Shown: piece by piece, positions 1 to 64,000 of the stretch
Layout of the letters: each line of letters begins with the position of its first letter
Position numbering within the stretch: position 1 is the stretch's first letter
Source of the DNA: Ramlibacter algicola
GTDB taxonomy: Bacteria; Pseudomonadota; Gammaproteobacteria; Burkholderiales; Burkholderiaceae_C
Reading direction: 5' to 3'
DNA: 64,000 bases
Assembly (NCBI RefSeq): GCF_016641735.1
Contig: NZ_JAEDAO010000001.1
Location: 2,976,001-3,040,000, forward strand
Translations under genes and position numbers: made by a program
Notes under the pieces: generated by a model
Databases searched by the model: none
The model's input: only the letters and a program-made list of their open reading frames with translations
Told to the model about the DNA's origin: nothing

Positions 1-557
1 CCGCGGATGGCGCGCAGGATCAGCCCCCAGTGCGAGCGCGCCAGCACCACCAGCAGCAGCGTCATGGCGGCCAGCACGGCCAGCGCGAAGTAGTAGAAGC
101 CCAGCTGCGAGCGGATCAGCGGCGTGAGGCCGTTGATGCCCTCCTCGCCCCCCGTGTACTCCCAGAAGATCAGCATCAGCCGCTGCATGATCACGGCGCC
201 GGACAGCATGGCGAGCGCGAAGTAAGGCCCCTTCAGGCGCAGCGTCGGCAGCCCGATCACCAAGGCGAACAGCACTGCCACGACCATGGCTGCCGGCAGG
301 CTCCACCAGCCGCTGGCGCCCAGGCTGGTGTTGAGGAAGCCGGCCGTGTAGGCACCGACGCCGATGAACAGGCTGTGGCCGAAGTTCTCGCGCCCGGTCA
401 GGCCGGACATGAAGTCCCAGCTCACGGCCCAGATGCCGTAGATGGCGCTGACCGTGAGCACGCCGATCAGGTAGTTGCTGCCGAAGACGAGCGGCAGCAG
501 CGCCATCAGCCCGAAGAAGGCGGCGGCGGCGGCGAAGTCGAGCCGGTGGGGCAGCAT
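1..557 (-). CDS. livM: LivM-like branched-chain amino-acid ABC permease (3' part outside window)
   Basis: Inner-membrane permease of a branched-chain amino-acid/amide ABC importer. The minus-strand reading begins with ATG at 557 (MLPHRLDFAAAAAFFG) and runs off the left edge, so about 185 residues are visible. Hydrophobic helices alternate with short loops, and the stretch WDFMSGLTGRENFGHS followed by GVGAYTAGF is typical of LivM. It starts 7 bases after the livH stop, so it belongs to the same operon as livH and the binding protein. The missing ATPase genes (livG, livF) would be expected further left. Substrate cannot be told from this. Confidence 0.85.
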   Translation of the reverse strand, partial: MLPHRLDFAAAAAFFGLMALLPLVFGSNYLIGVLTVSAIYGIWAVSWDFMSGLTGRENFGHSLFIGVGAYTAGFLNTSLGASGWWSLPAAMVVAVLFALVIGLPTLRLKGPYFALAMLSGAVIMQRLMLIFWEYTGGEEGINGLTPLIRSQLGFYYFALAVLAAMTLLLVVLARSHWGLILRAIR

Positions 558-564
558 GGCGCGA

Positions 565-1419
565 TCAGAAGGCAGCACGCCGGCCGAAGATGCCCGCCGG
601 CCGCACCACCAGCATCAGCAGGGTGGCCAGCACCGACACGATCTCGGTCCACGAGGTGGAGATGCCGTAGGCCACGATGGTCTCCGCGTAGCCGAGCATC
701 AGCGCGGCGACGATGCTGCCCGGGATCGATCCGAGGCCGCCGACCACCACGATGGCGAACGCCTTGACGATCGGCAGCAGCCACATCGTCGGCTGCACCG
801 TCAGGAACGGCCCGGCCAGGATGCCCGCCGCGGCAGCCAGGGCCGCCGAGATCGCCATCACGAGCGAGAAGATCCGGTCGCTCGGGATGCCCATGTACTG
901 CGCCGCCTGCGCGTCCTGCGAGATCGCGAGGATCGCCGAGCCGAGCCGCGTGTGCTGGATGAACAGCCACAGCGCCCCGATCAGCACCATGCAGACGCCC
1001 AGCGCCAGCAGCCGAGCGCCGCCGACGTCGACGCCGCCGATGGTGAACTTGGTGTCGACGAAGGCCGGCACGTTGCGGTACTCCGAGCCGAAGGTGAGAA
1101 ACAGCGCCTGCTCGACCACCAGCGCCACCGCCAGCGTGATCATCAGCACGGCCAACTGCGAATGGCGCATCGGCCGCACCAGCACGCGTTCGACCGCCAC
1201 ACCGAACAGCGCCACCACCGCGACCGACGTCAGCGCGGCCACCAGCAGCGGCCACTTGAGCGTGGAGCTCAGGAAGTAGGTGCCGTACGCGCCCAGCGCA
1301 TAGAACGAGCCGTGCGCCAGGTTCAGCACGCGGGCCACGCCGAAGATCAGCGTGAAGCCCACGGCCAGCATCGCGTAGATGGCGCTGCTGACAGCGCCGA
1401 CGATCAGGATCTCGAGCAA
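565..1419 (-). CDS. livH: LivH-like branched-chain amino-acid ABC permease
   Basis: A 284-residue inner-membrane permease with many hydrophobic helices. The N-terminal GFTLIFGVARVLNLAHGSFY segment (residues 21-40) is the LivH hallmark. The reading opens with a TTG codon at 1419, 7 bases after the binding-protein stop; no better ATG lies nearby, so translation is probably coupled to the upstream gene. The product pairs with LivM to form the membrane channel of a branched-chain amino-acid or related amide/aromatic-acid importer. The exact substrate is unknown because this family is broad. Confidence 0.88.
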   Translation of the reverse strand: MLEILIVGAVSSAIYAMLAVGFTLIFGVARVLNLAHGSFYALGAYGTYFLSSTLKWPLLVAALTSVAVVALFGVAVERVLVRPMRHSQLAVLMITLAVALVVEQALFLTFGSEYRNVPAFVDTKFTIGGVDVGGARLLALGVCMVLIGALWLFIQHTRLGSAILAISQDAQAAQYMGIPSDRIFSLVMAISAALAAAAGILAGPFLTVQPTMWLLPIVKAFAIVVVGGLGSIPGSIVAALMLGYAETIVAYGISTSWTEIVSVLATLLMLVVRPAGIFGRRAAF

Positions 1420-1426
1420 GGCGCGC

Positions 1427-2689
1427 TTACTTCTTCAGCCACGCCGGGGGGGTGAAGTCGGCGGTCCGCATCGGCTTCGGATAGATCACTTCGCGCTTGC
1501 AGCCGTCGCGCCACTGGGCCATCAGGAACGACGGGCCCTTGAAGTCGGCGGTGCCCACCTTGACGTCGTGCGTGTCGTCGAACTGGATGATGCCGGGGAT
1601 GCCGACGTAGTTGGTCTTCTCCAGCTCCTTGATCACCGCATTCGCATCCGTGCTGTTGGCGCGCTTCACCGCGTCGGCGTAAATGTAGACGGCGTCGTTG
1701 GCGCCGAACGCGGTGTACACCGGCGCGCGCGAGGTGCGCTTCTGGAACTCGTCGAAGAAGGGAATGGTCCTGGGCGTGAGCGGCGCGCGCACCGCGAAGT
1801 TGGCCGCCAGCTGGCCGATCGACTTGCCGCCGATGCGCTGGCAGAAGTCGCCGTCCATGCTCTTCACGTCGATGCCGCCATAGGGCATGGGAAAGCGCGA
1901 GTCGTACCACTGCTTGGCGAAGATGTCGCTGGAGGCATGCGACAGCACCACCACCAGGTACTGCGCTCCCGAGTCCTTGACTTTGGAGAACAGCGGCGAG
2001 AAGTCGGACGTCTGGGTGTCGAAGAACTCGGTGACGCGGACGTCGGCGCCGGCGTCAGTGGCGCCCTTCTTGAGGATCGGAACGAGGTCCTGCACCCACT
2101 TGGCGTTCTCGCCGACGATGGCGATCTTCGTGATGCCCAGCTCGCCCTTGACGAAGGTGGAGATGAAGCCGGTGAGCTGGCGCGCCTGGTGCGCCGCGTT
2201 GATCGGGCCGACGCGGAAGACGTACTTGTAGTTGTCGTAGTCAGCCTTGACCTTCGCCGTGATCGCCGGCGAAGCGGCTCCCACGCCCAGGTAGATCGTC
2301 TTGGCGCTGGAGATGTGCGGCAGCTGCGCCAGCGTGACGCCGCTGGTGTAGCCGCCCACCAGCACATCCACCTTCTCGTCGGCGGTGAGCTTCTTGATGG
2401 CGCTGATGCCGGTCTCGGGATTCTCGGTCTCGTCGGCAACCACCATCTCGAGCTTGCGACCGAGCACGCCGCCCTTGGCGTTGATGTCGTCGATCGCCAT
2501 CTGCACCGCATCCTGCGTGTCGCGCCCGACCTGCAACTGCATCGCGGTCGGCACGCCGATGCGGATCGGCTTGCCCTGGGCCAGCGCCGGCGGCGCCGAG
2601 AGTGCGAAAGCGGCACACGCCGCGGCCAGGACCAACAGCGGGCGTCGCACGCGGCGGGCCGCTCCGGTTCCAGTGCTGTCCAACTTCAT
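1427..2689 (-). CDS. Periplasmic substrate-binding protein of a Liv-type ABC importer
   Basis: A 420-residue periplasmic binding protein (Peripla_BP_6 type) and first gene of the visible liv operon. It has an arginine-rich N-terminus, a hydrophobic core and a signal-peptidase site near ALA-Q (residues 35-38). The mature part opens with IRIGVPTAMQLQVGRDTQDA and carries AIDDINAKGGVLGRK, a classic feature of LivJ/LivK relatives. An AGGAG Shine-Dalgarno lies just before the ATG at 2689. It captures the ligand for LivH/LivM. Binding proteins of this kind also serve urea, amides and aromatic acids, so the ligand is left open. Confidence 0.87.
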   Translation of the reverse strand: MKLDSTGTGAARRVRRPLLVLAAACAAFALSAPPALAQGKPIRIGVPTAMQLQVGRDTQDAVQMAIDDINAKGGVLGRKLEMVVADETENPETGISAIKKLTADEKVDVLVGGYTSGVTLAQLPHISSAKTIYLGVGAASPAITAKVKADYDNYKYVFRVGPINAAHQARQLTGFISTFVKGELGITKIAIVGENAKWVQDLVPILKKGATDAGADVRVTEFFDTQTSDFSPLFSKVKDSGAQYLVVVLSHASSDIFAKQWYDSRFPMPYGGIDVKSMDGDFCQRIGGKSIGQLAANFAVRAPLTPRTIPFFDEFQKRTSRAPVYTAFGANDAVYIYADAVKRANSTDANAVIKELEKTNYVGIPGIIQFDDTHDVKVGTADFKGPSFLMAQWRDGCKREVIYPKPMRTADFTPPAWLKK

Positions 2690-2887
2690 GGCCTTGTCTC
2701 CTGGTGGGGTGCTGGAGCCGCCTTTTTAAAGGCGACCGTCACGGCCATGGCACAGGGATTGCCCGAGGAGTCGATCGGCGGGGCGGGCGATCAGGGTTTG
2801 GCCGGGATGAATTCTTCAACGCGACAATGAGCATTGCCGTCACTGGCCCTGGCGCCCGCCCGCTTCGATGCCTAGCGCGAGAGGTCC
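2690..2887. other. Intergenic region between liv operon and low-GC island
   Basis: About 200 high-GC bases. The left part holds the leader and the dyad of the liv operon. At 2872-2953 the minus strand reads PPELMRTAGGEASVVTV and then a tail ending in MDLSR before a TAG stop. This looks like the C-terminal tail of a lost host gene cut off where base composition changes, but I cannot name the family. No other feature is seen. Confidence 0.3.
2719..2734. promoter_or_regulatory. Perfect inverted repeat upstream of the liv operon
   Basis: CGCCTTT, TT, AAAGGCG: a perfect 7-base dyad with a 2-base spacer, 30 bases upstream of the binding-protein start and AT-rich at its centre. Its position suits an operator or promoter element of the liv operon. 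No regulator is encoded next to it, so the role is inference. Confidence 0.3.
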
Positions 2888-3616
2888 ATGAACCCGCACG
2901 GCACCGTGACGACCGAGGCCTCCCCGCCGGCCGTGCGCATCAGCTCGGGCGGGATGAAAATGCTGATCGCAGCATTCGGCGCAATAGCTCTGCTCCCCCT
3001 TCTAAATTTTTCTGTGCTTGCGTGGAACAGCCTTACTCTCGATATGCGCGCATATGCGGAGCCCGTGGTTCTCGGCCAGATGGGAGACTTCTTTGGCGGG
3101 CACACGGCAGCATTTTCCGGACTGTTGTCAGTTGCTCTGGTCCTGTACTTCCAGCGCGCCCAGCTTGAAGCAACGCAGAGATCATCAGACCTACAGTCGA
3201 TCCTCACCATCTACCAGCACTACGGCCAAACCTGCGGCGTCGGACGTGACTTCGAAGACATCTTGAAATCTGTCGCTGAAGGGCACAGGCGATGGAGCAT
3301 TCGTGAGTCATTCAGCTTGATAGACGCTCGTTCTGCCCTCGAAAAGCATCGACAAAACCAAGTGAAAGCTGAATTCCAGGATCTCGTACAACGCTGTGCG
3401 CGAATCGATCTGGACGTAGAAAGCTACAGAAATATCGCCCGAAATGCAGGATCGTTGCTGCTCGACAAACGGCTGGACTCTGCAAAGAGGCAAGCGATTT
3501 GGCAGCTCTATGAACTACTCAGAGAGGCCCCGGTACAGTTGCTCGCGCAGTCCGGAACGCTACATGAGCGATTCCGAGCTGAACGCCTGCGCTTCGCAGC
3601 AGAACACGCACACTGA
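2888..3616 (+). CDS. Two-helix membrane protein resembling AbiC-type abortive-infection proteins
   Basis: 242 residues, no confident family assignment. There are two membrane spans: residues 25-47 and 63-86. The second follows a GDFFGG motif (residues 66-71) and runs straight into a soluble helical stretch starting YFQRAQLEATQRSS. The order (helix, short outside loop with GDFFGG, helix, coiled-coil-like arm, long helical cytosolic domain) is what I know from putative phage abortive-infection proteins of the putAbiC kind. That is a resemblance, not an alignment. AGAGG sits just before the ATG at 2888. A second ATG at 2954 coincides with the point where GC drops, so the true start may be there. 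Convergent with the ATPase gene, 19 bases apart. Confidence 0.6.
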   Translation: MNPHGTVTTEASPPAVRISSGGMKMLIAAFGAIALLPLLNFSVLAWNSLTLDMRAYAEPVVLGQMGDFFGGHTAAFSGLLSVALVLYFQRAQLEATQRSSDLQSILTIYQHYGQTCGVGRDFEDILKSVAEGHRRWSIRESFSLIDARSALEKHRQNQVKAEFQDLVQRCARIDLDVESYRNIARNAGSLLLDKRLDSAKRQAIWQLYELLREAPVQLLAQSGTLHERFRAERLRFAAEHAH

Positions 3617-3635
3617 CCAGCTCTAACGGTAGAAG

Positions 3636-5981
3636 TCAGAACAGAGAGCGCGACGGATTCTTCGTTTGGATTCCTAGGGCGGGCACAAACGCTGGATTAA
3701 TGCAGTACTGAATGTCCGCCCCCTTCCTCCTGCGCACACCAGCCAGGATTTTCATCTCATAGTTCACGTCGTAGATGTAAGTCGACTTGTCGGCGTCTTG
3801 GAGAATTCCAAGAAATCCATACCAGAGCAACATTTCGATCACTCGCTCGCGCGAAGCTTCAGCGATTCCCGCGTCATTCAATGCGCCGAGTAGATCTGAC
3901 TCCCCAAAGAGACTCGGATATCCAATGAAAGAGTAGATGACATTCTCCGCCTGTGGATCGATGTCATGCATCTCATATTGCAAGTCCGAGATCAGGTCAT
4001 TGGAGTAGTTCTTGAGGCCCTTTTCAAGGTCGCTCTCTTGGATGCGCTCATGGCCCAAGTTGCACGCGGAACTCTTGCAGTACGAAACCAAGTCAATCAG
4101 GAATCGAGGCCGCATTAGGCAGCGCTCGATCAGGTATTGAGAGGTTTCCTCGCCACGATAGTGACTTACCGCGATCCTTGACCAAACCTCGTCAAAGGAA
4201 CTGTTCTCATTAAGCTTGCCCGCAGCAACGATACGAAGCCGCAGCAACTCGCGAAGTAGGTCAGCGTCAGTCCAGTCCACCTTAACAGCCGCCTCTTTGC
4301 CCTTGTCGGACGTCGACCGGACCAAGAGTTCGTACACATCGTTCCTCAAGAACAATATCGAGTGCGCGTGCACCTGCTGTCGGGACAAGCGCTGCTGCAG
4401 CTTTCTGCAAGCATCAACAAGACATCGAACGATCGTCAGATCAGTCTTGTCCAGCCCGTCTGTACTCCATCCTTTGTCCAGATTATCGAAGAGGACCCAA
4501 ACTTCTTCTTTGTGCTGAAGGTACTCAAGAATCTTCGCGGCCAACTTCCCCACAGCGCTGCGATAGATCGTCTCCGTTACTTCTTCTTCACTTAGTGTGA
4601 CGTCGACCTTGCCCTCCAGACGAGGGTTGTACGCATCAACGAGCCTATTCACCAGGGAGGCCACACGATCCGCGAAGCTTCCAGCCAACGAAATCCCGGC
4701 CTCCGATATCAGAGCTTCCAGCTCGCGATACGGTTCGAAGAGATGATGGTCTCGGAGATGACGATCTCTGTCCGTACTCAGAACGTGTGCCGCTATCTCT
4801 ACGAGAAGAACGTACTCCCAGAACGCCATAATGGTGTGCTCACGCGCGCCCTCAGTGAGAGATGACAGCACCGCTTGCTTGAGCTTGATCAGCTGGGAGG
4901 TCTCAGGCTTAAGGTCGATGACGATGTCGTTCTTCCTCTTCGCCAGCACCTCGATCAGCTGAAAAAATAGTGCGGACTTCCCCGAGCCCTTTCGACCGAC
5001 GACAACATGCGCCTCGCCGCGAAGAGCCTGGTTGAAGGCATCGATTGGGAGGTAGTACTCCGTTAACGCAGATGCCTCGTTTTCCGCAGCATTTGCTCCC
5101 AAGGACAGGGATGCGAGGAAGTTTTTAGTGTGCGAGGGCTCCTTCTGCCTTGTGGCTTGTATCGCAGCCATGACATTGGAAACAAAGGCTGCAACGGCCT
5201 TCCGAAGCTCGTCGCTGTTCGGACACGGTTGCACGATGTCTCGATAGTCGAGTGGGACTGGTTGTTCGATGGCATCTTGCAGGATTGCAAGAGGCTTCTT
5301 CATGCCAGAAGCTAGGCCGGCCACAAATGCCGCTCGCATGTTGTGGAGCGAGTGATCCGCTAACGTCCTACTCAGCAACGGAACAAGGACCCCATACGAC
5401 TGAGCGACTTGCTCGATCGCCTCCCAGGACGACAGCCGCGGCCGCTCCTGCGGATCGAAGGTACGTGTGGACATCCTTGCCCGTTCGAGCCGCGAGCGAA
5501 TCCCAATGATGTAATCCGTCTTGTGCTTAGGCTCGATGGCATAGATCGGAGCACTGAGGTTCAGCGCGGGCGCGATGAGGAGCGGACGGGCTACCTCGGA
5601 ATTCGCCTGGATCGTCTTCTGCAGGGTCTCAGCATTTTCGTACTCAGTGAAACCGATCGTGTCGAAGAGTCCGATCTCCTGCAGCTTCAGTGGCCCCTCG
5701 TCGATAGCGCGGTTCTTGACTAGCAAGATTGGCTTGCCGCATCCAATCGCATATCCGATCTCGAAACTCACATTGAAGTTTGCGATCGAAATGTCCGCAA
5801 TAAACAGGTCGCTGTCCTCAATAGAGTTTAGTACCTGATTGCGAATGAAGTTCCCTGCGACTTCTAGCTCTTGCCACGGTGTGACTTTGAGCGAGGCAGA
5901 GCGTAGTCTTGCGCTCGCAGCTACGATCACATCGCCTATTTGCACGGGCCGCCCTGTGTAAGCGAAGAAAAACTTCCGCAT
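3636..5981 (-). CDS. Tandem TIR/deoxyribosyltransferase-like domains fused to a P-loop ATPase
   Basis: 781 residues. Residues 1-135 form a Rossmann-like nucleotide-hydrolase domain with SDLFIADISIANFNVSFEIG (57-76), the pattern of nucleoside 2-deoxyribosyltransferase/TIR-like enzymes; E74 is the expected catalytic acid. Residues 145-275 look like a second, degenerate copy in which the matching block reads NMRAAFVAGLASGMKKPLAI without that Glu. Then comes a P-loop ATPase with Walker A GRKGSGKS (329-336), Walker B VWVLFDNLD (494-502) and SILFLRNDVYELL (541-553), like the Sll1717-type family. The last 110 residues may be winged-helix. GGGGAGG precedes the ATG. It lies 24 bases downstream of the aminotransferase gene on the same strand but has far lower GC, so it is probably acquired. 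A defence role (NAD+ or nucleotide depletion) is inference. Confidence 0.7.
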   Translation of the reverse strand: MRKFFFAYTGRPVQIGDVIVAASARLRSASLKVTPWQELEVAGNFIRNQVLNSIEDSDLFIADISIANFNVSFEIGYAIGCGKPILLVKNRAIDEGPLKLQEIGLFDTIGFTEYENAETLQKTIQANSEVARPLLIAPALNLSAPIYAIEPKHKTDYIIGIRSRLERARMSTRTFDPQERPRLSSWEAIEQVAQSYGVLVPLLSRTLADHSLHNMRAAFVAGLASGMKKPLAILQDAIEQPVPLDYRDIVQPCPNSDELRKAVAAFVSNVMAAIQATRQKEPSHTKNFLASLSLGANAAENEASALTEYYLPIDAFNQALRGEAHVVVGRKGSGKSALFFQLIEVLAKRKNDIVIDLKPETSQLIKLKQAVLSSLTEGAREHTIMAFWEYVLLVEIAAHVLSTDRDRHLRDHHLFEPYRELEALISEAGISLAGSFADRVASLVNRLVDAYNPRLEGKVDVTLSEEEVTETIYRSAVGKLAAKILEYLQHKEEVWVLFDNLDKGWSTDGLDKTDLTIVRCLVDACRKLQQRLSRQQVHAHSILFLRNDVYELLVRSTSDKGKEAAVKVDWTDADLLRELLRLRIVAAGKLNENSSFDEVWSRIAVSHYRGEETSQYLIERCLMRPRFLIDLVSYCKSSACNLGHERIQESDLEKGLKNYSNDLISDLQYEMHDIDPQAENVIYSFIGYPSLFGESDLLGALNDAGIAEASRERVIEMLLWYGFLGILQDADKSTYIYDVNYEMKILAGVRRRKGADIQYCINPAFVPALGIQTKNPSRSLF

Positions 5982-6005
5982 AGCTACCTCCCCTGATTGG
6001 CGAGC

Positions 6006-7205
6006 TCAGATCGCACGCGCTAGTCGCACGATTCCTTCCTCAATCTTCCCAACATCCGCCGTCGCAAACGACAGCCGAAAGGCTGATCGATCCGGATCCT
6101 TGGCAAAAAACGGCGCCCCCGGCACAAACGCCACCCCGTTCTCGATCGCCCGTTTGGCGAACTCCCCCGCATCCGAGATCTTCCCGCCGACCCCTCTCAG
6201 GCGCGCCCAGAAGAACAACCCGCCCTGCGGCTGCGTGAAGGTGACCGCGTCGCCCAGTTCGCGAGACAACGCCTCGCCCATCGCCGCAGCCCGCTCCGCA
6301 TAGACCTTGCGGACATTGGCCAACGTCGAAGGCATCCGCCCCGACTTCAAATACTGCGCCGCCGTCGCCTGCGCGAACGTGCTGGTGTGCGCGTCGCTGA
6401 ACTGCTTGCACATCGTCGCCTTGGCCAGCAACTCGGGCGGCGCCACCAGCCAGCCCACGCGCAGGCCGGGCGACAGCACCTTGCTCAGGCTGCCGCAGTG
6501 CGCCAGGTACTCGCGCGAGCCGGGCACGTCCTTCGACAGCGCCAGCAGCGATGGCGGCGGCGGCTCCTGGGTGAAGTACAGGTCGCCATAGGGATCGTCC
6601 TCGACGATCAAGGTCTGGTACTTCACGGCCAGTTCCAGCACGCGCTTGCGCCGCTCCAGCGACAGCAGCGCGCCGCTCGGGTTGCCGAAGGTGGGGATCA
6701 GGTAGACGAACCTGGGCTTGTGCTCGCGGATCATGGCCTCGAGCCGGTCCACGTCCACGCCGTGCGCGTCGATCGGGCACGACTGCACGTCGGCGCCGTA
6801 CAGGCGGAAGCACTGGATCGTGGCCAGGAAGGTCGGGCCTTCGACGATCACCTTGTCGCCCTCGCCCACCAGTGTCTTGCCCAGCAGGTCCAGCGCCTGC
6901 TGGCTGCCGGTGGTGACGATCAGCTGCTGCGGCTCCAGGCCGTCGACGCCCTTGCTGCGCTCGAACGCGGCCAGTTGCGTGCGCAGCGGCTCGTAGCCTT
7001 CGGTGGCGCCGTACTGCAGCGCGCCGCCGGGCTCCTCGGCCAGCGCCTTCTGGCTCGCTTCGCGCAGCCCTTCGACGTCGAACATCGCGCTGTCGGGGAA
7101 GCCGCCGGCGAAGCTGATGATGCCGGGCTTGCCCAGCAGCTTGAACAGCTCACGGATGGCACTGGTTTCGACGTTGTCGAGGCGGGGGGCGAAGGTCAGG
7201 GGCAT
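6006..7205 (-). CDS. PLP-dependent class I/II aminotransferase (2-aminoadipate/LysN-MocR-like)
   Basis: A 399-residue cytosolic aminotransferase of fold type I. The PLP lysine is K242 in GSLSKVLSPGLRVGW. The cofactor-binding D-P-Y is at 204-206 (VEDDPYGDLY), and N175-P-S-G lies in PTFGNPSGAL. The family includes 2-aminoadipate, valine-pyruvate and aromatic aminotransferases; the sequence does not single one out. The start is set at 7205 (MPLTFAPRLDNVETSAIREL) because that matches the family N-terminus, although the frame stays open further upstream. The ATPase gene follows 24 bases after its stop, which marks the right edge of the low-GC island. Confidence 0.85.
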   Translation of the reverse strand: MPLTFAPRLDNVETSAIRELFKLLGKPGIISFAGGFPDSAMFDVEGLREASQKALAEEPGGALQYGATEGYEPLRTQLAAFERSKGVDGLEPQQLIVTTGSQQALDLLGKTLVGEGDKVIVEGPTFLATIQCFRLYGADVQSCPIDAHGVDVDRLEAMIREHKPRFVYLIPTFGNPSGALLSLERRKRVLELAVKYQTLIVEDDPYGDLYFTQEPPPPSLLALSKDVPGSREYLAHCGSLSKVLSPGLRVGWLVAPPELLAKATMCKQFSDAHTSTFAQATAAQYLKSGRMPSTLANVRKVYAERAAAMGEALSRELGDAVTFTQPQGGLFFWARLRGVGGKISDAGEFAKRAIENGVAFVPGAPFFAKDPDRSAFRLSFATADVGKIEEGIVRLARAI

Positions 7206-7338
7206 GACAGGGTCTGGATACGTTTGGGTGCCATTGTGGCCGCACGCCGGGTTGCCCTTCCAGCGGGGCACCCCCACCTGCCCTCCCTGTCGCCGCCTTC
7301 GCACATGGGGCGGCCCGATCATTGCTTGCAAGGACCTG

Positions 7339-8439
7339 ATGCCGCCGAACCTCCACCACCTCATTCGCGAAGCCACGCGCCTCACCCGCGTTGGTGATCT
7401 CACCGGCGCCACACGCGCCATTCAGCAAGCGCTCGGAAACGGCGCCACGCCGGCCAACGACGTGATCGACGTCGAGGCCCGGGAGGTGCGCGACCTGGCG
7501 CTTCCGGGGAGGGACGCGGTGGATTCCCGCCTTCGCGGGAATGACGAAAGGGGCGGGAACGACGGAGAAGGCGCGAATGACGCGACCGCGCGGCCGCCCA
7601 CCCCCGAGGCCTTCATCGCGGGCCGGTTCGGCGGCCCCGACCTGCTCGGCCGGGACTACAAGCTCTACATCCCGCCCGATGCCGCGCACCAGCCTCGCCC
7701 GTTGGTGCTGATGCTGCACGGGTGCACGCAGGACCCCGACGACTTCGCCCGCGGCACCCGCATGAACGAGCTCGCGCGCGAGGAAGGTGCGTTCGTGCTC
7801 TACCCCGCGCAGGCGCAGCGGGCGAATGCGCAGCGCTGCTGGAACTGGTTCAAGCACAGCCACCAGGCGCGCGGCCGCGGCGAGGTGCAGTTGCTGGCCG
7901 ACATGGTGCGCGACGTGATCGCCTCGCATGCCATCGATGCGTCACGCGTCTATGTGGCGGGGCTGTCGGCTGGCGGTGCGATGGCGGCGAATCTCGTCGC
8001 TGCGTTCCCCGAGTTGTTCGCAGCAGTGGGGGTGCATTCCGGCTTGCCGGCCGGGGCGGCGCAGGATCTGCAGTCGGGGTTGGCTGCGATGAAGCAAGGG
8101 CCGAGGAACGCAGGGACCGTGCTCGCCGTGCCGGCGATCGTGTTCCATGGCGATGCCGACAACGTCGTGCATCCGGCGAATGGCGATGCGGTGATCAAAG
8201 CCGCGTCAGGCAGCGACGCGCTGGTGGCGACGGAGACGGGGACGACGAAAGGACGGCGGTTCACGCGTCGCCTGCATGCGGATCGGGATGGCGGTCGCGT
8301 GCGCGCCGAGCACTGGGTGGTGCATGGCGCAGGGCATGCCTGGTCGGGCGGGAGTGCAAGAGGAAGCTACGCCGACGCGATCGGGCCGGATGCGAGTGCG
8401 GAGATGCTGCGCTTCTTTCGGGAGCATGCGCGGGGGTGA
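7339..8439 (+). CDS. PHB-depolymerase-family esterase with an in-frame repeat insertion
   Basis: A 366-residue alpha/beta-hydrolase of the extracellular short-chain polyhydroxyalkanoate depolymerase/feruloyl esterase type. The oxyanion region LMLHGCTQDPDDFARG starts near residue 124, the nucleophile is S210 in GLSAG, a later FHGDADNVV supplies the Asp, and GAGHAWSGG near the C-terminus supplies the His. An N-terminal helical stretch (1-34) precedes a linker that contains VDSRLRGND (61-69), which is a family-A palindromic repeat translated in frame. No signal peptide is evident, so it may act on intracellular substrates or be exported another way. ATG at 7339, with AAGGA just upstream. Confidence 0.82.
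   Translation: MPPNLHHLIREATRLTRVGDLTGATRAIQQALGNGATPANDVIDVEAREVRDLALPGRDAVDSRLRGNDERGGNDGEGANDATARPPTPEAFIAGRFGGPDLLGRDYKLYIPPDAAHQPRPLVLMLHGCTQDPDDFARGTRMNELAREEGAFVLYPAQAQRANAQRCWNWFKHSHQARGRGEVQLLADMVRDVIASHAIDASRVYVAGLSAGGAMAANLVAAFPELFAAVGVHSGLPAGAAQDLQSGLAAMKQGPRNAGTVLAVPAIVFHGDADNVVHPANGDAVIKAASGSDALVATETGTTKGRRFTRRLHADRDGGRVRAEHWVVHGAGHAWSGGSARGSYADAIGPDASAEMLRFFREHARG
7516..7551. repeat. Family-A palindromic repeat inside the esterase gene
   Basis: GGATTCCCGCCTTCGCGGGA followed by ATGACGAAAGG. The same unit occurs in many intergenic places in the window; here it is read in frame as VDSRLRGNDE, in the linker between the N-terminal helix and the catalytic domain. Confidence 0.9.
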
Positions 8440-8447
8440 CAGCCCTT

Positions 8448-8620
8448 TGTCATTGCGGGCTTGACCCGCAATCCACGCGAAGGGGTGACGCCCCGCATGG
8501 ATTCCGACTTTCGCCGGAATGACAACCGATCCGTCGTCCCCGCGGAGGCGGGGACCCACCGCGTTCATCGAGGCGCAGGCAGCGGAAGCGGTGGATTCCC
8601 GCCTTCGCGGGAATGACGAA
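8448..8620. repeat. Family-A composite repeat cluster
   Basis: Three linked units: TCATTGCGGGCTTGACCCGC; ATTCCGACTTTCGCCGGAAT; then a CCCCGCGGAGGCGGGG hairpin paired about 50 bases on with TTCCCGCCTTCGCGGGAA. It fills the gap between two convergent genes (the esterase and the YflT-domain gene). Possible transcription stop or mRNA 3' structure. Confidence 0.85.
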
Positions 8621-8632
8621 AGGACTTGTTGC

Positions 8633-9322
8633 TCAGTCGTCCTTCCGCGTCCGCCCCATCCCATCGCGCGGCACCGCGGGCTTGTCGGCGTCGCCCTTGT
8701 CCGCGTAGCGCAATCCGACCGGATCCATCCCCTCGCCCTGCGTCGCCGCAGGCCGGTCGGATTTCAGCGTGACGTTGTCCAGATCTCCATCCCCGGTCGC
8801 GACCGCGTGCTCGCGGCGCACCTCGCCGGCATGCGTCCACGACCCGTCGTGCCCGGGCATACCCTTGCTGGTCTGCATGCTCGCCGGCTCCATATCCGTC
8901 GAGTCCGCGCGGAGGATGTCGCTCATGCGCTGGCCGCCGGTGCGATCGATCACGTCGTAATGCGCCGCCCGCTCGCCCTCGAGCACGGTGCGGGCGCGCT
9001 CGACGTCGCCGGTCCGGTGGGCGTCGATGAGCAGCACGCAGCGGCCGCCTTCGACGTGGCTCGAGTACGTCCCGGTGTGCGGATGGTCGGCACCGAACAT
9101 GCGGCCGAAGAAACCGGTGACGCGCTCGACGACGTCCTCGGACAGCGCGATCTCATGCTCGACGCCGCCATGCCGGCGCAGGTCGTCATCGCGCGAGGTC
9201 TCCATGTGGCGGCCGGTGTGCTCGATGTGCACGTCGGAGCGGTCGAAGCCGGCGGCCAGCAGGCGGTCGCGGGCGCGCTCGGCGGCGGCGTGGTCGGAGA
9301 AGGTGCAGATGGCGGTTTGCAT
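8633..9322 (-). CDS. YflT-domain general stress protein
   Basis: 229 residues. The N-terminal 110 residues match the general-stress YflT/17M-type domain (MQTAICTFSDHAAAERARDR, then GFDRSDVHIEH and TGFFGRMFGADHP). The rest is hydrophilic, acidic and probably disordered. The start at 9322 is preceded by AAGGAGCCCCC, a strong Shine-Dalgarno; an earlier in-frame start lacks one. Its N-terminus closely parallels that of the next gene (MQTVIGAFEDRQQAEQAVQR), so the two are paralogues. Molecular function is unknown; relatives are osmotic/heat-stress proteins. A 16-base dyad lies 86 bases upstream. Confidence 0.75.
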   Translation of the reverse strand: MQTAICTFSDHAAAERARDRLLAAGFDRSDVHIEHTGRHMETSRDDDLRRHGGVEHEIALSEDVVERVTGFFGRMFGADHPHTGTYSSHVEGGRCVLLIDAHRTGDVERARTVLEGERAAHYDVIDRTGGQRMSDILRADSTDMEPASMQTSKGMPGHDGSWTHAGEVRREHAVATGDGDLDNVTLKSDRPAATQGEGMDPVGLRYADKGDADKPAVPRDGMGRTRKDD

Positions 9323-9367
9323 GGGGGCTCCTTGCGAACGATCGTCGCTTTGCCCCATTGAAAGCGC

Positions 9368-9404
9368 CGCTGCCCCGGCGGACAGTCGTCCCGCCGAGGC
9401 AGCG
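9368..9404. terminator. GC-rich hairpin between two stress genes
   Basis: CGCTGCC plus CGGCGG pair with CCGCCG plus GGCAGCG around a short loop (13 pairs, one mismatch region). It lies downstream of the DUF2382-fusion gene and upstream of the next YflT gene. There is no U-tract, so it is a possible Rho-independent-like terminator or processing hairpin only. Confidence 0.4.
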
Positions 9405-9407
9405 GCT

Positions 9408-9423
9408 GTAGGCGGTCGCCTAC
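9408..9423. promoter_or_regulatory. GTAGG-N6-CCTAC dyad upstream of YflT gene
   Basis: GTAGGCGGTCGCCTAC, a 16-base dyad 86 bases upstream of the YflT gene start. A sister element, GTAGGCCCGGGACTAC, lies upstream of the other stress transcription unit. Candidate shared operator; the regulator is unknown. Confidence 0.4.
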
Positions 9424-9436
9424 CCTCGCACCAACG

Positions 9437-10387
9437 TCAAGGCTTGTTGCGCGGCAGCCCCGTGTCCGGGTCGCGGTCGCTGCGGATCGCCTCGTCGCGG
9501 TCGGACGCCACGGCGCGCTCGGTGCGGCTGCCGCCCAGGCGCTCGACCTCGACGTCCTTGCGCCGCACCTTATCCTCGACCGTGGCCTCGCGCTCCTGCA
9601 CCTGCTTGCCCACGCGCACTTCCTCGACGACCCGCGCCGTCTTGGCCACGACGGGCTCCTCGGCCATTTCGCGCACCTCGACGGAGCCTTCCTTGAAGGC
9701 CTCCATCTCGCCGCCTCGCAGCTCGCGGTTCACCGGCTGGCGGTCCACGAACGCGCGCTCCTCGCGCAGCCGCACGACTTCACGCACCGGCTTTTCGGTG
9801 ATGCGCTGGAACACGCGCACGCCGCCCTTTTCGATCGCCCGCTTGCCGACCTGCAGTTCCTCCTGCACGACGTCGAGCTTCTGGCCCTCGCGCATGTCGC
9901 CTTGCTGCTGCTGCGGCGGCCTGGCCCCCTCCTGGAGGCTGGCTTGCTGCTGCTGGGGCGCGCGCACCTGCCCGCCGCCGGTCCAGCCTTCCTGGCGCCA
10001 CTGGTTGGCGCGCTCGTCGATGTCGATCGCGCCCGCCTCCTGCAGGCAAGTCGCCGCCTTCTCGGCCTGCTCGTCGTCGACGGCGTCGACCACCACGATG
10101 GACGTGCCGCGATGCACGGCCTCGCCGAAGGTGTCGACATGCTCGCGGTAGCCACCGTCGGCATCGTCGTCGTCCATGCCGAACAGGCGGGCGAAGAAGC
10201 CGCGGTGCTCCTCGCCGCCGCCGCCGGCGCTGATGTCCGTCTTCGACGTCTTGGTTTGCTGCGTGCCCGCGGGCTGGTCCTTCTGCTCCACGTGCACGTC
10301 CTGGCGGTCGATGCCCATCTGCACCAGCCGCTGCACGGCCTGTTCCGCCTGCTGCCTGTCTTCGAATGCGCCGATCACTGTCTGCAT
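9437..10387 (-). CDS. YflT - DUF2382 (YsnF/AvaK-type) fusion stress protein
   Basis: 316 residues. It has an N-terminal YflT-like domain (MQTVIGAFEDRQQAEQAVQR, with RGFFARLFGMDDDD), a Gln-rich linker near residues 145-165, then a DUF2382 domain of charged beta-strand repeats (LDVVQEELQVGKRAIEKGGV, then VREVVRLREERAFVDRQP). DUF2382 proteins are stress-related with unknown biochemistry. The start at 10387 is preceded by AGGAGCAGTAACC and lies 2 bases after the upstream DUF2382 stop, so both are one operon. The paralogous YflT domain in the following gene suggests a local duplication. Confidence 0.78.
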   Translation of the reverse strand: MQTVIGAFEDRQQAEQAVQRLVQMGIDRQDVHVEQKDQPAGTQQTKTSKTDISAGGGGEEHRGFFARLFGMDDDDADGGYREHVDTFGEAVHRGTSIVVVDAVDDEQAEKAATCLQEAGAIDIDERANQWRQEGWTGGGQVRAPQQQQASLQEGARPPQQQQGDMREGQKLDVVQEELQVGKRAIEKGGVRVFQRITEKPVREVVRLREERAFVDRQPVNRELRGGEMEAFKEGSVEVREMAEEPVVAKTARVVEEVRVGKQVQEREATVEDKVRRKDVEVERLGGSRTERAVASDRDEAIRSDRDPDTGLPRNKP

Positions 10388-10389
10388 GG

Positions 10390-10854
10390 TTACTGCTCCT
10401 GGGGGTTGGGTTGCGGGTCCGCGCCGTCGTCGGCGCGCCATCGTCCGGTGCCGGGGTCGAGGCGTTCGACCACCACGCGCTCGCGCCGCAAGGGCACGTC
10501 CTGCTGCACCACCGCCGTCTGGCGGCGGCGGGTCAGCCGGACTTCCTCGACGAGCACGAGCTCCTTGCGTGTCACCAAGCGCTCCTCGATGACAGGCACC
10601 ACCATCACGTCACCCTCGTGCCGCACCGCCGGTGGCTGGTCCACCACGCGGTTCACGGACACGCGCTGCACGTCCACGACGTCGGCCGCCATGGGTTCGC
10701 GCAGCTGGGCGGTCACCTCGTCGACTTCCTTGCGCAGGCGCACGGCCCCCGTCTGCACGACCTCGCGCCCGACCTCCAGCCGTTCCTCGGTGACGGGAAC
10801 GACGGTGGCGGGGTTCTGCAAGGGCATGGAGGTGGGGCGACGCAAGGGGGCCAT
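10390..10854 (-). CDS. Stand-alone DUF2382 stress protein
   Basis: 154 residues made almost entirely of one DUF2382 domain: VVPVTEERLEVGREVVQTGA, then REPMAADVVDVQRVSVNRVV and VMVVPVIEERLVTRKELVLV. First gene of the minus-strand stress operon, with only 2 bases to the YflT-DUF2382 fusion. It probably works with, or scaffolds, that protein, which carries the same repeat type; the biochemical role is unknown. A GTAGG/CTAC dyad lies about 50 bases upstream. Confidence 0.72.
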   Translation of the reverse strand: MAPLRRPTSMPLQNPATVVPVTEERLEVGREVVQTGAVRLRKEVDEVTAQLREPMAADVVDVQRVSVNRVVDQPPAVRHEGDVMVVPVIEERLVTRKELVLVEEVRLTRRRQTAVVQQDVPLRRERVVVERLDPGTGRWRADDGADPQPNPQEQ

Positions 10855-10902
10855 CCTGTTCGCGCCATTCGCCTTGTCTGTCGTCTGGCCCTGTCGCGGC
10901 CG

Positions 10903-10918
10903 GTAGGCCCGGGACTAC
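10903..10918. promoter_or_regulatory. GTAGGC-CCGG-GACTAC dyad upstream of the DUF2382 operon
   Basis: A 16-base partial dyad with the same outer bases and length as the element at 9408-9423. It lies between the divergent DUF2382 operon and the dienelactone hydrolase gene. Confidence 0.4.
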
Positions 10919-10971
10919 CCTCCGTGTTTGCCCGCGTGCCTGCCGCGACGGCCGTCTGGCAAGCTGTTTGC

Positions 10972-11709
10972 ATGATCGAACACCACATCGACCTGCCCAC
11001 CGTGGATGGCGACATGAACTCCTTCGTCGTGCATCCGGACGAAGGCGGGCCGCACCCGGTGGTGCTGTTCTACATGGACGCCCCTGGCAAGCGCGAGGAA
11101 CTGCACGACATGGCCCGGCGCATCGCGTCGGTCGGCTACTTCGTCGTGCTGCCCAACCTGTACTACCGCCGCAGCCGCGACTTCCAGCTGCGCGAGCGCA
11201 CGCCCGAGGGCATGAAGCCGATGTTCGAGCTGATGCACTCGCTGGGCAACGGAATGGTGGTGCGCGACACGCATGCGATGCTGCGCTACGTCGACGAGCA
11301 TCCGGCGGCCGACGCGAGCCGCGTCGGCGCGGTGGGCTACTGCATGAGCGGCCCGTTCGTGTTCGCCGCCGCCGCCGACCTGCCCGAGCGCATCGCCTGC
11401 ATCGCCGCACTGCATCCGGCGAACATGGTGACGAGCGCGGACGATTCGCCGCACCGCCTGTGCCCGAAGATCCGGTGCGAGACCTACGTCGGCTGCGCCG
11501 AGATCGACAAGTGGTGCCCGCCCGCCGACGCCGCGGCGCTGGAACTGGCGATGAAGAACGCGGGGATGAACTACCGGCTCGAGTGGTACTTGGGCGCGGA
11601 ACACGGGTTCACGTTCCCGCTGCGGCAGGGCGTTTACGACAAATCCTCGGCGGAGCGGCATTGGGAGCGCTTGTTTGCGATGTTCGAGAGGAATTTGAAG
11701 AGGCGTTGA
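10972..11709 (+). CDS. Dienelactone hydrolase family protein
   Basis: A 245-residue alpha/beta-hydrolase. It has the DLH-type Cys nucleophile C124 in VGYCMSG, catalytic His H211 in LGAEHGF, and an acid in the CAEIDKW segment (176-181). LHPANMV is also typical. DLH enzymes open cyclic lactones in chlorocatechol pathways, but many paralogues are general carboxyl-ester hydrolases and no catechol genes are nearby, so the substrate is open. ATG at 10972. A repeat cluster follows the stop. Confidence 0.85.
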   Translation: MIEHHIDLPTVDGDMNSFVVHPDEGGPHPVVLFYMDAPGKREELHDMARRIASVGYFVVLPNLYYRRSRDFQLRERTPEGMKPMFELMHSLGNGMVVRDTHAMLRYVDEHPAADASRVGAVGYCMSGPFVFAAAADLPERIACIAALHPANMVTSADDSPHRLCPKIRCETYVGCAEIDKWCPPADAAALELAMKNAGMNYRLEWYLGAEHGFTFPLRQGVYDKSSAERHWERLFAMFERNLKRR

Positions 11710-11720
11710 GCCAGCCGGCG

Positions 11721-11835
11721 TTGTCATTGCGGGCTTGACCCCGGGCGTTGCCATTGCGGGCTTGACCCGCAATCCACACGAAGGCGCGGCAGCGCCGCAT
11801 GAGCATGGGATTCCGGCCTTCGCCGGAATGACAAC
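11721..11835. repeat. Family-A composite repeat cluster
   Basis: Two copies of the TTGTCATTGCGGGCTTGACC-type unit, one truncated, then CGGCAGCGCCG and GATTCCGGCCTTCGCCGGAA. Lies between two same-strand genes (dienelactone hydrolase and YihY). Confidence 0.85.
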
Positions 11836-11920
11836 CGGGAGCTCATCAGCCCCCGCGCCCCTCAACCTCAGCCTCCGTCCGACGTTGCGCTGCCTCGCCG
11901 TGCCGCAATCTGCGGGCGAG

Positions 11921-12901
11921 ATGAAGTCCCCCAAGCAACTCTTCCGGCTCGCCATCACGGCGGTCAAGTCCTGGTCCAACGACTACGCGCCGAGCATGGG
12001 CGCGGCGATCTCGTACTACACCGTGTTCTCGCTGGCGCCGCTGCTGATCATCGTGATCGCGATCGCCGGCGCGGTGTTCGGCCGGGAGGCGGTGCAGGGG
12101 ATGATCTCGGCGCAGCTCACCGGCCTGGTCGGCGCATCGGGCGCGGAGATGGTCGAAGGCCTGATCGCCAGCGCGAGCGACACCGACAAGGGCCTGATCG
12201 CCGGCTTGATCAGCGTGGCCGTGCTCATCTTCGGCGCGACGACCGTATTCGCCGAACTGCAGAGCGCGCTCGATCGCATCTGGAAGGTGCCGGCATCGAA
12301 GAAGCCGTCGGGCATCTGGGGCCTGCTGCGCGCGCGGCTGCTGTCGTTCGGGCTGATCCTGGGCGTGGGCTTCCTGCTGATGGTGTCGTTGGCCGTGAGC
12401 GCGGGGCTGGCCGCGATCGGCGGCTGGGCCGGCGGGCTGATGCCGGGCTGGGAGACGCTGCTGCACGTGCTGAACACCGTCGTGTCGCTGGCCATCTTCA
12501 CCGTGCTGTTCGCGCTGATCTACCGCTTCATGCCGTCGACGCCCGTGCGCTGGCGCGAGGTGTGGGTGGGCGCGTTCGTCACCGCGGTGCTGTTCGAGGT
12601 CGGCAAGACGGTGATCGGCCTGTACATCGGCAAGAGCGGCATGACCGAGTCCTTCCAGGCCGCCGGCTCGATCGTCATCCTGCTCGCGTGGGTGTACTAC
12701 GCCGCGCAGATCTTCCTGCTGGGGGCGGAGTTCACGAAGGCGTACGCCGACTCCGACCGGCCGCCCGCGCAGAAGGAGCCCGAAGTGCCCGTGCAGGAGA
12801 ACCCGAAGAAGTCGGCGGAGAAGCTGACGGGGGAGAAGCCGGGGAAGTCGAAGAAGGAGCCAGGCAAGTCCGTGGAGAAGCCGTGGATCGTCGGGCACTG
12901 A
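11921..12901 (+). CDS. YihY/BrkB-family inner-membrane protein
   Basis: 326 residues with six membrane spans and the family opening WSNDYAPSMGAAISYYTVFS (residues 18-37), followed by LAPLLIIVIAIAG and, later, the conserved LLAWVYYAAQIFLLGAEF. YihY/BrkB proteins were once misnamed RNase BN and are now treated as membrane proteins of uncertain, possibly transport, function. The last 45 residues are a Lys/Glu/Pro-rich tail that the core family lacks. Start at 11921 (MKSPKQLFRLAI), just before the conserved part. Confidence 0.85.
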   Translation: MKSPKQLFRLAITAVKSWSNDYAPSMGAAISYYTVFSLAPLLIIVIAIAGAVFGREAVQGMISAQLTGLVGASGAEMVEGLIASASDTDKGLIAGLISVAVLIFGATTVFAELQSALDRIWKVPASKKPSGIWGLLRARLLSFGLILGVGFLLMVSLAVSAGLAAIGGWAGGLMPGWETLLHVLNTVVSLAIFTVLFALIYRFMPSTPVRWREVWVGAFVTAVLFEVGKTVIGLYIGKSGMTESFQAAGSIVILLAWVYYAAQIFLLGAEFTKAYADSDRPPAQKEPEVPVQENPKKSAEKLTGEKPGKSKKEPGKSVEKPWIVGH

Positions 12902-12920
12902 ACGAAGCCATGCTCGATCC

Positions 12921-12953
12921 GGCATGGATTCCGGCATTCGCCGGAATGACAAC
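12921..12953. repeat. Family-A palindrome, left flank of GIY-YIG remnant
   Basis: GGATTCCGGCATTCGCCGGA followed by ATGACAA. Same orientation as the copy at 13100-13130; together they bracket the decayed GIY-YIG gene. Confidence 0.85.
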
Positions 12954-12958
12954 GAGGG

Positions 12959-13099
12959 GTGTGGTTCGACCTGACCACGTCGATCGAAGCGGCGATGACG
13001 CGCGAGAAGCAGCTCAAGGACTGGAAACGGGCACGGAAGGTGGCGCTGATCGAGGAGCGCAACCCTCGCTGGGAAGACCTGTATCCGGGGCTTCTTTGA
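12959..13099 (+). pseudogene. C-terminal remnant of a GIY-YIG nuclease family gene
   Basis: A 46-codon open stretch ending in TGA. It reads VWFDLTTSIEAAMTREKQLK, then DWKRARKVALIEERNPRW and EDLYPGLL. This is the well-known C-terminal half of small UPF0213-type GIY-YIG proteins (REKQLKxWxRxxKxxLIExxNPxWxDLY). The catalytic GIY and YIG half is missing, replaced directly by a palindromic repeat on the left, and another copy follows the stop. It has no start codon or ribosome site of its own. A decayed gene mobilised or clipped with the repeats is the simplest reading. Confidence 0.85.
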
Positions 13100-13130
13100 G
13101 CATGGATTCCGGCTTTCGCCGGAATGACGA
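13100..13130. repeat. Family-A palindrome, right flank of GIY-YIG remnant
   Basis: ATTCCGGCTTTCGCCGGAAT then GACG, beginning one base after the stop of the GIY-YIG remnant. Confidence 0.88.
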
Positions 13131-13140
13131 CCCCCTCCCC

Positions 13141-13266
13141 TTGTCATTGCGGGCCTGACCCGCAATCCACACGAAGGGGCAACGCCCCGCATGGATTCCG
13201 GCTTTCGCCGGAATGACAACCGGGAAGGCGCGGCAGCGCCGCACGGCCTTTCGCCGGAATGACAAC
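13141..13266. repeat. Family-A composite repeat cluster
   Basis: TTGTCATTGCGGGCCTGACC-type unit, GGGGCAACGCCCC, GATTCCGGCTTTCGCCGGAA and then a second half-unit GGCCTTTCGCCGGAATGACA. With the two previous palindromes it fills the otherwise gene-free interval before the next gene. Confidence 0.87.
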
Positions 13267-13321
13267 ACCGCACTGGCATGTTGTTGGCCGAATGTTGCAA
13301 GGACATTACACTGTTCTTCGC

Positions 13322-13774
13322 ATGTCCACACCCAAGCATCCGGAGGGCCTCCCACCCATCGTGGTGGCGGACGACCATGCTGCGATGCCGCTGCTGCGGC
13401 AGCACCTGCCGGCCGGCTTCGGGCTCGCCCATGCACCCACGTTCGACGCCGCCAGGGCGCTCGTGAAGGCGGAGACGCCCCTCGTGCTGTGCGGCTGCCA
13501 CTTCGACGACGGGCGCATGTACGACCTGCTGCGCTGGATGCGCGCGTCGCCGCCCCTCAAGCACGTCCCCTTCCTCGCGGTGCGGCTGCTCGAGGGCCAG
13601 CTCGATGACGCCATGTACGAGAGCGTGAAGATCGCCATCGACGCGGTCGGCGGCGACGGCTTCATCGACTTGTACCGCTGGCAGCTTCGCTACGGCGAGC
13701 AGGCCGCCGGCGGACGGCTCGCCCGGCGTGTCGACGCATTGCTCCATGGCGAGGACGCAGGCGACTCGGTCTGA
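13322..13774 (+). CDS. Hypothetical protein with a receiver-like fold
   Basis: 150 residues, family not recognised. The arrangement PPIVVADDHAAMPLLRQHLP, then TFDAARALVKAETPLVLCGC, then YDLLRWMRAS and VPFLAVR resembles the beta-alpha order of response-regulator receiver domains. The acidic pair D-D is present near the N-terminus (residues 16-17). The usual phospho-acceptor Asp after the third strand reads CGCHFDD, so it is at best degenerate. No kinase or output domain is attached. ATG at 13322 (MSTPKHPEG) chosen because the earlier in-frame start reads through repeat DNA. Confidence 0.5.
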   Translation: MSTPKHPEGLPPIVVADDHAAMPLLRQHLPAGFGLAHAPTFDAARALVKAETPLVLCGCHFDDGRMYDLLRWMRASPPLKHVPFLAVRLLEGQLDDAMYESVKIAIDAVGGDGFIDLYRWQLRYGEQAAGGRLARRVDALLHGEDAGDSV

Positions 13775-13804
13775 CCGCCGCGGTTTGCGGCGACACTTGA
13801 GGTC

Positions 13805-14992
13805 GTGAGCCCGCTGCCGCCCCGCGCCCGCACCGTCGCCGTCCTCGGCACCGCCCAGACCCTCGCCTGGGCGTCCACCTACTACCTTCCCGCCATCCTG
13901 GCCGTGCCGATCGCGCGCGACCTGGGGACGTCGGTGCCGACCGTGTTCGGCGCGTTCTCGCTGGCGCTGATCGTGTCGGCACTGCTCGGTCCGCACTCCG
14001 GCCGCGCGATCGACCACTGGGGCGGGCGACCGGTGCTGAGCGTCACCAGCATCGTGTTCGCGGCCGGGCTGGCGTTGCTCGGCTTCGCACAGTCGACGGC
14101 GGTGATGTTCATCGCCTGGACGCTGCTCGGCGTGGGCATGGGCGCCGGCCTCTACGAAGGCGGCTTCGCGACCCTGGTGCGGCTGTACGGCAAGGATTCG
14201 CGCAGCGCCATCACCGGCATCACGCTGATCGCCGGTTTCGCCAGCACGGTCGGATGGCCGCTGAGCGCGTGGATGTCCACCACGTACGGCTGGCGCGAGG
14301 CGTGCTTCGCGTGGGCGGCGCTGCATCTCGTGCTGGGGCTGCCGCTGAACCTGTCATTGCCGCAGGCAGAGCCGCCGAAGCCGGCGGAGCCGGGCGCGGT
14401 CGTCGACGACGCGCCGGAAGTGCCGATGCGGTCGGTGGTGCTGCTGTCGTTCGTGTTCGCCGCCACCTGGTTCGTCAGCACCGCGATGGCCGCGCACCTG
14501 CCGCGCCTGGTGATGGCGGCCGGCGCGACGCTGGCCACCGCCGTCGCGGTCGGCGCCATGATCGGTCCGTCGCAGGTGGCAGCCCGCCTGCTGGAATTCG
14601 GGTTCCTGAGCCGCATCCATCCGCTGCTGTCGGGGCGGCTCGCGGCGGGATTGCATCCGCTCGGTGTTGCGGTTCTGGCGCTGTTCGGCGCGCCTGCGGC
14701 CATGGTGTTCGGCATCCTGCACGGCGCCGGCAACGGCATCCTGACCATCGCCAAGGGCACGTTGCCGCTGGCGCTGTTCGGGCCGGCGGGCTATGGGCAC
14801 CGGCAGGGGTTGCTCACGGTGCCCGCGCGCATTGCGCAGGCGTTCGCACCCTGGCTGTTCGGCGTCTGCATCGACCGCTGGGGCGCCGGCGCGCTGGTAG
14901 TGTCGGCGGGGATGAGCATCGCGGCGCTGGTGGCGTTGCTGGCGTTGAAGCCGACGCAGGCGCGCGAGCAGCGCGCGACGGCTGGCAGCTGA
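13805..14992 (+). CDS. Major facilitator superfamily transporter
   Basis: 395 residues with about 12 predicted membrane spans. The MFS loop signature appears as SGRAIDHWGGRPVLS after the second span, and again weakly as GVCIDRWG in the C-terminal half. A central cytosolic loop (residues about 195-215) separates the halves. The start is GTG at 13805 with GAGG four bases upstream. Substrate not predictable; relatives include small organic-acid and drug exporters. The repeat cluster after its stop separates it from a convergent MerR gene. Confidence 0.82.
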   Translation: MSPLPPRARTVAVLGTAQTLAWASTYYLPAILAVPIARDLGTSVPTVFGAFSLALIVSALLGPHSGRAIDHWGGRPVLSVTSIVFAAGLALLGFAQSTAVMFIAWTLLGVGMGAGLYEGGFATLVRLYGKDSRSAITGITLIAGFASTVGWPLSAWMSTTYGWREACFAWAALHLVLGLPLNLSLPQAEPPKPAEPGAVVDDAPEVPMRSVVLLSFVFAATWFVSTAMAAHLPRLVMAAGATLATAVAVGAMIGPSQVAARLLEFGFLSRIHPLLSGRLAAGLHPLGVAVLALFGAPAAMVFGILHGAGNGILTIAKGTLPLALFGPAGYGHRQGLLTVPARIAQAFAPWLFGVCIDRWGAGALVVSAGMSIAALVALLALKPTQAREQRATAGS

Positions 14993-15000
14993 CAACCGAT

Positions 15001-15090
15001 TCGTCGTCCCCGCAAAGGCGGGGACCCATCGCTTCCCTACGGAGGCTGCAGAGACGACAGCGATGGATTCCCGCCTTCGCGGGAATGACG
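15001..15090. repeat. Family-A composite repeat
   Basis: TCGTCCCCGCAAAGGCGGGG then, 45 bases on, GATTCCCGCCTTCGCGGGAA. Lies between convergent genes. Confidence 0.85.
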
Positions 15091-15093
15091 GGT

Positions 15094-15528
15094 TCAGGCC
15101 CTCTCCTTCTTCCTCTTGGCCACGCCACCGGGCGCCCGCTTCAACGCCCCCTCCCCCGCCGCCCGCACCAGCTTCTGGAACGTCGGGCACTCCATGTGGT
15201 TCTTCGCGGGACACACGGCGGCATGCCGCAGTCCGCGGCTCATGGCACGCAGGCGCTTCACCGTGCGATCGATGTCATCCGCCTTCGCGGCCAGCAACGC
15301 GCGATCGATCGACGGCCTGCCATCCCCGCCGAACATGCCCGCGATCTCGTCCAGCGAGAACCCCGCCGCCTGTCCCAACGCGACCAGCGCCAGCCGGTCC
15401 AGCACCGTCGGCGCGAAGCGGCGCCGCAGCCCGTCGCGACCCACTGACGCGATCAGCCCCTTCTGCTCGTAGTAACGCAGCGCCGAAGCCGGCAGCCCCG
15501 AGCGGCGGGAGACCTCGACGATGTCCAT
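15094..15528 (-). CDS. MerR-family transcriptional regulator
   Basis: A 144-residue cytosolic DNA-binding regulator. The winged helix-turn-helix starts MDIVEVSRRSGLPASALRYY and continues YEQKGLIASVGRDGLRRR. A coiled-coil dimer helix follows (AKADDIDRTVKRLRAM). The C-terminal tail has Cys residues in AAVCPAKNHMECPTF, which could sense redox or metal, though the exact SoxR Cys spacing is absent. It is divergent from the DUF2938/flavodoxin/DUF2798 operon, and the intergenic DNA holds a promoter with a 19-base spacer, the MerR-type architecture. It therefore probably controls that operon. Confidence 0.85.
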   Translation of the reverse strand: MDIVEVSRRSGLPASALRYYEQKGLIASVGRDGLRRRFAPTVLDRLALVALGQAAGFSLDEIAGMFGGDGRPSIDRALLAAKADDIDRTVKRLRAMSRGLRHAAVCPAKNHMECPTFQKLVRAAGEGALKRAPGGVAKRKKERA

Positions 15529-15538
15529 GCGGCACCCC

Positions 15539-15569
15539 TTGACTTGAAGTCGACTTGAGTTTCTAGAGT
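15539..15569 (+). promoter_or_regulatory. MerR-type promoter (19-base spacer) for the DUF2938 operon
   Basis: TTGACT, 19 bases, TAGAGT. The spacer contains the palindrome AAGTCGACTT (15547-15556). A long spacer with a dyad inside it is the hallmark of promoters distorted and activated by MerR regulators. The first codon of the target gene is at 15610. Confidence 0.7.
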
Positions 15570-15609
15570 GCCTTCCATCGCCTCTCGCGTCAATGGAAAG
15601 GGCATTCGG

Positions 15610-16104
15610 ATGGACCTCTCACTCACCCTCTTGCGCGCCGCCGCCATCGGTGTCGGCGCGACCGCGGTCATGGACCTCTGGCTGGTGCTGCTGCGCCGCC
15701 TGGGCGTGCCGACGATGGACTTCGCGCTCATCGGCCGCTGGGCCGGCCACCTGGCGAAAGGCCAGGTGCGCCACGACAAGATTGCGCGCAGCCCGGCGAT
15801 CCCCGGCGAGCGGGCACTCGGATGGGCCGTGCACTACGCGACCGGCGTGGCGTTCGCGGCAGTGCTCGTGCTCACGCAAGGCACGCCTTGGACCGCGCAG
15901 CCGACGCTCGTCCCGGCGCTACTCACGGGCTTCGCCACCGTCGCTGCACCGCTGCTGGTGATGCAGCCCTCGATGGGCGCCGGCATCGCCGCATCGAAAA
16001 CCCCCACGCCGCTGCGCAACGTCGCGCGCAGTGTGGCCAACCACACGGTGTTCGGCATCGGCCTGTACCTGGCCGCCGCCTGCATCGCATTCATCGCGCA
16101 TTGA
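15610..16104 (+). CDS. DUF2938 family membrane protein
   Basis: A 164-residue inner-membrane protein with about four spans. It opens with LTLLRAAAIGVGATAVMDLW and has the family features PTMDFALIGRWAGHLAKG and NVARSVANHTVFGIGLYLAA. Function unknown. ATG at 15610; the MerR-type promoter sits just upstream. The flavodoxin gene follows after 24 bases with AGGAGAAC before its ATG, so they form an operon. In related bacteria DUF2938 proteins often sit next to MerR regulators, which fits here. Confidence 0.8.
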   Translation: MDLSLTLLRAAAIGVGATAVMDLWLVLLRRLGVPTMDFALIGRWAGHLAKGQVRHDKIARSPAIPGERALGWAVHYATGVAFAAVLVLTQGTPWTAQPTLVPALLTGFATVAAPLLVMQPSMGAGIAASKTPTPLRNVARSVANHTVFGIGLYLAAACIAFIAH

Positions 16105-16128
16105 GCGCACCTCACCAGGAGAACATTC

Positions 16129-16716
16129 ATGAACCAGATCGCCCTCGTCTACCACTCGGGCCACGGCCACACCGAACACATCGCCCGCCACGTCGCGGCG
16201 GGCGCCGACGACACCGGGCTCGCGCAGGTGCACGTGCTGCGCGCACAGGACGTCATCGCGAACCCGCGCCTGCTCACGCGCTACGAAGGCATCCTGCTCG
16301 GATCGCCCACCTACCTGGGCGGCGTGTCGGGCCCGTTCAAGACCTTCATGGACGCGACCGGCGGCCTGTGGCGCGAGCAGGCTTTGCGCGGCAAGCTTGC
16401 CGCGGGCTTCACCGTGTCGTCGCTGCCCGCAGGCGACAAGCAGTCGACGCTGATCTCGATGCTCACGTTCGCGATGCAGCACGGCATGCAGTGGGTCGGC
16501 AACCCGGTGATGCCGGAACAGCACTCGGGTGTGCCGGTGGAGCAGGCGGCGAACCGGCTCGGCTCGTGGACCGGGCTGATGGCGCAAGCGGCGCACGGCG
16601 CGGCCGCCGATGCGTTCACGCCCGGCGACTTGCGCGGTGCGCGCCTGTTCGGGATGCACTTCGCGCAGGCGCTGCAGCGGCTGGCATTCGCGGCGGAAGC
16701 GGAGGTGGCGGCATGA
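16129..16716 (+). CDS. Flavodoxin-fold NAD(P)H:quinone oxidoreductase/FMN reductase (WrbA-like)
   Basis: A 195-residue cytosolic flavoprotein. The FMN phosphate loop is HSGHGHTEHIARHVA near the N-terminus. LLGSPTYLGGVSGPFKTFMD (residues about 62-81) is the second flavin-binding segment seen in WrbA-like reductases. It probably reduces quinones by two electrons and so protects from redox stress, consistent with control by a MerR-type sensor. Its stop overlaps the next start (ATGA), so translation is coupled. It differs from WrbA proper in the C-terminal half, so the gene symbol is left blank. Confidence 0.8.
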   Translation: MNQIALVYHSGHGHTEHIARHVAAGADDTGLAQVHVLRAQDVIANPRLLTRYEGILLGSPTYLGGVSGPFKTFMDATGGLWREQALRGKLAAGFTVSSLPAGDKQSTLISMLTFAMQHGMQWVGNPVMPEQHSGVPVEQAANRLGSWTGLMAQAAHGAAADAFTPGDLRGARLFGMHFAQALQRLAFAAEAEVAA

Positions 16717-16943
16717 AGAAGCCATCTGCCGAGCAGTTGCTCACCGCCGCGCTGCTGTCCGGGTTCATGTCACTGGTGATCGCGGGGCTGTCGACGTGGC
16801 ATGCGGCCGGGAATGGCCCCGAGTTGATCCGCTTGTGGCTGGGTGCTTGGGTGCGCGGTTGGATCGTGGCGCTCCCGCTGGTGCTGGTCGCGGCGCCGAT
16901 GGCGCGGCGGGGTGCGACCTACCTCCTGTCATTGCGGGCTTGA
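16713..16943 (+). CDS. DUF2798 small membrane protein ended by a repeat
   Basis: A 76-residue membrane protein with two spans: LLTAALLSGFMSLVIAGL, then ARGWIV-type WVRGWIVALPLVLVAAPMA. DUF2798 proteins are small, uncharacterised two-helix proteins. The ATG overlaps the flavodoxin stop by four bases. The final residues SLRA and the TGA stop are encoded by a family-A repeat that starts with TGTCATTGCGGGCTTGA, so the repeat defines the protein end. Confidence 0.75.
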   Translation: MKKPSAEQLLTAALLSGFMSLVIAGLSTWHAAGNGPELIRLWLGAWVRGWIVALPLVLVAAPMARRGATYLLSLRA

Positions 16944-17033
16944 TCCTGGGAGTTGTCATTGCGGGCTCGACCCGCAATCCACGCGAAGGGGCGCGAGCCC
17001 CGCACGGATTCCGGCCTTGGCCGGAATGACAAC
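16927..17033. repeat. Family-A composite repeat supplying a stop codon
   Basis: TGTCATTGCGGGCTTGATCC, a second TTGTCATTGCGGGCTCGACC copy, GGGGCGCGAGCCCC, then GATTCCGGCCTTGGCCGGAA. It separates the DUF2798 gene from the convergent IclR gene. Confidence 0.87.
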
Positions 17034-17036
17034 GAT

Positions 17037-17795
17037 CTACGGGTGCCACCGCGACACCGCCGCCGGCGTCTGCGCCGACCGGCTGCCGGCAAGCGCATAC
17101 GACAGCTGGTTGGCCGCGCGGATCACGGCTTTCGCATGCTTCTCCAGCAGCGCCTTCGTCAGCCGCGAACTCGGCCCCGAAATGCACATCGACCCGAGCA
17201 GGCGCCAGCCCAGGCCGAACACGGGCGCGGCGACGCTGGCCACCTCGGCTTCGCGCTCGCCGAGCGAGATGTGGAAGCCCCGCTCGCGGATCGCTTCGTA
17301 CGGCTCGCCCTTGGCGCCGCTGAACGCCAGGATCACCCGCCCCGGCGCGCCGCGATCCAGCGGCAGGCGTTCGCCAACGCGCACGTTGTGGCGCACGGAC
17401 CGCGGTCCCTCGACCCGCGCGACGCACGAGCGGATGTCGCCCTCGCGCACGTAGAACGACGCGCTCTCGCCGGTGTCCTTCACCAGCTGGTGCAGCGCGG
17501 GCTCGACCACGTTGTTGACGTCGAAGCCTGCCTGGTAGCGCGCACCGAGCCAGCCCGCGGCCGGCCCGAGCCGCCACTGGCCGTCCTCGGTCTGCACCAT
17601 GTACTGCGATTGCGCCAGCGTGCGCGCCAGGCGCAGCACCGTGGTCTTGTGCATGCCGGCACGGCGACTGAGCTCGGCGAGCGGGAGCGTCGACTCACCG
17701 ACCGCAAAGGCTTCCATCAACGAGAGCGCCCGCGTCACGGCGGCGACGCCGCCCTCGGCCGGCTGTTCCTGCTTCGACGTCCTCGCGTTGCGCAT
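17037..17795 (-). CDS. IclR-family transcriptional regulator
   Basis: A 252-residue regulator. The N-terminal winged helix has AVTRALSLMEAFAVGESTLP and then LAELSRRAGMHKTTVLRLAR. The C-terminal effector domain holds RVGERLPLDRGAPGRVILAF and the conserved end of IclR_C (ASVAAPVFG). Divergent from the Bug receptor gene with 85 bases between. IclR proteins usually control the adjacent catabolic operon, so it most likely regulates the receptor/RraA/dehydrogenase genes in response to an aromatic or organic acid. Start at 17795. Confidence 0.87.
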   Translation of the reverse strand: MRNARTSKQEQPAEGGVAAVTRALSLMEAFAVGESTLPLAELSRRAGMHKTTVLRLARTLAQSQYMVQTEDGQWRLGPAAGWLGARYQAGFDVNNVVEPALHQLVKDTGESASFYVREGDIRSCVARVEGPRSVRHNVRVGERLPLDRGAPGRVILAFSGAKGEPYEAIRERGFHISLGEREAEVASVAAPVFGLGWRLLGSMCISGPSSRLTKALLEKHAKAVIRAANQLSYALAGSRSAQTPAAVSRWHP

Positions 17796-17880
17796 CCCGC
17801 ACCATGGTCCGCTGTGTGAAACGGCATTGTATGCACCGCAACGCACTTCTACGATGCCGGCTCCCCACCGGAGACAACCG

Positions 17881-18849
17881 ATGCAGATCACCCGACGTGC
17901 AGCGCTCGCCATTGCGGCCGCCACCCTCGCCACCACCACCGCGTTCGCGCAAGGCTGGCCCGCCAAGCCGATCCGCCTGGTCGTGCCCTTCCCGGCCGGC
18001 GGCGGCACGGACATCATCACGCGCGAAGTCGCCAACAAGCTGCAGGCCTCGGGGTACACCTTCGTGGTGGACAACAAGCCGGGTTCGGGCGGCAACCTTG
18101 GCGTCGATGCGGCGGCCAAGTCGGCGCCCGACGGCTACACGCTGGTGATGGGCCAGACCAGCAACCTGGCCATCAACCCGACCCTGTATTCGAAGCTGCC
18201 GTACGACTCGGTCAAGGACCTGACGCCGGTGAGCCTGGTCGCCAGCGCGCCGCTGGTGATCGTCGCCAGCGCGGCATCGCCGTTCAAGACGCTCGACGAT
18301 GTCGTGAAGGCCTCCAAGGCCAATCCGGGCAGCGTCAACTTCGCCACGTCGGGCAACGGCACGGTGGCCCACCTGGCCGCGGAGTCGTTCCAGAAGGCCG
18401 CCAACGTCAAGCTGACGCACATCCCGTACAAGGGCGCGTCGCAGGGCGTGACCGACGTCATCAGCGGCCAGGTGCAGCTGTACGTGTCGTCGATTCCCAC
18501 GCTGATCGGCCACATCAAGAGCGGCAAGATGCGCGCGCTGGCCGTCACCTCGCTGCAGCGCGTGAACGACCTGCCGCAGGTGCCCACGATCGCCGAGTCG
18601 GGCTACAAGGGCTTCGAAGCCGTCACGTGGTTCGGCATCCTGGGCCCGGCGAACCTGCCCAAGGACGTCGTCGCCAAGCTCAACGCCGACATCAACAAGG
18701 CGCTGAAGGATCCCGAGCTGTCCAAGAAGCTGGGCGACCAGGGTGCCGACGTCGCGGGCAGCACCCCCGAGCAATTCGCGAAATTGATCCACGACGACAT
18801 CGCCCGCTGGGGAAAGATCGTCAAGGAGTCCGGCGCCAAGATCGACTGA
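17881..18849 (+). CDS. Bug/TctC-family periplasmic receptor of a tripartite tricarboxylate transporter
   Basis: 322 residues. The signal peptide has a twin-arginine-like MQITRRAALAI start, cleaved near AFA-Q (23-24). The Bug signature follows: PIRLVVPFPAGGGTD, then VVDNKPGSGGNLGVDAAAK and KSAPDGYTLV. These receptors bind small carboxylates such as citrate, malate and aromatic acids and hand them to TctAB pumps; no tctAB is adjacent, so a pump elsewhere (for example 61043-63109) may be shared. First gene of an operon with the RraA-type aldolase and 2-hydroxyacid dehydrogenase. Confidence 0.88.
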   Translation: MQITRRAALAIAAATLATTTAFAQGWPAKPIRLVVPFPAGGGTDIITREVANKLQASGYTFVVDNKPGSGGNLGVDAAAKSAPDGYTLVMGQTSNLAINPTLYSKLPYDSVKDLTPVSLVASAPLVIVASAASPFKTLDDVVKASKANPGSVNFATSGNGTVAHLAAESFQKAANVKLTHIPYKGASQGVTDVISGQVQLYVSSIPTLIGHIKSGKMRALAVTSLQRVNDLPQVPTIAESGYKGFEAVTWFGILGPANLPKDVVAKLNADINKALKDPELSKKLGDQGADVAGSTPEQFAKLIHDDIARWGKIVKESGAKID

Positions 18850-18864
18850 CCAGCAGGACCTGAC

Positions 18865-19545
18865 ATGACCACCGACATCGTGCGCGACTTCCCGCGCGTT
18901 TCCGCCGACCTGGTGCACCAGGCCTCGCAGTACCAGGCCGCGATCCTGGCCGACGTCAACGGCCGCCGCGGCGCGCTGCACGGCCGCATCGCCGCGCTGC
19001 GCCCGCGCATGAAGCTGGCCGGCCCGGCGCTGACCGTCGACGTGCGCCCCGGCGACAACCTGATGATCCATGCCGCCATTTCGCTGGCCAAGCCGGGCGA
19101 CGTGCTGGTCATCGACGGCAAGGGCGACCAGACCGCGGCGCTGATGGGCACCATCATGATGACCGCGTGCAGGAAGCTGGGCCTGGCCGGAGTCGTCATC
19201 GACGGCGCCGTGCGCGACAGCCTCGAGATCGACGAGATGGACTACCCCGTCTTCTCCGTCGGCACGAACCCGAACGGCCCGACCAAGAACGTCGCCGGCC
19301 GCATCGGCCACCCGGTGTGCATCGGCGGCGTGACGGTGCGCTCGGGCGACCTGGTCGTCGCCGATGCCGACGGCGTGGTCGCCATCGAGCGCGAACGCGT
19401 CGAGGGCCTGCTGCCGCTGGCGCGCAAGAAGGTCGAGGACGAGGCCGCCCGCATCGCGCAGATCGGCCAGGGCAACACCGCCGCCGCCTGGCTGCTGCCG
19501 GCGTTGCGCGCCGCGGGCGTGCTGAAGGAAGGCGAGACGCTGTGA
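18865..19545 (+). CDS. RraA-family protein (4-hydroxy-4-methyl-2-oxoglutarate aldolase-like)
   Basis: A 226-residue cytosolic protein of the RraA/HMG-aldolase fold. The signature VIDGAVRDSLEID (112-124) holds R117 and D118, the residues that bind pyruvate-enolate and metal in class II HMG/CHA aldolases. GDNLMIHAAISLAKPGDVLV is also typical. Aldolases of this family end the gallate/protocatechuate 4,5-cleavage pathways; others are RNase E inhibitors. Sitting between a Bug receptor and a hydroxyacid dehydrogenase favours the catabolic role. Its stop overlaps the GTG start of the next gene. Confidence 0.83.
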   Translation: MTTDIVRDFPRVSADLVHQASQYQAAILADVNGRRGALHGRIAALRPRMKLAGPALTVDVRPGDNLMIHAAISLAKPGDVLVIDGKGDQTAALMGTIMMTACRKLGLAGVVIDGAVRDSLEIDEMDYPVFSVGTNPNGPTKNVAGRIGHPVCIGGVTVRSGDLVVADADGVVAIERERVEGLLPLARKKVEDEAARIAQIGQGNTAAAWLLPALRAAGVLKEGETL

Positions 19546-20465
19546 CGCGTTCGCTGATCGTCACCGGCGCCGACCTGGCGCCGCAGGCGCTCGAGCTGCT
19601 GCGCGACTTCGAGATCGTGTACGCCGGAAAGACGCCGACGGAGGACGACCTCGTGGCCCTGTGCAAGCGCCACGACCCGGTCGCGATCATCGTGCGCTAC
19701 GGCAAGCTCGGCGCCGCGGTGATGGACGCGGCGCCATCGCTGCGCGTGATTTCCAAGCATGGCAGCGGCACGGACACGATCGACAAGGTCGCGGCCGCGG
19801 CGCGCGGCATCGAGGTGCGTGCGGCCGTCGGGGCCAATGCGGCCGCGGTCGCGGAACAGGCGCTCGCGCTGCTCCTTGCCTGCGCGAAGTCGGTCGTGCA
19901 GCTCAACGCGCGCATGCATGCCGGCCACTGGGACAAGGCCACGCACAAGAGCATCGAGCTGGGCGGCCGCACGGTCGGCCTCGTCGGCCTCGGCGCGATC
20001 GGCCGCCGCTTCGCGCGCATGTGCGATGCGATGGGCATGCGCGTGCTGGGCTTCGATCCGTTCGCGAAGGACCTGCCGGATCACATCGAGGTCGTGGACC
20101 TGCCCACGCTGTGGCGCGAGTCCGATGCGATCTCCCTGCACTGCCCGCTGACCGACGACAACCGCCAGCTCGTGAACGCGACCACGCTGCAGGCCTGCAA
20201 GCGCGGCGTGCTGCTGGTGAACACGGCGCGCGGTGGCCTGGTGGACGAAGCCGCCTTGCTGGAGGCCGTGCGCTCGGGTCATGTCGCGGCTGCGGGCCTC
20301 GACAGCTTCGCCGTCGAACCCATGGCCGCCGGGCATCCGTTCCACGGCGAGCCGAACATCGTGCTCAGTCCGCACATCGGCGGCGTGACCGCCGATGCCT
20401 ACATCCACATGGGCGTGGGAGCGGCGAAGAACGTGCTGGCGGTGCTGGAGCAGCAGGCGGCCTGA
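19542..20465 (+). CDS. D-2-hydroxyacid dehydrogenase
   Basis: A 307-residue NAD(P)-dependent dehydrogenase. The nucleotide loop is GLVGLGAIGRRFARMCD. The catalytic residues are the Arg in NTARGGLVDE, the Glu in DSFAVEPMAAG and the His in LSPHIGGVT. The start is GTG at 19542, overlapping the preceding TGA by three bases, so it is translationally coupled to the aldolase. It would interconvert a 2-oxoacid and a D-2-hydroxyacid produced in the pathway served by the upstream aldolase. Exact substrate unknown. Confidence 0.86.
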   Translation: MTRSLIVTGADLAPQALELLRDFEIVYAGKTPTEDDLVALCKRHDPVAIIVRYGKLGAAVMDAAPSLRVISKHGSGTDTIDKVAAAARGIEVRAAVGANAAAVAEQALALLLACAKSVVQLNARMHAGHWDKATHKSIELGGRTVGLVGLGAIGRRFARMCDAMGMRVLGFDPFAKDLPDHIEVVDLPTLWRESDAISLHCPLTDDNRQLVNATTLQACKRGVLLVNTARGGLVDEAALLEAVRSGHVAAAGLDSFAVEPMAAGHPFHGEPNIVLSPHIGGVTADAYIHMGVGAAKNVLAVLEQQAA

Positions 20466-20479
20466 CGGCCTGTCGCTTC

Positions 20480-20531
20480 CACACGAAGGGGCGCAAGCCC
20501 GGCATGGATTCCGGCTTTCGCCGGAATGACA
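20480..20531. repeat. Family-A repeat (partial unit)
   Basis: GGGGCGCAAGCCC followed by GATTCCGGCTTTCGCCGGAA and TGACAG. Lies between convergent genes; the TTGTCATTGCGGG half is lost. Confidence 0.85.
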
Positions 20532-20533
20532 GC

Positions 20534-22405
20534 TCAAGGCACCACCGGCAACTCCACCACGAACGTACTGCCCTGCCCCACGCCGGCGCTGCGGACCCAC
20601 GCGCGGCCGCCGTGCATGTCGACCAGGCTGCGCACCAGCGCCAGGCCGATCCCCAACCCGCCCTGGGCGCGCGATGACGCGTCACGCACCTGTTCGAAGC
20701 GGCCGAAGATGCGCTCGGCGTCGTGCGGCGCCAGGCCGATGCCGTTGTCGATCACGCACACGCGCACGACCGGGCCATGCACCTGGGCGGTCACCTCGAT
20801 CGAGCCGCCCGGGTCGGTGTACTTGGCGGCATTGGCCAGCAGGTTCGCGAACACCTGCACCAGCCGCACGTGGTCGCCTTGCAGCGTGACAGGCTCCGGC
20901 GGCAGGTCCACCCGCAACTGGTGGCCCGCCGCATCGAGCAGCGGCCGCACCGTCTCCAGGGCGCTTTCCACGATCAACTGCAGCTCGACGCGCCCCATGC
21001 GCAGCTCGATGCGGCCGGTGGTGACGCGTGACAGGTCCAGCAGGTCGTCCAGCAGCCGCGCGAGCGCCGCGACGTTGCGCTCGACCATTTCGCCCAGCTG
21101 CTTGGTCCGCTCCTGCGGGACGCGGCCGGTGCTCAGCACGCCGCCGGCCGACCGGATCGGCGCCAGCGGGTTGCGCAGCTCGTGCGACAGGGTGGCGATG
21201 AACACGTCCTTCTGCCGGTTGGCGTCGTCGGCGAGTTCCCGGGCCTCGCGTTCGGCCGCGAGCGACTGCGCGACGTGGCGACCGGCATCGACCAGCGCGT
21301 CGTACAGCTGGTCGAGCTGCCGGATGCCGCTGTGCGAACGCGGCGTGACGTTGCCCTCGGCAATGTCCTGCATGCCCGCTTCCATGCGGTCCACCGATCG
21401 CGCGATGCGCCGCGCCACCAGCATCGTCGCGCCCACGCTGAGCAGCAGCACGATGGCACCGACCACCAGCAGCTGCCGCATCGAGCGGCGCAGTGCCAGG
21501 TCCACGTCGCGCGCGGGCACGCCCACCAGCAGGCTCCAGTTCTGCGCCAGCGTGGACCAGGCCCACACGTACTCGGTGCCTTCGGCGTTCGCGAAGCGCT
21601 GGATGCCCACGGATTCCGAGTTCAACGCATCCAGCGCCGGCTTGCTGGGCATCTGCCCCACCCAGGCCTCCGGTTGGTGCGTGCGCGCGACGATGCGCCG
21701 GCCGCTGTCCAGCAAGGTCCCGATCGCACCACGCTGCGCGAGCTGGTCGCGCATCAGCATGACCAGGTGCTCCGTCGCGATCTCCGCGCTGACGATCGCC
21801 ATCGTGCCGTCCGCGGCGGCGACGGCCTGGTTGGCCATCAGCCCGGGTCGGCCCGTGATGCCGCGGACCTGCAGGTTCGACAGGACGAAACGGCCCGCGA
21901 ACAACGCCTCGCGCTGGTCCGGATCCAACGCCAGATGCGCGGGTCCCCCGATGTCCGGATAGCGCGCCAGCACCTCGCCGTCGGGCGCGATCACCGCCAC
22001 GCCGACCATGCCCAGCTGCGAGTTGGCGGCGGTGCTGAGCAACTGCCGTGCCTGGGCCGACCGCGGTCCGGCCCCCAGCACGCCTTGGCCGACGAAGGCG
22101 AGCGTCTGGTGCACCTGGTCGATCTCGCGCTCGACCAGCGTGGCGAGGGCCGCGTTGGTCGCGCCGAGTTCGCGGTACGCCCCGATCCGGGTCTGTTCGC
22201 TGAACAGGTACAGCAGGTAGGCACTGAACACCAGCATCGGCAGCAGCGCCAGCAGCGGCACCAGCGTGAGCAGCGTGTAGAGGCTCAGCTCGCGCGGGCG
22301 TGAGCGTGCCCGGCCGGGTCGAATGCCTGGCTGGGTGTCGCCGCGGACCTGCGCATCCAAGAAGGGCGTCCCCTGCAGAGGAGGTGTCACATCCTCCGCA
22401 GGCAA
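20534..22405 (-). CDS. Membrane sensor histidine kinase
   Basis: 623 residues. TM1 at about 41-68, a periplasmic sensor region (69-308) resembling a double Cache domain, TM2 at 309-331, a HAMP linker, then a HisKA domain with H408 in SHELRNPLAP and a HATPase domain (DNGIGL N-box relatives; GGLGIGLALV). No receiver domain is attached and no response regulator lies nearby, so the partner is elsewhere. The frame opens with a TTG at 22405 without a convincing ribosome site; a GTG at 22390 is an alternative, so the first 5-10 residues are uncertain. Confidence 0.85.
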   Translation of the reverse strand: MPAEDVTPPLQGTPFLDAQVRGDTQPGIRPGRARSRPRELSLYTLLTLVPLLALLPMLVFSAYLLYLFSEQTRIGAYRELGATNAALATLVEREIDQVHQTLAFVGQGVLGAGPRSAQARQLLSTAANSQLGMVGVAVIAPDGEVLARYPDIGGPAHLALDPDQREALFAGRFVLSNLQVRGITGRPGLMANQAVAAADGTMAIVSAEIATEHLVMLMRDQLAQRGAIGTLLDSGRRIVARTHQPEAWVGQMPSKPALDALNSESVGIQRFANAEGTEYVWAWSTLAQNWSLLVGVPARDVDLALRRSMRQLLVVGAIVLLLSVGATMLVARRIARSVDRMEAGMQDIAEGNVTPRSHSGIRQLDQLYDALVDAGRHVAQSLAAEREARELADDANRQKDVFIATLSHELRNPLAPIRSAGGVLSTGRVPQERTKQLGEMVERNVAALARLLDDLLDLSRVTTGRIELRMGRVELQLIVESALETVRPLLDAAGHQLRVDLPPEPVTLQGDHVRLVQVFANLLANAAKYTDPGGSIEVTAQVHGPVVRVCVIDNGIGLAPHDAERIFGRFEQVRDASSRAQGGLGIGLALVRSLVDMHGGRAWVRSAGVGQGSTFVVELPVVP

Positions 22406-22474
22406 CGGCCGTGCCGCTGTAGGAGGCGGCGCTGTGCTGGGACAGCCCGTCCGGGCCGGTGGCTCAGCCGGTGC

Positions 22475-24088
22475 TCAGTAGCCCGCGACCTGGCCGTCGC
22501 GGCGCGAGTCGGACGCGCACAGATAGCCCTCGGACTTCGGGTCGCCCGCGCGCCAGATGAACTGGCCGGCGCCGAAGTCCTGGTAGCTGTCGTTGATGAC
22601 TTCCATGACGTGGCCGCGCGAGCGCAGTTCGTTCACCGTCGCGGCATCCATCTGGTGCTCGACGTTGATCTCGAAGCCGGCGTTGAAGCGCCAGCGCGGC
22701 GCGTCGCACGCGGCCTGCGGGTTCTGCTTGTAGTCGAGCATTCGCACCAGTGTCTGCAGGTGGCCCTGCGGCTGCATGTTGCCGCCCATGACGCCGAACG
22801 ACATCACCGGCTGGCCGTCCTGGGTGAGGAAGGCCGGGATGATGGTGTGGAACGGCCGCTTGCCGGGCTCCACGATGTTCGGGCTGCCCTCGCGCAGCGA
22901 GAAACCGTGGCCGCGGTTCTGCAGGCTGATGCCGAACGTGGGCTCGACGACGCCCGAGCCGAAGCCCATGTAGTTGCTCTGGATGAAGCTGACCATCATC
23001 CCGTTCTCGTCGGCGGCGGTCAGGTAGATCGTGCCGCCCTTGACCGGGTTGCCGGCCTTGAAGTCCTGCGCCTTCTTGCGGTCGATCAGCTTGGCGCGCT
23101 GCGCCAGGTAGCCGTCGTCCAGCAGCTGCGCCGGCGTGACCTTCATCGACGCCAGGTCCGACACGTGCTCGTACACGTCGGCGAACGCGAGCTTCATCGC
23201 CTCGATCTGCAGGTGCTGCGACTCGGGGCCGTCGACCGGCATCGACGCGATGTCGAAGTTCTCCAGGATGCCCAGCGCCATCAGCGCCGCGATGCCCTGC
23301 CCGTTCGGCGGGATCTCGTGCAGCGTGTAGCCGCGGTAGTCCTTGGCGATCGGCTTGACCCACTCGGGCTTGTAGTTGGCGAAGTCGCTGGCGGCCATCA
23401 CGCCGCCGTTGTCGCGCAGGTAGCGCGCGACCGTCTCGCCGATCTCGCCGCGGTAGTAGGCCTCGCCCTGGGTCTCCGCAATCAGGCGGAGCGCGCGCGC
23501 GGCGGCCGGGAACTGGAACAGCTCGCCCACCTTCGGCGCGCGACCGCGCGGCAGGAAGCTCTGCGCGAAGCCCGGCTGCTGGCCCAGTTCGGCGATCGGC
23601 GCCTCCCACTTGCCCTGCACCACCGGCGGCAGCAGGTAGCCGCGCTCGGCGATCTCGATGGCGGGCTGCAGCAGGTCGGCGAACGGCAGCTTGCCGAATT
23701 TGGCCGACAGCGCCTGCCACGCGCCCACGGCGCCGGGGACGCTGACCGAGTCGACGCCGCGCTTGGGCGGGGTCGTCGCACCGTCCCCGTACTTCTTGCG
23801 GAAGTACTGCGGCGTCCAGCCTTGCGGCGCGGGACCGGACGCGTTGAGGCCGTGCAGTTCCTTGCCGTCCCACAGGATCGCGAACGCGTCGCTGCCCAGG
23901 CCGTTGCTGACCGGCTCGACGATGGTCATCGCGGCGGCCGCGGCGATGGCGGCATCGACCGCATTGCCGCCCTTCCACAGCATGCGCAGGCCGGCCTGCG
24001 CACCCAGCGGGTGCGAGGTCGACACGACGTTGCGCGCGAAGACGGGGATGCGGGTGGTGGGATAGGGGTTGGTGAAGTCGAAGTGCAT
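22475..24088 (-). CDS. Gamma-glutamyltransferase family protein
   Basis: A 537-residue Ntn-hydrolase proenzyme. The autocatalytic site is T353 in VKGGTIYLTAADENG, where the small subunit would begin. NGLGSDAFAILWDG matches the family N-half. Later, SNYMGFGSGV and GGNMQPQGHLQ match the substrate and oxyanion regions. No signal peptide is seen, which suggests a cytosolic or YwrD-like acylase rather than the periplasmic glutathione hydrolase. The start at 24088 has GGAGAG before it, directly after a repeat. The Bug receptor gene lies upstream on the same strand, so the pair may import and hydrolyse a gamma-glutamyl or amide compound. Confidence 0.85.
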   Translation of the reverse strand: MHFDFTNPYPTTRIPVFARNVVSTSHPLGAQAGLRMLWKGGNAVDAAIAAAAAMTIVEPVSNGLGSDAFAILWDGKELHGLNASGPAPQGWTPQYFRKKYGDGATTPPKRGVDSVSVPGAVGAWQALSAKFGKLPFADLLQPAIEIAERGYLLPPVVQGKWEAPIAELGQQPGFAQSFLPRGRAPKVGELFQFPAAARALRLIAETQGEAYYRGEIGETVARYLRDNGGVMAASDFANYKPEWVKPIAKDYRGYTLHEIPPNGQGIAALMALGILENFDIASMPVDGPESQHLQIEAMKLAFADVYEHVSDLASMKVTPAQLLDDGYLAQRAKLIDRKKAQDFKAGNPVKGGTIYLTAADENGMMVSFIQSNYMGFGSGVVEPTFGISLQNRGHGFSLREGSPNIVEPGKRPFHTIIPAFLTQDGQPVMSFGVMGGNMQPQGHLQTLVRMLDYKQNPQAACDAPRWRFNAGFEINVEHQMDAATVNELRSRGHVMEVINDSYQDFGAGQFIWRAGDPKSEGYLCASDSRRDGQVAGY

Positions 24089-24100
24089 GGTCTCTCCAGG

Positions 24101-24190
24101 TCCGTCATTCCCGCGAAGGCGGGAATCCATCGCTTCCATCAGTTCCGTGGACACGGAAGCGATGGGTCCCCGCCTCCGCGGGGACGACGA
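24101..24190. repeat. Family-A repeat between Bug receptor and GGT genes
   Basis: TCATTCCCGCGAAGGCGGGA then, after about 40 bases, GGTCCCCGCCTCCGCGGGGA. It ends about 12 bases before the GGT start, so the ribosome site abuts it. Confidence 0.87.
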
Positions 24191-24192
24191 CG

Positions 24193-25161
24193 TCAGTCGG
24201 ACGTCAATTTCCGCTCGGTGATGATCTTCTTCCACTTGGCGCGATCGGCATCCGCCATCGCGGCGAACTGCTGCGGCGTGCCGCCCACGGGCTCGATGCC
24301 CAGGCGCGCGAGACGGTCCTTCACGTCGGCCTCGAGCAGTGCCTCGTTCAGTGCCTTGTTGATGCGCGCAACCAGGTCGGCCGGAACGCCCTTGGGGCCG
24401 TACAGCCCGAACCAGGTGACCACGTCATAGCCCGGCACGGTCTCGCTGATGGTCGGCATGTCGGGGAACAGCGGCGAGCGCTTCAGGCTGCTGATGCCCA
24501 GCGCCTTCACGCGGCCTTCCTTCAGGTGCGGCAGCGCGCTGGCGACGTTGTCGAACAGCAGGTCGATCTTGCCGCTGATCAGGTCCGGCATCGCGAGCGC
24601 CGTGCCGCGGTACGGGATGTGGACGAGGAACAGCCCGGTCTGCGCCTTGAAGTACTCGCCACTGAGGTGGACGATGGTGCCGTTGCCGCTGCTCGCGTAA
24701 TTGAGCCTGCCCGGGTTCTTGCGGGCGTACGCGATCCATTCCTTGACCGAGTTGGCCGGCGCGTCCTTGGGCACGATCATCAGGTTGGGCGCGTTGCCCA
24801 CGTGGGCGATCGGGGTGAAGTCGGCCACCGCGTCGTAAGGCAGCTTGTTCGCCGCGAAGCTGGGGCCGATCGCGTGCGTGCTGGTCGTGGCCAGCAGCAG
24901 CGTGTAGCCGTCCGGCGCCGCTTTCGCCGCGAGGTCCGAGCCGATGGTGCCGCCCGCGCCCGGCTTGTTGTCGACGACCACCGTGCCGCCGAGCTTTTCG
25001 CCCAGCTTCTGCGACACCGCACGGCCGAAGATGTCGGTGGCGCCGCCCGCGGGGAACGGCACGACCAGGCGGATCGGCTTGTTGGGGAAGTGGGCCTGGC
25101 CCCAGGCCGGCGCGGTGGCGGCGGCGGCCGTGGCCAGCAGGAGGGTGCGGCGGGTGGTCAT
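24193..25161 (-). CDS. Bug/TctC-family periplasmic receptor
   Basis: 322 residues. Export signal with MTTRRTLLLATAAAATAPAW, then the Bug signature PIRLVVPFPAGGATD and VVDNKPGAGGTIGSDLAAK, KAAPDGYTLL. No membrane pump genes are adjacent. It lies upstream of the GGT-family gene on the same strand and divergent from a hydroxyacid dehydrogenase. The stop falls at the end of a repeat, two bases past the last hairpin. The ligand is unknown; paralogues in the window start at 17881, 29475 and 59942. Confidence 0.87.
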   Translation of the reverse strand: MTTRRTLLLATAAAATAPAWGQAHFPNKPIRLVVPFPAGGATDIFGRAVSQKLGEKLGGTVVVDNKPGAGGTIGSDLAAKAAPDGYTLLLATTSTHAIGPSFAANKLPYDAVADFTPIAHVGNAPNLMIVPKDAPANSVKEWIAYARKNPGRLNYASSGNGTIVHLSGEYFKAQTGLFLVHIPYRGTALAMPDLISGKIDLLFDNVASALPHLKEGRVKALGISSLKRSPLFPDMPTISETVPGYDVVTWFGLYGPKGVPADLVARINKALNEALLEADVKDRLARLGIEPVGGTPQQFAAMADADRAKWKKIITERKLTSD

Positions 25162-25281
25162 CCGCGGATTATGGTGCGGCGGCGTGGATGGGTTTGCATG
25201 CCAACTGCGCACGACAGTCCTGCCCTCCGCTGCAGCAATCGCGCTCGCGGGACGGCCGGATCGATGGCCGACAATGCCCGC

Positions 25282-26232
25282 ATGACCCGCCCCGTCCTGC
25301 TGCAAGCCATCGCCCTCCTCCCCGACGTCGACCGGCACCTGGCCGAAACCTACACGGTGCACCAGCTGCCCCCCGCCGGGCCCGCGCGCGAGGCGTTGCT
25401 GGCGCAGCACGGCGCGTCGATCGACGGCCTGGTGACGTCGGCGCGGGCCGGCTTCGACCAGGCGCTGCTCGCGCGGCTGCCGAACCTGCGCGTGATCTCC
25501 AGCTTCGGCGTCGGCCTGGACACGCTGGACGTGCCCGCCGCCCAGGCGCGCGGCATCCCGGTGGGCTACACGCCCGACGTGCTGACCGACTGCGTGGCCG
25601 ATCTCGCGTTCGGGCTGCTGCTGTCGATCGGCCGGCGCATTCCCGAAGGCGATCGCTACGTGCGCGCCGGGCAATGGGTGCAGAAGCCGCCGGCGGCGTT
25701 CCCGCTCGGGCGGCAGGTGAGCCACGCGAAGCTGGGGATCCTGGGGCTGGGGCGCATCGGGCAGGCGGTGGCCCAGCGTGCGGGCGGGTTCGGGATGCAG
25801 GTGCGGTACTCGGGGCGGCGACCGGTCGCCGGGGTGGACTACGGCTTCGAGCCGTCGTTGGTGGCGCTGGCGCGGTGGGCGGACTTTCTCGTGATCGCCA
25901 CGACCGGTGGACCCGAGACGCGGCACCTCGTGAACGCGCAAGTGCTGGACGCGCTGGGCCCCCAGGGCTTCCTGGTCAACATCGCGCGCGGGACGGTGAT
26001 CGACGAGCAGGCGCTGCTGCGCGCGCTGCAGGCGAAGTCGATCGGCGGTGCGGCGCTGGACGTGTTCGAGTACGAGCCGCGGGTGCCCGAAGGGTTCTTT
26101 GCGCTCGACAACGTCGTGCTGGTGCCGCACATCGCGAGCGCGACGGTGGAGACGCGCAAGGCGATGGGGCAGCGGGTGCTGGACAACCTCAGCGAGTTCT
26201 TTGCGGGGCGGGGGTTGGTGAGCGCGGCTTAG
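25282..26232 (+). CDS. 2-hydroxyacid dehydrogenase (glyoxylate/hydroxypyruvate reductase-like)
   Basis: A 316-residue NAD(P)-dependent dehydrogenase. The nucleotide loop is LGILGLGRIGQAVAQRAGG, followed by SGRRP, whose Arg suggests NADP preference. The catalytic set is the Arg in NIARGTVIDE, the Glu in DVFEYEPRVP and the His in LVPHIAS. This resembles hydroxyphenylpyruvate/glyoxylate reductases of the GhrB/HPPR type. The start is set at 25282 (MTRPVLLQAIALL); ATG at 25264 is possible. Divergent from the Bug receptor gene. Confidence 0.85.
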   Translation: MTRPVLLQAIALLPDVDRHLAETYTVHQLPPAGPAREALLAQHGASIDGLVTSARAGFDQALLARLPNLRVISSFGVGLDTLDVPAAQARGIPVGYTPDVLTDCVADLAFGLLLSIGRRIPEGDRYVRAGQWVQKPPAAFPLGRQVSHAKLGILGLGRIGQAVAQRAGGFGMQVRYSGRRPVAGVDYGFEPSLVALARWADFLVIATTGGPETRHLVNAQVLDALGPQGFLVNIARGTVIDEQALLRALQAKSIGGAALDVFEYEPRVPEGFFALDNVVLVPHIASATVETRKAMGQRVLDNLSEFFAGRGLVSAA

Positions 26233-26241
26233 CCGCCCCGC

Positions 26242-26350
26242 CCGTCATTCCGCAGCCAGGCCGTCATTCCCGCGAAGGCGGGAATCCACCGCTTCCGCCT
26301 TCATCGATGCACGGAATGGAAGCGTTGGGTCCCCGCCTCCGCGGGGACGG
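26242..26350. repeat. Family-A composite repeat
   Basis: A truncated CGTCATTCCG start, then GTCATTCCCGCGAAGGCGGG and GGTCCCCGCCTCCGCGGGGA. Between convergent genes. Confidence 0.87.
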
Positions 26351-26356
26351 CGGAAC

Positions 26357-27682
26357 TCAGCGCACCAGGCAAGGCCGCTTCGGATCGAACTTCCAGCCCG
26401 GCACCAGGAACTGCATCGCGATCGCGTCGTCGCGGGCGCCGAGGCCGTGCTGCTGGTACAGCGCGTTCGCCTTCTCCAGCTCGCCCTCGTCGATCTCGAT
26501 CCCGAGCCCCGGCTTCTTCGGCACCTGCACGTAGCCGCCTTCGATCCGCAGCGGGTCCTTCGTCAATCGCTGGCCGTCCTGCCAGATCCAGTGGGTGTCG
26601 ATCGCGGTGACCTTGCCCGGCGCCGCGGCGCCGACGTGGGTGAACATCGCCAGCGAGATGTCGAAGTGGTTGTTCGAATGCGAGCCCCACGTGAGGCCCC
26701 AGTCGCGGCAGGTTTGCGCGACGCGCACCGAGCCGGCCATGGTCCAGAAATGCGGATCGGCCAGCGGAATGTCGACCGACTGCAGCGCGAGGGAATGCGC
26801 CAGCTGGCGCCAATCGGTGGCGACCATGTTGGTCGCCGTCGGCAGGCCGGTGGCGCGGCGGAACTCCGCCATCACCTCGCGGCCGCTGAAGCCCTCTTCC
26901 GCGCCGCACGGGTCCTCGGCGTACGCGACGACGCCCTGCATCTTCTTGCCCAGGCGGATGGCTTCCTTGAGCGGCCAGGCGCCATTGGGGTCCAGCGTGA
27001 CGCGCGCTTCGGGAAAGCGCTCGTGCAACGCCGTGACGGCATCGACTTCGGCATCGCCCGCAAGCACGCCGCCTTTCAGCTTGAAGTCCTCGAAGCCATA
27101 CCGCTTCTGCGCCGCGTCGGCCAGCCGCACCACCGCCTCGGGCGTCAGCGCTACCTCGTGCCGCAGGCGCAGCCAGTCGTCCTGCGCGTCCGGCTCGCTG
27201 GCGTACGGAAGGTTCGTCTTTTGGCGATCGCCGACGAAGAACAGGTAGCCGAGCATCTGCACCGCCTCGCGCTGCATGCCTTCGCCCAGCAGCGCCGCGA
27301 CGGGCAGGCCCATGAACTGGCCTTGCAGGTCGAGCAGTGCGGACTCCACCGCAGTGACCGCGTGGATGGTGGTGCGCAGGTCGAACGTTTGCAGCCCGCG
27401 GCCACCCGAGTCGCGATCCGCAAACTTCGTGCGCATCGCGTTCAGGATCGTCTGCAGGTTGGCGATCGGCTGGCCTTCGACGAGTGGCCGCGCGTCTTCC
27501 AGCGTCTGGCGGATCTTCTCGCCGCCGGGCACTTCGCCGAGGCCGGTGTTGCCGGCGCTGTCGGTGACGAGCACCACGTTGCGGGTGAAGAACGGCGCGT
27601 GCGCGCCCGAGAGATTGAGCAGCATGCCGTCGCGGCCGGCGACGGGGACGACGCGCATGTGCTTGATGGTGGGAGAGGTCAT
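26357..27682 (-). CDS. gudD: Glucarate dehydratase
   Basis: A 441-residue enolase-superfamily dehydratase converting D-glucarate to 5-dehydro-4-deoxy-D-glucarate. The catalytic set is visible: K203 in KLKGG, D231 in LDPNGAWP, E256 in AEDPC, N285 in TATNMVATD and H335 in [11 protein letters not shown], each about four residues before the positions I know for the E. coli enzyme. Last gene of the sugar-acid operon that starts with the KDG dehydratase. A family-A repeat lies between it and garD. Confidence 0.95.
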
Positions 27683-27690
27683 GGTTTTTT

Positions 27691-27808
27691 TGTCATTCCC
27701 GCGAGTTCAGGCATTGCCCCCGCGAAGGCGGGGGCTGGATTCCACCGCTTCCGCGTTTGAAGGTGTCGAATGGGAAGCGATGGATCCCCGCCTCCGCGGG
27801 GATGACGG
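27691..27808. repeat. Family-A composite repeat between garD and gudD
   Basis: TGTCATTCCCGCG (broken), CCCCCGCGAAGGCGGGGG, then GATCCCCGCCTCCGCGGGGA and TGAC. It lies inside the operon, so it will be part of the transcript. Confidence 0.85.
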
Positions 27809-27836
27809 GCCAGTGGGGTCCGCGTCCACTCGCGAC

Positions 27837-29384
27837 TCATGTGATCGGCGCCGGATTGAACAGCACCAGCGAGTTGTGCAGCTTCCAGCGCTCGGCCCAG
27901 GTGCGGCGGCGGCCGCTGGCGACGTCCAGCATCAGGCGGAACAGTTCCCAGCCCATCTCCTCCACGGTCGCTTCGCCATCGGCGACGGCGCCTGCGTTGA
28001 GGTCGATCAGGTCGTGCCAGCGGCGCGCGAGGTCGGTGCGCGTGCCCACCTTGATCACCGGCGCTTCGGCCAGGCCGTACGGCGTGCCGCGGCCAGTGGT
28101 GAACACGTGCAGGTTCATGCCGGCGGCCAGCTGCAGCGTGCCGCAGATGAAATCGCTGGCGGGCGTGGCGGCGTAGAACAGGCCCTTGTGGCCGTCGGGT
28201 AGCTTCTCGCCGGGCGCGAGCACGCCGGAGATCGGCACCGAGCCCGACTTGATGATCGAGCCCATCGCCTTCTCGACGATGTTGGACAGGCCACCGGCCT
28301 TGTTGCCGGGGGTTGTGTTCGCGCTGCGGTCGACGTCGCCGCGCTGCAGGTACTCGTCGTACCACGCCATCTCGCGCGTGATCGCCTGCGCGACCTCGGG
28401 CGTGACGGCGCGGGCCGTCAACTGCTCGACCGCGTCGCGCACCTCGGTCGTCTCGGAGAACATGACCGTCGCCCCGGCACGCACCAGCAGGTCGGTGCAG
28501 TGGCCGACGGCTGGATTGGCCGTCACGCCGCTGAACGCGTCGCTGCCGCCGCACTGCACGCCGACCACCAGTTCGCTGGCGGGCAAGGTCTGGCGCTGGC
28601 GCGCGTTCAGGCGCTCGAGGTGCGGGATCGCCTGCCGCACGACCGAGTCGACCATGGACATGAAGCCCACGTGCTGCTCGTCCTGCAGGCGCACGATGTC
28701 CAGGCCCTCGGGGCCGATCGGGATCGAGCCGGGCGGCAAGAGCCGTTCGGGCTGCAGCTTCTCGCAGCCCAGGCTGACGACGAGCATCTCGCCGCCGAAA
28801 TTGGGGTTCTGGGCGATGTGGCGCAGCGTGCGGATCGGGATCTCGGCATCGACGGCATCGATCGCCACGCCGCAGCCGTAGCTGTGCTCCAGCGGCACGA
28901 CGCCGTCCACGTTGGGATAGCGGTGCAGCAGCTCCGAGCGGATGCGCTCGGCCGCCACGCGCGCGACGCCGGCGACGCACTGCACGGTCTGCGTGATGGC
29001 CAGCAGGTTGCGCGTGCCGACGCTGCCGTCGGCGTTGCGGTAGCCCTCGAAGGTGTAGCCCTCGAGCGGCTCCAGCGCCTGGGCGCCGCGCGTGGCCATC
29101 GGCAAGTCGTGCAGCTCGCGCGCCGGCGGCATCTTCAGCAGCCGCTCGTGCACCCAGCTGCCCGCGGGAATGTCCTTGACGGCATAGCCGATGGTCACGT
29201 CGTAGCGGCGCACAGCGCCACCGGACGGAATGTCGACCAGCGCGACCTTGTGCCCCTGCGGCACGCGATCGCGCACCACGAGGCCATCGTCGAACTTCGC
29301 ACCCGGCCCCAACCCGCCATCGTTCGCGACGATCGCGACGTTGTCGGCGGGGTGCATCTGGATGCGGTGGGGCTTGGAGGTCAT
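27837..29384 (-). CDS. garD: Galactarate dehydratase
   Basis: A 515-residue UxaA/GarD-family iron-dependent dehydratase that converts galactarate (mucate) to the same 5-dehydro-4-deoxyglucarate that GudD makes. An N-terminal SAF-like part ([20 protein letters not shown]) is followed by [31 protein letters not shown] and [19 protein letters not shown], the family hallmarks. The length agrees with the family. ATG at 29384; an upstream in-frame extension is repeat sequence. Part of the kdgD operon. Confidence 0.94.
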
Positions 29385-29399
29385 GGTCACAAAGGGATT

Positions 29400-29468
29400 G
29401 TCATTCCGGCGACCGCCGGAATCCATGCTGGTCCGGGCATGGATTGCGGGTCAAGCCCGCAATGACAA
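29400..29468. repeat. Family-A repeat between the Bug receptor and garD
   Basis: GTCATTCCGGCGACCGCCGG, then GGATTGCGGGTCAAGCCCGC and AATGACA. Inverted order relative to most copies; inside the operon. Confidence 0.83.
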
Positions 29469-29474
29469 GCTTCT

Positions 29475-30437
29475 TCAATCAGCAGTGATCTTGCGCGTTT
29501 CGATCAGGTTCTTCCAGCGCGCGAACTCGGCGGCCTGGAACTTCGCGAAGTGCTCGGGCGTGTCGGCCACGATCTCGAAGCCCTGCGCCACGAGCTTGTC
29601 CTTGACGGCCGGGTCGTTCAGGATCGACGCGATCGCGTCACGCACCTTGGTCTTGACCTCCGCGGGCAGGCCCTTGGGGCCGGCGACGGCTTGCCAGGAC
29701 TGCACTTCGGCGCCCTTGACGCCCTGCTCGGCCAGCGTGGGCAGATCGGGCAGCAACGTGTTGCGCTTCTCGCTCGCGACGCCCAGCGCACGCACCTTGC
29801 CCGCCTTGATGTGGCTGATGATGCTGTTGATGTTCACGAACGCGGCATCGACTTGCGCGCCCAGCAGGTCGTTGATGGCGGGGCCGCCGCCCTTGTAGGG
29901 GATGTGCACGCCGGAAGTGTCGGTCTGCTGCCAGAACAGTTCGGCCGACAGGTGGTCGGACGAGCCGGCGCCCGACGAGGCGAAGCTGATCTTGCCCGGC
30001 GTCTTCTTCAGGCCGGCAATCAGCTCGGCGACGTTCTTGTACGGCGAACTGGCGGGCACCACGAGCACGTTGGGCGCCTGCACGGCGACCGTGATCGGGT
30101 CCAGGTCCTTCAGCGCGTCGTACTGCACGGCCTTGATCAGGTGCGGCGCGATCACGAACGGGCCGAGCGACGACACGAACAGCGTGTAGCCGTCCGGGGC
30201 GGCGCGCTTGACGAACGCGGCGCCGATGGTGCCGGTGGCACCCGGCTTGTTGTCCACCACCCAGGTGCCGCCCAGCTTCTTGGGCAGCTCTTGCGCGATC
30301 ACGCGCGCGATGGCGTCGGTGGAGCCACCGGGGGGGAACGGCACGACCAGCGTCACCGGCTTCTCGGGATACGCGGCCATCGCGCTGGTGGCGGCCGCGG
30401 CAGCCAGCGCGAGGCCGGCGAGCGTCTTCTTCAACAT
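29475..30437 (-). CDS. Bug/TctC-family receptor of the glucarate/galactarate operon
   Basis: A 320-residue periplasmic receptor. Signal peptide MLKKTLAGLALAAAAATSAM ends near AMA-A (residue 21). The Bug signature is PVTLVVPFPPGGSTD, VVDNKPGATGTIGAAFVKR and KRAAPDGYTLF. Its place between kdgD and garD makes a hexarate (D-glucarate or galactarate) the most likely ligand. That is inference from context. It probably feeds a TctAB pump encoded elsewhere. Confidence 0.88.
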   Translation of the reverse strand: MLKKTLAGLALAAAAATSAMAAYPEKPVTLVVPFPPGGSTDAIARVIAQELPKKLGGTWVVDNKPGATGTIGAAFVKRAAPDGYTLFVSSLGPFVIAPHLIKAVQYDALKDLDPITVAVQAPNVLVVPASSPYKNVAELIAGLKKTPGKISFASSGAGSSDHLSAELFWQQTDTSGVHIPYKGGGPAINDLLGAQVDAAFVNINSIISHIKAGKVRALGVASEKRNTLLPDLPTLAEQGVKGAEVQSWQAVAGPKGLPAEVKTKVRDAIASILNDPAVKDKLVAQGFEIVADTPEHFAKFQAAEFARWKNLIETRKITAD

Positions 30438-30471
30438 GGGGCTTGTCTCCTTGTGGTTGGATGGGATGGCG

Positions 30472-31383
30472 TCACTGCGGGCCGAGCTTGCGGATCAGCG
30501 CCGCGAGTTCCTCGACTTCCTGCGGCTTGAGGTCCGAGATCGGCGGGCGCACCGGGCCGGCGGTCTTGCCGACGATGGTGGCGCCGGCCTTCACGATCGA
30601 GACCGCGTAGCCCTCGCCCTTGTTGCGGATCGCGAGGTAGGGCAGGAAGAACTCGTCGAGCAGGCGGCCGGTGGTGACCGTGTCGCCGCTCCAGTACGCG
30701 TTGTAGAACTCCAGCGCGGTGCGCGGGACGAAGTTGAACACCGCCGACGAATACGTGGGTACGCCGAGCGCCTTGTACGCGTTGGCATAGACCTCGTGCG
30801 TCGGCATGCCGCCGATGTAGACGAAGCGGTCGCCCAGCTTCTGGCGGATGGAGACGATGCGTTCGATGTCGCCAAGGCCGTCCTTGAAGCCGATGAGGTT
30901 CGGGCAGCGCTCGGCCAGGCGGGCCAGCGAGTCCGCGGTGAGCTTCGTCGCGCCGCGGTTGTAGACGATGACGCCGATCTTCACGCTCTTGCATACCGCC
31001 TCGACGTGGCGCACCAGGCCGTCCTGCGACGCTTCGGTCAGGTAATGCGGCAGCAGCAACACGCCCTGCGCGCCGTTGCGCTCGGCTTCCTGCGCGTACT
31101 TGATGGCCAGCGTGGTGCCGCCACCGGCGCCGCCGACGATCGGCACGCGGCCCTTGCAGGTCTCGGCGGCCGTCTTGATCACCTGCGCGTATTCCTGCGG
31201 CTCCAGCGAGAAGAACTCGCCCGTGCCGCCGGCCGCGAACAGGACCGTTGCGCCATAGGGCATCAGCCACTCGAGGCGCTCGGTGTAGCCCCTCGGATTG
31301 AAGCGAAGGTCGGCGTTGAAGTCGGTCAGGGGAAAGGACAGCAGGCCACTGGAGAGGGCCGTCTTGAGGTCGTGGGGCGTCAT
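30472..31383 (-). CDS. kdgD: 5-dehydro-4-deoxyglucarate dehydratase
   Basis: A 303-residue class I (Schiff-base) aldolase-fold enzyme of the DHDPS family. It decarboxylates and dehydrates 5-dehydro-4-deoxy-D-glucarate to 2,5-dioxopentanoate (alpha-ketoglutarate semialdehyde). The Schiff-base lysine is K167 in [10 protein letters not shown], the catalytic Tyr is Y141 in VIVYNRG, and [12 protein letters not shown] (49-60) is the substrate loop. It is the common step after both GudD and GarD. First gene of the operon, with a FadR-type operator 20 bases upstream of its ATG. Confidence 0.94.
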
Positions 31384-31402
31384 CGCGGAGTCGGCGTTAG
31401 AG

Positions 31403-31422
31403 ATAAGACATCGTACAACATG
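31403..31422. promoter_or_regulatory. FadR-type operator upstream of kdgD
   Basis: ATAAGACATCGTACAACATG. Its reverse complement matches the element in front of the regulator gene at 17 of 20 positions, sharing GTACGA and GTCTTAT. It overlaps the expected promoter of the kdgD operon, so repression by the FadR-type regulator is likely. Confidence 0.75.
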
Positions 31423-31448
31423 GAGAGCAGATGGGCTGCGGTTTTTCT

Positions 31449-31572
31449 TGTCACCCCGGCATGGATACCGGCGTTCGCCGGAATGACAACTTGGGGTTGT
31501 CATTGCGGGCTCGACCGCAATCCACACGAAGGGGCAACGCCCCGCATGGATCCCGGCTTCGCCGGATGACAA
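31449..31572. repeat. Family-A composite repeat upstream of kdgD
   Basis: GATACCGGCGTTCGCCGGAA, TTGTCATTGCGGGCTCGACC (one base lost), GGGGCAACGCCCC and a decayed GATCCCGGCTTCGCCGGATG. Lies between the regulator stop and the kdgD promoter. Confidence 0.85.
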
Positions 31573-31582
31573 AGTACCCCGC

Positions 31583-32302
31583 CTAGCGCTTCGCAGCCGC
31601 CGCCAGTCTCTGCCTTCTCTCCTTGCTGTTCGCCAGGTGCGTGCGCATCGCCGCGCGCGCGCCGTCGGCGTCCTGGCGCTCGATGGCGGCCAGGATGGAT
31701 TCGTGTTCGATGTTCACCCGCTGCAGGTACTCGAGCCGCTCGGGCGTCGCGGGCTGCGAGGCTTCGAGCCGCGCGCGCGGGATCATGGTGCCGCCCAGCG
31801 TCGCCATCAGGTCGGCGAAGCGGGCGTTCTGGGTCGCACGCGCGATCTCCAGGTGGAACTGGTAGTCGGGCCCGACGGCGTCGCGCCCGTCGGCCAGCGC
31901 CTTGCTGAAGGCGTCCAGCGCGGTGCGCAGCGCCTTCAGGTTGGCCGTCGTGCGGCGCTGGGCTGCCAGCGCAGCGCATTCGGTCTCGACGCCGATGCGC
32001 AGTTCGAGCACCGCGATCACGTCCCTGAGCGTGGCGACCTGGTTGGGCGCGATGCGGAACGACCCCGCGTCGCCATGCCCGATCACGAAGGTGCCCACGC
32101 CATGCCGCGTCTCGACCATGCCGGCCGCCGACAGGCGCGAGATCGCCTCGCGCACGACGGTCCGGCTGACGCCGAACTCCTCCATGATCTCGCCCTCGGT
32201 CGGCAGCTTGCTCCCCGCGGCGAGCCGCCCGTCGCGGATGCGGTCGCCCAGCGCCTGGACCAGGTCGGCAGTGAGGGAGCGGCGGGCAAGAACGGCGGTC
32301 AC
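31583..32302 (-). CDS. FadR/GntR-family regulator of the sugar-acid operon
   Basis: A 239-residue regulator. The N-terminal winged helix has [20 protein letters not shown] and [11 protein letters not shown]. The C-terminal all-helical FCD ligand domain has the metal-binding pattern D/H in [13 protein letters not shown] and later [13 protein letters not shown]. The start is GTG at 32302. A palindromic element lies 9 bases upstream and recurs before kdgD, so the protein probably represses both itself and the glucarate/galactarate operon, releasing on a hexarate or pathway intermediate. Confidence 0.88.
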
Positions 32303-32310
32303 GGGCGGAT

Positions 32311-32330
32311 TATGTCGTACGACGTCTTAT
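32311..32330. promoter_or_regulatory. FadR-type operator upstream of the regulator gene
   Basis: TATGTCGTACGACGTCTTAT, containing the perfect palindrome GTCGTACGAC. The same element occurs inverted at 31403-31422. Confidence 0.75.
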
Positions 32331-32364
32331 TTCCCACCGCGTTGGAGACAAGCCGGCGATGAAG

Positions 32365-33267
32365 TCAAGGCGCTCGCTTGGCATCCATGTCGCGCACCAG
32401 CGCCCTCGCCTCGTCGCCTTCGGGGATCGGCTGGCCGCTGTCGCGCCACTGGACGGCGGCCTTGAAGCCTTCTGTCTGCGCATAACGGCGGAACCACATC
32501 CCCTCCGGGTTGTGGCGGGTGATGCCGTCGAACACCGTCGCGAGCTGCTGCGTCTGCTCCAGGCCCATGGTGAGCATCACGTTGTTGACGACCATCTTGT
32601 GCATCGCGAGATGGCCGCGCGGCACGCCGGCGATGCGGTTGGCGAGGCGCAGCGTCGCTTCTTCGAGCTGCCCGGCCGGCACGACCTCGTTCGCCAGCCC
32701 CCACGCGAGCGCGGTGCGGCCGTCGATGGTGTCGCCGGTGAACATCAGCTGCTTGGCGCGCGTGGGGCCGACGCGGAAGGTCCACATCGCCGTCGTCGGG
32801 CAGCCCCACACGCGGGTGGGCATGTAGCCGATGCGCGCATCCTCGGCCATCACGAGCAGGTCGCAGCACAGCGCGATGTCGCTGCCGCCCGCGGCCGCGT
32901 AGCCGTGCACCTTGCAGATCGTCGGCTTGGCGCTGCGCCACAGCGCCATGAAGTCGTCGGTGTTCCGCTTCATGTACGCGTAGTCGACCATCGGGTCCCA
33001 CGGGAAGCGTTCCTGCTGGCACGGATGGTCGACCTCGCCCTGGCCGAAGTACCCGAGGTCGTAGCCGCCGCAGAAGCCCTTGCCCGCGCCCTCGAGCACG
33101 ATGACGTGCACCCCGTCGTCGGCGTTCGCCCACTCCACCGCCGCGCGGATCTCGCGCGGCATGTCTTCGTTGATCGCGTTCAACCGATCGGGGCGGTTGA
33201 GGACGATGCGCGCGATGCGCGGGTTGGACGCGTCCTTGCGGACCAGGAGGGTCTTGAAATCAGGCAT
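32365..33267 (-). CDS. Enoyl-CoA hydratase/isomerase (crotonase) family protein
   Basis: A 300-residue crotonase-fold protein. CoA/oxyanion segments are [16 protein letters not shown] (63-78) and [40 protein letters not shown] follows the family pattern, with a Trp/Cys in place of the second acid of true hydratases, so the reaction may not be simple hydration. The ATG at 33267 has AAGGTGG upstream; a GTG three codons earlier is less likely. Possible fatty-acid or aromatic CoA-thioester catabolism. Confidence 0.82.
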
Positions 33268-33311
33268 GCGGACCACCTTAGCCCGGAGGCAGGATCACCA
33301 CTCTACCCGCG

Positions 33312-33695
33312 TCAGTGCCCATCCTTCCCGTCGATCACTTCGCGCGCGATGCGGAAGCTGTCGATCGCCGCCGGCACGCCGCAGTAGATGGCGGCCTGCA
33401 GGAACACTTCCTTGATCTCCTCGCGCGTGACGCCGTTGTTCAACGCGCCGCGCACGTGCAGCTTCAGTTCGTGCGGGCGGTTCAGTGCCGTGAGCATCGC
33501 CAGGTTCAACAGGCTGCGCGTCTTGCGGTCCAGGCCCGGGCGGTTCCAGATGTCGTTCCAGCAATATTGCGTGACGAGCACCTGCATGTCGTCGTTGAAC
33601 GCATCCGCGTTCTTCACCGCGCCGTCGACATACGCCGCGCCCAACACCTCGCGCCGTGTCGCCAGCCCGGCCGCATTCAGCTTCTTCTCGTCCAT
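33312..33695 (-). CDS. Carboxymuconolactone decarboxylase family protein (PcaC-like)
   Basis: A 127-residue AhpD-fold protein very close to 4-carboxymuconolactone decarboxylase: RREVLGAAYVDGAVKNADAF, WNDIWNRPGLDRKTRSLLNL and LHVRGALNNGVTREEIKEVF. The enzyme would convert 4-carboxymuconolactone to beta-ketoadipate enol-lactone in protocatechuate degradation. No other pca genes are nearby, and the CxxC of peroxidase-type AhpD is absent, so PcaC-like decarboxylation or a related lactone reaction is the best reading. Start at 33695. Confidence 0.83.
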   Translation of the reverse strand: MDEKKLNAAGLATRREVLGAAYVDGAVKNADAFNDDMQVLVTQYCWNDIWNRPGLDRKTRSLLNLAMLTALNRPHELKLHVRGALNNGVTREEIKEVFLQAAIYCGVPAAIDSFRIAREVIDGKDGH

Positions 33696-33783
33696 GTCGT
33701 CTCCTGCATTTGCCCAAACATTCCGTGCGCCGCTGCCCAGCACCGGACGCGCTTGCGCGCCAGCGGCGCGACGGCGCCGCGCA

Positions 33784-34266
33784 TCACCCCCGCAGGGCCC
33801 GTTCGATCGCCGCCACGTTGATCTTGCGCATCCCCATCATTGCCTCGAACACGCGCTTGGCCGCCGCGCGGTCGGGGGTGGTGATGCCTTCGGTCAGCAC
33901 GCGCGGGGTGATCTGCCAGTTCAGCCCCCAGCGGTCCTTGCACCAGCCGCAGGCGCTTTCCTGGCCGCCGTTGCCGACGATCGCGTTCCAGTAGCGGTCG
34001 GTCTCGGCCTGGTCGTCGGTGGCGACCTGGAACGAGAACGCCTCGTTGTGCCTGAAGGCCGGCCCGCCGTTCAGGCCCAGGCACGGGATGCCCATCACCG
34101 TGAACTCGACCGTGATGACGTCGCCTTCCTTGCCCGACGGGTAGTCGCCCGGCGCGCGGTGCACGGCATCGACGCTGCTGTCCGGAAAGGTCTCGGCGTA
34201 GAAGCGCGCCGCCTCTTCCGCCGTGCCGTCGTACCAGAGGCACACGATGTTCTTCCTGCCTGCCAT
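33784..34266 (-). CDS. VOC-superfamily (PhnB-like) protein
   Basis: 160 residues, PhnB/3-demethylubiquinone-type VOC fold. It opens NIVCLWYDGTAEEAARFYAE, continues with FTVMGIPCLGLNGGPAFRHN and SFQVATDDQAETDRYWNAI, and ends KRVFEAMMGMRKINVAAIER. These proteins were annotated as methyltransferases but are metal-dependent VOC enzymes or binding proteins of unknown substrate. Divergent from the ketopantoate-reductase-like gene. Start at 34266 (MAGRKNIVCLWYDG), the usual family N-terminus. Confidence 0.83.
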   Translation of the reverse strand: MAGRKNIVCLWYDGTAEEAARFYAETFPDSSVDAVHRAPGDYPSGKEGDVITVEFTVMGIPCLGLNGGPAFRHNEAFSFQVATDDQAETDRYWNAIVGNGGQESACGWCKDRWGLNWQITPRVLTEGITTPDRAAAKRVFEAMMGMRKINVAAIERALRG

Positions 34267-34386
34267 GGCTCGGCTCCTTGTCTCGTGGGAAATGCGGATG
34301 CTAGACCGCTTCCCCCGCATGTGGCACCGGGTTTGGCCCACCCGCTATAACCGCGGCTCATCCCCACACACACGGACGGAGACGGC

Positions 34387-35310
34387 ATGCGGATCGGCAT
34401 CATGGGCTCGGGCGGCCTCGGCGGTTACTTCGGCGCGCGGCTGGCGCTGGGCGGCGCGGACGTGCATTTCATCGCGCGCGGCAAGCACCTGCAGGCGATG
34501 CGCGACCAAGGCCTGCGCATCGACGGCCCGGAGCCGATGCACGTGCAGAAACTGCATGCGACCGACAACCCGGCCGACGTCGGCCCGGTCGACGTCGTGA
34601 TGCTGGGCGTCAAGCTCTGGGACACCGAGCAGGCCATCGCGCAGATGCGGCCGATGGTCGGGCCGCAGACGGCGATCATCTCGTTCCAGAACGGCGTGCT
34701 CAAGGACGACTACCTGCGTGCTGCTTTCCCCGCACAGCAGATCATGGGCGGCGTCGGCTACGTCGCGACGACGATCGAGGCGCCCGGCGTGATCAAGCAG
34801 ACGGGCCCGATGCAGCGCCTGCTGTTCGGCGAATTCGACCGCTCTCTGTCCGAGCGGGGGAAGGCGTTGCTGGCCGCGTGCAAGGCCGGCGGCATCAATG
34901 CCGAGCTGTCGGACAACATCCTGCGCGAGATCTGGCTGAAGTACGTGTTCCTGGTCGGCCTGTCGGGGACCACCACGTCGATGCGCCACACCATCGGCCC
35001 GATCCGCTCCAACCCGCAGACCCGCGCCTTCCTGTCCGACGTGATGGCCGAAGTGATCGCGGTCGGCCGCGCGCAGGGCGTCGACCTGCCCGCCGACACG
35101 CTGCAGGCGGCATTGCAGCGCGCCGACACGGTGTCGCCCGAGATGACCTCGTCGATGCACCACGACCTGCAGCGCGGCAACAAGCTGGAGGTGCGCTGGC
35201 TGTCCGGCGGCGTGGTGCAACTGGGCCAGGCCAAGGGCGTGCCCACGCCGTGCAACCGCGCCATCGCCGACATCCTGGCGCTGCATGCGGAAGGCGGCTC
35301 GCGTGGCTGA
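34387..35310 (+). CDS. Ketopantoate reductase family protein
   Basis: A 307-residue NADP-dependent dehydrogenase of the PanE/ApbA family. The N-terminal Rossmann loop is MRIGIMGSGGLGGYFGARLA, and HFIARGKHLQAMRDQG follows. The C-terminal helical domain has the catalytic-Lys region LREIWLKYVFLVG and ends SSMHHDLQRGNKLEVRWLSG, the family signature. It may be a paralogue rather than the pantothenate enzyme, since the next gene is an enolase-superfamily dehydratase/racemase whose start overlaps its end, suggesting an organic-acid pathway. Confidence 0.83.
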   Translation: MRIGIMGSGGLGGYFGARLALGGADVHFIARGKHLQAMRDQGLRIDGPEPMHVQKLHATDNPADVGPVDVVMLGVKLWDTEQAIAQMRPMVGPQTAIISFQNGVLKDDYLRAAFPAQQIMGGVGYVATTIEAPGVIKQTGPMQRLLFGEFDRSLSERGKALLAACKAGGINAELSDNILREIWLKYVFLVGLSGTTTSMRHTIGPIRSNPQTRAFLSDVMAEVIAVGRAQGVDLPADTLQAALQRADTVSPEMTSSMHHDLQRGNKLEVRWLSGGVVQLGQAKGVPTPCNRAIADILALHAEGGSRG

Positions 35311-36409
35311 CGCGGTGCGCCACCCGGCGCTGCGGCTGCGGGGTGTCAGCTGCACCGCGGTCGAAGTGCCGCTGCGCTTCGTGCTGGGCACCAGTGCCGC
35401 CACGGTGCGCGCCGCGCCGCTGCTGCTGGTCGACGTGCACACCGACGAAGGCGTCACGGGGCACGCGTACATCTTTTGCTACCGCCGCAGCGCCGCGCGC
35501 CCGATCGCCGACCTGATCGAAGACGCGGCGTCGATCGTGCACGGCCAGCGCATCGCGCCGGTGGAGTTCGCCGCGACCTTGCAGCGCCGATTCGCCCTCC
35601 TCGGCGTCACCGGCATGGCGCGCATGGCGCTGTCGGCGTTCGACATGGCGCTGTGGGACGCGATGGCGATCGCCGCCGGCCTGCCGCTGGCCACGATGCT
35701 CGGCGCGCAGCCACGGCCCATCCCTGTCTACAACTCCTGCGGGCTCGGTCTCATGGCGCCCGAAGCCGCAGCGGACGAGGCAGAGCAATTGCTCGAAGGC
35801 GGTTTTCGCGCGGTCAAGCTGAGACTTGGATACGCGACGCTCGCGGAGGACCTCGCCGTCACGCGCGCGGTGCGCATGCGCCTGCCCGACGACGTGCAGC
35901 TGCTGGTCGACTACAACCAGGCGCTGTCGCGCCGCGAAGCGCTGCTGCGCGGCCGCGCCCTGCAGGACGAAGGCGTGGCGTGGCTGGAGGAGCCGATCCG
36001 CCACGACGACCTCGCCGGCAACGCGCAGATCGCGCACGACCTGTCCCTGCCGCTGCAACTGGGCGAGAACTTCGACGGGCCGAAGGACCTGGTGCGCGCG
36101 CTCGACGCCAAGGCGTGCGATCTCGTGATGCCGGACGTCGCTCGCATCGGCGGTGTCACCGGCTGGATGCAAGCGGCCGGCATCGCCGAAGCGCACGGCA
36201 TCCCCATGAGCTCGCACCTGATGCCCGAGCCCAGCGCGCACCTGCTGGCGGCGACGCCCACGCGGCACTTCCTCGAGTACGTCGACTGGACCGACCCGAT
36301 CCTGCAGGAGCCGGTGCGCGTGGTCGACGGCCACTGGCAGATCCCGGACCAGCCGGGCACCGGACTGGACTGGGACGCGGAGAAGGTCGCGCGCTGCAAG
36401 ATCGCGTAG
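35285..36409 (+). CDS. Mandelate racemase/muconate-lactonizing enzyme family protein
   Basis: A 374-residue enolase-superfamily member. Metal ligands are D209 in LLVDYNQ, E235 in WLEEPI and E261 in GENF; the base pair is K178 in VKLRLG and H311 in SSHLM. The usual KxK motif reads KLR here. MR-type members racemise or dehydrate alpha-hydroxy acids; the substrate is unknown. The ATG at 35285 lies inside the preceding gene (26-base overlap); a GTG at 35303 is an alternative start, so the first six residues are uncertain. Either way the two genes are coupled. Confidence 0.83.
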   Translation: MRKAARVADAVRHPALRLRGVSCTAVEVPLRFVLGTSAATVRAAPLLLVDVHTDEGVTGHAYIFCYRRSAARPIADLIEDAASIVHGQRIAPVEFAATLQRRFALLGVTGMARMALSAFDMALWDAMAIAAGLPLATMLGAQPRPIPVYNSCGLGLMAPEAAADEAEQLLEGGFRAVKLRLGYATLAEDLAVTRAVRMRLPDDVQLLVDYNQALSRREALLRGRALQDEGVAWLEEPIRHDDLAGNAQIAHDLSLPLQLGENFDGPKDLVRALDAKACDLVMPDVARIGGVTGWMQAAGIAEAHGIPMSSHLMPEPSAHLLAATPTRHFLEYVDWTDPILQEPVRVVDGHWQIPDQPGTGLDWDAEKVARCKIA

Positions 36410-36465
36410 CTCGGCTGCACGGCAAGGGCGAGAATCGTTCGCCTTTGCTGCTGCGGGGAGCTCGC

Positions 36466-37281
36466 ATGTCCACCAGCGTCGATACCGCCTTCACCGGCTC
36501 GGTGGCCGCGTTCTACGAACGCTACCTGGTGCCGCTCATCTTCGAGCCGTACGCCGTCGATCTCGCGGCGCGCGTGGCGAAAGCGGCGCCTCGAAGCGTG
36601 CTCGAGATCGCCGCCGGCACCGGCGTCGTCACGCGACAGCTTGCGGTGATGCTCGAGCCGTCGGCCACCATCGTCGCGACCGACCTCAACCCCGGCATGC
36701 TCGAGGAGGCCGCGCGCATCGGTACCGAGCGCCCCGTGACGTGGCGGCAAGCCGATGCGATGCAACTGCCGTTCGAGGCCGGCTCGTTCGAGGCCGTCGT
36801 TTGCCAGTTCGGCGCCATGTTCTTTCCCGACAAGGCGAAGGCGTTCGCGCAAGTGCGGCGGGTGCTGCGGCCCGGCGGGCTGTTCGCGTTCAATGTCTGG
36901 AGCGCGATCGAAGCGAACGAGTTCGCCGATGCGGTGACGAGTGCGCTGGCCGTGCTGTACCCGCAGGATCCGCCGCGCTTCCTCGCGCGCACTCCGCATG
37001 GGCACCACGACACGCCCGGCCTCGCCCGTGATCTCGCGGCGGCGGGTTTCACGGACGCGCCGGTGTTCGAGACGGTCGCCTTCACCAGCCGCGCGGTGTC
37101 GCCACGCATCCCTGCGATCGCCTACTGCCAGGGCACACCGCTGCGGGGCGAGATCGAGGCCCTCGACCCGGGTGGGCTGGAACGCGCGACGGACGCGGCC
37201 GAAGCCGAACTCGCGCGCCGCTTCGGGAACGGCGAAATCGAAGGCCGCATCGAAGCCGTCGTGGTGACGGTGCGTGCCTGA
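36466..37281 (+). CDS. Class I SAM-dependent methyltransferase
   Basis: A 271-residue cytosolic methyltransferase of the UbiE/Methyltransf_11 type. The SAM loop is VLEIAAGTGVVTRQLA, followed by ATDLNPGMLEEA, the WRQADAMQLPFEAGSFEAVV block and VLRPGGLFAFNVW. The acceptor is unknown. ATG at 36466, 56 bases after the upstream stop. It ends immediately before a repeat cluster. Confidence 0.85.
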   Translation: MSTSVDTAFTGSVAAFYERYLVPLIFEPYAVDLAARVAKAAPRSVLEIAAGTGVVTRQLAVMLEPSATIVATDLNPGMLEEAARIGTERPVTWRQADAMQLPFEAGSFEAVVCQFGAMFFPDKAKAFAQVRRVLRPGGLFAFNVWSAIEANEFADAVTSALAVLYPQDPPRFLARTPHGHHDTPGLARDLAAAGFTDAPVFETVAFTSRAVSPRIPAIAYCQGTPLRGEIEALDPGGLERATDAAEAELARRFGNGEIEGRIEAVVVTVRA

Positions 37282-37287
37282 TTCGTT

Positions 37288-37440
37288 CATTCCCGCGGAG
37301 GCGCCCCTCCGTCATTCCCGCGAAGGCGGGAATCCATCGCTTCCATCTTCATCGTGCCCTGGAAGCGGAAGCGGTGGGTCCCCGCCTCCGCGGGGACGAC
37401 GGGAGTTCGCCCGCGGAGGCGGGAATCCATCGCGTCCATC
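37288..37440. repeat. Family-A composite repeat
   Basis: A broken CATTCCCGCGGAGG start, then GTCATTCCCGCGAAGGCGGG, GTCCCCGCCTCCGCGGGGAC and a last partial unit CGCGGAGGCGGGAATCC. Between convergent genes; at least three rounds of insertion or decay. Confidence 0.87.
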
Positions 37441-37448
37441 TTCCGGCC

Positions 37449-39011
37449 CTACTCCGTCGCGTCCGCGTTCGCGGCGCGCAGCGGCTCCGACACCTCCAGC
37501 GAGTCGAGGTCGTTCTCCAGCGTGTGGAAGGCGTCGTCGCCGATCTCGCCGGCGTCGCGCATCACCAGCAGCACGTCGCGCGCCGCACGCAGGGCCGCGC
37601 GATGGCGCTCGTCGTGCTCGCGCGCGAATGCCGCGCGCGGCGTGCCTTCGTGGCGGCCCAGCCGCAGCTTGAGGTCCTGGCGCACCCGGTCCACCGCCAG
37701 CGACTCGCCCGCCGGCAGTTGAGCGAAGGCAGCCTGCAGCATCCGCTCACGCGCCAGCTGCTCTTCCCGGGCCACGGGATCGCCATCGTGGAAGCGCAGC
37801 GCCCGCAGCAAGGCCTTGAGCGTCAGGCCTTGGATCAGCAGCGTGCCCAGCACGACGGAGAACGCCGTCAGCAGGATCAGGTCGCGCGCGGGAAAGTCCG
37901 CCGGCAGGGCCAGGGCGGCCGCCAGCGTGACGATGCCGCGCATGCCCGCCCAGGAGATCACCAGGCCGCTGCCGACGGTGGGACGCAGCTTCAGCCGCGA
38001 CGGCTCGAAGCCGAAGCGCCGGTCGCGCCAGCGCACGACCGCGTTGAAGGCCATGTGCCAGGCCATCCGCACCACGATCACGGTCACCAGCACCGCGCCG
38101 GCGACCGACAGGTAGTGCTCGCGCGCCTGCGGCGCCAGGTCCACCAGCACCGGCCGGATCTGCAGGCCGATGAAGATGAAGGCGAAGATGTTCAGCGCGA
38201 ACACCACGGTGGCCCAGACGGCGTTGGTCGGGATGCGGATGCGGCCGGGCACGCGCGCGGGAGCGAGACGCCCGAGCGTCATCGCGAAGCACACCGTGGT
38301 GAGCACGGCCGACAGGCCGGCGTGCTCGGCCAGCACCCACACGCCGAACGCGCTGATGAACTGCAGGATGATCGCCGTCGGGATGTGCTGCACGCGTTCG
38401 AGCAGGCGTTCCACGATCCAGCCGAGCACCGGCCCGGCGACCAGGCTGCCCAGCACGCCCAGCAGGAAGGCCGGCGCCACGGCCTGCACGGAGAAGCCGC
38501 CTGCAGCAACGGCCCCGACCGCCAGGCGATAGATCATCAGCGCGCTGGCGTCGTTCAGCAGGCTTTCGCCTTCGAGGATGCCCAGGATGCGCTGCGGCGG
38601 GTGCAGCGGCCGCAGCACCGCGGTGGCGGCCACCGCGTCGGGTGGCGCGACGATGGCGCCCAGCGTGATCGCCGCGGCCCAGGGCAAGTCCGGCACCAGT
38701 GCGTGCGCGACGACCGCCACGGCGGCGGTGGTCAGGCCCACCGCGACCACGACCAGGCTGAAGAGCGGCGCCCAGTTGTCGCGCAGGTCGCGCAGCGAGG
38801 CGTCGTAGCCCGCGTCGACCAGGATCGGCGCGACGAAGATCGCCAGCACCAGGTCCGGCGGCAGGTTCAGTTCCGGCGTGCTGGGCACCAGCGCGAGCAA
38901 CACGCCGCCGAGCGCGAGGAACACCGGATACGGCGCGCCGACCTTCCGCGCGGCCGCCGCCAGCAGCACGGCCGCCACGAAGAGCAACAGGATCTGCACC
39001 AGCACGTCCAT
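37449..39011 (-). CDS. NhaP-type Na+/H+ (CPA1) antiporter
   Basis: A 520-residue inner-membrane antiporter with about 12 spans and a 130-residue cytosolic C-terminal tail rich in charged helices. Typical CPA1 features are PPDLVLAIFVAPILVDAGYD, the helix-5 region ITLGAIVAPPDAVAATAVL with the paired Asp motif, and LEGESLLNDASALMIYRLAV. It would exchange Na+ or K+ for protons and so help pH and salt homeostasis. ATG at 39011 (MDVLVQILLL); an earlier GTG-type opening is repeat DNA. Confidence 0.88.
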   Translation of the reverse strand: MDVLVQILLLFVAAVLLAAAARKVGAPYPVFLALGGVLLALVPSTPELNLPPDLVLAIFVAPILVDAGYDASLRDLRDNWAPLFSLVVVAVGLTTAAVAVVAHALVPDLPWAAAITLGAIVAPPDAVAATAVLRPLHPPQRILGILEGESLLNDASALMIYRLAVGAVAAGGFSVQAVAPAFLLGVLGSLVAGPVLGWIVERLLERVQHIPTAIILQFISAFGVWVLAEHAGLSAVLTTVCFAMTLGRLAPARVPGRIRIPTNAVWATVVFALNIFAFIFIGLQIRPVLVDLAPQAREHYLSVAGAVLVTVIVVRMAWHMAFNAVVRWRDRRFGFEPSRLKLRPTVGSGLVISWAGMRGIVTLAAALALPADFPARDLILLTAFSVVLGTLLIQGLTLKALLRALRFHDGDPVAREEQLARERMLQAAFAQLPAGESLAVDRVRQDLKLRLGRHEGTPRAAFAREHDERHRAALRAARDVLLVMRDAGEIGDDAFHTLENDLDSLEVSEPLRAANADATE

Positions 39012-39034
39012 GGCGGAGTATCTCGCGCCCTTTC

Positions 39035-39242
39035 TCATTCCGGCGAAAGCCGGGATCCATCCTCGTCACGAACCCTGCCGGGCGCCGAAGCGGAGGCAGA
39101 GCGCCAGTCTTGCGCCCTGCCGGAAGAAGGCGCTGGCGAAGCGCGATCCGGCGAGGAGCACCAGGGTTGCACGAGCATGGATTCCGGCTTTCGCCGGAAT
39201 GACAGACAACGGCGCCGGAATGACAAGACAACGGCGCGGGAA
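39035..39242. repeat. Family-A repeats flanking a 110-base spacer
   Basis: CTCATTCCGGCGAAAGCCGG on the left and GATTCCGGCTTTCGCCGGAA with a decaying tail of GCCGGAATGACA-type fragments on the right. The DNA between (about 39060-39175) has no recognisable gene. The two hairpins are inverted, which resembles a small non-autonomous element with repeat ends. Confidence 0.75.
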
Positions 39243-39256
39243 TGCCGGTGGTGCGC

Positions 39257-39583
39257 CTACCACCCCACCCCGAACCGCAGCGCCAGCATCACGCCCGTGC
39301 CGCAGACGATGGTGCCGAACAGGCTTTGGCGCCAGGCGTAGTACGCGAGGCCGGCCAGCGCACCGAAGATGCGCGCGTCGTGCCAGGTGGTCAGCGCACC
39401 CTGCGTCAGGACCAGTTCGGGTGCGACGACCGCGGACAGCGCCGCGATCGGGGCGTAGCGCAGGCCTTCGCGCAGCCACGCGGGCATGGGCAGGTCGTCC
39501 TTCGGGACCAGGAAGAACGCCCGGCACAGCAGCGTGATCAGCGCCATGCCGATGGTGGTGACGAAGATTTCCAACTGGCTCAT
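39257..39583 (-). CDS. azlD: AzlD-family branched-chain amino-acid exporter subunit
   Basis: A 108-residue membrane protein with four hydrophobic helices, typical AzlD size. Features: TTIGMALITLLCRAFFLVPK, LREGLRYAPIAALSAVVAPE. It forms a two-component exporter with AzlC for branched-chain amino acids or analogues. Its ATG overlaps the azlC stop by four bases. Confidence 0.88.
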   Translation of the reverse strand: MSQLEIFVTTIGMALITLLCRAFFLVPKDDLPMPAWLREGLRYAPIAALSAVVAPELVLTQGALTTWHDARIFGALAGLAYYAWRQSLFGTIVCGTGVMLALRFGVGW

Positions 39584-40329
39584 GCCCTGCCCTTCGGGAA
39601 CGCCGGCAAGCGATCAGCCAGCGCGCCGATGGCGATGGCGGCGGCAATGGCGACCAGGATGTTCAGCTTCAGCGGCAGCGCGTACGCCGCCACCGCGGCG
39701 CAGGCCGCGACCACCGCCGCCACCCAGGTGATCGGGCTGCGCAGTTGCGTGCACGTCAGCGCCAGCAGCGCCATCGTGCCGGCGAAGCCCAGGCCCCACG
39801 ACGCAGGGATGCCGGCGCCGGCGACGATGCCGGTGATGATCGACGCCTGCCACACGCCGAAGGTGATGAGCGAACTGCCGAGGAAGTACTCCTCATACGG
39901 CTGGCCAGGCTCGGGCTTGTCGTAGCGCCGCATGAACAGCGCGAAGTTGGTGTCGCCCATGAGGAAGCTCAGCGCCATGCGCTTGCCGCGCGGCAGGTGC
40001 ATGAAGAACGGCCGGTAGTGGTAGCTGAAGGCCATGAAGCGCAGGCTCACGCACAGCGTGGTCGCCCAGACCACCCACACGGGCGCGCCGGCCGCGATCA
40101 GCGGCAGCGACGCGATCTGCGCCGAGCCCGCGTAGACCGCCAACGACATGAACACCGCCAGCGGCACGCCCATGCCGCTCTTGGCCATCGCGACGCCCGC
40201 GACCACGCCCCAGGCGGCGACGCCGAAGGCCATCGGCACGGCTTCGAGAGCTCCCTCGCGCACCAGCGGGCGGCGCAACGTGGCGGCGGCCCGCGCGCGC
40301 CAGCCGGCGACGCGCGTGGTCAGGGACAC
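39580..40329 (-). CDS. azlC: AzlC-family branched-chain amino-acid exporter
   Basis: A 249-residue membrane protein. AzlC hallmarks are EAVPMAFGVAAWGVVAGVAM, SLAVYAGSAQIASLPLIAAG and LRFMAFSYHYRPFF; ALSFLMGDTNFALFMRRY also fits. The start is GTG at 40329. Together with AzlD it exports branched-chain amino acids (azaleucine-resistance type). Divergent from nth with 89 bases between. Confidence 0.9.
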   Translation of the reverse strand: MSLTTRVAGWRARAAATLRRPLVREGALEAVPMAFGVAAWGVVAGVAMAKSGMGVPLAVFMSLAVYAGSAQIASLPLIAAGAPVWVVWATTLCVSLRFMAFSYHYRPFFMHLPRGKRMALSFLMGDTNFALFMRRYDKPEPGQPYEEYFLGSSLITFGVWQASIITGIVAGAGIPASWGLGFAGTMALLALTCTQLRSPITWVAAVVAACAAVAAYALPLKLNILVAIAAAIAIGALADRLPAFPKGRA

Positions 40330-40418
40330 ACTGCTTCCTTCACGCGGCGATTGTCGCCCGCGGCCGCCGCTTTCGCTTGCAGGCGCATGACGGTCCCCGC
40401 CGCCTACACTCGTGCCCC

Positions 40419-41063
40419 GTGAAAGATGCCGACGTCGAGCCCTTCTTCGCCACGCTGCAGGCGGCCAATCCCTCCCCCGAGACGGAGCTGGAATACACCA
40501 GCGTGTTCGAGCTGCTGGCGGCGGTGCTGCTGTCCGCGCAGGCCACCGACGCGGGCGTGAACAAGGCGACGCGGCGGCTGTTCCCGGTGGCGGGCACGCC
40601 GCAGAAGATCCTGGCGCTGGGCGTCGAGGGCCTCGAGGGCTACATCAAGACGATCGGCCTGTACCGCACCAAGGCGCGCAACCTGGTGGAGACCTGCCGG
40701 ATCCTGGTCGAGAAGCACGACGGCAAGGTGCCCGGCACGCGCGAGGAGCTGGAGGCGCTGCCCGGCGTCGGCCGCAAGACGGCCAACGTGGTGCTGAACG
40801 TCGCGTTCGGCGAACCGACCATGGCGGTGGACACGCACATCTTCCGCGTGAGCAACCGCACCGGCCTCGCGCCCGGCAAGGACCCGCTGCAGGTGGAGCT
40901 GAAGCTGCTCGAACGCGTGCCGCCCAAGTACCTGCACGACGCCCACCACTGGCTGATCCTGCACGGCCGCTACGTCTGCGTCGCCCGCCTGCCCCAGTGC
41001 TGGCGGTGCGCGGTGCGGGCCTATTGCGACTACGAACCGAAAACGCCGCCTCCGGCGGCTTGA
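40419..41063 (+). CDS. nth: Endonuclease III
   Basis: A 214-residue DNA glycosylase/AP-lyase for oxidised pyrimidines. The helix-hairpin-helix LPGVGRKTANVVL carries catalytic K120, and VDTHIFRVSNR carries D138. The [4Fe-4S] cysteines are C187, C194, C197 and C203 (C-x6-C-x2-C-x5-C). All six residues sit at exactly the positions known for E. coli Nth. The start is GTG at 40419. A family-B hairpin follows the stop. Confidence 0.96.
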   Translation: MKDADVEPFFATLQAANPSPETELEYTSVFELLAAVLLSAQATDAGVNKATRRLFPVAGTPQKILALGVEGLEGYIKTIGLYRTKARNLVETCRILVEKHDGKVPGTREELEALPGVGRKTANVVLNVAFGEPTMAVDTHIFRVSNRTGLAPGKDPLQVELKLLERVPPKYLHDAHHWLILHGRYVCVARLPQCWRCAVRAYCDYEPKTPPPAA

Positions 41064-41085
41064 AGGCGGACTCCCTGACGCAGGA

Positions 41086-41179
41086 GTCGCAGAGCAAGCG
41101 CAGAAGACGCAGAAGAAAGCAGTTCAATATCGATGCATTCCTTCTGCGACCTCTGCGCTTGCTCTGCGTCCTCTGCGTT
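41086..41179. repeat. Family-B CTCTGCG hairpin
   Basis: Left arm GCAGAGCAAGCGCAGAAGAC plus GCAGAAG; right arm CTTCTGCGACC plus TCTGCGCTTGCTCTGCG; loop about 25 bases, AT-rich. Nearly perfect 27-base stem downstream of nth. Relatives at 51643-51738 and 52331-52420. Confidence 0.85.
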
Positions 41180-41217
41180 CCGGAAGTCCGTTTTCTTCCC
41201 CTGCTACATTGGCGCAC

Positions 41218-41487
41218 ATGGACGACAACCAACTGCAGGAACAGCTCGCCGAGCATGGCGACAACATCAACGCGCTGAAGGACAACCAGTTCGCGCTGGT
41301 GGCCCAGGTGCAGGTGCTGCAGGCGGCGCTCGCCAGCCTGCTGCTGACGCACCCGGACCGGGAAAAGGTCGCGGTGACCTTCGAGCGCTACATGAAGGTC
41401 GCCAAGGAAGCGGCTCCCACGCTGGCGACGCGCATGGAAGGCCTCGAGGCCGGCATGCTGTCGCTGATGGGCCGCCACCAGGCCTGA
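41218..41487 (+). CDS. Small coiled-coil hypothetical protein
   Basis: 89 residues, no family recognised. The N-terminal half (QLQEQLAEHGDNINALKDNQ, then VAQVQVLQAALASLLL) has heptad-like Leu/Val spacing, and the C-terminal half is helical (MKVAKEAAPTLATRMEGLEA). No membrane or signal segment, so a cytosolic helical oligomer is likely. ATG at 41218. It ends 9 bases before crcB and is probably cotranscribed with it. Confidence 0.6.
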   Translation: MDDNQLQEQLAEHGDNINALKDNQFALVAQVQVLQAALASLLLTHPDREKVAVTFERYMKVAKEAAPTLATRMEGLEAGMLSLMGRHQA

Positions 41488-41496
41488 CGCGGCGCG

Positions 41497-41877
41497 ATGC
41501 TGCCCGTCGCGCTGCTGTGCATCGGGGCCTCGATGGGCGCGCTCGCGCGCTGGGGCCTGTCGCTGTGGCTCAACGCGGGCACGCACTGGCTGCCCATGGG
41601 CACGCTGGTCGCCAATCTCGTGGGCGGCTGGCTCATTGGCGTGCTGGTCGCCGTGTTCCAGGCGCACCCGGAGATCGACCCGGCGTGGCGCCTCGCGCTG
41701 ATCACGGGCTTCCTCGGCGCGCTGACCACCTTCTCCACCTTCTCGATGGAAACCGTGCAGCTGATGCAGGCCGACCGGCCCGCGCACGCGCTCACGCTCG
41801 CGGCGCTGCACCTGGCCGGCTCGCTCGTGATGACCTGGTTCGGCCTGCGCCTGGGCGCGTTCCTGCTCGAACGCTGA
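41497..41877 (+). CDS. crcB: CrcB/FluC fluoride exporter
   Basis: A 126-residue, four-span inner-membrane protein. Hallmarks: GASMGALARWGLSLWLN, PMGTLVANLVGGWLIGVLVA with the conserved Asn, and GFLGALTTFSTFSMETVQLM holding the Phe-box and Ser/Thr track of the fluoride pore. It forms a dual-topology dimer that exports fluoride. It is convergent with the efflux operon, two adjacent stop codons apart. No fluoride riboswitch is apparent upstream. Confidence 0.93.
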   Translation: MLPVALLCIGASMGALARWGLSLWLNAGTHWLPMGTLVANLVGGWLIGVLVAVFQAHPEIDPAWRLALITGFLGALTTFSTFSMETVQLMQADRPAHALTLAALHLAGSLVMTWFGLRLGAFLLER

Positions 41878-43347
41878 TCAGCGCGCCGCGGGCTGCGCCA
41901 CCGCGCCTTCGGCCTGCATGCCCTGCCAGCCGCCGCCCAGCGCCTGGATCATCGCCACCGCCGAAGCCTGCCGGCTCGCCTGCAACTGCACCAGCGCGCG
42001 GCGCGCATTGGCCGCCGTGTTCTGCGCGTTGATCACTTCCGTGAACGCGACCTGCCCGGCCTGGTAGCGATTGAGCACCTGCTGCTCCACCAGGTCCGCG
42101 GCGCGGCTGGCCTCCTCGCGCAAGGCCACCTGGTCGGCCAGCACGCGCGTCGCCGACAACTGGTCCTCGACCTGCTGGAACGCGGCCAGCACCGCCTGCC
42201 GGTAGCGCGCCACCGACTGCGCATAACCCGCCTGCGCCCCTTCGACCTGCGCCGCCGTGAGGCCGGCGTTGAACAACGTCTGCGCCGCCGACAGGCCCAG
42301 GCTCCACACCAGCGACGACGCGCTGAACAGGTCCGCCACCGCGCTCCCGCCCGACCCGACCGACGCGGTCAGGCGCAGGCTGGGGAAGTACGCCGAGCGC
42401 GCGATGCCGATCTGCTCGTTGGCCGAGGCGACGCGCCGCTCCGCCGCCGCGATGTCCGGGCGGCGCTGCAGCAGCCTCGACGGCAGCACGCCGGGGACGT
42501 TCGGCACTTGCGGCTTCCACGCGGGCTCGGCGGGGATCGAGAAGCTCGCGGGCGGCTGGCCGACCAGCACTGCGATCGCATGTTCCGCGGACGCACGCTG
42601 GCGTTGCAGGTCCAGCAGGTCGGCGCGCGCGTTGGCCAGTTGCGTCTGCGCCTGCAGCAGGTCGGTGCGCGCGGCGATGCCGGCGTTGTAGCGGTTCTGC
42701 GTGACGGTCACCGTGCGCTCGTAGCCGGCGACGGTGCGCGCCTGCAGGTCGCGCTGCACGTCGAGCGCGCGCAGGTTGAAGTAGTTGGTGGCGAGTTCGC
42801 CCTGCGCCGACAGCCGCGCGGCCGCGAGGTCGGCCAGGCTGGCCTGCTCGCCTGCGCGGGCCTGCGACACGCCGGCCGCGAGGCGGCCCCAGACGTCCGG
42901 CTCCCAGCTGCCGCCGATGTCGACCGAGACGCTGTTGCGCGGGCCGCCGCCGCCCACCGACACCGTCGCGCCGCTGGCGGTCGTCGCCGTCGACGCGCCG
43001 CGGGCGCCGCTGCGGCTGCCGTCGGCACCGAGCGAGAGGGTCGGGAACAGGCCGGCGCGCTGCTGCGCGACGAGCGCGCGCGCCTGCTGGTACGAGGCGA
43101 CCGCGGCCGCGACGTTCTGGTTGGACACCTCCACGCGCGCCGCCAGCTGCGACAGCTGCGGGTCCTGGAACAGGTCCCACCACGGGCCGCGCTCGACGTC
43201 CTGCGGCTGCGCGGCGACCCAGTCGCCACCGGCTTCCTTGAAGCCGGCGGGCATGTTCTCGATCGGCGGCGCGCCTTCGTAGCGCGGGCCGACGGCGCAA
43301 CCGGCGAGGGCCAGCGCCGCGGCGAGGGCGATGCAGTGTCGTTTCAT
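41878..43347 (-). CDS. RND efflux outer-membrane lipoprotein (NodT/OprM type)
   Basis: A 489-residue outer-membrane channel. The lipobox is LAGC with C17. Two repeated OEP halves show helical-barrel motifs such as ISFSWEPDVWGRL-like GGSWEPDVWGRLAAG, NRYNAGIAARTDLLQAQTQL and NRYQAGQVAFTEVINAQNTA. It forms the exit duct for the RND pump encoded just upstream. Its ATG overlaps the RND stop by four bases (ATGA), so all four efflux genes form one coupled operon. Confidence 0.92.
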   Translation of the reverse strand: MKRHCIALAAALALAGCAVGPRYEGAPPIENMPAGFKEAGGDWVAAQPQDVERGPWWDLFQDPQLSQLAARVEVSNQNVAAAVASYQQARALVAQQRAGLFPTLSLGADGSRSGARGASTATTASGATVSVGGGGPRNSVSVDIGGSWEPDVWGRLAAGVSQARAGEQASLADLAAARLSAQGELATNYFNLRALDVQRDLQARTVAGYERTVTVTQNRYNAGIAARTDLLQAQTQLANARADLLDLQRQRASAEHAIAVLVGQPPASFSIPAEPAWKPQVPNVPGVLPSRLLQRRPDIAAAERRVASANEQIGIARSAYFPSLRLTASVGSGGSAVADLFSASSLVWSLGLSAAQTLFNAGLTAAQVEGAQAGYAQSVARYRQAVLAAFQQVEDQLSATRVLADQVALREEASRAADLVEQQVLNRYQAGQVAFTEVINAQNTAANARRALVQLQASRQASAVAMIQALGGGWQGMQAEGAVAQPAAR

Positions 43348-46300
43348 GCAGGTTCCGGTTCGTGGTGCCGGGCGAGGAGTTGTTCGTTCGGGCTGCGCCG
43401 GCGCAGCTTGTCCATCAGCAGGTAGACCACCGGCGTGGTCAGCAGCGTCACCAGCTGGCTGGCGACCAGGCCGCCGATCACCGCGATGCCCAACGGGCGG
43501 CGCAACTCGGCGCCTTCGCCGAAGCCGATGGCCAGCGGCAGTGCACCGAGCGCGGCGGCCAGCGTCGTCATCAGGATCGGGCGGAAGCGCAGCAGGCAGG
43601 CTTCGCGCACCGCCTCCAGCGGCGACAGGCCGCGCGACCGCTCGGCGTCGAGCGCGAAGTCGATGATCAGGATCGCGTTCTTCTTCACGATGCCGATCAG
43701 CAGGAACACCCCGATCAGCGCCATGATCGAGAAGTCGAGCTTGGCGATCAGCAGCGCGAGCACCGCGCCGACGCCCGCCGAGGGCAGCGTCGACAGCACC
43801 GTGATCGGGTGCACCAGGCTCTCGTACAACACGCCCAGCACGATGTAGATCACCACCAGCGCCGCCAGGATCAGCAGCGGCTGCTGCTGGTTGGATTCCT
43901 GCGCGGCGCGCGCCGTGCCCTGGAAGCTGCCGCGCACGTTGTTCGGCATCGCGATCGCCGCTTCGGCGGCGCGCACGGCCGCCTGGCTGTCCGCGAGCGT
44001 GAAGCCCTCGGCCAGGTTGTAGGAGATCGTGGTCGCCAGCTCCGCGTCCTGGTGGCTCACCGAGGTGGGCGCGGCGCGTTCCTTCAGCGTGGCGATCGCC
44101 GCGAGCGGCACCATGACCGTGGTGCTGGTGCTGAGCGCCGTGCCGCTGGACTGGTCGCGCAGGGAGGGATTCACGCCCGAGGACGCGCCGCTGGAAGACG
44201 TCGACCCCGCCGTGGCCGCTCCAGTGGCCGTCGAACCCGCGCCCGTGGTGGTCGACGATGCGCCGCTGCTGGTGACCGCCCCCGCGATGCTGGACGCCGC
44301 GGCGACGTTCTTCGCCGGCACGTACACGTCGCGCAGCGCCTCGGGACTGCGCGCGTAGCGCTGCGCCACGCCTAGGATCACCTTGTACTGGTTCAGGTCG
44401 CCGTAGATCGTGGAGACCTGCCGCTGGCCGAAGAAGTTGTACATCGCGTTGTCGATGTCGCGCGAGCTGATGCCCAGGCGCGCCGCGCTGTCCTTGTCGA
44501 CTTCGACGTACGTCTCGATGCCGTTGTCCTGCTGGTCGGTGTCGACGTCGATCAGCGCCGGCTGCTGCTTCATCGCCTCGGCCAGCCGCGTCGCCCACTT
44601 CTTCAGGTCGGCGACGTTGTCGCTCTTGAGCGTGTACTGGTAGGTCGAGTTGGCCGAGCGCGCGCCCATGCGCAGGTCCTGCACCGGGTTGAGGAACAGG
44701 CTGATGCCCGAGACGCTGGCCAGCTGCGGCCGCAGCCGCTGGATGACGGCTTGCGCCCGCTCGTTCGGCGGCCGCTGCGACGCGGGCTTCAGGTTGACGA
44801 ACACGAAGCCGCCGCCCGCGCGGCTGCCGCCGGTGAAGCCCACCACCGTGTCGACCGCCGGGTCGTTGCGGATGATGTTCACCAGCTGGCGCAGCTTGTC
44901 CTGCATCGCCTGGAACGAAATGCTCTGGTCGGCCCGCAGCCCGCCGTTGAACTGGCCGGTGTCCTGCTGCGGGAAGAAGCCCTTGGGAATCTTCACCAGC
45001 AGCCAGGCATTGATGCCGATGATGGCCACCAGGATCGCCAGCACGAACCAGCGCGCCTGCAGCGCCCAGTCCAGGCTCAGCGCATACGCGTGCTGCACGC
45101 CGGCGAACGCGCGTTCGAGGAAGCGGCCGATGCGGCCGGCCGGCTTGTGGCCGGTCCCCGGCCGCAGCAGCCACGCGCAGAGCATCGGCGTGGTGGTCAG
45201 CGAGATGACCAGCGAGATCATCACGGCCGCCGACAGCGTCACCGCGAATTCGCGGAATAGGCGGCCTACCTGGCCGCCCATGAACAGCAGCGGGATGAAC
45301 ACGGCCACCAGCGACAGGCTGATCGACAGCACGGTGAAGCCGACCTCGCGCGCGCCCAGCAGCGCGGCGGCGAAGCGGTCCATGCCCGCTTCCATGTGGC
45401 GGGCGGTGTTCTCCAGCACCACGATGGCGTCGTCGACCACGAAGCCGGTGGCCACGGTCAGCGCCATCAGCGACAGGTTGTTCAGCGAGAAGCCCAGCAG
45501 GTACATCACGCCGAAGGTGCCCAGCAGCGAGACGACGGTGGCGATGGCCGGGATGAGCGTCGCGCGGGCGCTGCGCAAGAAGGCGCTGACCACCAGCACC
45601 ACCAGCAGGACCGCGATGGCGAGCGTGATCTCCACCTCGTGCAGCGCGGCGCGGATGGACGTCGTGCGGTCCGACGCGACCTGGATCTTCACGTCCTGCG
45701 GCAGCTCCTCTTGCAGCTCGGGCAGCAGCGCGCGCACGCCGTCGACGGTGGTGATGACGTTGGCGCCGGGTTGCAGCGTCACCAGCACGATGACGGCCGG
45801 CTCGCCGTTGAACAGGCCCAGCGTGTTGACGTTCTCCACGCTGTCGGTGACCTCGGCGATGTCGTCCAGCCGCACGGCCGAGCCGTTGCGCCACGCGACC
45901 ACCAGCCCCTTGTAGTCGGCGGCGGTGCGGCCGCCGCCGGCGCTGTTGCGCGTGTAGATCTGCAGCCGCTTGCCCTCGACCTCCACCTGGCCCTTGGGGC
46001 GGTTGGCGCTGCTGGACTGGATGGCGGCCCGCACGTCCTCGGCCGAGATGCCGGCGTTGTTCAACGCATAGGGCGACAGTTCGACGCGCACCGCCGGCGC
46101 CGCGCCGCCGCCGATCTCGACGTCGCCCACGCCCTGCACCTGCGCGATCTTCTGCTGCACGAGGTTGGACACCTCGTCGTAGATCTGGCCCGGGGTGCGC
46201 TTGGGCGACGTGAGCGCCAGGATGATCACCGGTGCCGCCGACGGGTTGGCCTTGCGGTAGGTCGGATTGCTGCGCAGCGTCGACGGCAGGTCGGCGCGCG

Positions 46301-46643
46301 TCGCGTTGATGGCCGCCTGCACCTCGCGCGCGGCCGCGTCGATGTTGCGATTGAGCTCGAACTGCAGGCTGATGCGCGAGGAGCCCAGCCCGCTGCTGGA
46401 CGTCATCTCGTTGACGCCCGCGATGGTGCCCAGCCTTCGTTCCAGCGGCGTCGCCACCGCGCTCGCCATGTTCTCCGGGCTGGCGCCGGGGATGCTGGCG
46501 CTGACCGAGATGACCGGAAAGTCCACCTGCGGCAGCGGCGCGACCGGCAGCACGAAGAACGCCGCGATGCCCGCCAGCGCGATCCAGATGGTGAGCAGCA
46601 CCGTCGCGACGGGGCGGCGGACGAAGGGTGCGCTCAAGTTCAT
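43344..46643 (-). CDS. mdtC: RND multidrug efflux permease, MdtC-like, with Ser/Thr-rich insertion
   Basis: A 1099-residue inner-membrane RND pump. Opening MNLSAPFVRRPVATVLLTIW; proton-relay Asp pair in ATGFVVDDAIVVLENTARHM; C-terminal GIVKKNAILIIDFALDAERS and RFRPILMTTLAAALGALPLA. It is second of two RND genes in a row, as in MdtBC, where two different pumps form one trimer. Residues about 778-841 are an insertion rich in Ser, Thr, Ala and Gly between DVYVPAKN and VMVPLAAIATL, where relatives have only a short loop, making it about 60 residues longer than usual. Start at 46643, overlapping the mdtB-like stop. Confidence 0.93.
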   Translation of the reverse strand: MNLSAPFVRRPVATVLLTIWIALAGIAAFFVLPVAPLPQVDFPVISVSASIPGASPENMASAVATPLERRLGTIAGVNEMTSSSGLGSSRISLQFELNRNIDAAAREVQAAINATRADLPSTLRSNPTYRKANPSAAPVIILALTSPKRTPGQIYDEVSNLVQQKIAQVQGVGDVEIGGGAAPAVRVELSPYALNNAGISAEDVRAAIQSSSANRPKGQVEVEGKRLQIYTRNSAGGGRTAADYKGLVVAWRNGSAVRLDDIAEVTDSVENVNTLGLFNGEPAVIVLVTLQPGANVITTVDGVRALLPELQEELPQDVKIQVASDRTTSIRAALHEVEITLAIAVLLVVLVVSAFLRSARATLIPAIATVVSLLGTFGVMYLLGFSLNNLSLMALTVATGFVVDDAIVVLENTARHMEAGMDRFAAALLGAREVGFTVLSISLSLVAVFIPLLFMGGQVGRLFREFAVTLSAAVMISLVISLTTTPMLCAWLLRPGTGHKPAGRIGRFLERAFAGVQHAYALSLDWALQARWFVLAILVAIIGINAWLLVKIPKGFFPQQDTGQFNGGLRADQSISFQAMQDKLRQLVNIIRNDPAVDTVVGFTGGSRAGGGFVFVNLKPASQRPPNERAQAVIQRLRPQLASVSGISLFLNPVQDLRMGARSANSTYQYTLKSDNVADLKKWATRLAEAMKQQPALIDVDTDQQDNGIETYVEVDKDSAARLGISSRDIDNAMYNFFGQRQVSTIYGDLNQYKVILGVAQRYARSPEALRDVYVPAKNVAAASSIAGAVTSSGASSTTTGAGSTATGAATAGSTSSSGASSGVNPSLRDQSSGTALSTSTTVMVPLAAIATLKERAAPTSVSHQDAELATTISYNLAEGFTLADSQAAVRAAEAAIAMPNNVRGSFQGTARAAQESNQQQPLLILAALVVIYIVLGVLYESLVHPITVLSTLPSAGVGAVLALLIAKLDFSIMALIGVFLLIGIVKKNAILIIDFALDAERSRGLSPLEAVREACLLRFRPILMTTLAAALGALPLAIGFGEGAELRRPLGIAVIGGLVASQLVTLLTTPVVYLLMDKLRRRSPNEQLLARHHEPEPA

Positions 46644-49600
46644 GCGCGAACCTCTTCGCTCCCTCTCCCGCTTGCGGGAGAGGGTTGGGGTGAGGGTGTC
46701 TTCCGCCACCCCTGCCCCAACCGGTCGAACCACAGGTAGATCACCGGCGTCGTGAACAGCGTCAGCAGCTGGCTCACCACCAGCCCGCCGAAGATCGCGA
46801 TGCCCAGCGGGCGGCGCAGTTCGGCGCCCTCGCCCCAGCCGAGCATCAGCGGCACGGCGGCGAACAGCGCGGCCAGCGTCGTCATCAGGATCGGGCGGAA
46901 GCGCAGCAGCGCGGCCTGGTGGATCGCTTCGCCCGGCGCCTTGCCCTCGTTGCGTTCGGCATCGAGCGCGAAGTCGATCATCATGATCGCGTTCTTCTTC
47001 ACGATGCCGATCAGCAGGATGATGCCGATGATGCCGATCACGCCCAGGTCGTTGCCGGTGAGCATCAGCATCAGCAGCGCGCCGACGCCCGCCGACGGCA
47101 GCGTCGACAGGATCGTCACCGGGTGCACGTAGCTCTCGTACAGCACGCCCAGCACGATGTAGACGCACACCACCGCCGCCAGGATCAGCCACAGCTGGTT
47201 GGACAGCGACGCTTCGTACGCGCCCGAGGCCCCGAGGAAGTTCAGCGTCAAAGCGCCCGGGAATCCCATCTCCTTCGCGGTCGCGCGCACCGCGTCCACC
47301 GCGGTGCCGAGCGACACGCCGGGCGCCGTGTCGAAGCCGACGGTGGCGGCGGGGTACTGCGCGACGTGCACGACCTGCAGCGGCGCGCGCTGTTCCACCA
47401 GCCGGGCGATGGTCGACAGCGGCACCGCGCTGCCCGAGCTGCCGCGCAGCATCACGTTGGACAGCGCCGACGGGCTGGGCACCGCGTCCTGCCGCGCCTC
47501 CAGCACCACGCGGTACTGGTTGGTCTCGGTGAAGATGGTCGACACGATGCGCTGGCCGAACGCGCTGTACAGCGCGTCGTCGATCGACGAAGCCGTGATG
47601 CCCAGGCGCGCGGCGCTGTCGCGGTCGATGTCGACCAGCATCGCGGCGCCGGTGGCGCCGGCATCGGTGACCGCGTGGCGCACCTGCTTCACGCTGCCCA
47701 GCTGCTGCACGAGGCGCTGCGCCCACTCGTTGACCTGGTTCTGGTCCGCGCCCTCGATCGACAACCGGTACTGCGTCGGCCCGGATTCGGCGTCGATCGT
47801 GAGGTCCTGCACCGGCTGCACGCGCAACGTCGCGCCCTGCACCTGCTCGCCGGCCTTGCGCACGCGTTCCATGGTGTCCTCGAGCCCGCCGCGCGCGCTG
47901 CGCAGGTTCACCAGCAGGCGGCCGGTGTGCAGCATCGTGTTGTTGGCGGCGTCGACGCCGACGATGCTGGACAGGCTGACCACGTCCGGGTCGGCCACCA
48001 CTTTCTTCGCCACCTCCTGCTGCAGCTGCGCCATGCGGTCGAAGGAGATCGACTGCGACGCCTCCACGCGCACCTGCAGCTGGCCGGTGTTCTGCGTGGG
48101 GAACAGCCCCTTGGGGATGACGATGTACAGCAGCGCGGTGACTGCCAGCGTGAGCAACGCGACCAGCAGCGTGGCGCGCTGCCGCGCCAGCACCCAGGTG
48201 AGCGCGACGTCGTAGCGGTGGATCAGGCGATCGAAGGCGCGGGTCATCTTCGCGCCCAGGCCGCTGCCGGCCGCTTCGCCGCCCGGGTGGGCCTCGATCC
48301 AGCGCGCCGACATCATCGGCACCAGCGTCAGCGACACGACGGCCGAGATCAGGATCGTGACCGCCAGCGTGACCGCGAACTCCCGGAACAGGCGGCCGAC
48401 CACGTCGCCCATGAACAGCAGCGGGATCAGCACCGCGATCAGCGACACCGTCAGCGAGATGATGGTGAAGCCGATCTCGCCGGCGCCCTTGAGCGCCGCC
48501 TCCATCGGCGGCATGCCGTCCTCGATGTGGCGCGAGATGTTCTCGATCATCACGATGGCATCGTCGACGACGAAGCCGGTGGCGATCGTCAGGGCCATCA
48601 GCGAGAGGTTGTTCAGGCTGTAGCCCATGAGCAGCATGACGCCGCAGGTGCCGATCAGCGACACCGGCACCGACAGGCTGGCGATGATGGTCGCGCGCGG
48701 GCTGTGCAGGAACGCGAAGATCACCAGCACCACCAGCACGACGGACAGCAGCAGTTCCAATTGCACGTGGTGCACGGAAGCGCGGATGCCGCTGGTGCGA
48801 TCGGACAGGACCTGCACGTTCAGGCCGGCGGGGAGGCTGGCGGTGAGTTCGGGCAGGCGCTGCTTGATGGCGTCGACCGTCTGGATCACGTTGGCGCCGG
48901 GCTGGCGCTGCACGTTGACGACGATCGCCGGCTGCAGCTTCCCGCCGTCCGCGTCGTGGACGCCGGCCCATGCACCCAGCCGCACGTTCTCGGCGCTGCT
49001 GACCACCTGCGCGACGTCGGCCAGCCGCACCGGCGCGTTGTTGCGGTACGAGACGACCAGCTGCGCGTAGTCCTCGGCCTTGAGCAGCTGGTCGTTCGAG
49101 TTGATGCTCCAGGAGCGGGTCGGCCCGTCGATGCTGCCCTTGGCGGCGTTGGCGTTCGCCGCGGTGATGGCGCTGCGCACGTTGTCCAGGCCCAGGCCGT
49201 TGGCCGCCAGGGCCCGCGTGTCGACCTGGATGCGCACCGCGGGCCGCTGCCCGCCCGAGAGCGTGACGAGGCCGACGCCGCTGACCTGGCTGATCTTCAG
49301 CGCGAGGCGTGTGTTGACGATGTTCTGCACCTCGGTCAGCGGCAGCGTGTCGGAGGTGACGGCGAGCGTCAGCACCGGTGCGTCGGCCGGATTGACCTTC
49401 GCGTACACCGGTGGCGCGGGCAGGTCCGCCGGCAGGAGCGAACCGCCGGCGTTGATGGCGGCCTGCACCTGCTGCTCGGCGACGTCGAGTTGCAGGCCGA
49501 GGCCGAACTGCAAGGTGACGATCGACACGCCGGCCGCGCTGGTGGAACTCATGCGCGACAGGCCCGGCATCTGGCCGAACTGCCGCTCCAGCGGCGCCGT

Positions 49601-49789
49601 GACCGTTTGCGCCATCACCTCCGGGCTCGCGCCCGGGTACAGCGTCTGCACCTGGATGGTCGGGTAGTCCACCTGCGGCAGCGCCGATAGCGGCAGGAAC
49701 CGCAAGCCGACCAGCCCCGCCAGCACGATCGCCAGCATCAGCAGCGACGTGGCGACGGGGCGGAGGATGAAGGGGCGGGAGGGGCTCAA
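46640..49789 (-). CDS. mdtB: RND multidrug efflux permease, MdtB-like
   Basis: A 1049-residue RND pump. Opening SRPFILRPVATSLLMLAIVL; ATGFVVDDAIVMIENISRHI holds the conserved Asp pair, and GIVKKNAIMMIDFALDAERN lies near the end. The start is a TTG at 49789 with AAAGGA eight bases upstream; no ATG fits. The last 20 residues (TPSPQPSPASGRGSEEVRA) come from a dispersed CTCTCCC hairpin at 46661-46702 and are not part of the family. It partners the MdtC-like pump that overlaps its stop. Confidence 0.92.
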   Translation of the reverse strand: MSPSRPFILRPVATSLLMLAIVLAGLVGLRFLPLSALPQVDYPTIQVQTLYPGASPEVMAQTVTAPLERQFGQMPGLSRMSSTSAAGVSIVTLQFGLGLQLDVAEQQVQAAINAGGSLLPADLPAPPVYAKVNPADAPVLTLAVTSDTLPLTEVQNIVNTRLALKISQVSGVGLVTLSGGQRPAVRIQVDTRALAANGLGLDNVRSAITAANANAAKGSIDGPTRSWSINSNDQLLKAEDYAQLVVSYRNNAPVRLADVAQVVSSAENVRLGAWAGVHDADGGKLQPAIVVNVQRQPGANVIQTVDAIKQRLPELTASLPAGLNVQVLSDRTSGIRASVHHVQLELLLSVVLVVLVIFAFLHSPRATIIASLSVPVSLIGTCGVMLLMGYSLNNLSLMALTIATGFVVDDAIVMIENISRHIEDGMPPMEAALKGAGEIGFTIISLTVSLIAVLIPLLFMGDVVGRLFREFAVTLAVTILISAVVSLTLVPMMSARWIEAHPGGEAAGSGLGAKMTRAFDRLIHRYDVALTWVLARQRATLLVALLTLAVTALLYIVIPKGLFPTQNTGQLQVRVEASQSISFDRMAQLQQEVAKKVVADPDVVSLSSIVGVDAANNTMLHTGRLLVNLRSARGGLEDTMERVRKAGEQVQGATLRVQPVQDLTIDAESGPTQYRLSIEGADQNQVNEWAQRLVQQLGSVKQVRHAVTDAGATGAAMLVDIDRDSAARLGITASSIDDALYSAFGQRIVSTIFTETNQYRVVLEARQDAVPSPSALSNVMLRGSSGSAVPLSTIARLVEQRAPLQVVHVAQYPAATVGFDTAPGVSLGTAVDAVRATAKEMGFPGALTLNFLGASGAYEASLSNQLWLILAAVVCVYIVLGVLYESYVHPVTILSTLPSAGVGALLMLMLTGNDLGVIGIIGIILLIGIVKKNAIMMIDFALDAERNEGKAPGEAIHQAALLRFRPILMTTLAALFAAVPLMLGWGEGAELRRPLGIAIFGGLVVSQLLTLFTTPVIYLWFDRLGQGWRKTPSPQPSPASGRGSEEVRA
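46661..46702. repeat. CTCTCCCGC hairpin repeat within the mdtB 3' end
   Basis: CCCTCTCCCGC paired with GCGGGAGAGGG, followed by TTGGGGTGAGGG. This is a common dispersed repeat type in Proteobacteria. It encodes the C-terminal PSPQPSPASGRG and sits 18 bases from the next gene start. Confidence 0.85.
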
Positions 49790-49832
49790 TCCGGATCCTT
49801 TCTCCGCTGCAAGCGGAGATGCGGGAACCCCA

Positions 49833-51455
49833 TCACTGCCCCTGCCCCTGCCGCTCGCGCCGTTGCTGCATCTGCTGCCAGCGCTCCAGCGCCTGCGGGT
49901 CGCCACGGTCCAGCGCTTCGAGGAATTTCCTGCGGCGCTCCAGTTGCTCGGGATCGCCGGCGACCGAGTCGAGCATGCGCTGGCGCTGCTCGGGCGTGGG
50001 ACCGGCCGCGCGGGGCGCAGCTTGTGCAGCCTGCGCAGGCGCGGCATTGGTGGCAGCCGCGCCCTGCTCGCGCGTCGTGCGCTGGCCCGCCGTCGCGGAA
50101 GCAGCCGGCGCCGGCGCCGACGCGGCGGGCGCGTTGCCGTCCTGCGGCGCGCGGCCGCCGCCGTTGCCGCGGCCCCCCGCGCCGCGGCCGCCTTGCGCCG
50201 GCGCATCGCCGGGCAGCACCACGCGGCCGCCGTCGCGCAGCCGGTCGGCGCCTTCGGTGACGACGCGCTCGCCCGCCTCCAGGCCCTTCACGACCTGGAT
50301 CTTGTCCACCGTCGTCTGGCCGCGCTGCACCTGGCGCAGCGTGACCGTGCGGTCCGGATTGATGACGAACACCTGGTCGCCGTTGGGGCCCTGGCGCACG
50401 GCGTTGACGGGGACGGTCACCGCGCCTTCGATCGTGCGCAGTTGCAGCTGCACGTTGACGAACTGGCTGGGGAACAGCAGGCCCTTGGCGTTCGCGAAGC
50501 GCGCCTTGGCCTTCACGGTCCCGGTTTGCGGATCGACCGCGTTGTCCAGCGACGCGAAGGTGCCGCTGTCCAGCACCTGGCTGCGCGTGCGATCCAGCGC
50601 CTTGACCGCCATCGGCGCGTTGCCGTTGCCCAGGACGGCATTGACCTGGTCCTGCGGCACCGAGAACTGCACGTCGATGGGCGACAGCTGCGTGATCACC
50701 GCGACGCCGTTCGCATCGCCGGTGCCGATCACGTTGCCGACGTCCACCGGCCGCAGGCCCACGCGGCCGCCCACCGGCGCCGTGATGCGGGTGTACGAGA
50801 GGTTCAGGCGCGCCGTGCCTTCATTGGCCTTGTCGACGACGACGCCCGCTTCCAGCTGCTTGACCAGCGCGGCCTGGGTGTCGACCTCCTGCCGCGCGAT
50901 GGAGTCCTGCTGCAGCAGCGTCTGGAAGCGCTTGAGCTGCACGCGCGCGGCGTCCAGCTGCGCCTCGTCGCGCATGCGGTTGCCCGTGGCCTGCTGCAGC
51001 GCCATCTCGAACGGTCGCGGGTCGATGGTGGCCAGCAGGTCGCCCTTCTTGACCATCTGGCCTTCCTGGTAGCGGATCTCCTGCAGCACGCCGCCGACCT
51101 GCGGCCGCACGCGCACGGTCGCCACCGGCGTGACGGTGCCGAGCGCCTCCAGCGTCACGCTCAGGTTGCTGCGCTCCGCCGTCGCGACGCCGACGGTCGT
51201 CGGCGGCCCGCCACGCGCACCGCCGCCCCCTGCACCACCGCCCCGCCCGCCGCCCCCGGCGCCGGGCGCACCGCCCGGCCCGGCCGACGCCGTGTTGGCC
51301 GGCTGGGTGAGGTACCAGCCGCCAACGGCCAGCGCCGCCACGACGAACACCGCGACCAGCGCGCCGATCCCCAGCCCGAAGCGGCCGAAGCGCCGCGGCG
51401 GCGGCCCGGCGGTCACGGGAGCGGGTGCACGGTCGGGCGGGAGGTCGGCGGGCAT
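49833..51455 (-). CDS. mdtA: RND efflux periplasmic adaptor, MdtA-like
   Basis: 540 residues. Cytosolic Pro-rich start, one membrane anchor (residues about 25-48), a Gly-rich linker (58-82), then adaptor domains: lipoyl halves VRVRPQVGGVLQEIRYQEGQ and LSYTRITAPVGGRVGLRPVD, the helical hairpin between them, and beta-barrel and MP domains to residue about 420. A long Gln/Ala/Gly/Arg-rich tail (420-540) exceeds the usual adaptor length. It links the RND pumps to the outer-membrane channel. First gene of the mdtABC-channel operon; 43 bases to the TTG start of mdtB. Confidence 0.92.
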   Translation of the reverse strand: MPADLPPDRAPAPVTAGPPPRRFGRFGLGIGALVAVFVVAALAVGGWYLTQPANTASAGPGGAPGAGGGGRGGGAGGGGARGGPPTTVGVATAERSNLSVTLEALGTVTPVATVRVRPQVGGVLQEIRYQEGQMVKKGDLLATIDPRPFEMALQQATGNRMRDEAQLDAARVQLKRFQTLLQQDSIARQEVDTQAALVKQLEAGVVVDKANEGTARLNLSYTRITAPVGGRVGLRPVDVGNVIGTGDANGVAVITQLSPIDVQFSVPQDQVNAVLGNGNAPMAVKALDRTRSQVLDSGTFASLDNAVDPQTGTVKAKARFANAKGLLFPSQFVNVQLQLRTIEGAVTVPVNAVRQGPNGDQVFVINPDRTVTLRQVQRGQTTVDKIQVVKGLEAGERVVTEGADRLRDGGRVVLPGDAPAQGGRGAGGRGNGGGRAPQDGNAPAASAPAPAASATAGQRTTREQGAAATNAAPAQAAQAAPRAAGPTPEQRQRMLDSVAGDPEQLERRRKFLEALDRGDPQALERWQQMQQRRERQGQGQ

Positions 51456-51770
51456 CGTTGTCCTTGGAATCGGGAGGCTCGGCAGCCGCCGAGCTTAGCA
51501 ACGGGCCGCGAGGCCGCCTGTCGGCGATCGTGCCAATCCGCGGCCGCGGGAGAATTGACGCCGCCACTCTGCGCGCGTGGCGTGTCGCACGCGCGGCGCG
51601 GATGTGTCTGCTTTGCAAAGTTGGGTGGAAAGCGGACGCCCAAACGCAGAGGTCGCAGAACAGCGCGGAGGTCGCAGAAGAACCCCATCAAGGATTCCCT
51701 TCTGCGACTTCCGTGCTTCTTCTGCGACTTCTGCGTGTGGGAGTTCGCGAACCCGCGGCCGCGGGAGCGC
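51456..51770. other. Gap between the efflux operon and the universal stress gene
   Basis: About 315 bases. The first part (51456-51600) is GC-rich and must carry the promoter of the efflux operon; no clear -10/-35 pair or operator stands out. The rest is the family-B hairpin and flanks. No gene seen. Confidence 0.4.
51643..51738. repeat. Family-B CTTCTGCG hairpin
   Basis: Left arm CGCAGAGGTCGCAGAA and GGAGGTCGCAGAAG; right arm CTTCTGCGACTTCCG and TTCTTCTGCGACTTCTGCG. About 96 bases with imperfect long pairing. Confidence 0.83.
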
Positions 51771-52208
51771 CTAGTGCGTGATCACGCAGAGCACGCTGCA
51801 GGGCGCGTGCTCGATGAGCGCACCGGAGATGGAACCACGCCACCACCGGGCGGCCCAGCTGTCGAGGTGCTTGTGGCCGACGACGATGAGGTTGGCTTCG
51901 ACCTTGCGGGCGAACTTGCTGATCTCGTCGATCGCCTCGCCCGTGACGACCTCGCCCTTGGCGGCATAGCCGCCCTGCGACAGCCGGCGCAGGCCGTCGT
52001 CGAGGATCGCCTGGTACTTGGCGCGTTCGCGCTCTTCCAGTTCGACGTCGTAGACGCCGCCTTCGAGCCCGACGAAACTCATCGCCGAAGGCATGACCGC
52101 CACGAGGAACAGCTCGGCATGGGACCACAGCGCGAGCTCCTGGCAGTCGAGCAGCGCCTTCTGGCCGGCATCGCTGCCGTCGTAAGCCAAGAGGATGCGG
52201 TTGTACAT
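51771..52208 (-). CDS. Universal stress protein (UspA family)
   Basis: A 145-residue cytosolic protein. Opening MYNRILLAYDGSDAGQKALL; ATP-binding Usp motif VVGHKHLDSWAARWWRGSIS (G-x2-H, then G-S with a longer loop than the canonical G-x9-G). ANLIVVGHK and APCSVLCVI close the fold. It would be induced by stress or energy limitation. Flanked on both sides by family-B hairpins. Start at 52208. Confidence 0.87.
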   Translation of the reverse strand: MYNRILLAYDGSDAGQKALLDCQELALWSHAELFLVAVMPSAMSFVGLEGGVYDVELEERERAKYQAILDDGLRRLSQGGYAAKGEVVTGEAIDEISKFARKVEANLIVVGHKHLDSWAARWWRGSISGALIEHAPCSVLCVITH

Positions 52209-52330
52209 GCAAGTGCCCTTCGCGATGGCCCGTGATCGAGACAGGATAGTCCGCCCCGCGTTGAGCCACACTGGGGATTGACCCGAAGGGGCCATTGCTG
52301 CGGGGCGCGCCTTGCGGCGCTGGCATCTTT

Positions 52331-52420
52331 CAACGCAGAGGACGCAGAAAGGGGACAGAAGCGCGGAAGGATCCATGGATCTTTCTGTGGCTTCTGCCTG
52401 CCTTCTGTCCTCTGCGTTGA
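52331..52420. repeat. Family-B CTCTGCG hairpin
   Basis: CAACGCAGAGGACGCAGAAA and GGGGACAGAAG on the left pair with CTTCTGTCC and TCTGCGTTG on the right. 90 bases; lies between the btuD stop and the universal stress gene. Confidence 0.85.
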
Positions 52421-52464
52421 AGCTCCAGGTGCGCAGCACCGCACAGGCGCGAAGCGCCGCATCC

Positions 52465-53232
52465 TCAGGCGCGAAGCACCGCCACCCAGCTGCCATCCAC
52501 CGCGCGCACGTGCACGCGCCCGCCGAAGACACGCGCCAGCGCCTCGTGCGTCGCGCGTTCGGCGCAGGGGCCGTGGTGGGCGACGCGGCCGTCTTGCAGG
52601 ACGAGCAGGTCATCGGCTTGCAGCGCGATGGTCAATTCGTGCAGGACGCTGACCACCGTGCGGCCCTGGATGACGAGGCGGCGGACCAGGGCGAGCCAGT
52701 CGGCCTGGTGCGGGGGATCGAGGTTGGCGAGCGGTTCGTCCATCAGCAGCAGCGGCGCGCCGACCGCGAGGGCGCGCGCGAGCAGCACGCGCTGGCGCTC
52801 GCCACCGGACAGCTGGCCGAGCGGGCGCTCGCGCCAGTCCCAGCAGTGCGTCTCGCGCATCGCCGCTTCGGCGGCGGCGACGTCGGCGGCGGACGGCGAC
52901 GCCAGCCAGCGCTGGTGCGGCAGGCGGCCGAGCATCACGACGTCCCACGCGCGCAGGTCCGCGGCGCCGCCCTCGCCCTGCCCCATCCAGCTCAGGGCCA
53001 GCGCCCGGTCACGAGCGGACCAGGTGCGCGCGTCGCGCCCCAGCATGCGCAGGTCGCCGCTGGCAGGCAGCAATTGCGCCAGTGCCTTCAGCAGCGTCGT
53101 CTTGCCCGCGCCGTTGGGGCCGACGACCGCCATCCAGCGGCCGGCGGGCACTTGCAGGTCGACGCCATGCAGAACCTCGCGCCCCGCGAGCGCCACGCGC
53201 AAGCCGCGGGCCTCGAACGCGGGCGCGCTCAC
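52465..53232 (-). CDS. btuD: Vitamin B12 ABC importer ATPase
   Basis: A 255-residue ABC ATPase. Walker A GPNGAGKTT (39-47), signature LSGGERQRV, Walker B LLLMDEPLANLDP and the switch His in SVLHELTIAL. Start is GTG at 53232, overlapping the btuC stop by four bases. It energises BtuC as part of the cobalamin operon; the FecE/BtuD subfamily alone could also serve siderophores, but the operon context and riboswitch settle B12. Last gene of the operon. Confidence 0.92.
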   Translation of the reverse strand: MSAPAFEARGLRVALAGREVLHGVDLQVPAGRWMAVVGPNGAGKTTLLKALAQLLPASGDLRMLGRDARTWSARDRALALSWMGQGEGGAADLRAWDVVMLGRLPHQRWLASPSAADVAAAEAAMRETHCWDWRERPLGQLSGGERQRVLLARALAVGAPLLLMDEPLANLDPPHQADWLALVRRLVIQGRTVVSVLHELTIALQADDLLVLQDGRVAHHGPCAERATHEALARVFGGRVHVRAVDGSWVAVLRA

Positions 53233-54212
53233 AGCGGCCTCCGGTGCATCAGCCACAGCAGGTAGCCGCCACCCAGCAGCGCGGTGAGCAGGCCGACCGG
53301 CAATTCCTGCGGCGCGAGCAGCCAGCGCGAACCGACGTCGGCGGCCAGCAGCAGCACGCCACCGGTGAGCGTCGCCAGCGGCAGCAGCCAGCGGTACGTG
53401 GGCAGCACGACCGAGCGCACGAGGTGCGGCGCGACCAGCCCGATGAACGCCACCAGGCCGACCTGCGCGACGGCCGCGCCGGTCGCCAGCGCCATCACGG
53501 CCACCAGGCCCAGTCGCAGCGCGTGCAGCGGCACGCCCAGGCTGGCGGCCGTCGCTTCGCCAAGCGACAGCGCGTCGATGCCGGGACTCAGCGCGATCGC
53601 CGCGACGATCATCAGCACGAGCAGCACCGCCATCAGCGCCGCACCGCTCCAGCCGATGAAGGCGGTCGAGCCGAGCAGGAAGCCTTGCAGCGGCCGCAGC
53701 ACCTCGGGCGCCCACAGCATCACGAGCGAGGTCAGCGCACCGAACACCATGCCGACGACGACGCCGGCCAGCAGCAGGCGCAGCGTCTGCTGCACGCCGC
53801 GGGCGAGCACCAGCGTGACCAGCACCGCACCCAACGCGCCGGCGAAACCGCCGACGGCCAGCCCGAGTTGCGCCCACCATGCGCCCGACGCACCCGCGCC
53901 GCCCATCGCGAACAGGAACAGCGCGACTCCGAGCGACGCGCCGGATGCGCTGCCCAGCAGGTACGGATCGGCGAGTGGATTGCGGAACAGGCCTTGCGCG
54001 ACGGCGCCGCCGAGCCCGAGCAGCGCGCCCGCGAACCAGGCACCGACGCTGCGCGGCAGCCGGATGTCCCAGACGACGGCATCGCCGGGGCCGGCGCCGT
54101 TCCACGGTGGTTCCCAGCCGACCGAGCCGACGCACAACCCGAGCACGACAAGCGCCGCCGTTGCCAGCACCAGCAGCGCAGCCAGCGTCGCGGGCGACAC
54201 GCGCGGCTTCAT
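53229..54212 (-). CDS. btuC: Vitamin B12 ABC importer permease
   Basis: A 327-residue FecCD-type permease with about ten spans. Hallmarks: WDIRLPRSVGAWFAGALLGL, GAVAQGLFRNPLADPYLLGS, SGASLGVALFLFAMG and VGLVAFIGLVAPHLVRSVV. It moves cobalamin delivered by BtuF. The ATG at 54212 overlaps the btuF stop by four bases. Confidence 0.93.
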   Translation of the reverse strand: MKPRVSPATLAALLVLATAALVVLGLCVGSVGWEPPWNGAGPGDAVVWDIRLPRSVGAWFAGALLGLGGAVAQGLFRNPLADPYLLGSASGASLGVALFLFAMGGAGASGAWWAQLGLAVGGFAGALGAVLVTLVLARGVQQTLRLLLAGVVVGMVFGALTSLVMLWAPEVLRPLQGFLLGSTAFIGWSGAALMAVLLVLMIVAAIALSPGIDALSLGEATAASLGVPLHALRLGLVAVMALATGAAVAQVGLVAFIGLVAPHLVRSVVLPTYRWLLPLATLTGGVLLLAADVGSRWLLAPQELPVGLLTALLGGGYLLWLMHRRPL

Positions 54213-55072
54213 CGCTTCGGCGTGAGGCGGCCGGCCAGGCAGTCCGCGAGCAGTTGGGCGCCGGTGGCCAGGCGCGGGCCGGGCCGCGCGATGGCATCGG
54301 CCTGCGCGTCGGTGAACGCGCACACCCGGTTGTCGTGGATGGCGCGGATGCGCGACCAGCCGGGGCGGCGGGCGAGCGTGGGCCGATCGCGCTCGAACAG
54401 CATGATCACCTGCGGGTTGGCGCGCACGACGAACTCGGGATTGAGCTTGGGCACGGAGCCCAGGCTCCCCGGCACGATGTTGCGCACGCCCAGGCGCGTG
54501 AGCAGCTGGCCGATGTGCGACGACTCGCTGGCGGCGTACGCGCCGTCGCTCAGCTCGAAGTACACGCTGGCGCCGCGCATCGTGTCGGGCACGCTGCGCA
54601 CCGCGGCGTCGATGCCGTCCTGCATCTGCCACCACAGGCGGTCGGCGCCGCCGACGTCCAGCAGCTGCGCGATGGTGCGCGAGACGCGCCGCACGTCGTC
54701 CAGCGTCTTGATGTCCAGTCCCACCACCGGCACGCCCAGCTGCTGCAGTCGCGGCAGCACGCGCGCGGTGGACGACAGCAGCACCACGTCGGGCTTGAGG
54801 CCGACGATGCGCTCGACCTGCGCGTCGTTGACGCCGCCCACGCGCGGCAGCTTCCTCACGGTCTCCGGCCAGTTGGAGAAATCGTCGACGCCGACCAGCC
54901 GGTCGCAAGCCTCGAGCTGGCAGACGGTCTCCGTCAGCGACGGCAGCAGCGTCACGACGCGCTTCGGCGGCTGCGGCAGCGTGACGCTGGTGCCGCGGTC
55001 GTCGATGACCGTGACGGCCGCGGAGGCGATCGACGCAAAGGCGAGGAGCAGGAGCGCGAGCAGCCGCTTCAT
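54209..55072 (-). CDS. btuF: Periplasmic cobalamin-binding protein
   Basis: A 287-residue periplasmic binding protein of the helical-hinge (BtuF/FhuD) class. Signal peptide MKRLLALLLLAFASIASA. Mature start AVTVIDDRGTSVTLPQPPKR, then VVTLLPSLTETVCQLEACDR, LVGVDDFSNWP and GLKPDVVLLSS, all typical of BtuF. It delivers corrinoids to BtuCD. Start at 55072, overlapping the stop of the preceding cobalamin-binding gene by four bases. Confidence 0.92.
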   Translation of the reverse strand: MKRLLALLLLAFASIASAAVTVIDDRGTSVTLPQPPKRVVTLLPSLTETVCQLEACDRLVGVDDFSNWPETVRKLPRVGGVNDAQVERIVGLKPDVVLLSSTARVLPRLQQLGVPVVGLDIKTLDDVRRVSRTIAQLLDVGGADRLWWQMQDGIDAAVRSVPDTMRGASVYFELSDGAYAASESSHIGQLLTRLGVRNIVPGSLGSVPKLNPEFVVRANPQVIMLFERDRPTLARRPGWSRIRAIHDNRVCAFTDAQADAIARPGPRLATGAQLLADCLAGRLTPKR

Positions 55073-55887
55073 GCGTGGTCCTGCGCCCAGCGCAGCACGA
55101 TGCGATGCAACTGCTCGACGCCGTCGGTCAGGGCCGCGGGGCCGGGCTGCAGGATGTCGGCCGATTTCACTTCGAACAATTGCCCGTCCTTCACGGCATT
55201 CACGCCGGCCCAGCCGGGCCGCGCGGCGACCCGCTCGGGCCGGAACTTCTTGCCGCACCACGAGCCGACGATGATGTCCGGGTTGCGGCGCACGATCTCC
55301 AGCGGGTCCGCGACGATGCGGTCCTTGCCGAGCGCCTGGGTCGCGAGTTCGGGAAAGACGTCGTCGCCGCCGGCGATGCCCACCAGCTCGCTCACCCAGC
55401 GGATGCAGCTGATGGCGGGCTCGTCCCATTCCTCGAAGAACACGCGGGGACGGCGCGGCAACGCCGCGGCGGCAGCGCGGATCGCTACGAGCCGGGTCCG
55501 CATGCCGGCGAGCAGCTCCTCGCCCTTCTCCGCCCGGCCGACCAGCGAAGCGACCTGCCACAGCATCGCGAAGATCTCGTCCACGCTGCGCTGGTTGAAC
55601 ACCGTCACCTGGACGCCGTGGCGGATGAGCGCCGACGCGATGTCGGCCTGCAGGTCGGAGAAGCCGAACACGCAGTCGGGCTCCAGCGCGAGGATCTTGT
55701 CGATCTTCGCGGACAGGAACGCGCTGACCTTGGGCTTGTCCTCGCGCGCACGGCGCGGGCGCACCGTGTAGCCGGAGATGCCCACGATGCGCGCCTCCTC
55801 GCCCAGCAGGTACAGCCACTCGGTCGTCTCCTCGGTGAGGCAGACGATGCGCGAGGGCGCGTAGGCGGCGGAGGTGGAGGCGGGCAT
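55069..55887 (-). CDS. Second cobalamin-binding (BtuF-like) protein without signal peptide
   Basis: A 272-residue protein of the same fold: SRIVCLTEETTEWLYLLGEE, RIVGISGYTVRPRRAREDKP, LALEPDCVFGFSDLQADIAS and GSWCGKKFRPERVAARPGW. There is no signal peptide after MPASTSAAYAPS, so it is predicted to stay in the cytosol; an upstream in-frame extension overlaps btuB and also lacks a signal. Such signal-less paralogues sit in the B12 operons of many Burkholderiales. A corrinoid chaperone or salvage protein is inference. Start at 55887, 11 bases after btuB. Confidence 0.85.
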   Translation of the reverse strand: MPASTSAAYAPSRIVCLTEETTEWLYLLGEEARIVGISGYTVRPRRAREDKPKVSAFLSAKIDKILALEPDCVFGFSDLQADIASALIRHGVQVTVFNQRSVDEIFAMLWQVASLVGRAEKGEELLAGMRTRLVAIRAAAAALPRRPRVFFEEWDEPAISCIRWVSELVGIAGGDDVFPELATQALGKDRIVADPLEIVRRNPDIIVGSWCGKKFRPERVAARPGWAGVNAVKDGQLFEVKSADILQPGPAALTDGVEQLHRIVLRWAQDHA

Positions 55888-55897
55888 CGATGGATTC

Positions 55898-57715
55898 TCA
55901 GAGGCGCGGTTGCCAGGCCAGGCCGACGAACACGCCGCGGCCCGGTTGCCGGTAGCCGTACACCGTTTCGTACTGGCGATCCCCCGCATTCTCGACGCGG
56001 CCGAACACGCGCACCTCGGGCGTCACCCGGTAGCTCGTCGTGAGGTCGAGCACCGCGTAGCTGCCCAGCACCTGGCCCGCATCGGAGCGGCTGTCGCTGG
56101 TGCGCAGGTTGGCGCCCCATTGCCATGGCCCCATCTCGCGCGAGACACCCAGCTTGGCCAGCGTCTTCGCGCGCCGTTGCAGCCGCTCGCCGGTGTCCTC
56201 GTCGCGCGGGTCCTGGCTGGTGAGGCCGACGTCGATCGCGTAGTTGCCGACGCGGCCGCTCCACGTCAGCTCCACACCCTTGGTGCGTGCGTGGCCGATG
56301 TTGATGCGGTTGAAGGAATCGTCGAAGCCGAACAGGTCGGTGTAGCGGTTGTCGAATACGGTGGCGCGCACCACCTGCCCTGCCGCCGCGTACTGCAGCG
56401 CGACTTCACGCGCGCGCAGCCGCTCCGGGCGCAGCGCGGGATTGCCGCCGAAGGGGTAATACAGGTCGTTGAACGTCGGCGCATTGAAGCCGGTGGACGC
56501 CGACGCGCCCAGGCGCCAGGCGTCGGTGAGCTGGTAGCCGTACGCGGCCAGCCACGTGTTCGCGGTGCCGAAGGTGGTGTAGCGGTCCTGTCGCACGTTC
56601 AGCTGCGCCTGGTGCGGGCCGCTGGCGAGTGTGTAGCCCAGCCGCGCGCTGTCCTGGTTACGGTCGGGCCGCGCGTACGTCGTGTCGCTCGACAGCTGCT
56701 GGCGCGTGTGCTCCACCCCCGCCGTCACGCGCTGGCCGGGAGTGACCTGCCATTGCAGGCTGGCCTGCACGCCATCGCTGCGCGAATGCACGAAGAACGG
56801 GAACGCGCTGACGTCGGCATCGAGCTTGTCGGCGGCGTGGGTCAGCGCGAGATCCAGGGCCAGGTTGTCGGTGACCTTGGCGCGGCCTTCGAGGACGGCG
56901 CTCTGCTCCACCGAGCGCGATTCGTCGGGCTGGGTCGCCGGGCCGAACTGGCTGTCGAACTCGCTGCGGCCGCGTGCCTCGCGCAGGCGCAGGCCGAGGC
57001 TGTGGCCGCCGGCAATGTCCTGCGTGATCGCGAAGCCCGCGGCGTTGCGCCGGTAGCCGTCGCGGTCCGGGTTGGTGCCGGGCAGTTCGACGTGGTTGGT
57101 CGCATCGAAGCCGCGCTCGCGCAGCGACTCGACGTCGGCGCGCAGGCCGGTGCCGGACGCGAGCTTCACGCTGCCCGACGCCGTCGCCTGCACGAGGCCG
57201 CGCGAGCCGCCCTGGATCGTGACGTTGGCCGTGGGCGTGCCGGCCGGCCGGCGCGTGAACACCTGGATCACGCCGCCCAACGCGGCGCTGCCGTACAGGC
57301 TGGAGACGTTGCCCCGCACGACCTCGATGCGCTCGACGTCGACGAGCGACAGGTGCTCCAACGCCGGCAGGCCGAAGTTGAGGTTGTTGATCGGCACGCC
57401 GTCGACCAGCACCAGCGTGTGGCGCGTCTCGGCGCCGCGCAGCGACACGCCGGCGACCGTGCCGGTGCCGCCGACTTGCGTCAGCTCGAGGCCCGCCACG
57501 CGCTGCAGCAGCGTCGGCAGGTCGGGTGTCTGCGCGGCGTCGATGTCGGCGCGCGTGAGCACGGTGGTGGACGGCAGCGCATCCTGCACGCGCTGCTCGG
57601 TGCGACTGGCCGTGACGACGACGCCAGGCAGTTGCGCCTGGGCGAACGCGGCGCAGGACAGGAGCGAAAGCGCGAACGGAACGCCCGCGCGGCGAAGGGA
57701 GAGGGTGGGAACCAT
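55898..57715 (-). CDS. btuB: TonB-dependent vitamin B12 outer-membrane receptor
   Basis: A 605-residue TonB-dependent receptor. Signal peptide to about residue 27 (AFAQA), TonB-box region VVVTASRTEQRVQDAL, then the plug (LQRVAGLELTQVGG, VLVDGVPINNLNFG, IEVVRGNVSSLYGSAALGGV) and a 22-strand barrel ending VFVGLAWQPRL with the C-terminal aromatic-rich strand. First gene of the operon and directly behind a cobalamin riboswitch, which fixes the ligand as B12 or a related corrinoid. Length matches BtuB. Confidence 0.94.
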   Translation of the reverse strand: MVPTLSLRRAGVPFALSLLSCAAFAQAQLPGVVVTASRTEQRVQDALPSTTVLTRADIDAAQTPDLPTLLQRVAGLELTQVGGTGTVAGVSLRGAETRHTLVLVDGVPINNLNFGLPALEHLSLVDVERIEVVRGNVSSLYGSAALGGVIQVFTRRPAGTPTANVTIQGGSRGLVQATASGSVKLASGTGLRADVESLRERGFDATNHVELPGTNPDRDGYRRNAAGFAITQDIAGGHSLGLRLREARGRSEFDSQFGPATQPDESRSVEQSAVLEGRAKVTDNLALDLALTHAADKLDADVSAFPFFVHSRSDGVQASLQWQVTPGQRVTAGVEHTRQQLSSDTTYARPDRNQDSARLGYTLASGPHQAQLNVRQDRYTTFGTANTWLAAYGYQLTDAWRLGASASTGFNAPTFNDLYYPFGGNPALRPERLRAREVALQYAAAGQVVRATVFDNRYTDLFGFDDSFNRINIGHARTKGVELTWSGRVGNYAIDVGLTSQDPRDEDTGERLQRRAKTLAKLGVSREMGPWQWGANLRTSDSRSDAGQVLGSYAVLDLTTSYRVTPEVRVFGRVENAGDRQYETVYGYRQPGRGVFVGLAWQPRL

Positions 57716-57742
57716 GGAGACACTCGAACGAAAGCAACCCGG

Positions 57743-57793
57743 GCCGGCTTCCCCGCCGGCAATGGGCACCATGGCCGCGCGCAGGGCGCGGCC
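57743..57793 (-). terminator. Hairpins between the cobalamin riboswitch and btuB
   Basis: Two stems: GGCCGCGC/GCGCGGCC (57773-57793) and GCCGGC-TTCCCC-GCCGGC (57743-57760), the latter followed in the btuB direction by a short T-containing stretch and then the ribosome site. They suit an expression platform (terminator or ribosome-site sequester) responding to B12. Confidence 0.5.
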
Positions 57794-57797
57794 GCCT

Positions 57798-57995
57798 CGT
57801 TGGCCGGTATCCGGGCTGGCGGTTCGCCTCCATCGCCTTCCCGGCACGCGGTGACGCGCGACGCCAGTGGCTTGTCTGATGGGACGGGGCGCCCTCGTGG
57901 GCACCCGACCGCTTACCGTTGCGGGGGCAGCGCAGGTTGGCTTTCGTGCGCGATGTGGCACTGGGCTCCCTGCTTCCCGTTGAACTGCGGCATGC
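57798..57995 (-). promoter_or_regulatory. Cobalamin riboswitch
   Basis: On the minus strand the order is GGGAAGCAGGGAGCCCAGTG, AAGCCAACCTGCGCTGCCCC, CGCAACGGTAAGC (57911-57923 on plus), then the B12 box AGCCACTGG (57863-57871), GGGAAGGCG (57834-57842), GCCAGCCCGGATACCGGCC (about 57802-57820). These match the conserved core of AdoCbl riboswitches. It precedes btuB and should shut the operon off when B12 is plentiful. Confidence 0.93.
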
Positions 57996-58068
57996 GAACC
58001 ACACCGCGAGCACCAACCAGGTGATTCTAGATGCAACAGCGCACCCGAACCCTACAATGGTCCCACCT

Positions 58069-58281
58069 ATGGCCAGTGCCTCCCAGGTCGACCAGATCGC
58101 CGAACGCGTCGAGCGCCTGCTCGTTCGCTATGAGGAACTGCAACGCACCAACGCCCTGCTCGTGCAGCAGGTCGAGGCGCTGACGCAGGAGCGCGACTCG
58201 CTCAAGTCGCGCCTGTCGGCGGCCCGCTCGCGCGTCGACGCCCTGCTCGAGCGGCTGCCCGAGTTCAAGTCCGCCGCTTGA
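58069..58281 (+). CDS. TIGR02449-type small coiled-coil protein (ZapB-like)
   Basis: 70 residues, almost a single coiled coil: QVDQIAERVERLLVRYEELQ, then NALLVQQVEALTQERDSLKS. This small protein is almost always encoded directly before zapA in beta- and gammaproteobacteria. It probably takes part in Z-ring function like ZapB, but that is by context. ATG at 58069; a TACAAT -10-like box lies 11 bases upstream. It ends 11 bases before the zapA start. Confidence 0.85.
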   Translation: MASASQVDQIAERVERLLVRYEELQRTNALLVQQVEALTQERDSLKSRLSAARSRVDALLERLPEFKSAA

Positions 58282-58292
58282 GTCTTTTCCGC

Positions 58293-58619
58293 ATGGCCGC
58301 CACCAAGCAGATCGAAGTCCAGATCATGGGCCAGAGCTACCTGCTCGGCTGTCCCGAGGGCGGCGAAGGCCGCCTGCTCGAGGCCGTCGAGAAGGTCGAC
58401 ACCGCCATGTGCCGCATCCGCGACGCCGGCAAGGTGAAGGCGCGCGACCGCATCGCGGTGCTCGCCGCGCTGAACCTCGCCTTCGACGTCGCGGACCGCG
58501 AAGTCGCGGCGCCGCGCGCGATGCCCGCTCCCGTCGCCGACGGCGCGTCCGACCCGCGCCTCGCGTCGCTGCTGCACCGTCTCGACCGCGCGCTCGGCGA
58601 CGACGGGCGCCTGATCTGA
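58293..58619 (+). CDS. zapA: Cell division protein ZapA
   Basis: A 108-residue cytosolic Z-ring-associated protein. KQIEVQIMGQSYLLGCPEGG opens the globular part and AVEKVDTAMCRIRDAGKVKA and RIAVLAALNLAFDVA form the helical tetramerisation arm. ZapA bundles FtsZ filaments. The C-terminal tail is Pro/Ala-rich and longer than in E. coli. Followed by 6S RNA, the conserved order. The ATG at 58293 is preferred over a TTG five codons earlier. Confidence 0.9.
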   Translation: MAATKQIEVQIMGQSYLLGCPEGGEGRLLEAVEKVDTAMCRIRDAGKVKARDRIAVLAALNLAFDVADREVAAPRAMPAPVADGASDPRLASLLHRLDRALGDDGRLI

Positions 58620-58711
58620 GTTCGTCAAGCTCGTCAAGGCAACACCGCGAATGCGTCGGTGTCTTACGCCCCGCGTGGCCCCAACCGCGTGACCCAGCAC
58701 CTACAATGGCC

Positions 58712-58886
58712 TCGTCTGCAGTGCGTGCCGGGCCTTTATGTCCTTGAACCAATGCTCTCTGAGCAAGGGCTTGGAACAAACCTGGTGAGCGTGAACGTCT
58801 CGCGTCAGATGATCCCAACATCAGGTTGACCTCGCCCACCTGAACCCCTGGTTCAGGCTGCGGCCCGGTGGCAACTGCAGACGCCT
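58712..58886 (+). ncRNA. ssrS: 6S RNA
   Basis: About 175 nt directly after zapA. The ends pair: GTCTGCAGT (58714-58722) with ACTGCAGAC (58874-58882). The 3' half reads CACCTGAACCCCTGGTTCAG then GCTGCGGCCCGG, the counterpart of the E. coli segment with CACCTTGAACCAAGGGTTCA. TACAAT at 58702-58707 is placed as a -10 box, 6 bases before the likely first base. 6S RNA mimics an open promoter and traps sigma70 RNA polymerase in stationary phase. Confidence 0.88.
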
Positions 58887-58956
58887 TCTTCCGGCCGCCG
58901 CCCTCGCGCGGCGCGCGGCCACGACGACAAGAACGAGAACGAGAGGGGCGCGGCGG

Positions 58957-59760
58957 ATGCCGCCGATCGAATCGCAACTGATCGCCGAGCTGGCGCTGAT
59001 CGGCATCTGCACGGGCTTCCTCGCCGGGCTGCTGGGCATCGGCGGCGGGATGATCATGGTGCCGTTCGTCACCATCATCCTCACGCACCGCGGCTTCCCG
59101 CCGGACTACACCGTCAAGGCCGCAGTCGCGACGTCGCTTGCGACGATCTGCTTCACCTCGCTGTCCTCGGTCCGCGCACACGCCAAGCGCGATGCGGTGC
59201 TGTGGCCGGTGGTGAAAGTGCTCGCGCCCGGCATCCTCGCCGGCTCGCTGCTGGGCGCGCAACTCGCCGTCGCGCTCCCCGGCAAGGTCCTGGGCATCGT
59301 GTTCGCCGTGTTCGTCGCGTTCTCCGCGACGCAGATGCTGCTCAATCGCAAGCCCGAGCCCTCGCGCACGCTGCCCGGCCCGCTGCCCACGTTCGGCGTC
59401 GGCGTCGCGATCGGCTGGCTGTCGTCGATGGTCGGCGCCGGCGGCGCGTTCATCTCGGTGCCATTCATGACGTGGTGCAACGTGCGCATCCACCAGGCCG
59501 TCGGCACGTCGTCGGCGCTCGGCTTCCCGATCGCGCTCGCCGGCACCATCGGCTACGTGTGGGCGGGCCGCTCGCTGCCGCAGTTGCCGCCCGGGGCGGT
59601 GGGCTACCTGTACCTGCCGGGGCTCATCGTGATCTCGCTCGCGAGCATGCTGCTCGCGCCGCTGGGCGCGCGCACGGCACACCGCATGGACATCACGCCG
59701 CTCAAGCGCGCGTTCGCGTTCGTGCTCTACGGTCTCGCCGCGTATTTCCTGCTTCGTTGA
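58957..59760 (+). CDS. TauE/SafE (TSUP) family permease
   Basis: A 267-residue inner-membrane protein with about eight spans in two homologous halves. Each half has the family motif: GFLAGLLGIGGGMIMVPFVT in the first, IGWLSSMVGAGGAFISVPFM in the second. TSUP permeases move sulfonates, sulfite or small organic anions; the substrate is not clear. ATG at 58957. Directly after 6S RNA, as in other Burkholderiales. Confidence 0.88.
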   Translation: MPPIESQLIAELALIGICTGFLAGLLGIGGGMIMVPFVTIILTHRGFPPDYTVKAAVATSLATICFTSLSSVRAHAKRDAVLWPVVKVLAPGILAGSLLGAQLAVALPGKVLGIVFAVFVAFSATQMLLNRKPEPSRTLPGPLPTFGVGVAIGWLSSMVGAGGAFISVPFMTWCNVRIHQAVGTSSALGFPIALAGTIGYVWAGRSLPQLPPGAVGYLYLPGLIVISLASMLLAPLGARTAHRMDITPLKRAFAFVLYGLAAYFLLR

Positions 59761-59786
59761 CCGCGGTCAAGAGGTGCGCCGCCAAC

Positions 59787-59802
59787 CTTGACTTAGGTCA
59801 AG
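59787..59802. promoter_or_regulatory. FNR/DNR-like box
   Basis: CTTGAC-TTAG-GTCAAG, a perfect 6-base dyad with a 4-base spacer. It fits the CRP/FNR-superfamily pattern TTGAN-N4-NTCAA. It lies 27 bases after the TSUP stop and 140 bases before the tctC-type gene, the only long leader there, so oxygen- or nitrosative-stress-responsive control of the transporter is plausible. Confidence 0.55.
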
Positions 59803-59941
59803 TTTCAAGGCGCATCAGGTGCACGCACGCACGCATTTCTCCGGGCAAACCCCCTGCTCGCGCGGGGCACTGCGGAGCGACATTCGCAGGTGCCGCGGCT
59901 CACGGGGAGCGTGACCGCGAGTCCACACCAAGGAGCGTGCC

Positions 59942-60955
59942 ATGCTGAAACTCAATGCACTTGTCCGGTCGGTCCCGACCGTCTTCGCCCTCGCGGCGGC
60001 AGCGTCGTTCGCGGCGCCCGCCTTCGCGGCCTGGGAACCCGCCAAGCCCGTCGAGTTCGTCGTGCCCGCAGGCACCGGCGGTGGTGCCGACCAGATGGCC
60101 CGCCTCATCCAGGGCGTCGTGGTCAAGCACAACCTGATGAAGCAGCCGCTGGTGGTCGTCAACAAGTCCGGCGGCGCCGGCGCCGAGGGCTTCCTCGACG
60201 TCAAGAACGCCAAGGGCGACCCCCACAAGATCGTCGTGACGCTGTCCAACCTGTTCACGACGCCGCTCGCGACCGGCGTGCCGTTCAACTGGCGCGACAT
60301 GACGCCGGTGACGATGATGGCGCTGGACAACTTCGTGCTGTGGGTCAACGCCGACACGCCGTACAAGTCCGCCAAGGACTACGTCGAGGCGGTCAAGAAG
60401 GCCGGCCCGAGCAAGATGAAGATGGGCGGCACCGGCTCCAAGCAGGAAGACCAGATCATCACCGCCGCCATCGAGAAGGCCACCGGCACCAAGTTCATCT
60501 ACGTGCCGTTCAAGGGCGGCGGCGAAGTGGCCGTGCAGCTGGTGGGCAAGCACGTGGATTCGACGGTGAACAACCCGATCGAGGCCGTGGCCCAGTGGCG
60601 CGCCAACCAGGTCCGGGCGCTGTGCGTGTTCGACGAGAAGCGCATGCCGTACAAGGACAAGATCACCGACTCGCAGGCCTGGGGCGACGTGCCCACCTGC
60701 AGCGAAGCGGGCATCCCCACCACGTACACGATGCTGCGCGGCATCTTCATGGCGCCCGGCGTCACGAAGGAGCAGACCCAGTACTACGTCGACCTGCTCA
60801 AGAAGGTGCGCGAGACGCCCGAGTGGAAGGACTACATGAACAAGGGCGCCTTCAACCAGACGTCGATGGACGGCGACAAGTTCACCGAGTGGCTGGGCAA
60901 GGCCGAGCAGACCCACCGCGACCTGATGAAGGACAACGGCTGGCTGGCCAAGTAA
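59942..60955 (+). CDS. tctC: TctC-type periplasmic receptor of a tripartite tricarboxylate transporter
   Basis: 337 residues. Signal peptide ends near AFAA (29-30). The receptor start is KPVEFVVPAGTGGGADQMAR, a TctC variant of the Bug signature, then VVVNKSGGAGAEGFLDVKNA and YVPFKGGGEVAVQLVGKHVD. It captures a carboxylate (citrate-like or another di/tricarboxylate) for the TctAB pump that follows. Preceded by a 180-base leader with the FNR-like dyad. The next gene starts 87 bases on. Confidence 0.9.
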   Translation: MLKLNALVRSVPTVFALAAAASFAAPAFAAWEPAKPVEFVVPAGTGGGADQMARLIQGVVVKHNLMKQPLVVVNKSGGAGAEGFLDVKNAKGDPHKIVVTLSNLFTTPLATGVPFNWRDMTPVTMMALDNFVLWVNADTPYKSAKDYVEAVKKAGPSKMKMGGTGSKQEDQIITAAIEKATGTKFIYVPFKGGGEVAVQLVGKHVDSTVNNPIEAVAQWRANQVRALCVFDEKRMPYKDKITDSQAWGDVPTCSEAGIPTTYTMLRGIFMAPGVTKEQTQYYVDLLKKVRETPEWKDYMNKGAFNQTSMDGDKFTEWLGKAEQTHRDLMKDNGWLAK

Positions 60956-61042
60956 GCCCGCCCCCGGGGGCCGCGGGCCATCGCCCGCGCGCCCTGCAGT
61001 CTTGAACCCACAGGCCGCGAACCGCGGCAGGAGCCCTCCCCC

Positions 61043-61561
61043 ATGGACCAGCAGGACACCGCCGCCACCGGCTCGCGCGGCGTGGCCACGTTCACCGTCG
61101 AGATCTTCATCGCGGTGCTCATCTTCGCTTTCGGCCTCACCGTGCTGTTCGGCAGCCGCAATCTCGGCTCGGGCTGGACCAGCGACGGTCCGGGCGCCGG
61201 CTACTTCCCCTTCTACATCGGCCTGATCCTGTGCATCGCCTCGGCCGGCACGATCTGGCAGACGATGCGCGCGGGTCGCGGCGACGGCGAGGTGTTCGCC
61301 GACGGCGAACAGATCAAGCGCGTGCTGACCGTGCTGGTGCCCGCGGGCATCTACGTCGCCGCCATCTGGGTGCTGGGCCTGTACATCGCCTCGGCGATCT
61401 ACATCGCCGGCTTCATGATCATCCTGGGCAAGTTCTCGCCCCTCAAGAGCGTGGTGGTGGCGCTGGTGTTCAGCGCGCTGTTCTTCGCGATGTTCGAAGT
61501 GTGGTTCAAGGTGCCCCTGTACAAGGGCCTGATGGATCCGCTGCGCTTCCTCGGCTACTGA
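61043..61561 (+). CDS. tctB: Tripartite tricarboxylate transporter, small membrane subunit TctB
   Basis: A 172-residue protein with four spans. FTVEIFIAVLIFAFGLTVLF forms the first span; SGWTSDGPGAGYFPFYIGLI is the TctB family motif; AAIWVLGLYIASAIYIAGFM and FSALFFAMFEVWFKVPLYKG follow. It stabilises TctA and links the complex. 18 bases before tctA. Confidence 0.92.
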   Translation: MDQQDTAATGSRGVATFTVEIFIAVLIFAFGLTVLFGSRNLGSGWTSDGPGAGYFPFYIGLILCIASAGTIWQTMRAGRGDGEVFADGEQIKRVLTVLVPAGIYVAAIWVLGLYIASAIYIAGFMIILGKFSPLKSVVVALVFSALFFAMFEVWFKVPLYKGLMDPLRFLGY

Positions 61562-61579
61562 TCTCCCGGATTTCCACGC

Positions 61580-63109
61580 ATGAACGAAATCAGCGCCCTG
61601 CTCCACGGCTTCAGCGTCATCCTGACGCCGACCAACCTGCTGCTCATGATGGTCGGCATCACGCTCGGCGTGCTGATCGGCGTGCTGCCCGGCCTGGGCG
61701 GCGCCAACGGCGTCGCCATCCTGCTGCCGCTCACGTTCTCGATGTCGCCCACCTCGGCGATCATCATGCTGTCGTGCATCTACTGGGGCGCCCTGTTCGG
61801 CGGCGCCATCACGTCGATCCTGTTCAACATCCCGGGCGAGCCGTGGTCGGTGGCCACCACCTTCGACGGCTACCCGATGGCGCAGCAGGGGCAGGCGGGC
61901 GCCGCGCTGACCGCGGCGTTCACGTCGTCCTTCATCGGTGCGCTGCTGGCGGTGATCATGATCACCTTCCTGGCGCCGCTGGTGGCCAAGTTCGCGCTGC
62001 AGTTCGGTCCACCGGAGTTCTTCGCGGTCTACCTGCTGACGTTCTGCAGCTTCGTGGGCATGGGCAAGGGCTCGCCGTTCAAGATCCTCGCGTCCATGGG
62101 CATCGGCTTCGCGCTCGCCGCGGTCGGCATGGACACGGTCACGGGCCAGCTGCGCCTGACCTTCGGGATCGAGGAGCTGATGCGCGGCTTCGACTTCCTG
62201 ATCGCCGTGATCGGCCTGTTCGGCATCGGCGAGATCCTGCTGTCGATGGAAGAAGGCCTCGCCTTCTCCGGCAAGTCCGCCAAGATCAACCCGAAGGTGG
62301 TGTTCGAGACCTGGAAGCAGCTGCCCCGGTACTGGATGACGTCGCTGCGCAGCGCGCTCGTGGGCATCTGGATGGGCATCACGCCCGGCGGCGCGACGCC
62401 CGCTTCCTTCATGAGCTACGGCCTGGCCAAGAAGATGTCGCGCGACGGCGCCAAGTTCGGCACCGGCCAGCTCGAAGGCGTGGTCGCGCCCGAAACCGCG
62501 GCGCACGCCGCCGGCACCAGCGCGCTGCTGCCGATGCTGGCGCTGGGCATCCCCGGCTCGCCGACGGCGGCCGTGCTGCTGGGCGGCCTGCTGATCTGGG
62601 GCCTGCAGCCCGGCCCGCTGCTGTTCGTCGAGCAGAAGGACTTCGTCTGGGGCCTGATCGCCAGCATGTACCTGGGCAACATCGCCGGCCTGATCGTGGT
62701 GCTGACCACGGTGCCGCTGTTCGCGTCGATCCTGCGCATCCCGTTCTCGATCATCGCGCCCATCATCGTGGTCATCTGCGCCATCGGCGCCTACACGGTG
62801 CACAACGCGATGCTGGACGTGTGGCTGATGCTGCTGTTCGGCCTGGTCGGCTACATCTTCAAGAAGCTCGACTATCCGCTCGCGCCGCTGGTGCTGGCGC
62901 TGGTGCTGGGCGACAAGGCCGAGGACTCGTTCCGCCAGGCGATGCTGGTGTCGCAGGGCGACCTGTCGATCATGGTGTCCAACCCGCTGGTGGGCACCAT
63001 CACCGGGCTGGCGCTGCTGCTGCTGGTGTGGCCGCTGATCTCCAAGGCGCTGGCCAAGGTGCGCAAGCCCAAGGCGCAGCAGTTCGCCGCCGAACAACCC
63101 GTCGACTGA
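61580..63109 (+). CDS. tctA: Tripartite tricarboxylate transporter, large membrane subunit TctA
   Basis: A 509-residue inner-membrane pump with about 12 spans. Typical TctA segments: GVLIGVLPGLGGANGVAILL, YWGALFGGAITSILFNIPGE, GAAPASFMSYGLAKK-like GGATPASFMSYGLAKKMSRD, ALGIPGSPTAAVLLGGLLIW and a C-terminal KKLDYPLAPLVLALVLG. It couples carboxylate uptake to a cation gradient. It could also serve the orphan Bug receptors in this window. Confidence 0.94.
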   Translation: MNEISALLHGFSVILTPTNLLLMMVGITLGVLIGVLPGLGGANGVAILLPLTFSMSPTSAIIMLSCIYWGALFGGAITSILFNIPGEPWSVATTFDGYPMAQQGQAGAALTAAFTSSFIGALLAVIMITFLAPLVAKFALQFGPPEFFAVYLLTFCSFVGMGKGSPFKILASMGIGFALAAVGMDTVTGQLRLTFGIEELMRGFDFLIAVIGLFGIGEILLSMEEGLAFSGKSAKINPKVVFETWKQLPRYWMTSLRSALVGIWMGITPGGATPASFMSYGLAKKMSRDGAKFGTGQLEGVVAPETAAHAAGTSALLPMLALGIPGSPTAAVLLGGLLIWGLQPGPLLFVEQKDFVWGLIASMYLGNIAGLIVVLTTVPLFASILRIPFSIIAPIIVVICAIGAYTVHNAMLDVWLMLLFGLVGYIFKKLDYPLAPLVLALVLGDKAEDSFRQAMLVSQGDLSIMVSNPLVGTITGLALLLLVWPLISKALAKVRKPKAQQFAAEQPVD

Positions 63110-63125
63110 ACCTGGAGGACGCCAC

Positions 63126-63959
63126 ATGCCGGTCATCGCGCTCACGCAGGAGATGGGGTCGCTGGCCAAGGACGTCGCCTTGCGCCTTGGCGAAGTCGGC
63201 AAGCTGACGGTGCTGTCGAACGAGATCGTCGACAACATCGCGGGCCGCATGCAGGTGCCGCACAGCCTGGTGCGCCGGCTGCGCGAAGGCAAGGCCGGCT
63301 TGCGCGAACGCCGCGCGGCCGATCCGCGCGACGTCGCCGCCTTCACCGCCGAGGAAGTGTTCGCCCAGGCCGAGCGCGGCAACGTCGTGCTGCGCGGCTG
63401 GGGCGCCACCTGCCTGCTGCGGCCGGTGCGCCACGTGCTGCGCGTGCGCATCACGCGCCCGTTCGCCTCGCGCGTGCAGTGGGTCATGGACGACACCGGC
63501 CTGGACCGCGCCGCCGCCGAGGACGAAGTGCGCCGCAGCGACGGCGCGCACACCGCGCGCATGCAGTCGCTGTTCAACGTGACCTGGGGCGATCCCCTGC
63601 TCTACGACGTGGTGCTCAACACCGACCGGGTTTCGGTCGACACCTGCGCCGACACCATCCTGCACATGGCGGCGCGGCCCGACTTCCAGGAGACCGACGA
63701 CACCCGCGCGGTGCTCGCCGGCCTGGCGCTCAGCGCCCGCGTGCGCGCCGCCCTGCGCGCCAACAGCTCCACGTCGGAGGTCGACGTGCACGTCACCGCG
63801 CGCGAGGGCCGCGTCACGCTCTCCGGCATCGTCCTGGACCCGAAGGAAAAGGTCGAAGCCGCCCGCGTCGCGTCGTCGGTCGCCGGCGTCGGCAACGTCG
63901 ATGACCAGCTGCGCGTGATGCAAGTCACGCGCAAGTTCGCGCACGCGAAGACGAACTGA
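63126..63959 (+). CDS. Cytidylate-kinase-like domain fused to a BON domain
   Basis: 277 residues. Residues 1-200 match the cytidylate-kinase-like family (MPVIALTQEMGSLAKDVALR, VVLRGWGATCLLR, HVLRVRITRPFASRVQWVM), but the P-loop reads QEMGSLAKD, so the usual GSGG/GK kinase loop is degenerate. Residues about 205-270 form a BON domain (EVDVHVTAREGRVTLSGIVL, then VASSVAGVGNVDDQLRVMQV), usually periplasmic or membrane-binding; no signal peptide is present. It starts 16 bases after tctA, so it is in the transporter operon. A nucleotide- or ligand-sensing helper is possible; function unknown. Confidence 0.75.
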   Translation: MPVIALTQEMGSLAKDVALRLGEVGKLTVLSNEIVDNIAGRMQVPHSLVRRLREGKAGLRERRAADPRDVAAFTAEEVFAQAERGNVVLRGWGATCLLRPVRHVLRVRITRPFASRVQWVMDDTGLDRAAAEDEVRRSDGAHTARMQSLFNVTWGDPLLYDVVLNTDRVSVDTCADTILHMAARPDFQETDDTRAVLAGLALSARVRAALRANSSTSEVDVHVTAREGRVTLSGIVLDPKEKVEAARVASSVAGVGNVDDQLRVMQVTRKFAHAKTN

Positions 63960-64000
63960 AACTCCAGGTTTCCGCCGAACGCCGCACGCCCGTGCGGCGT

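Follow-up and report, generated by a model that had tools for sequence, protein, structure and literature searches.

The low-GC island near the left end of the window, by which we mean the whole 64,000-nucleotide stretch of Ramlibacter algicola DNA analysed here, is best explained as the cargo of a Ramlibacter defence hotspot located directly behind the stop codon of an aminotransferase gene (amt). We assign this reading, in which the island carries two independent genes, a putative sensor (L) and a predicted membrane protein (S), a probability of roughly 0.6. The hotspot behind amt, and not a joint system of L and S, is the main result, and the defence reading is derived from the site and its cargo rather than from the pairing of the two genes.

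Between positions 2957 and 5981, GC content is 0.540, while windows of equal size (3025 bp), moved along the DNA to the right in 100-bp steps, have a mean of 0.699 (sd 0.013) and never fall below 0.665. This bears out the low-GC island and its recent acquisition, both proposed in an earlier note on this DNA, whose three hand-counted GC values are reproduced at 0.467, 0.533, and 0.633. Of the extent claimed there, 2945..6000, the low GC stands but the borders do not: the left onset lies at ~2954–2970, and on the right the low GC extends beyond 6000 to cover the final ~90 bp of amt, where 60-bp windows with starts as far as 6060 give 0.55–0.60. The two genes converge on a gap of 19 bp, as described before, and resemble neither the ABC-transporter genes to the left (judged from ORFs) nor the PLP-dependent aminotransferase to the right. 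L starts 24 bp past the amt stop and on the same strand. The layout is as follows.

2954..3616, + strand: gene S, ~220 aa; ORF whose start at 2954 agrees with its homologues, a start at 2888 (242 aa) being possible
3636..5981, − strand: gene L, 781 aa; ORF supported by NF047389, 1737 homologues, an AF2 model, and fold matches
5589..5981, − strand: L residues 1–131, DNPH1/NDT-like domain by alignment, profile, and fold match
4974..4997, − strand: Walker A of L, GRKGSGKS, residues 329–336, by conservation
4482..4496, − strand: Walker B of L, VLFDN, residues 496–500, by conservation
6006..7253, − strand: amt, PLP-dependent aminotransferase, the conserved landmark
6006..6095, − strand: last ~30 codons of amt, with atypical codons (GC3 drop)

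No tRNA and no tmRNA were found in the window, a promoter search returned 0 sites at 1.3 expected, and no precise empty site for the island was found.

The amt gene is present in 49 of 59 genomes of the genus, sampled as one genome per species and partly in draft form. Five loci are unreadable, four of them (L118, L120, L122, and L125) because the contig breaks off inside the gene or no more than 15 bp from it and one (L093) with 300 bp left, which leaves 44 readable loci, including that of G021, which has no island. Low-GC islands at or just behind the amt stop occur in 11 of these 44 Ramlibacter genomes. Eight of the 11 follow from a local-median rule, by which the first 500 bp behind the stop lie more than 9 points below the local median (8/41 loci, the five unreadable ones, L123, L124, and G021 being left out). 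To these, we added G416 (L092), which this rule misses as the short locus itself sets the median but a <58% GC rule counts, as well as G013 and G432, in which the amt frame is broken. The same local-median rule flags nothing upstream of amt (0 of 33–39 in each of four bins) and nothing beyond 7.5 kb (0 of 31–34 in each bin). Under the <58% rule, 9/41 loci are flagged downstream and 1/46 upstream; G023 (L115) falls below 58% on both sides and is therefore uncounted, while G420 (L113) is flagged by the median rule and not below 58%. The one control gene used for this enrichment, nth, gave 0/29 downstream and 0/29 upstream by this <58% rule (30 loci of 57 matches). On the other side of the island, a close homologue of the left neighbour (E ≤ 1e−100) is found in 8/59 genomes, and none was seen adjacent to amt at the loci that were compared. 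On an amt tree of 41 genomes from which the last 45 alignment columns were removed, 7 changes are required to place the nine carriers, compared with 8.3 in shuffles; island gains (or losses) have thus been repeated.

The other ten islands carry a varied cargo, and a PADLOC match is found in nine of them, those of G417, G437, and G015 being partial or generic. Listed by genome, the contents are:

G416: AAA_13 protein (PDC-S06) with DUF2130
G417: metallophosphoesterase protein; PDC-S60/CBASS-type Effector, a domain match only, over residues 7–269 of 1108
G425: PDC-M31A/B
G415: RdrA- and RdrB-like proteins (partial, 66 and 103 bits; RADAR-like) and an OLD/GajA/HEC-01A-like ATPase
G015: D12 methylase and metallophosphoesterase; the methylase could belong to ordinary restriction-modification
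G418: two ThsB (Thoeris) with SLOG LD_cluster3, Nmad2, MazG_C, and a UDG-like protein
G437: AAA_21 ATPase, AriA/PtuA-like, generic match
G420: Mrr
G013: DRT9, with PolA and a UG9 reverse transcriptase divided between two ORFs
G432: island of ~5 kb; no PADLOC match and nothing known

The amt site thus combines a conserved flank with varied defence cargo, and the defence role suggested in the earlier note gains support from this company. Among 27 cargo proteins including L and S, just two ATPases of different islands are alike (29% over 134 residues). A Pfam scan of 25 proteins of these islands detected neither recombinase nor transposase, and of the integrase matches listed, none shares a contig with amt at a distance of 50 kb or less. 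Two further genomes were seen and left uncounted: G005 has TumE and YhcG-type genes at 59–62% GC behind a G-rich amt end, and G004 has a PDC-S37/Hhe-type helicase 2.5 kb from amt.

The end of amt itself is atypical. In R. algicola, GC3 drops to 0.57 in the last 40 codons from 0.90 in the preceding 100. Six carriers (G415, G416, G417, G418, G420, and G425) share a fourfold-site identity of 0.94 in the last 25 codons, compared with 0.53–0.69 in the four windows just before and with 0.53 in the last window of non-carriers, while the R. algicola end diverges from these six after a shared start and yet has A/T-rich third positions as well. C-ending codons make up 0.07 of the last 25 in nine carriers and 0.36 in 32 other genomes (Mann–Whitney p 3e−5, with relatedness ignored), whereas further upstream in amt no carrier difference is seen (p 0.21). 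A 45-bp end sequence (≤3 mismatches) is found only at amt 3′ ends, in 10/58 genomes; of these ten, G426 and G021 lack a low-GC island, and the G434 contig runs out. A low GC3 at the amt end also occurs in the non-carriers L088, L085, and L102.

The islands together with the atypical amt 3′ end might stem from a site-specific integrative element, with the end of amt serving as its attachment site, for which both the high identity in the last codons of the six carriers and the restriction of the 45-bp sequence to amt 3′ ends would speak. Against this stand the windows further upstream in amt of the same six genomes, whose identity ranges from 0.59 to 0.90, and the fact that five of the six form one amt clade, so that relatedness may account for part of the gene-end signal. 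Further, the island ends show no clear joining repeat. Among the repeats found in the window, namely direct families (four, short, with two copies each) and inverted pairs (three, of 78–93%), none stands at both borders; the nearest candidate is an imperfect 23-nt pair (78%) at 2930–2952 and 6418–6440, whose right copy lies 400 bp inside amt, and a search of eight islands for gene-end repeats at the far end gave just chance 11-mers in two. Together with the lack of recombinases in the scanned island proteins and of a tRNA, this makes an integrative element rather unlikely. Judged from the codon pattern, the end of amt was probably exchanged along with the island, a reading that the data fit rather than prove, and the route may have been either homologous recombination or a recombinase that has since been lost.

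L is a member of the P-loop ATPase, Sll1717 family NF047389, to which it aligns over residues 294–769 with 334.8 bits (curated cut-off 75), confirming the Sll1717-type ATPase named in the earlier note, and has 1737 homologues at E ≤ 0.001. Its AF2 model (pLDDT 80) predicts, from the N-terminus onwards, a DNPH1/TIR-like domain, another Rossmann-like unit, an ORC/Cdc6-type STAND ATPase, and a winged helix that closes the protein with no repeats behind it. By its predicted fold and its Walker A and B motifs, the ATPase part belongs among the STAND/ORC-Cdc6-type AAA+ proteins. The N-terminal domain matches DNPH1 in a Foldseek search (TMt 0.62–0.71, best E 5.8e−3) and in a profile comparison (E 7.8e−5) that aligns the glutamate; this residue, E74, is invariant in 28/28 relatives and, within residues 1–131, is accompanied by invariant N68, N70, V71, and Y77. 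By predicted fold and sequence comparison, L thus combines a DNPH1 fold with the conserved glutamate, while aspartate 80 of DNPH1 is apparently replaced by valine, as read from the alignment. The deoxyribosyltransferase/TIR-like N-terminus claimed before is upheld at this level, the score to PF05014 (Nuc_deoxyrib_tr; 25.3 bits, residues 41–91) remaining below the gathering cut-off of 28.8, although a precomputed family table assigns PF05014 to the same protein (P0020). A PADLOC TIR effector matches L with 14.9 bits (E 0.0022). No PADLOC match is strong, the best being PDC-M28C (31.5 bits) in the ATPase part, and no SIR2 family is found in L at E ≤ 1 in Pfam, PADLOC, and NCBIfam-type profile searches. 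EfAvs5 aligns to L only across residues 290–770 (fold search, rank 40). DS-41 (NF053860) was rejected as a name for L, which scores 27.9 bits against it at a curated cut-off of 370. The earlier description of the system as undescribed holds in part: the ATPase of L already bears an NCBIfam name, while no paper under the name Sll1717 was found in the open-licence literature searched.

S consists of two predicted membrane helices followed by a helical part, and its AF2 model is all helical (pLDDT 82). Its 18 homologues (41–49% identity in BLAST) are all annotated as hypothetical protein, and the hairpin motif GDFFGGHTAA is invariant in 19/19 family members. Neither S nor the 18 homologues have a Pfam match over cut-off, and no convincing match to S exists in the PDB (best E 0.096 by sequence and 0.78 by fold). 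The AbiC-type assignment of the earlier note is not borne out at the Pfam level. We rejected S as a member of putAbiC (PF16872, cut-off 22), which gave no match to S at E ≤ 1, to any of the 19 family members, or in the R. algicola genome. What is left is a weak resemblance of the hairpin, seen when S is aligned by hhalign to one putAbiC protein (L129; prob 62, E 7e−5, 65 columns, hairpin only): in both, a turn of the G-GD-FG type lies in a short membrane hairpin, while S differs in its unaligned C-terminal part. Three shorter S-like proteins (L003–L005) share mainly the N-terminal part with S, and that of L005, on a viral contig, adjoins a phage integrase. A contig profile search with the S alignment recovered two S-like loci and with L alone gave no match; plasmid records contained no S, and phage records no L.

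That L and S belong together in a single two-gene defence system, as the earlier note had proposed, with S as membrane partner or effector and L as enzyme and switch, would agree with their adjacency, with their shared low GC (0.540 and 0.541), and with the rarity of each in the order, where among 399 genomes L (E ≤ 1e−50) and full-length S are found only in R. algicola, two partial matches to S occurring elsewhere. However, the two genes are transcribed convergently, which argues against an operon. Full-length L occurs in 4/369 genomes of the class, namely R. algicola (G000), G151, G385, and G396, and all three others lack a full-length S, G151 having only a partial match of 23 bits, away from L on a different contig. 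Among 41 relatives, L is found in R. algicola and in G014 (42% identity), where a housekeeping-like gene other than amt precedes it by 22 bp and the 18-kb stretch around it shows no match to S. Likewise, no match to S by profile search (E ≤ 10) lies beside L in two viral-contig loci and in six plasmid loci, the latter chosen from 13 records with L at least 80% covered and including a Rhodococcus plasmid on which L is split in two ORFs. Conversely, L has no match in the stretches around the S-like proteins L003–L005, of which L005 starts at the contig end. No second locus with both genes thus turned up among the loci examined, which lie outside the contigs of the closest relatives (L 64–74%, S 41–49% identity), and we discarded L and S as one conserved system on this ground. 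A joint system is therefore unlikely, and since S is unmatched beside L in G014 and in the plasmid and viral-contig loci, the two are better seen as independent modules.

DNPH1-like enzymes of other organisms sanitise nucleotides, and the island could accordingly be neutral or metabolic foreign DNA in which L does housekeeping on nucleotides. We consider this very unlikely: the enzyme domain of L is fused to a STAND ATPase, L is patchy (1/399 genomes in the order and 2/41 relatives, R. algicola counted in both), it occurs in mobile contexts, and nine of the ten other carriers have PADLOC-matched cargo at the same site.

Under the preferred reading of a defence hotspot, different species would separately acquire different, mostly anti-phage, low-GC modules behind amt. 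L would then most likely act as a single-protein, NLR-like NADase sensor for abortive infection. At rest, its STAND ATPase would carry bound nucleotide and be inactive; L would oligomerise in response to a phage product, and the clustered DNPH1/TIR-like N-termini, with E74, would break down NAD+ or another nucleotide, upon which the cell would stop. This one-protein switch is modelled on the literature, as DrHyd (DNPH1/NDT) domains are NADases, established or proposed, of immune systems (PMC9503650, the Retron-Eco1 title cited in PMC12548924 and, for the TIR-like Swarozyc, PMC13174449), and STAND ATPases are described as oligomerising upon a trigger (PMC7159879). By this analogy, the NADase step itself stands at about even odds. 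S would most likely be a separate membrane-anchored protein of the abortive-infection type, and its hairpin, at a guess by resemblance, may disturb the membrane or anchor the helical domain.

Core defence hotspots are already known (PMC10250203, PMC10121019, as far as their available text goes). From the available part of PMC10250203, the amt site resembles cDHS1 and cDHS2 of Pseudomonas aeruginosa in its conserved core flank and low-GC, variable anti-phage cargo, often without a detectable mobile gene. It differs from them in its protein-coding flank, without tRNA or tmRNA in the window, in its modules of ~1–7.5 kb, which are spread across species of the genus, and in the atypical last codons of the flank. 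No earlier description of the amt site or of phage defence in Ramlibacter was found in the open-licence literature searched. Like Avs5 (SIR2-STAND) and the TIR-NLR RPP1, both listed in the PDB fold search, L itself carries an enzyme domain of the NAD type N-terminal to its STAND ATPase, and with Swarozyc DUF4062 it shares a TIR-like domain with a conserved Glu (accessible part of PMC13174449). As far as these sources describe the three, L is unlike them in its DNPH1-like domain, its second Rossmann-like unit, its ORC/Cdc6-type ATPase, and the absence of sensor repeats. With DrHyd/NDT effectors such as that of Retron-Eco1, for which NAD+-hydrolysing filaments are named in a title cited in PMC12548924, L has the enzyme-domain superfamily and the proposed immune NADase role in common; unlike the retron, going by that title, its island has no reverse transcriptase and its enzyme domain is fused to the ATPase. 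The ATPase region of DS-41 from DefensePredictor, as given in the part of PMC13092281 available, is distantly related to L residues 298–666 and belongs to a different system. A bolder proposal, which we regard as doubtful, would make the site a recombinase-free landing site at which each module rewrites the last ~25–40 amt codons in frame, and L a new minimal NLR type composed of twin DrHyd-like domains plus an ORC/Cdc6-type STAND without sensor repeats.

For the genus, the atypical amt end raises the question of how modules with no detected recombinase reach one fixed spot. In Ramlibacter, a low-GC gene directly behind amt is likely to serve defence, which turns the cargo lacking a PADLOC match, namely the ~5-kb island of G432, L, S, and the DUF2130 protein of G416, into a set of candidates. 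With its 1737 homologues, L would add a large family to the NLR-like NADase sensors.

The search of relatives (41 genomes) returned a single further carrier of L, the gene for the 781-residue Sll1717-family P-loop ATPase. In this genome, G014, L starts 22 bp past the stop of a GlnRS-like gene, named by reading its sequence (locus L028, 7901-8010), and has a GC content of 0.50 between flanks of 0.70-0.73. Here again, a low-GC gene immediately follows the end of a housekeeping gene.

Distant relatives of L and a counterpart of S, the predicted two-helix membrane protein, are found on mobile DNA:

L040 3968-6064, F plasmid NC_002483: hypothetical protein of ~698 aa beside Tn3-family transposition genes
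L005 1-1886, viral contig, end of the stretch examined: S-like hairpin protein adjoining a phage integrase

The F-plasmid protein has a distant Sll1717-type ATPase region, with 25% identity across L residues 294-685, and many plasmids carry proteins of this kind. The spot beside a phage integrase is a typical location of accessory phage genes.

In the window, the strings SFPRRRES, DSRLRGNDE, and a third of 14 residues recur in ORF translations around 8500, 16900, 22400, and 30500, and this recurrence suggests a repeated intergenic element. The window also contains:

57785-58032, minus strand: cobalamin riboswitch

Two genus relatives, G432 and G418, carry islands of other content behind the aminotransferase gene:

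L124 3488-8255, G432: low-GC island of ~5 kb with several ORFs
L104 8568-13926, G418: two ThsB-type TIR proteins, SLOG LD_cluster3, Nmad2, MazG_C, and a UDG-like protein

Four proteins scanned from the G432 island gave no match in Pfam or PADLOC, and the aminotransferase reading frame is broken in this assembly. The G418 cargo is an unusual Thoeris-like set linked to nucleotide modification.
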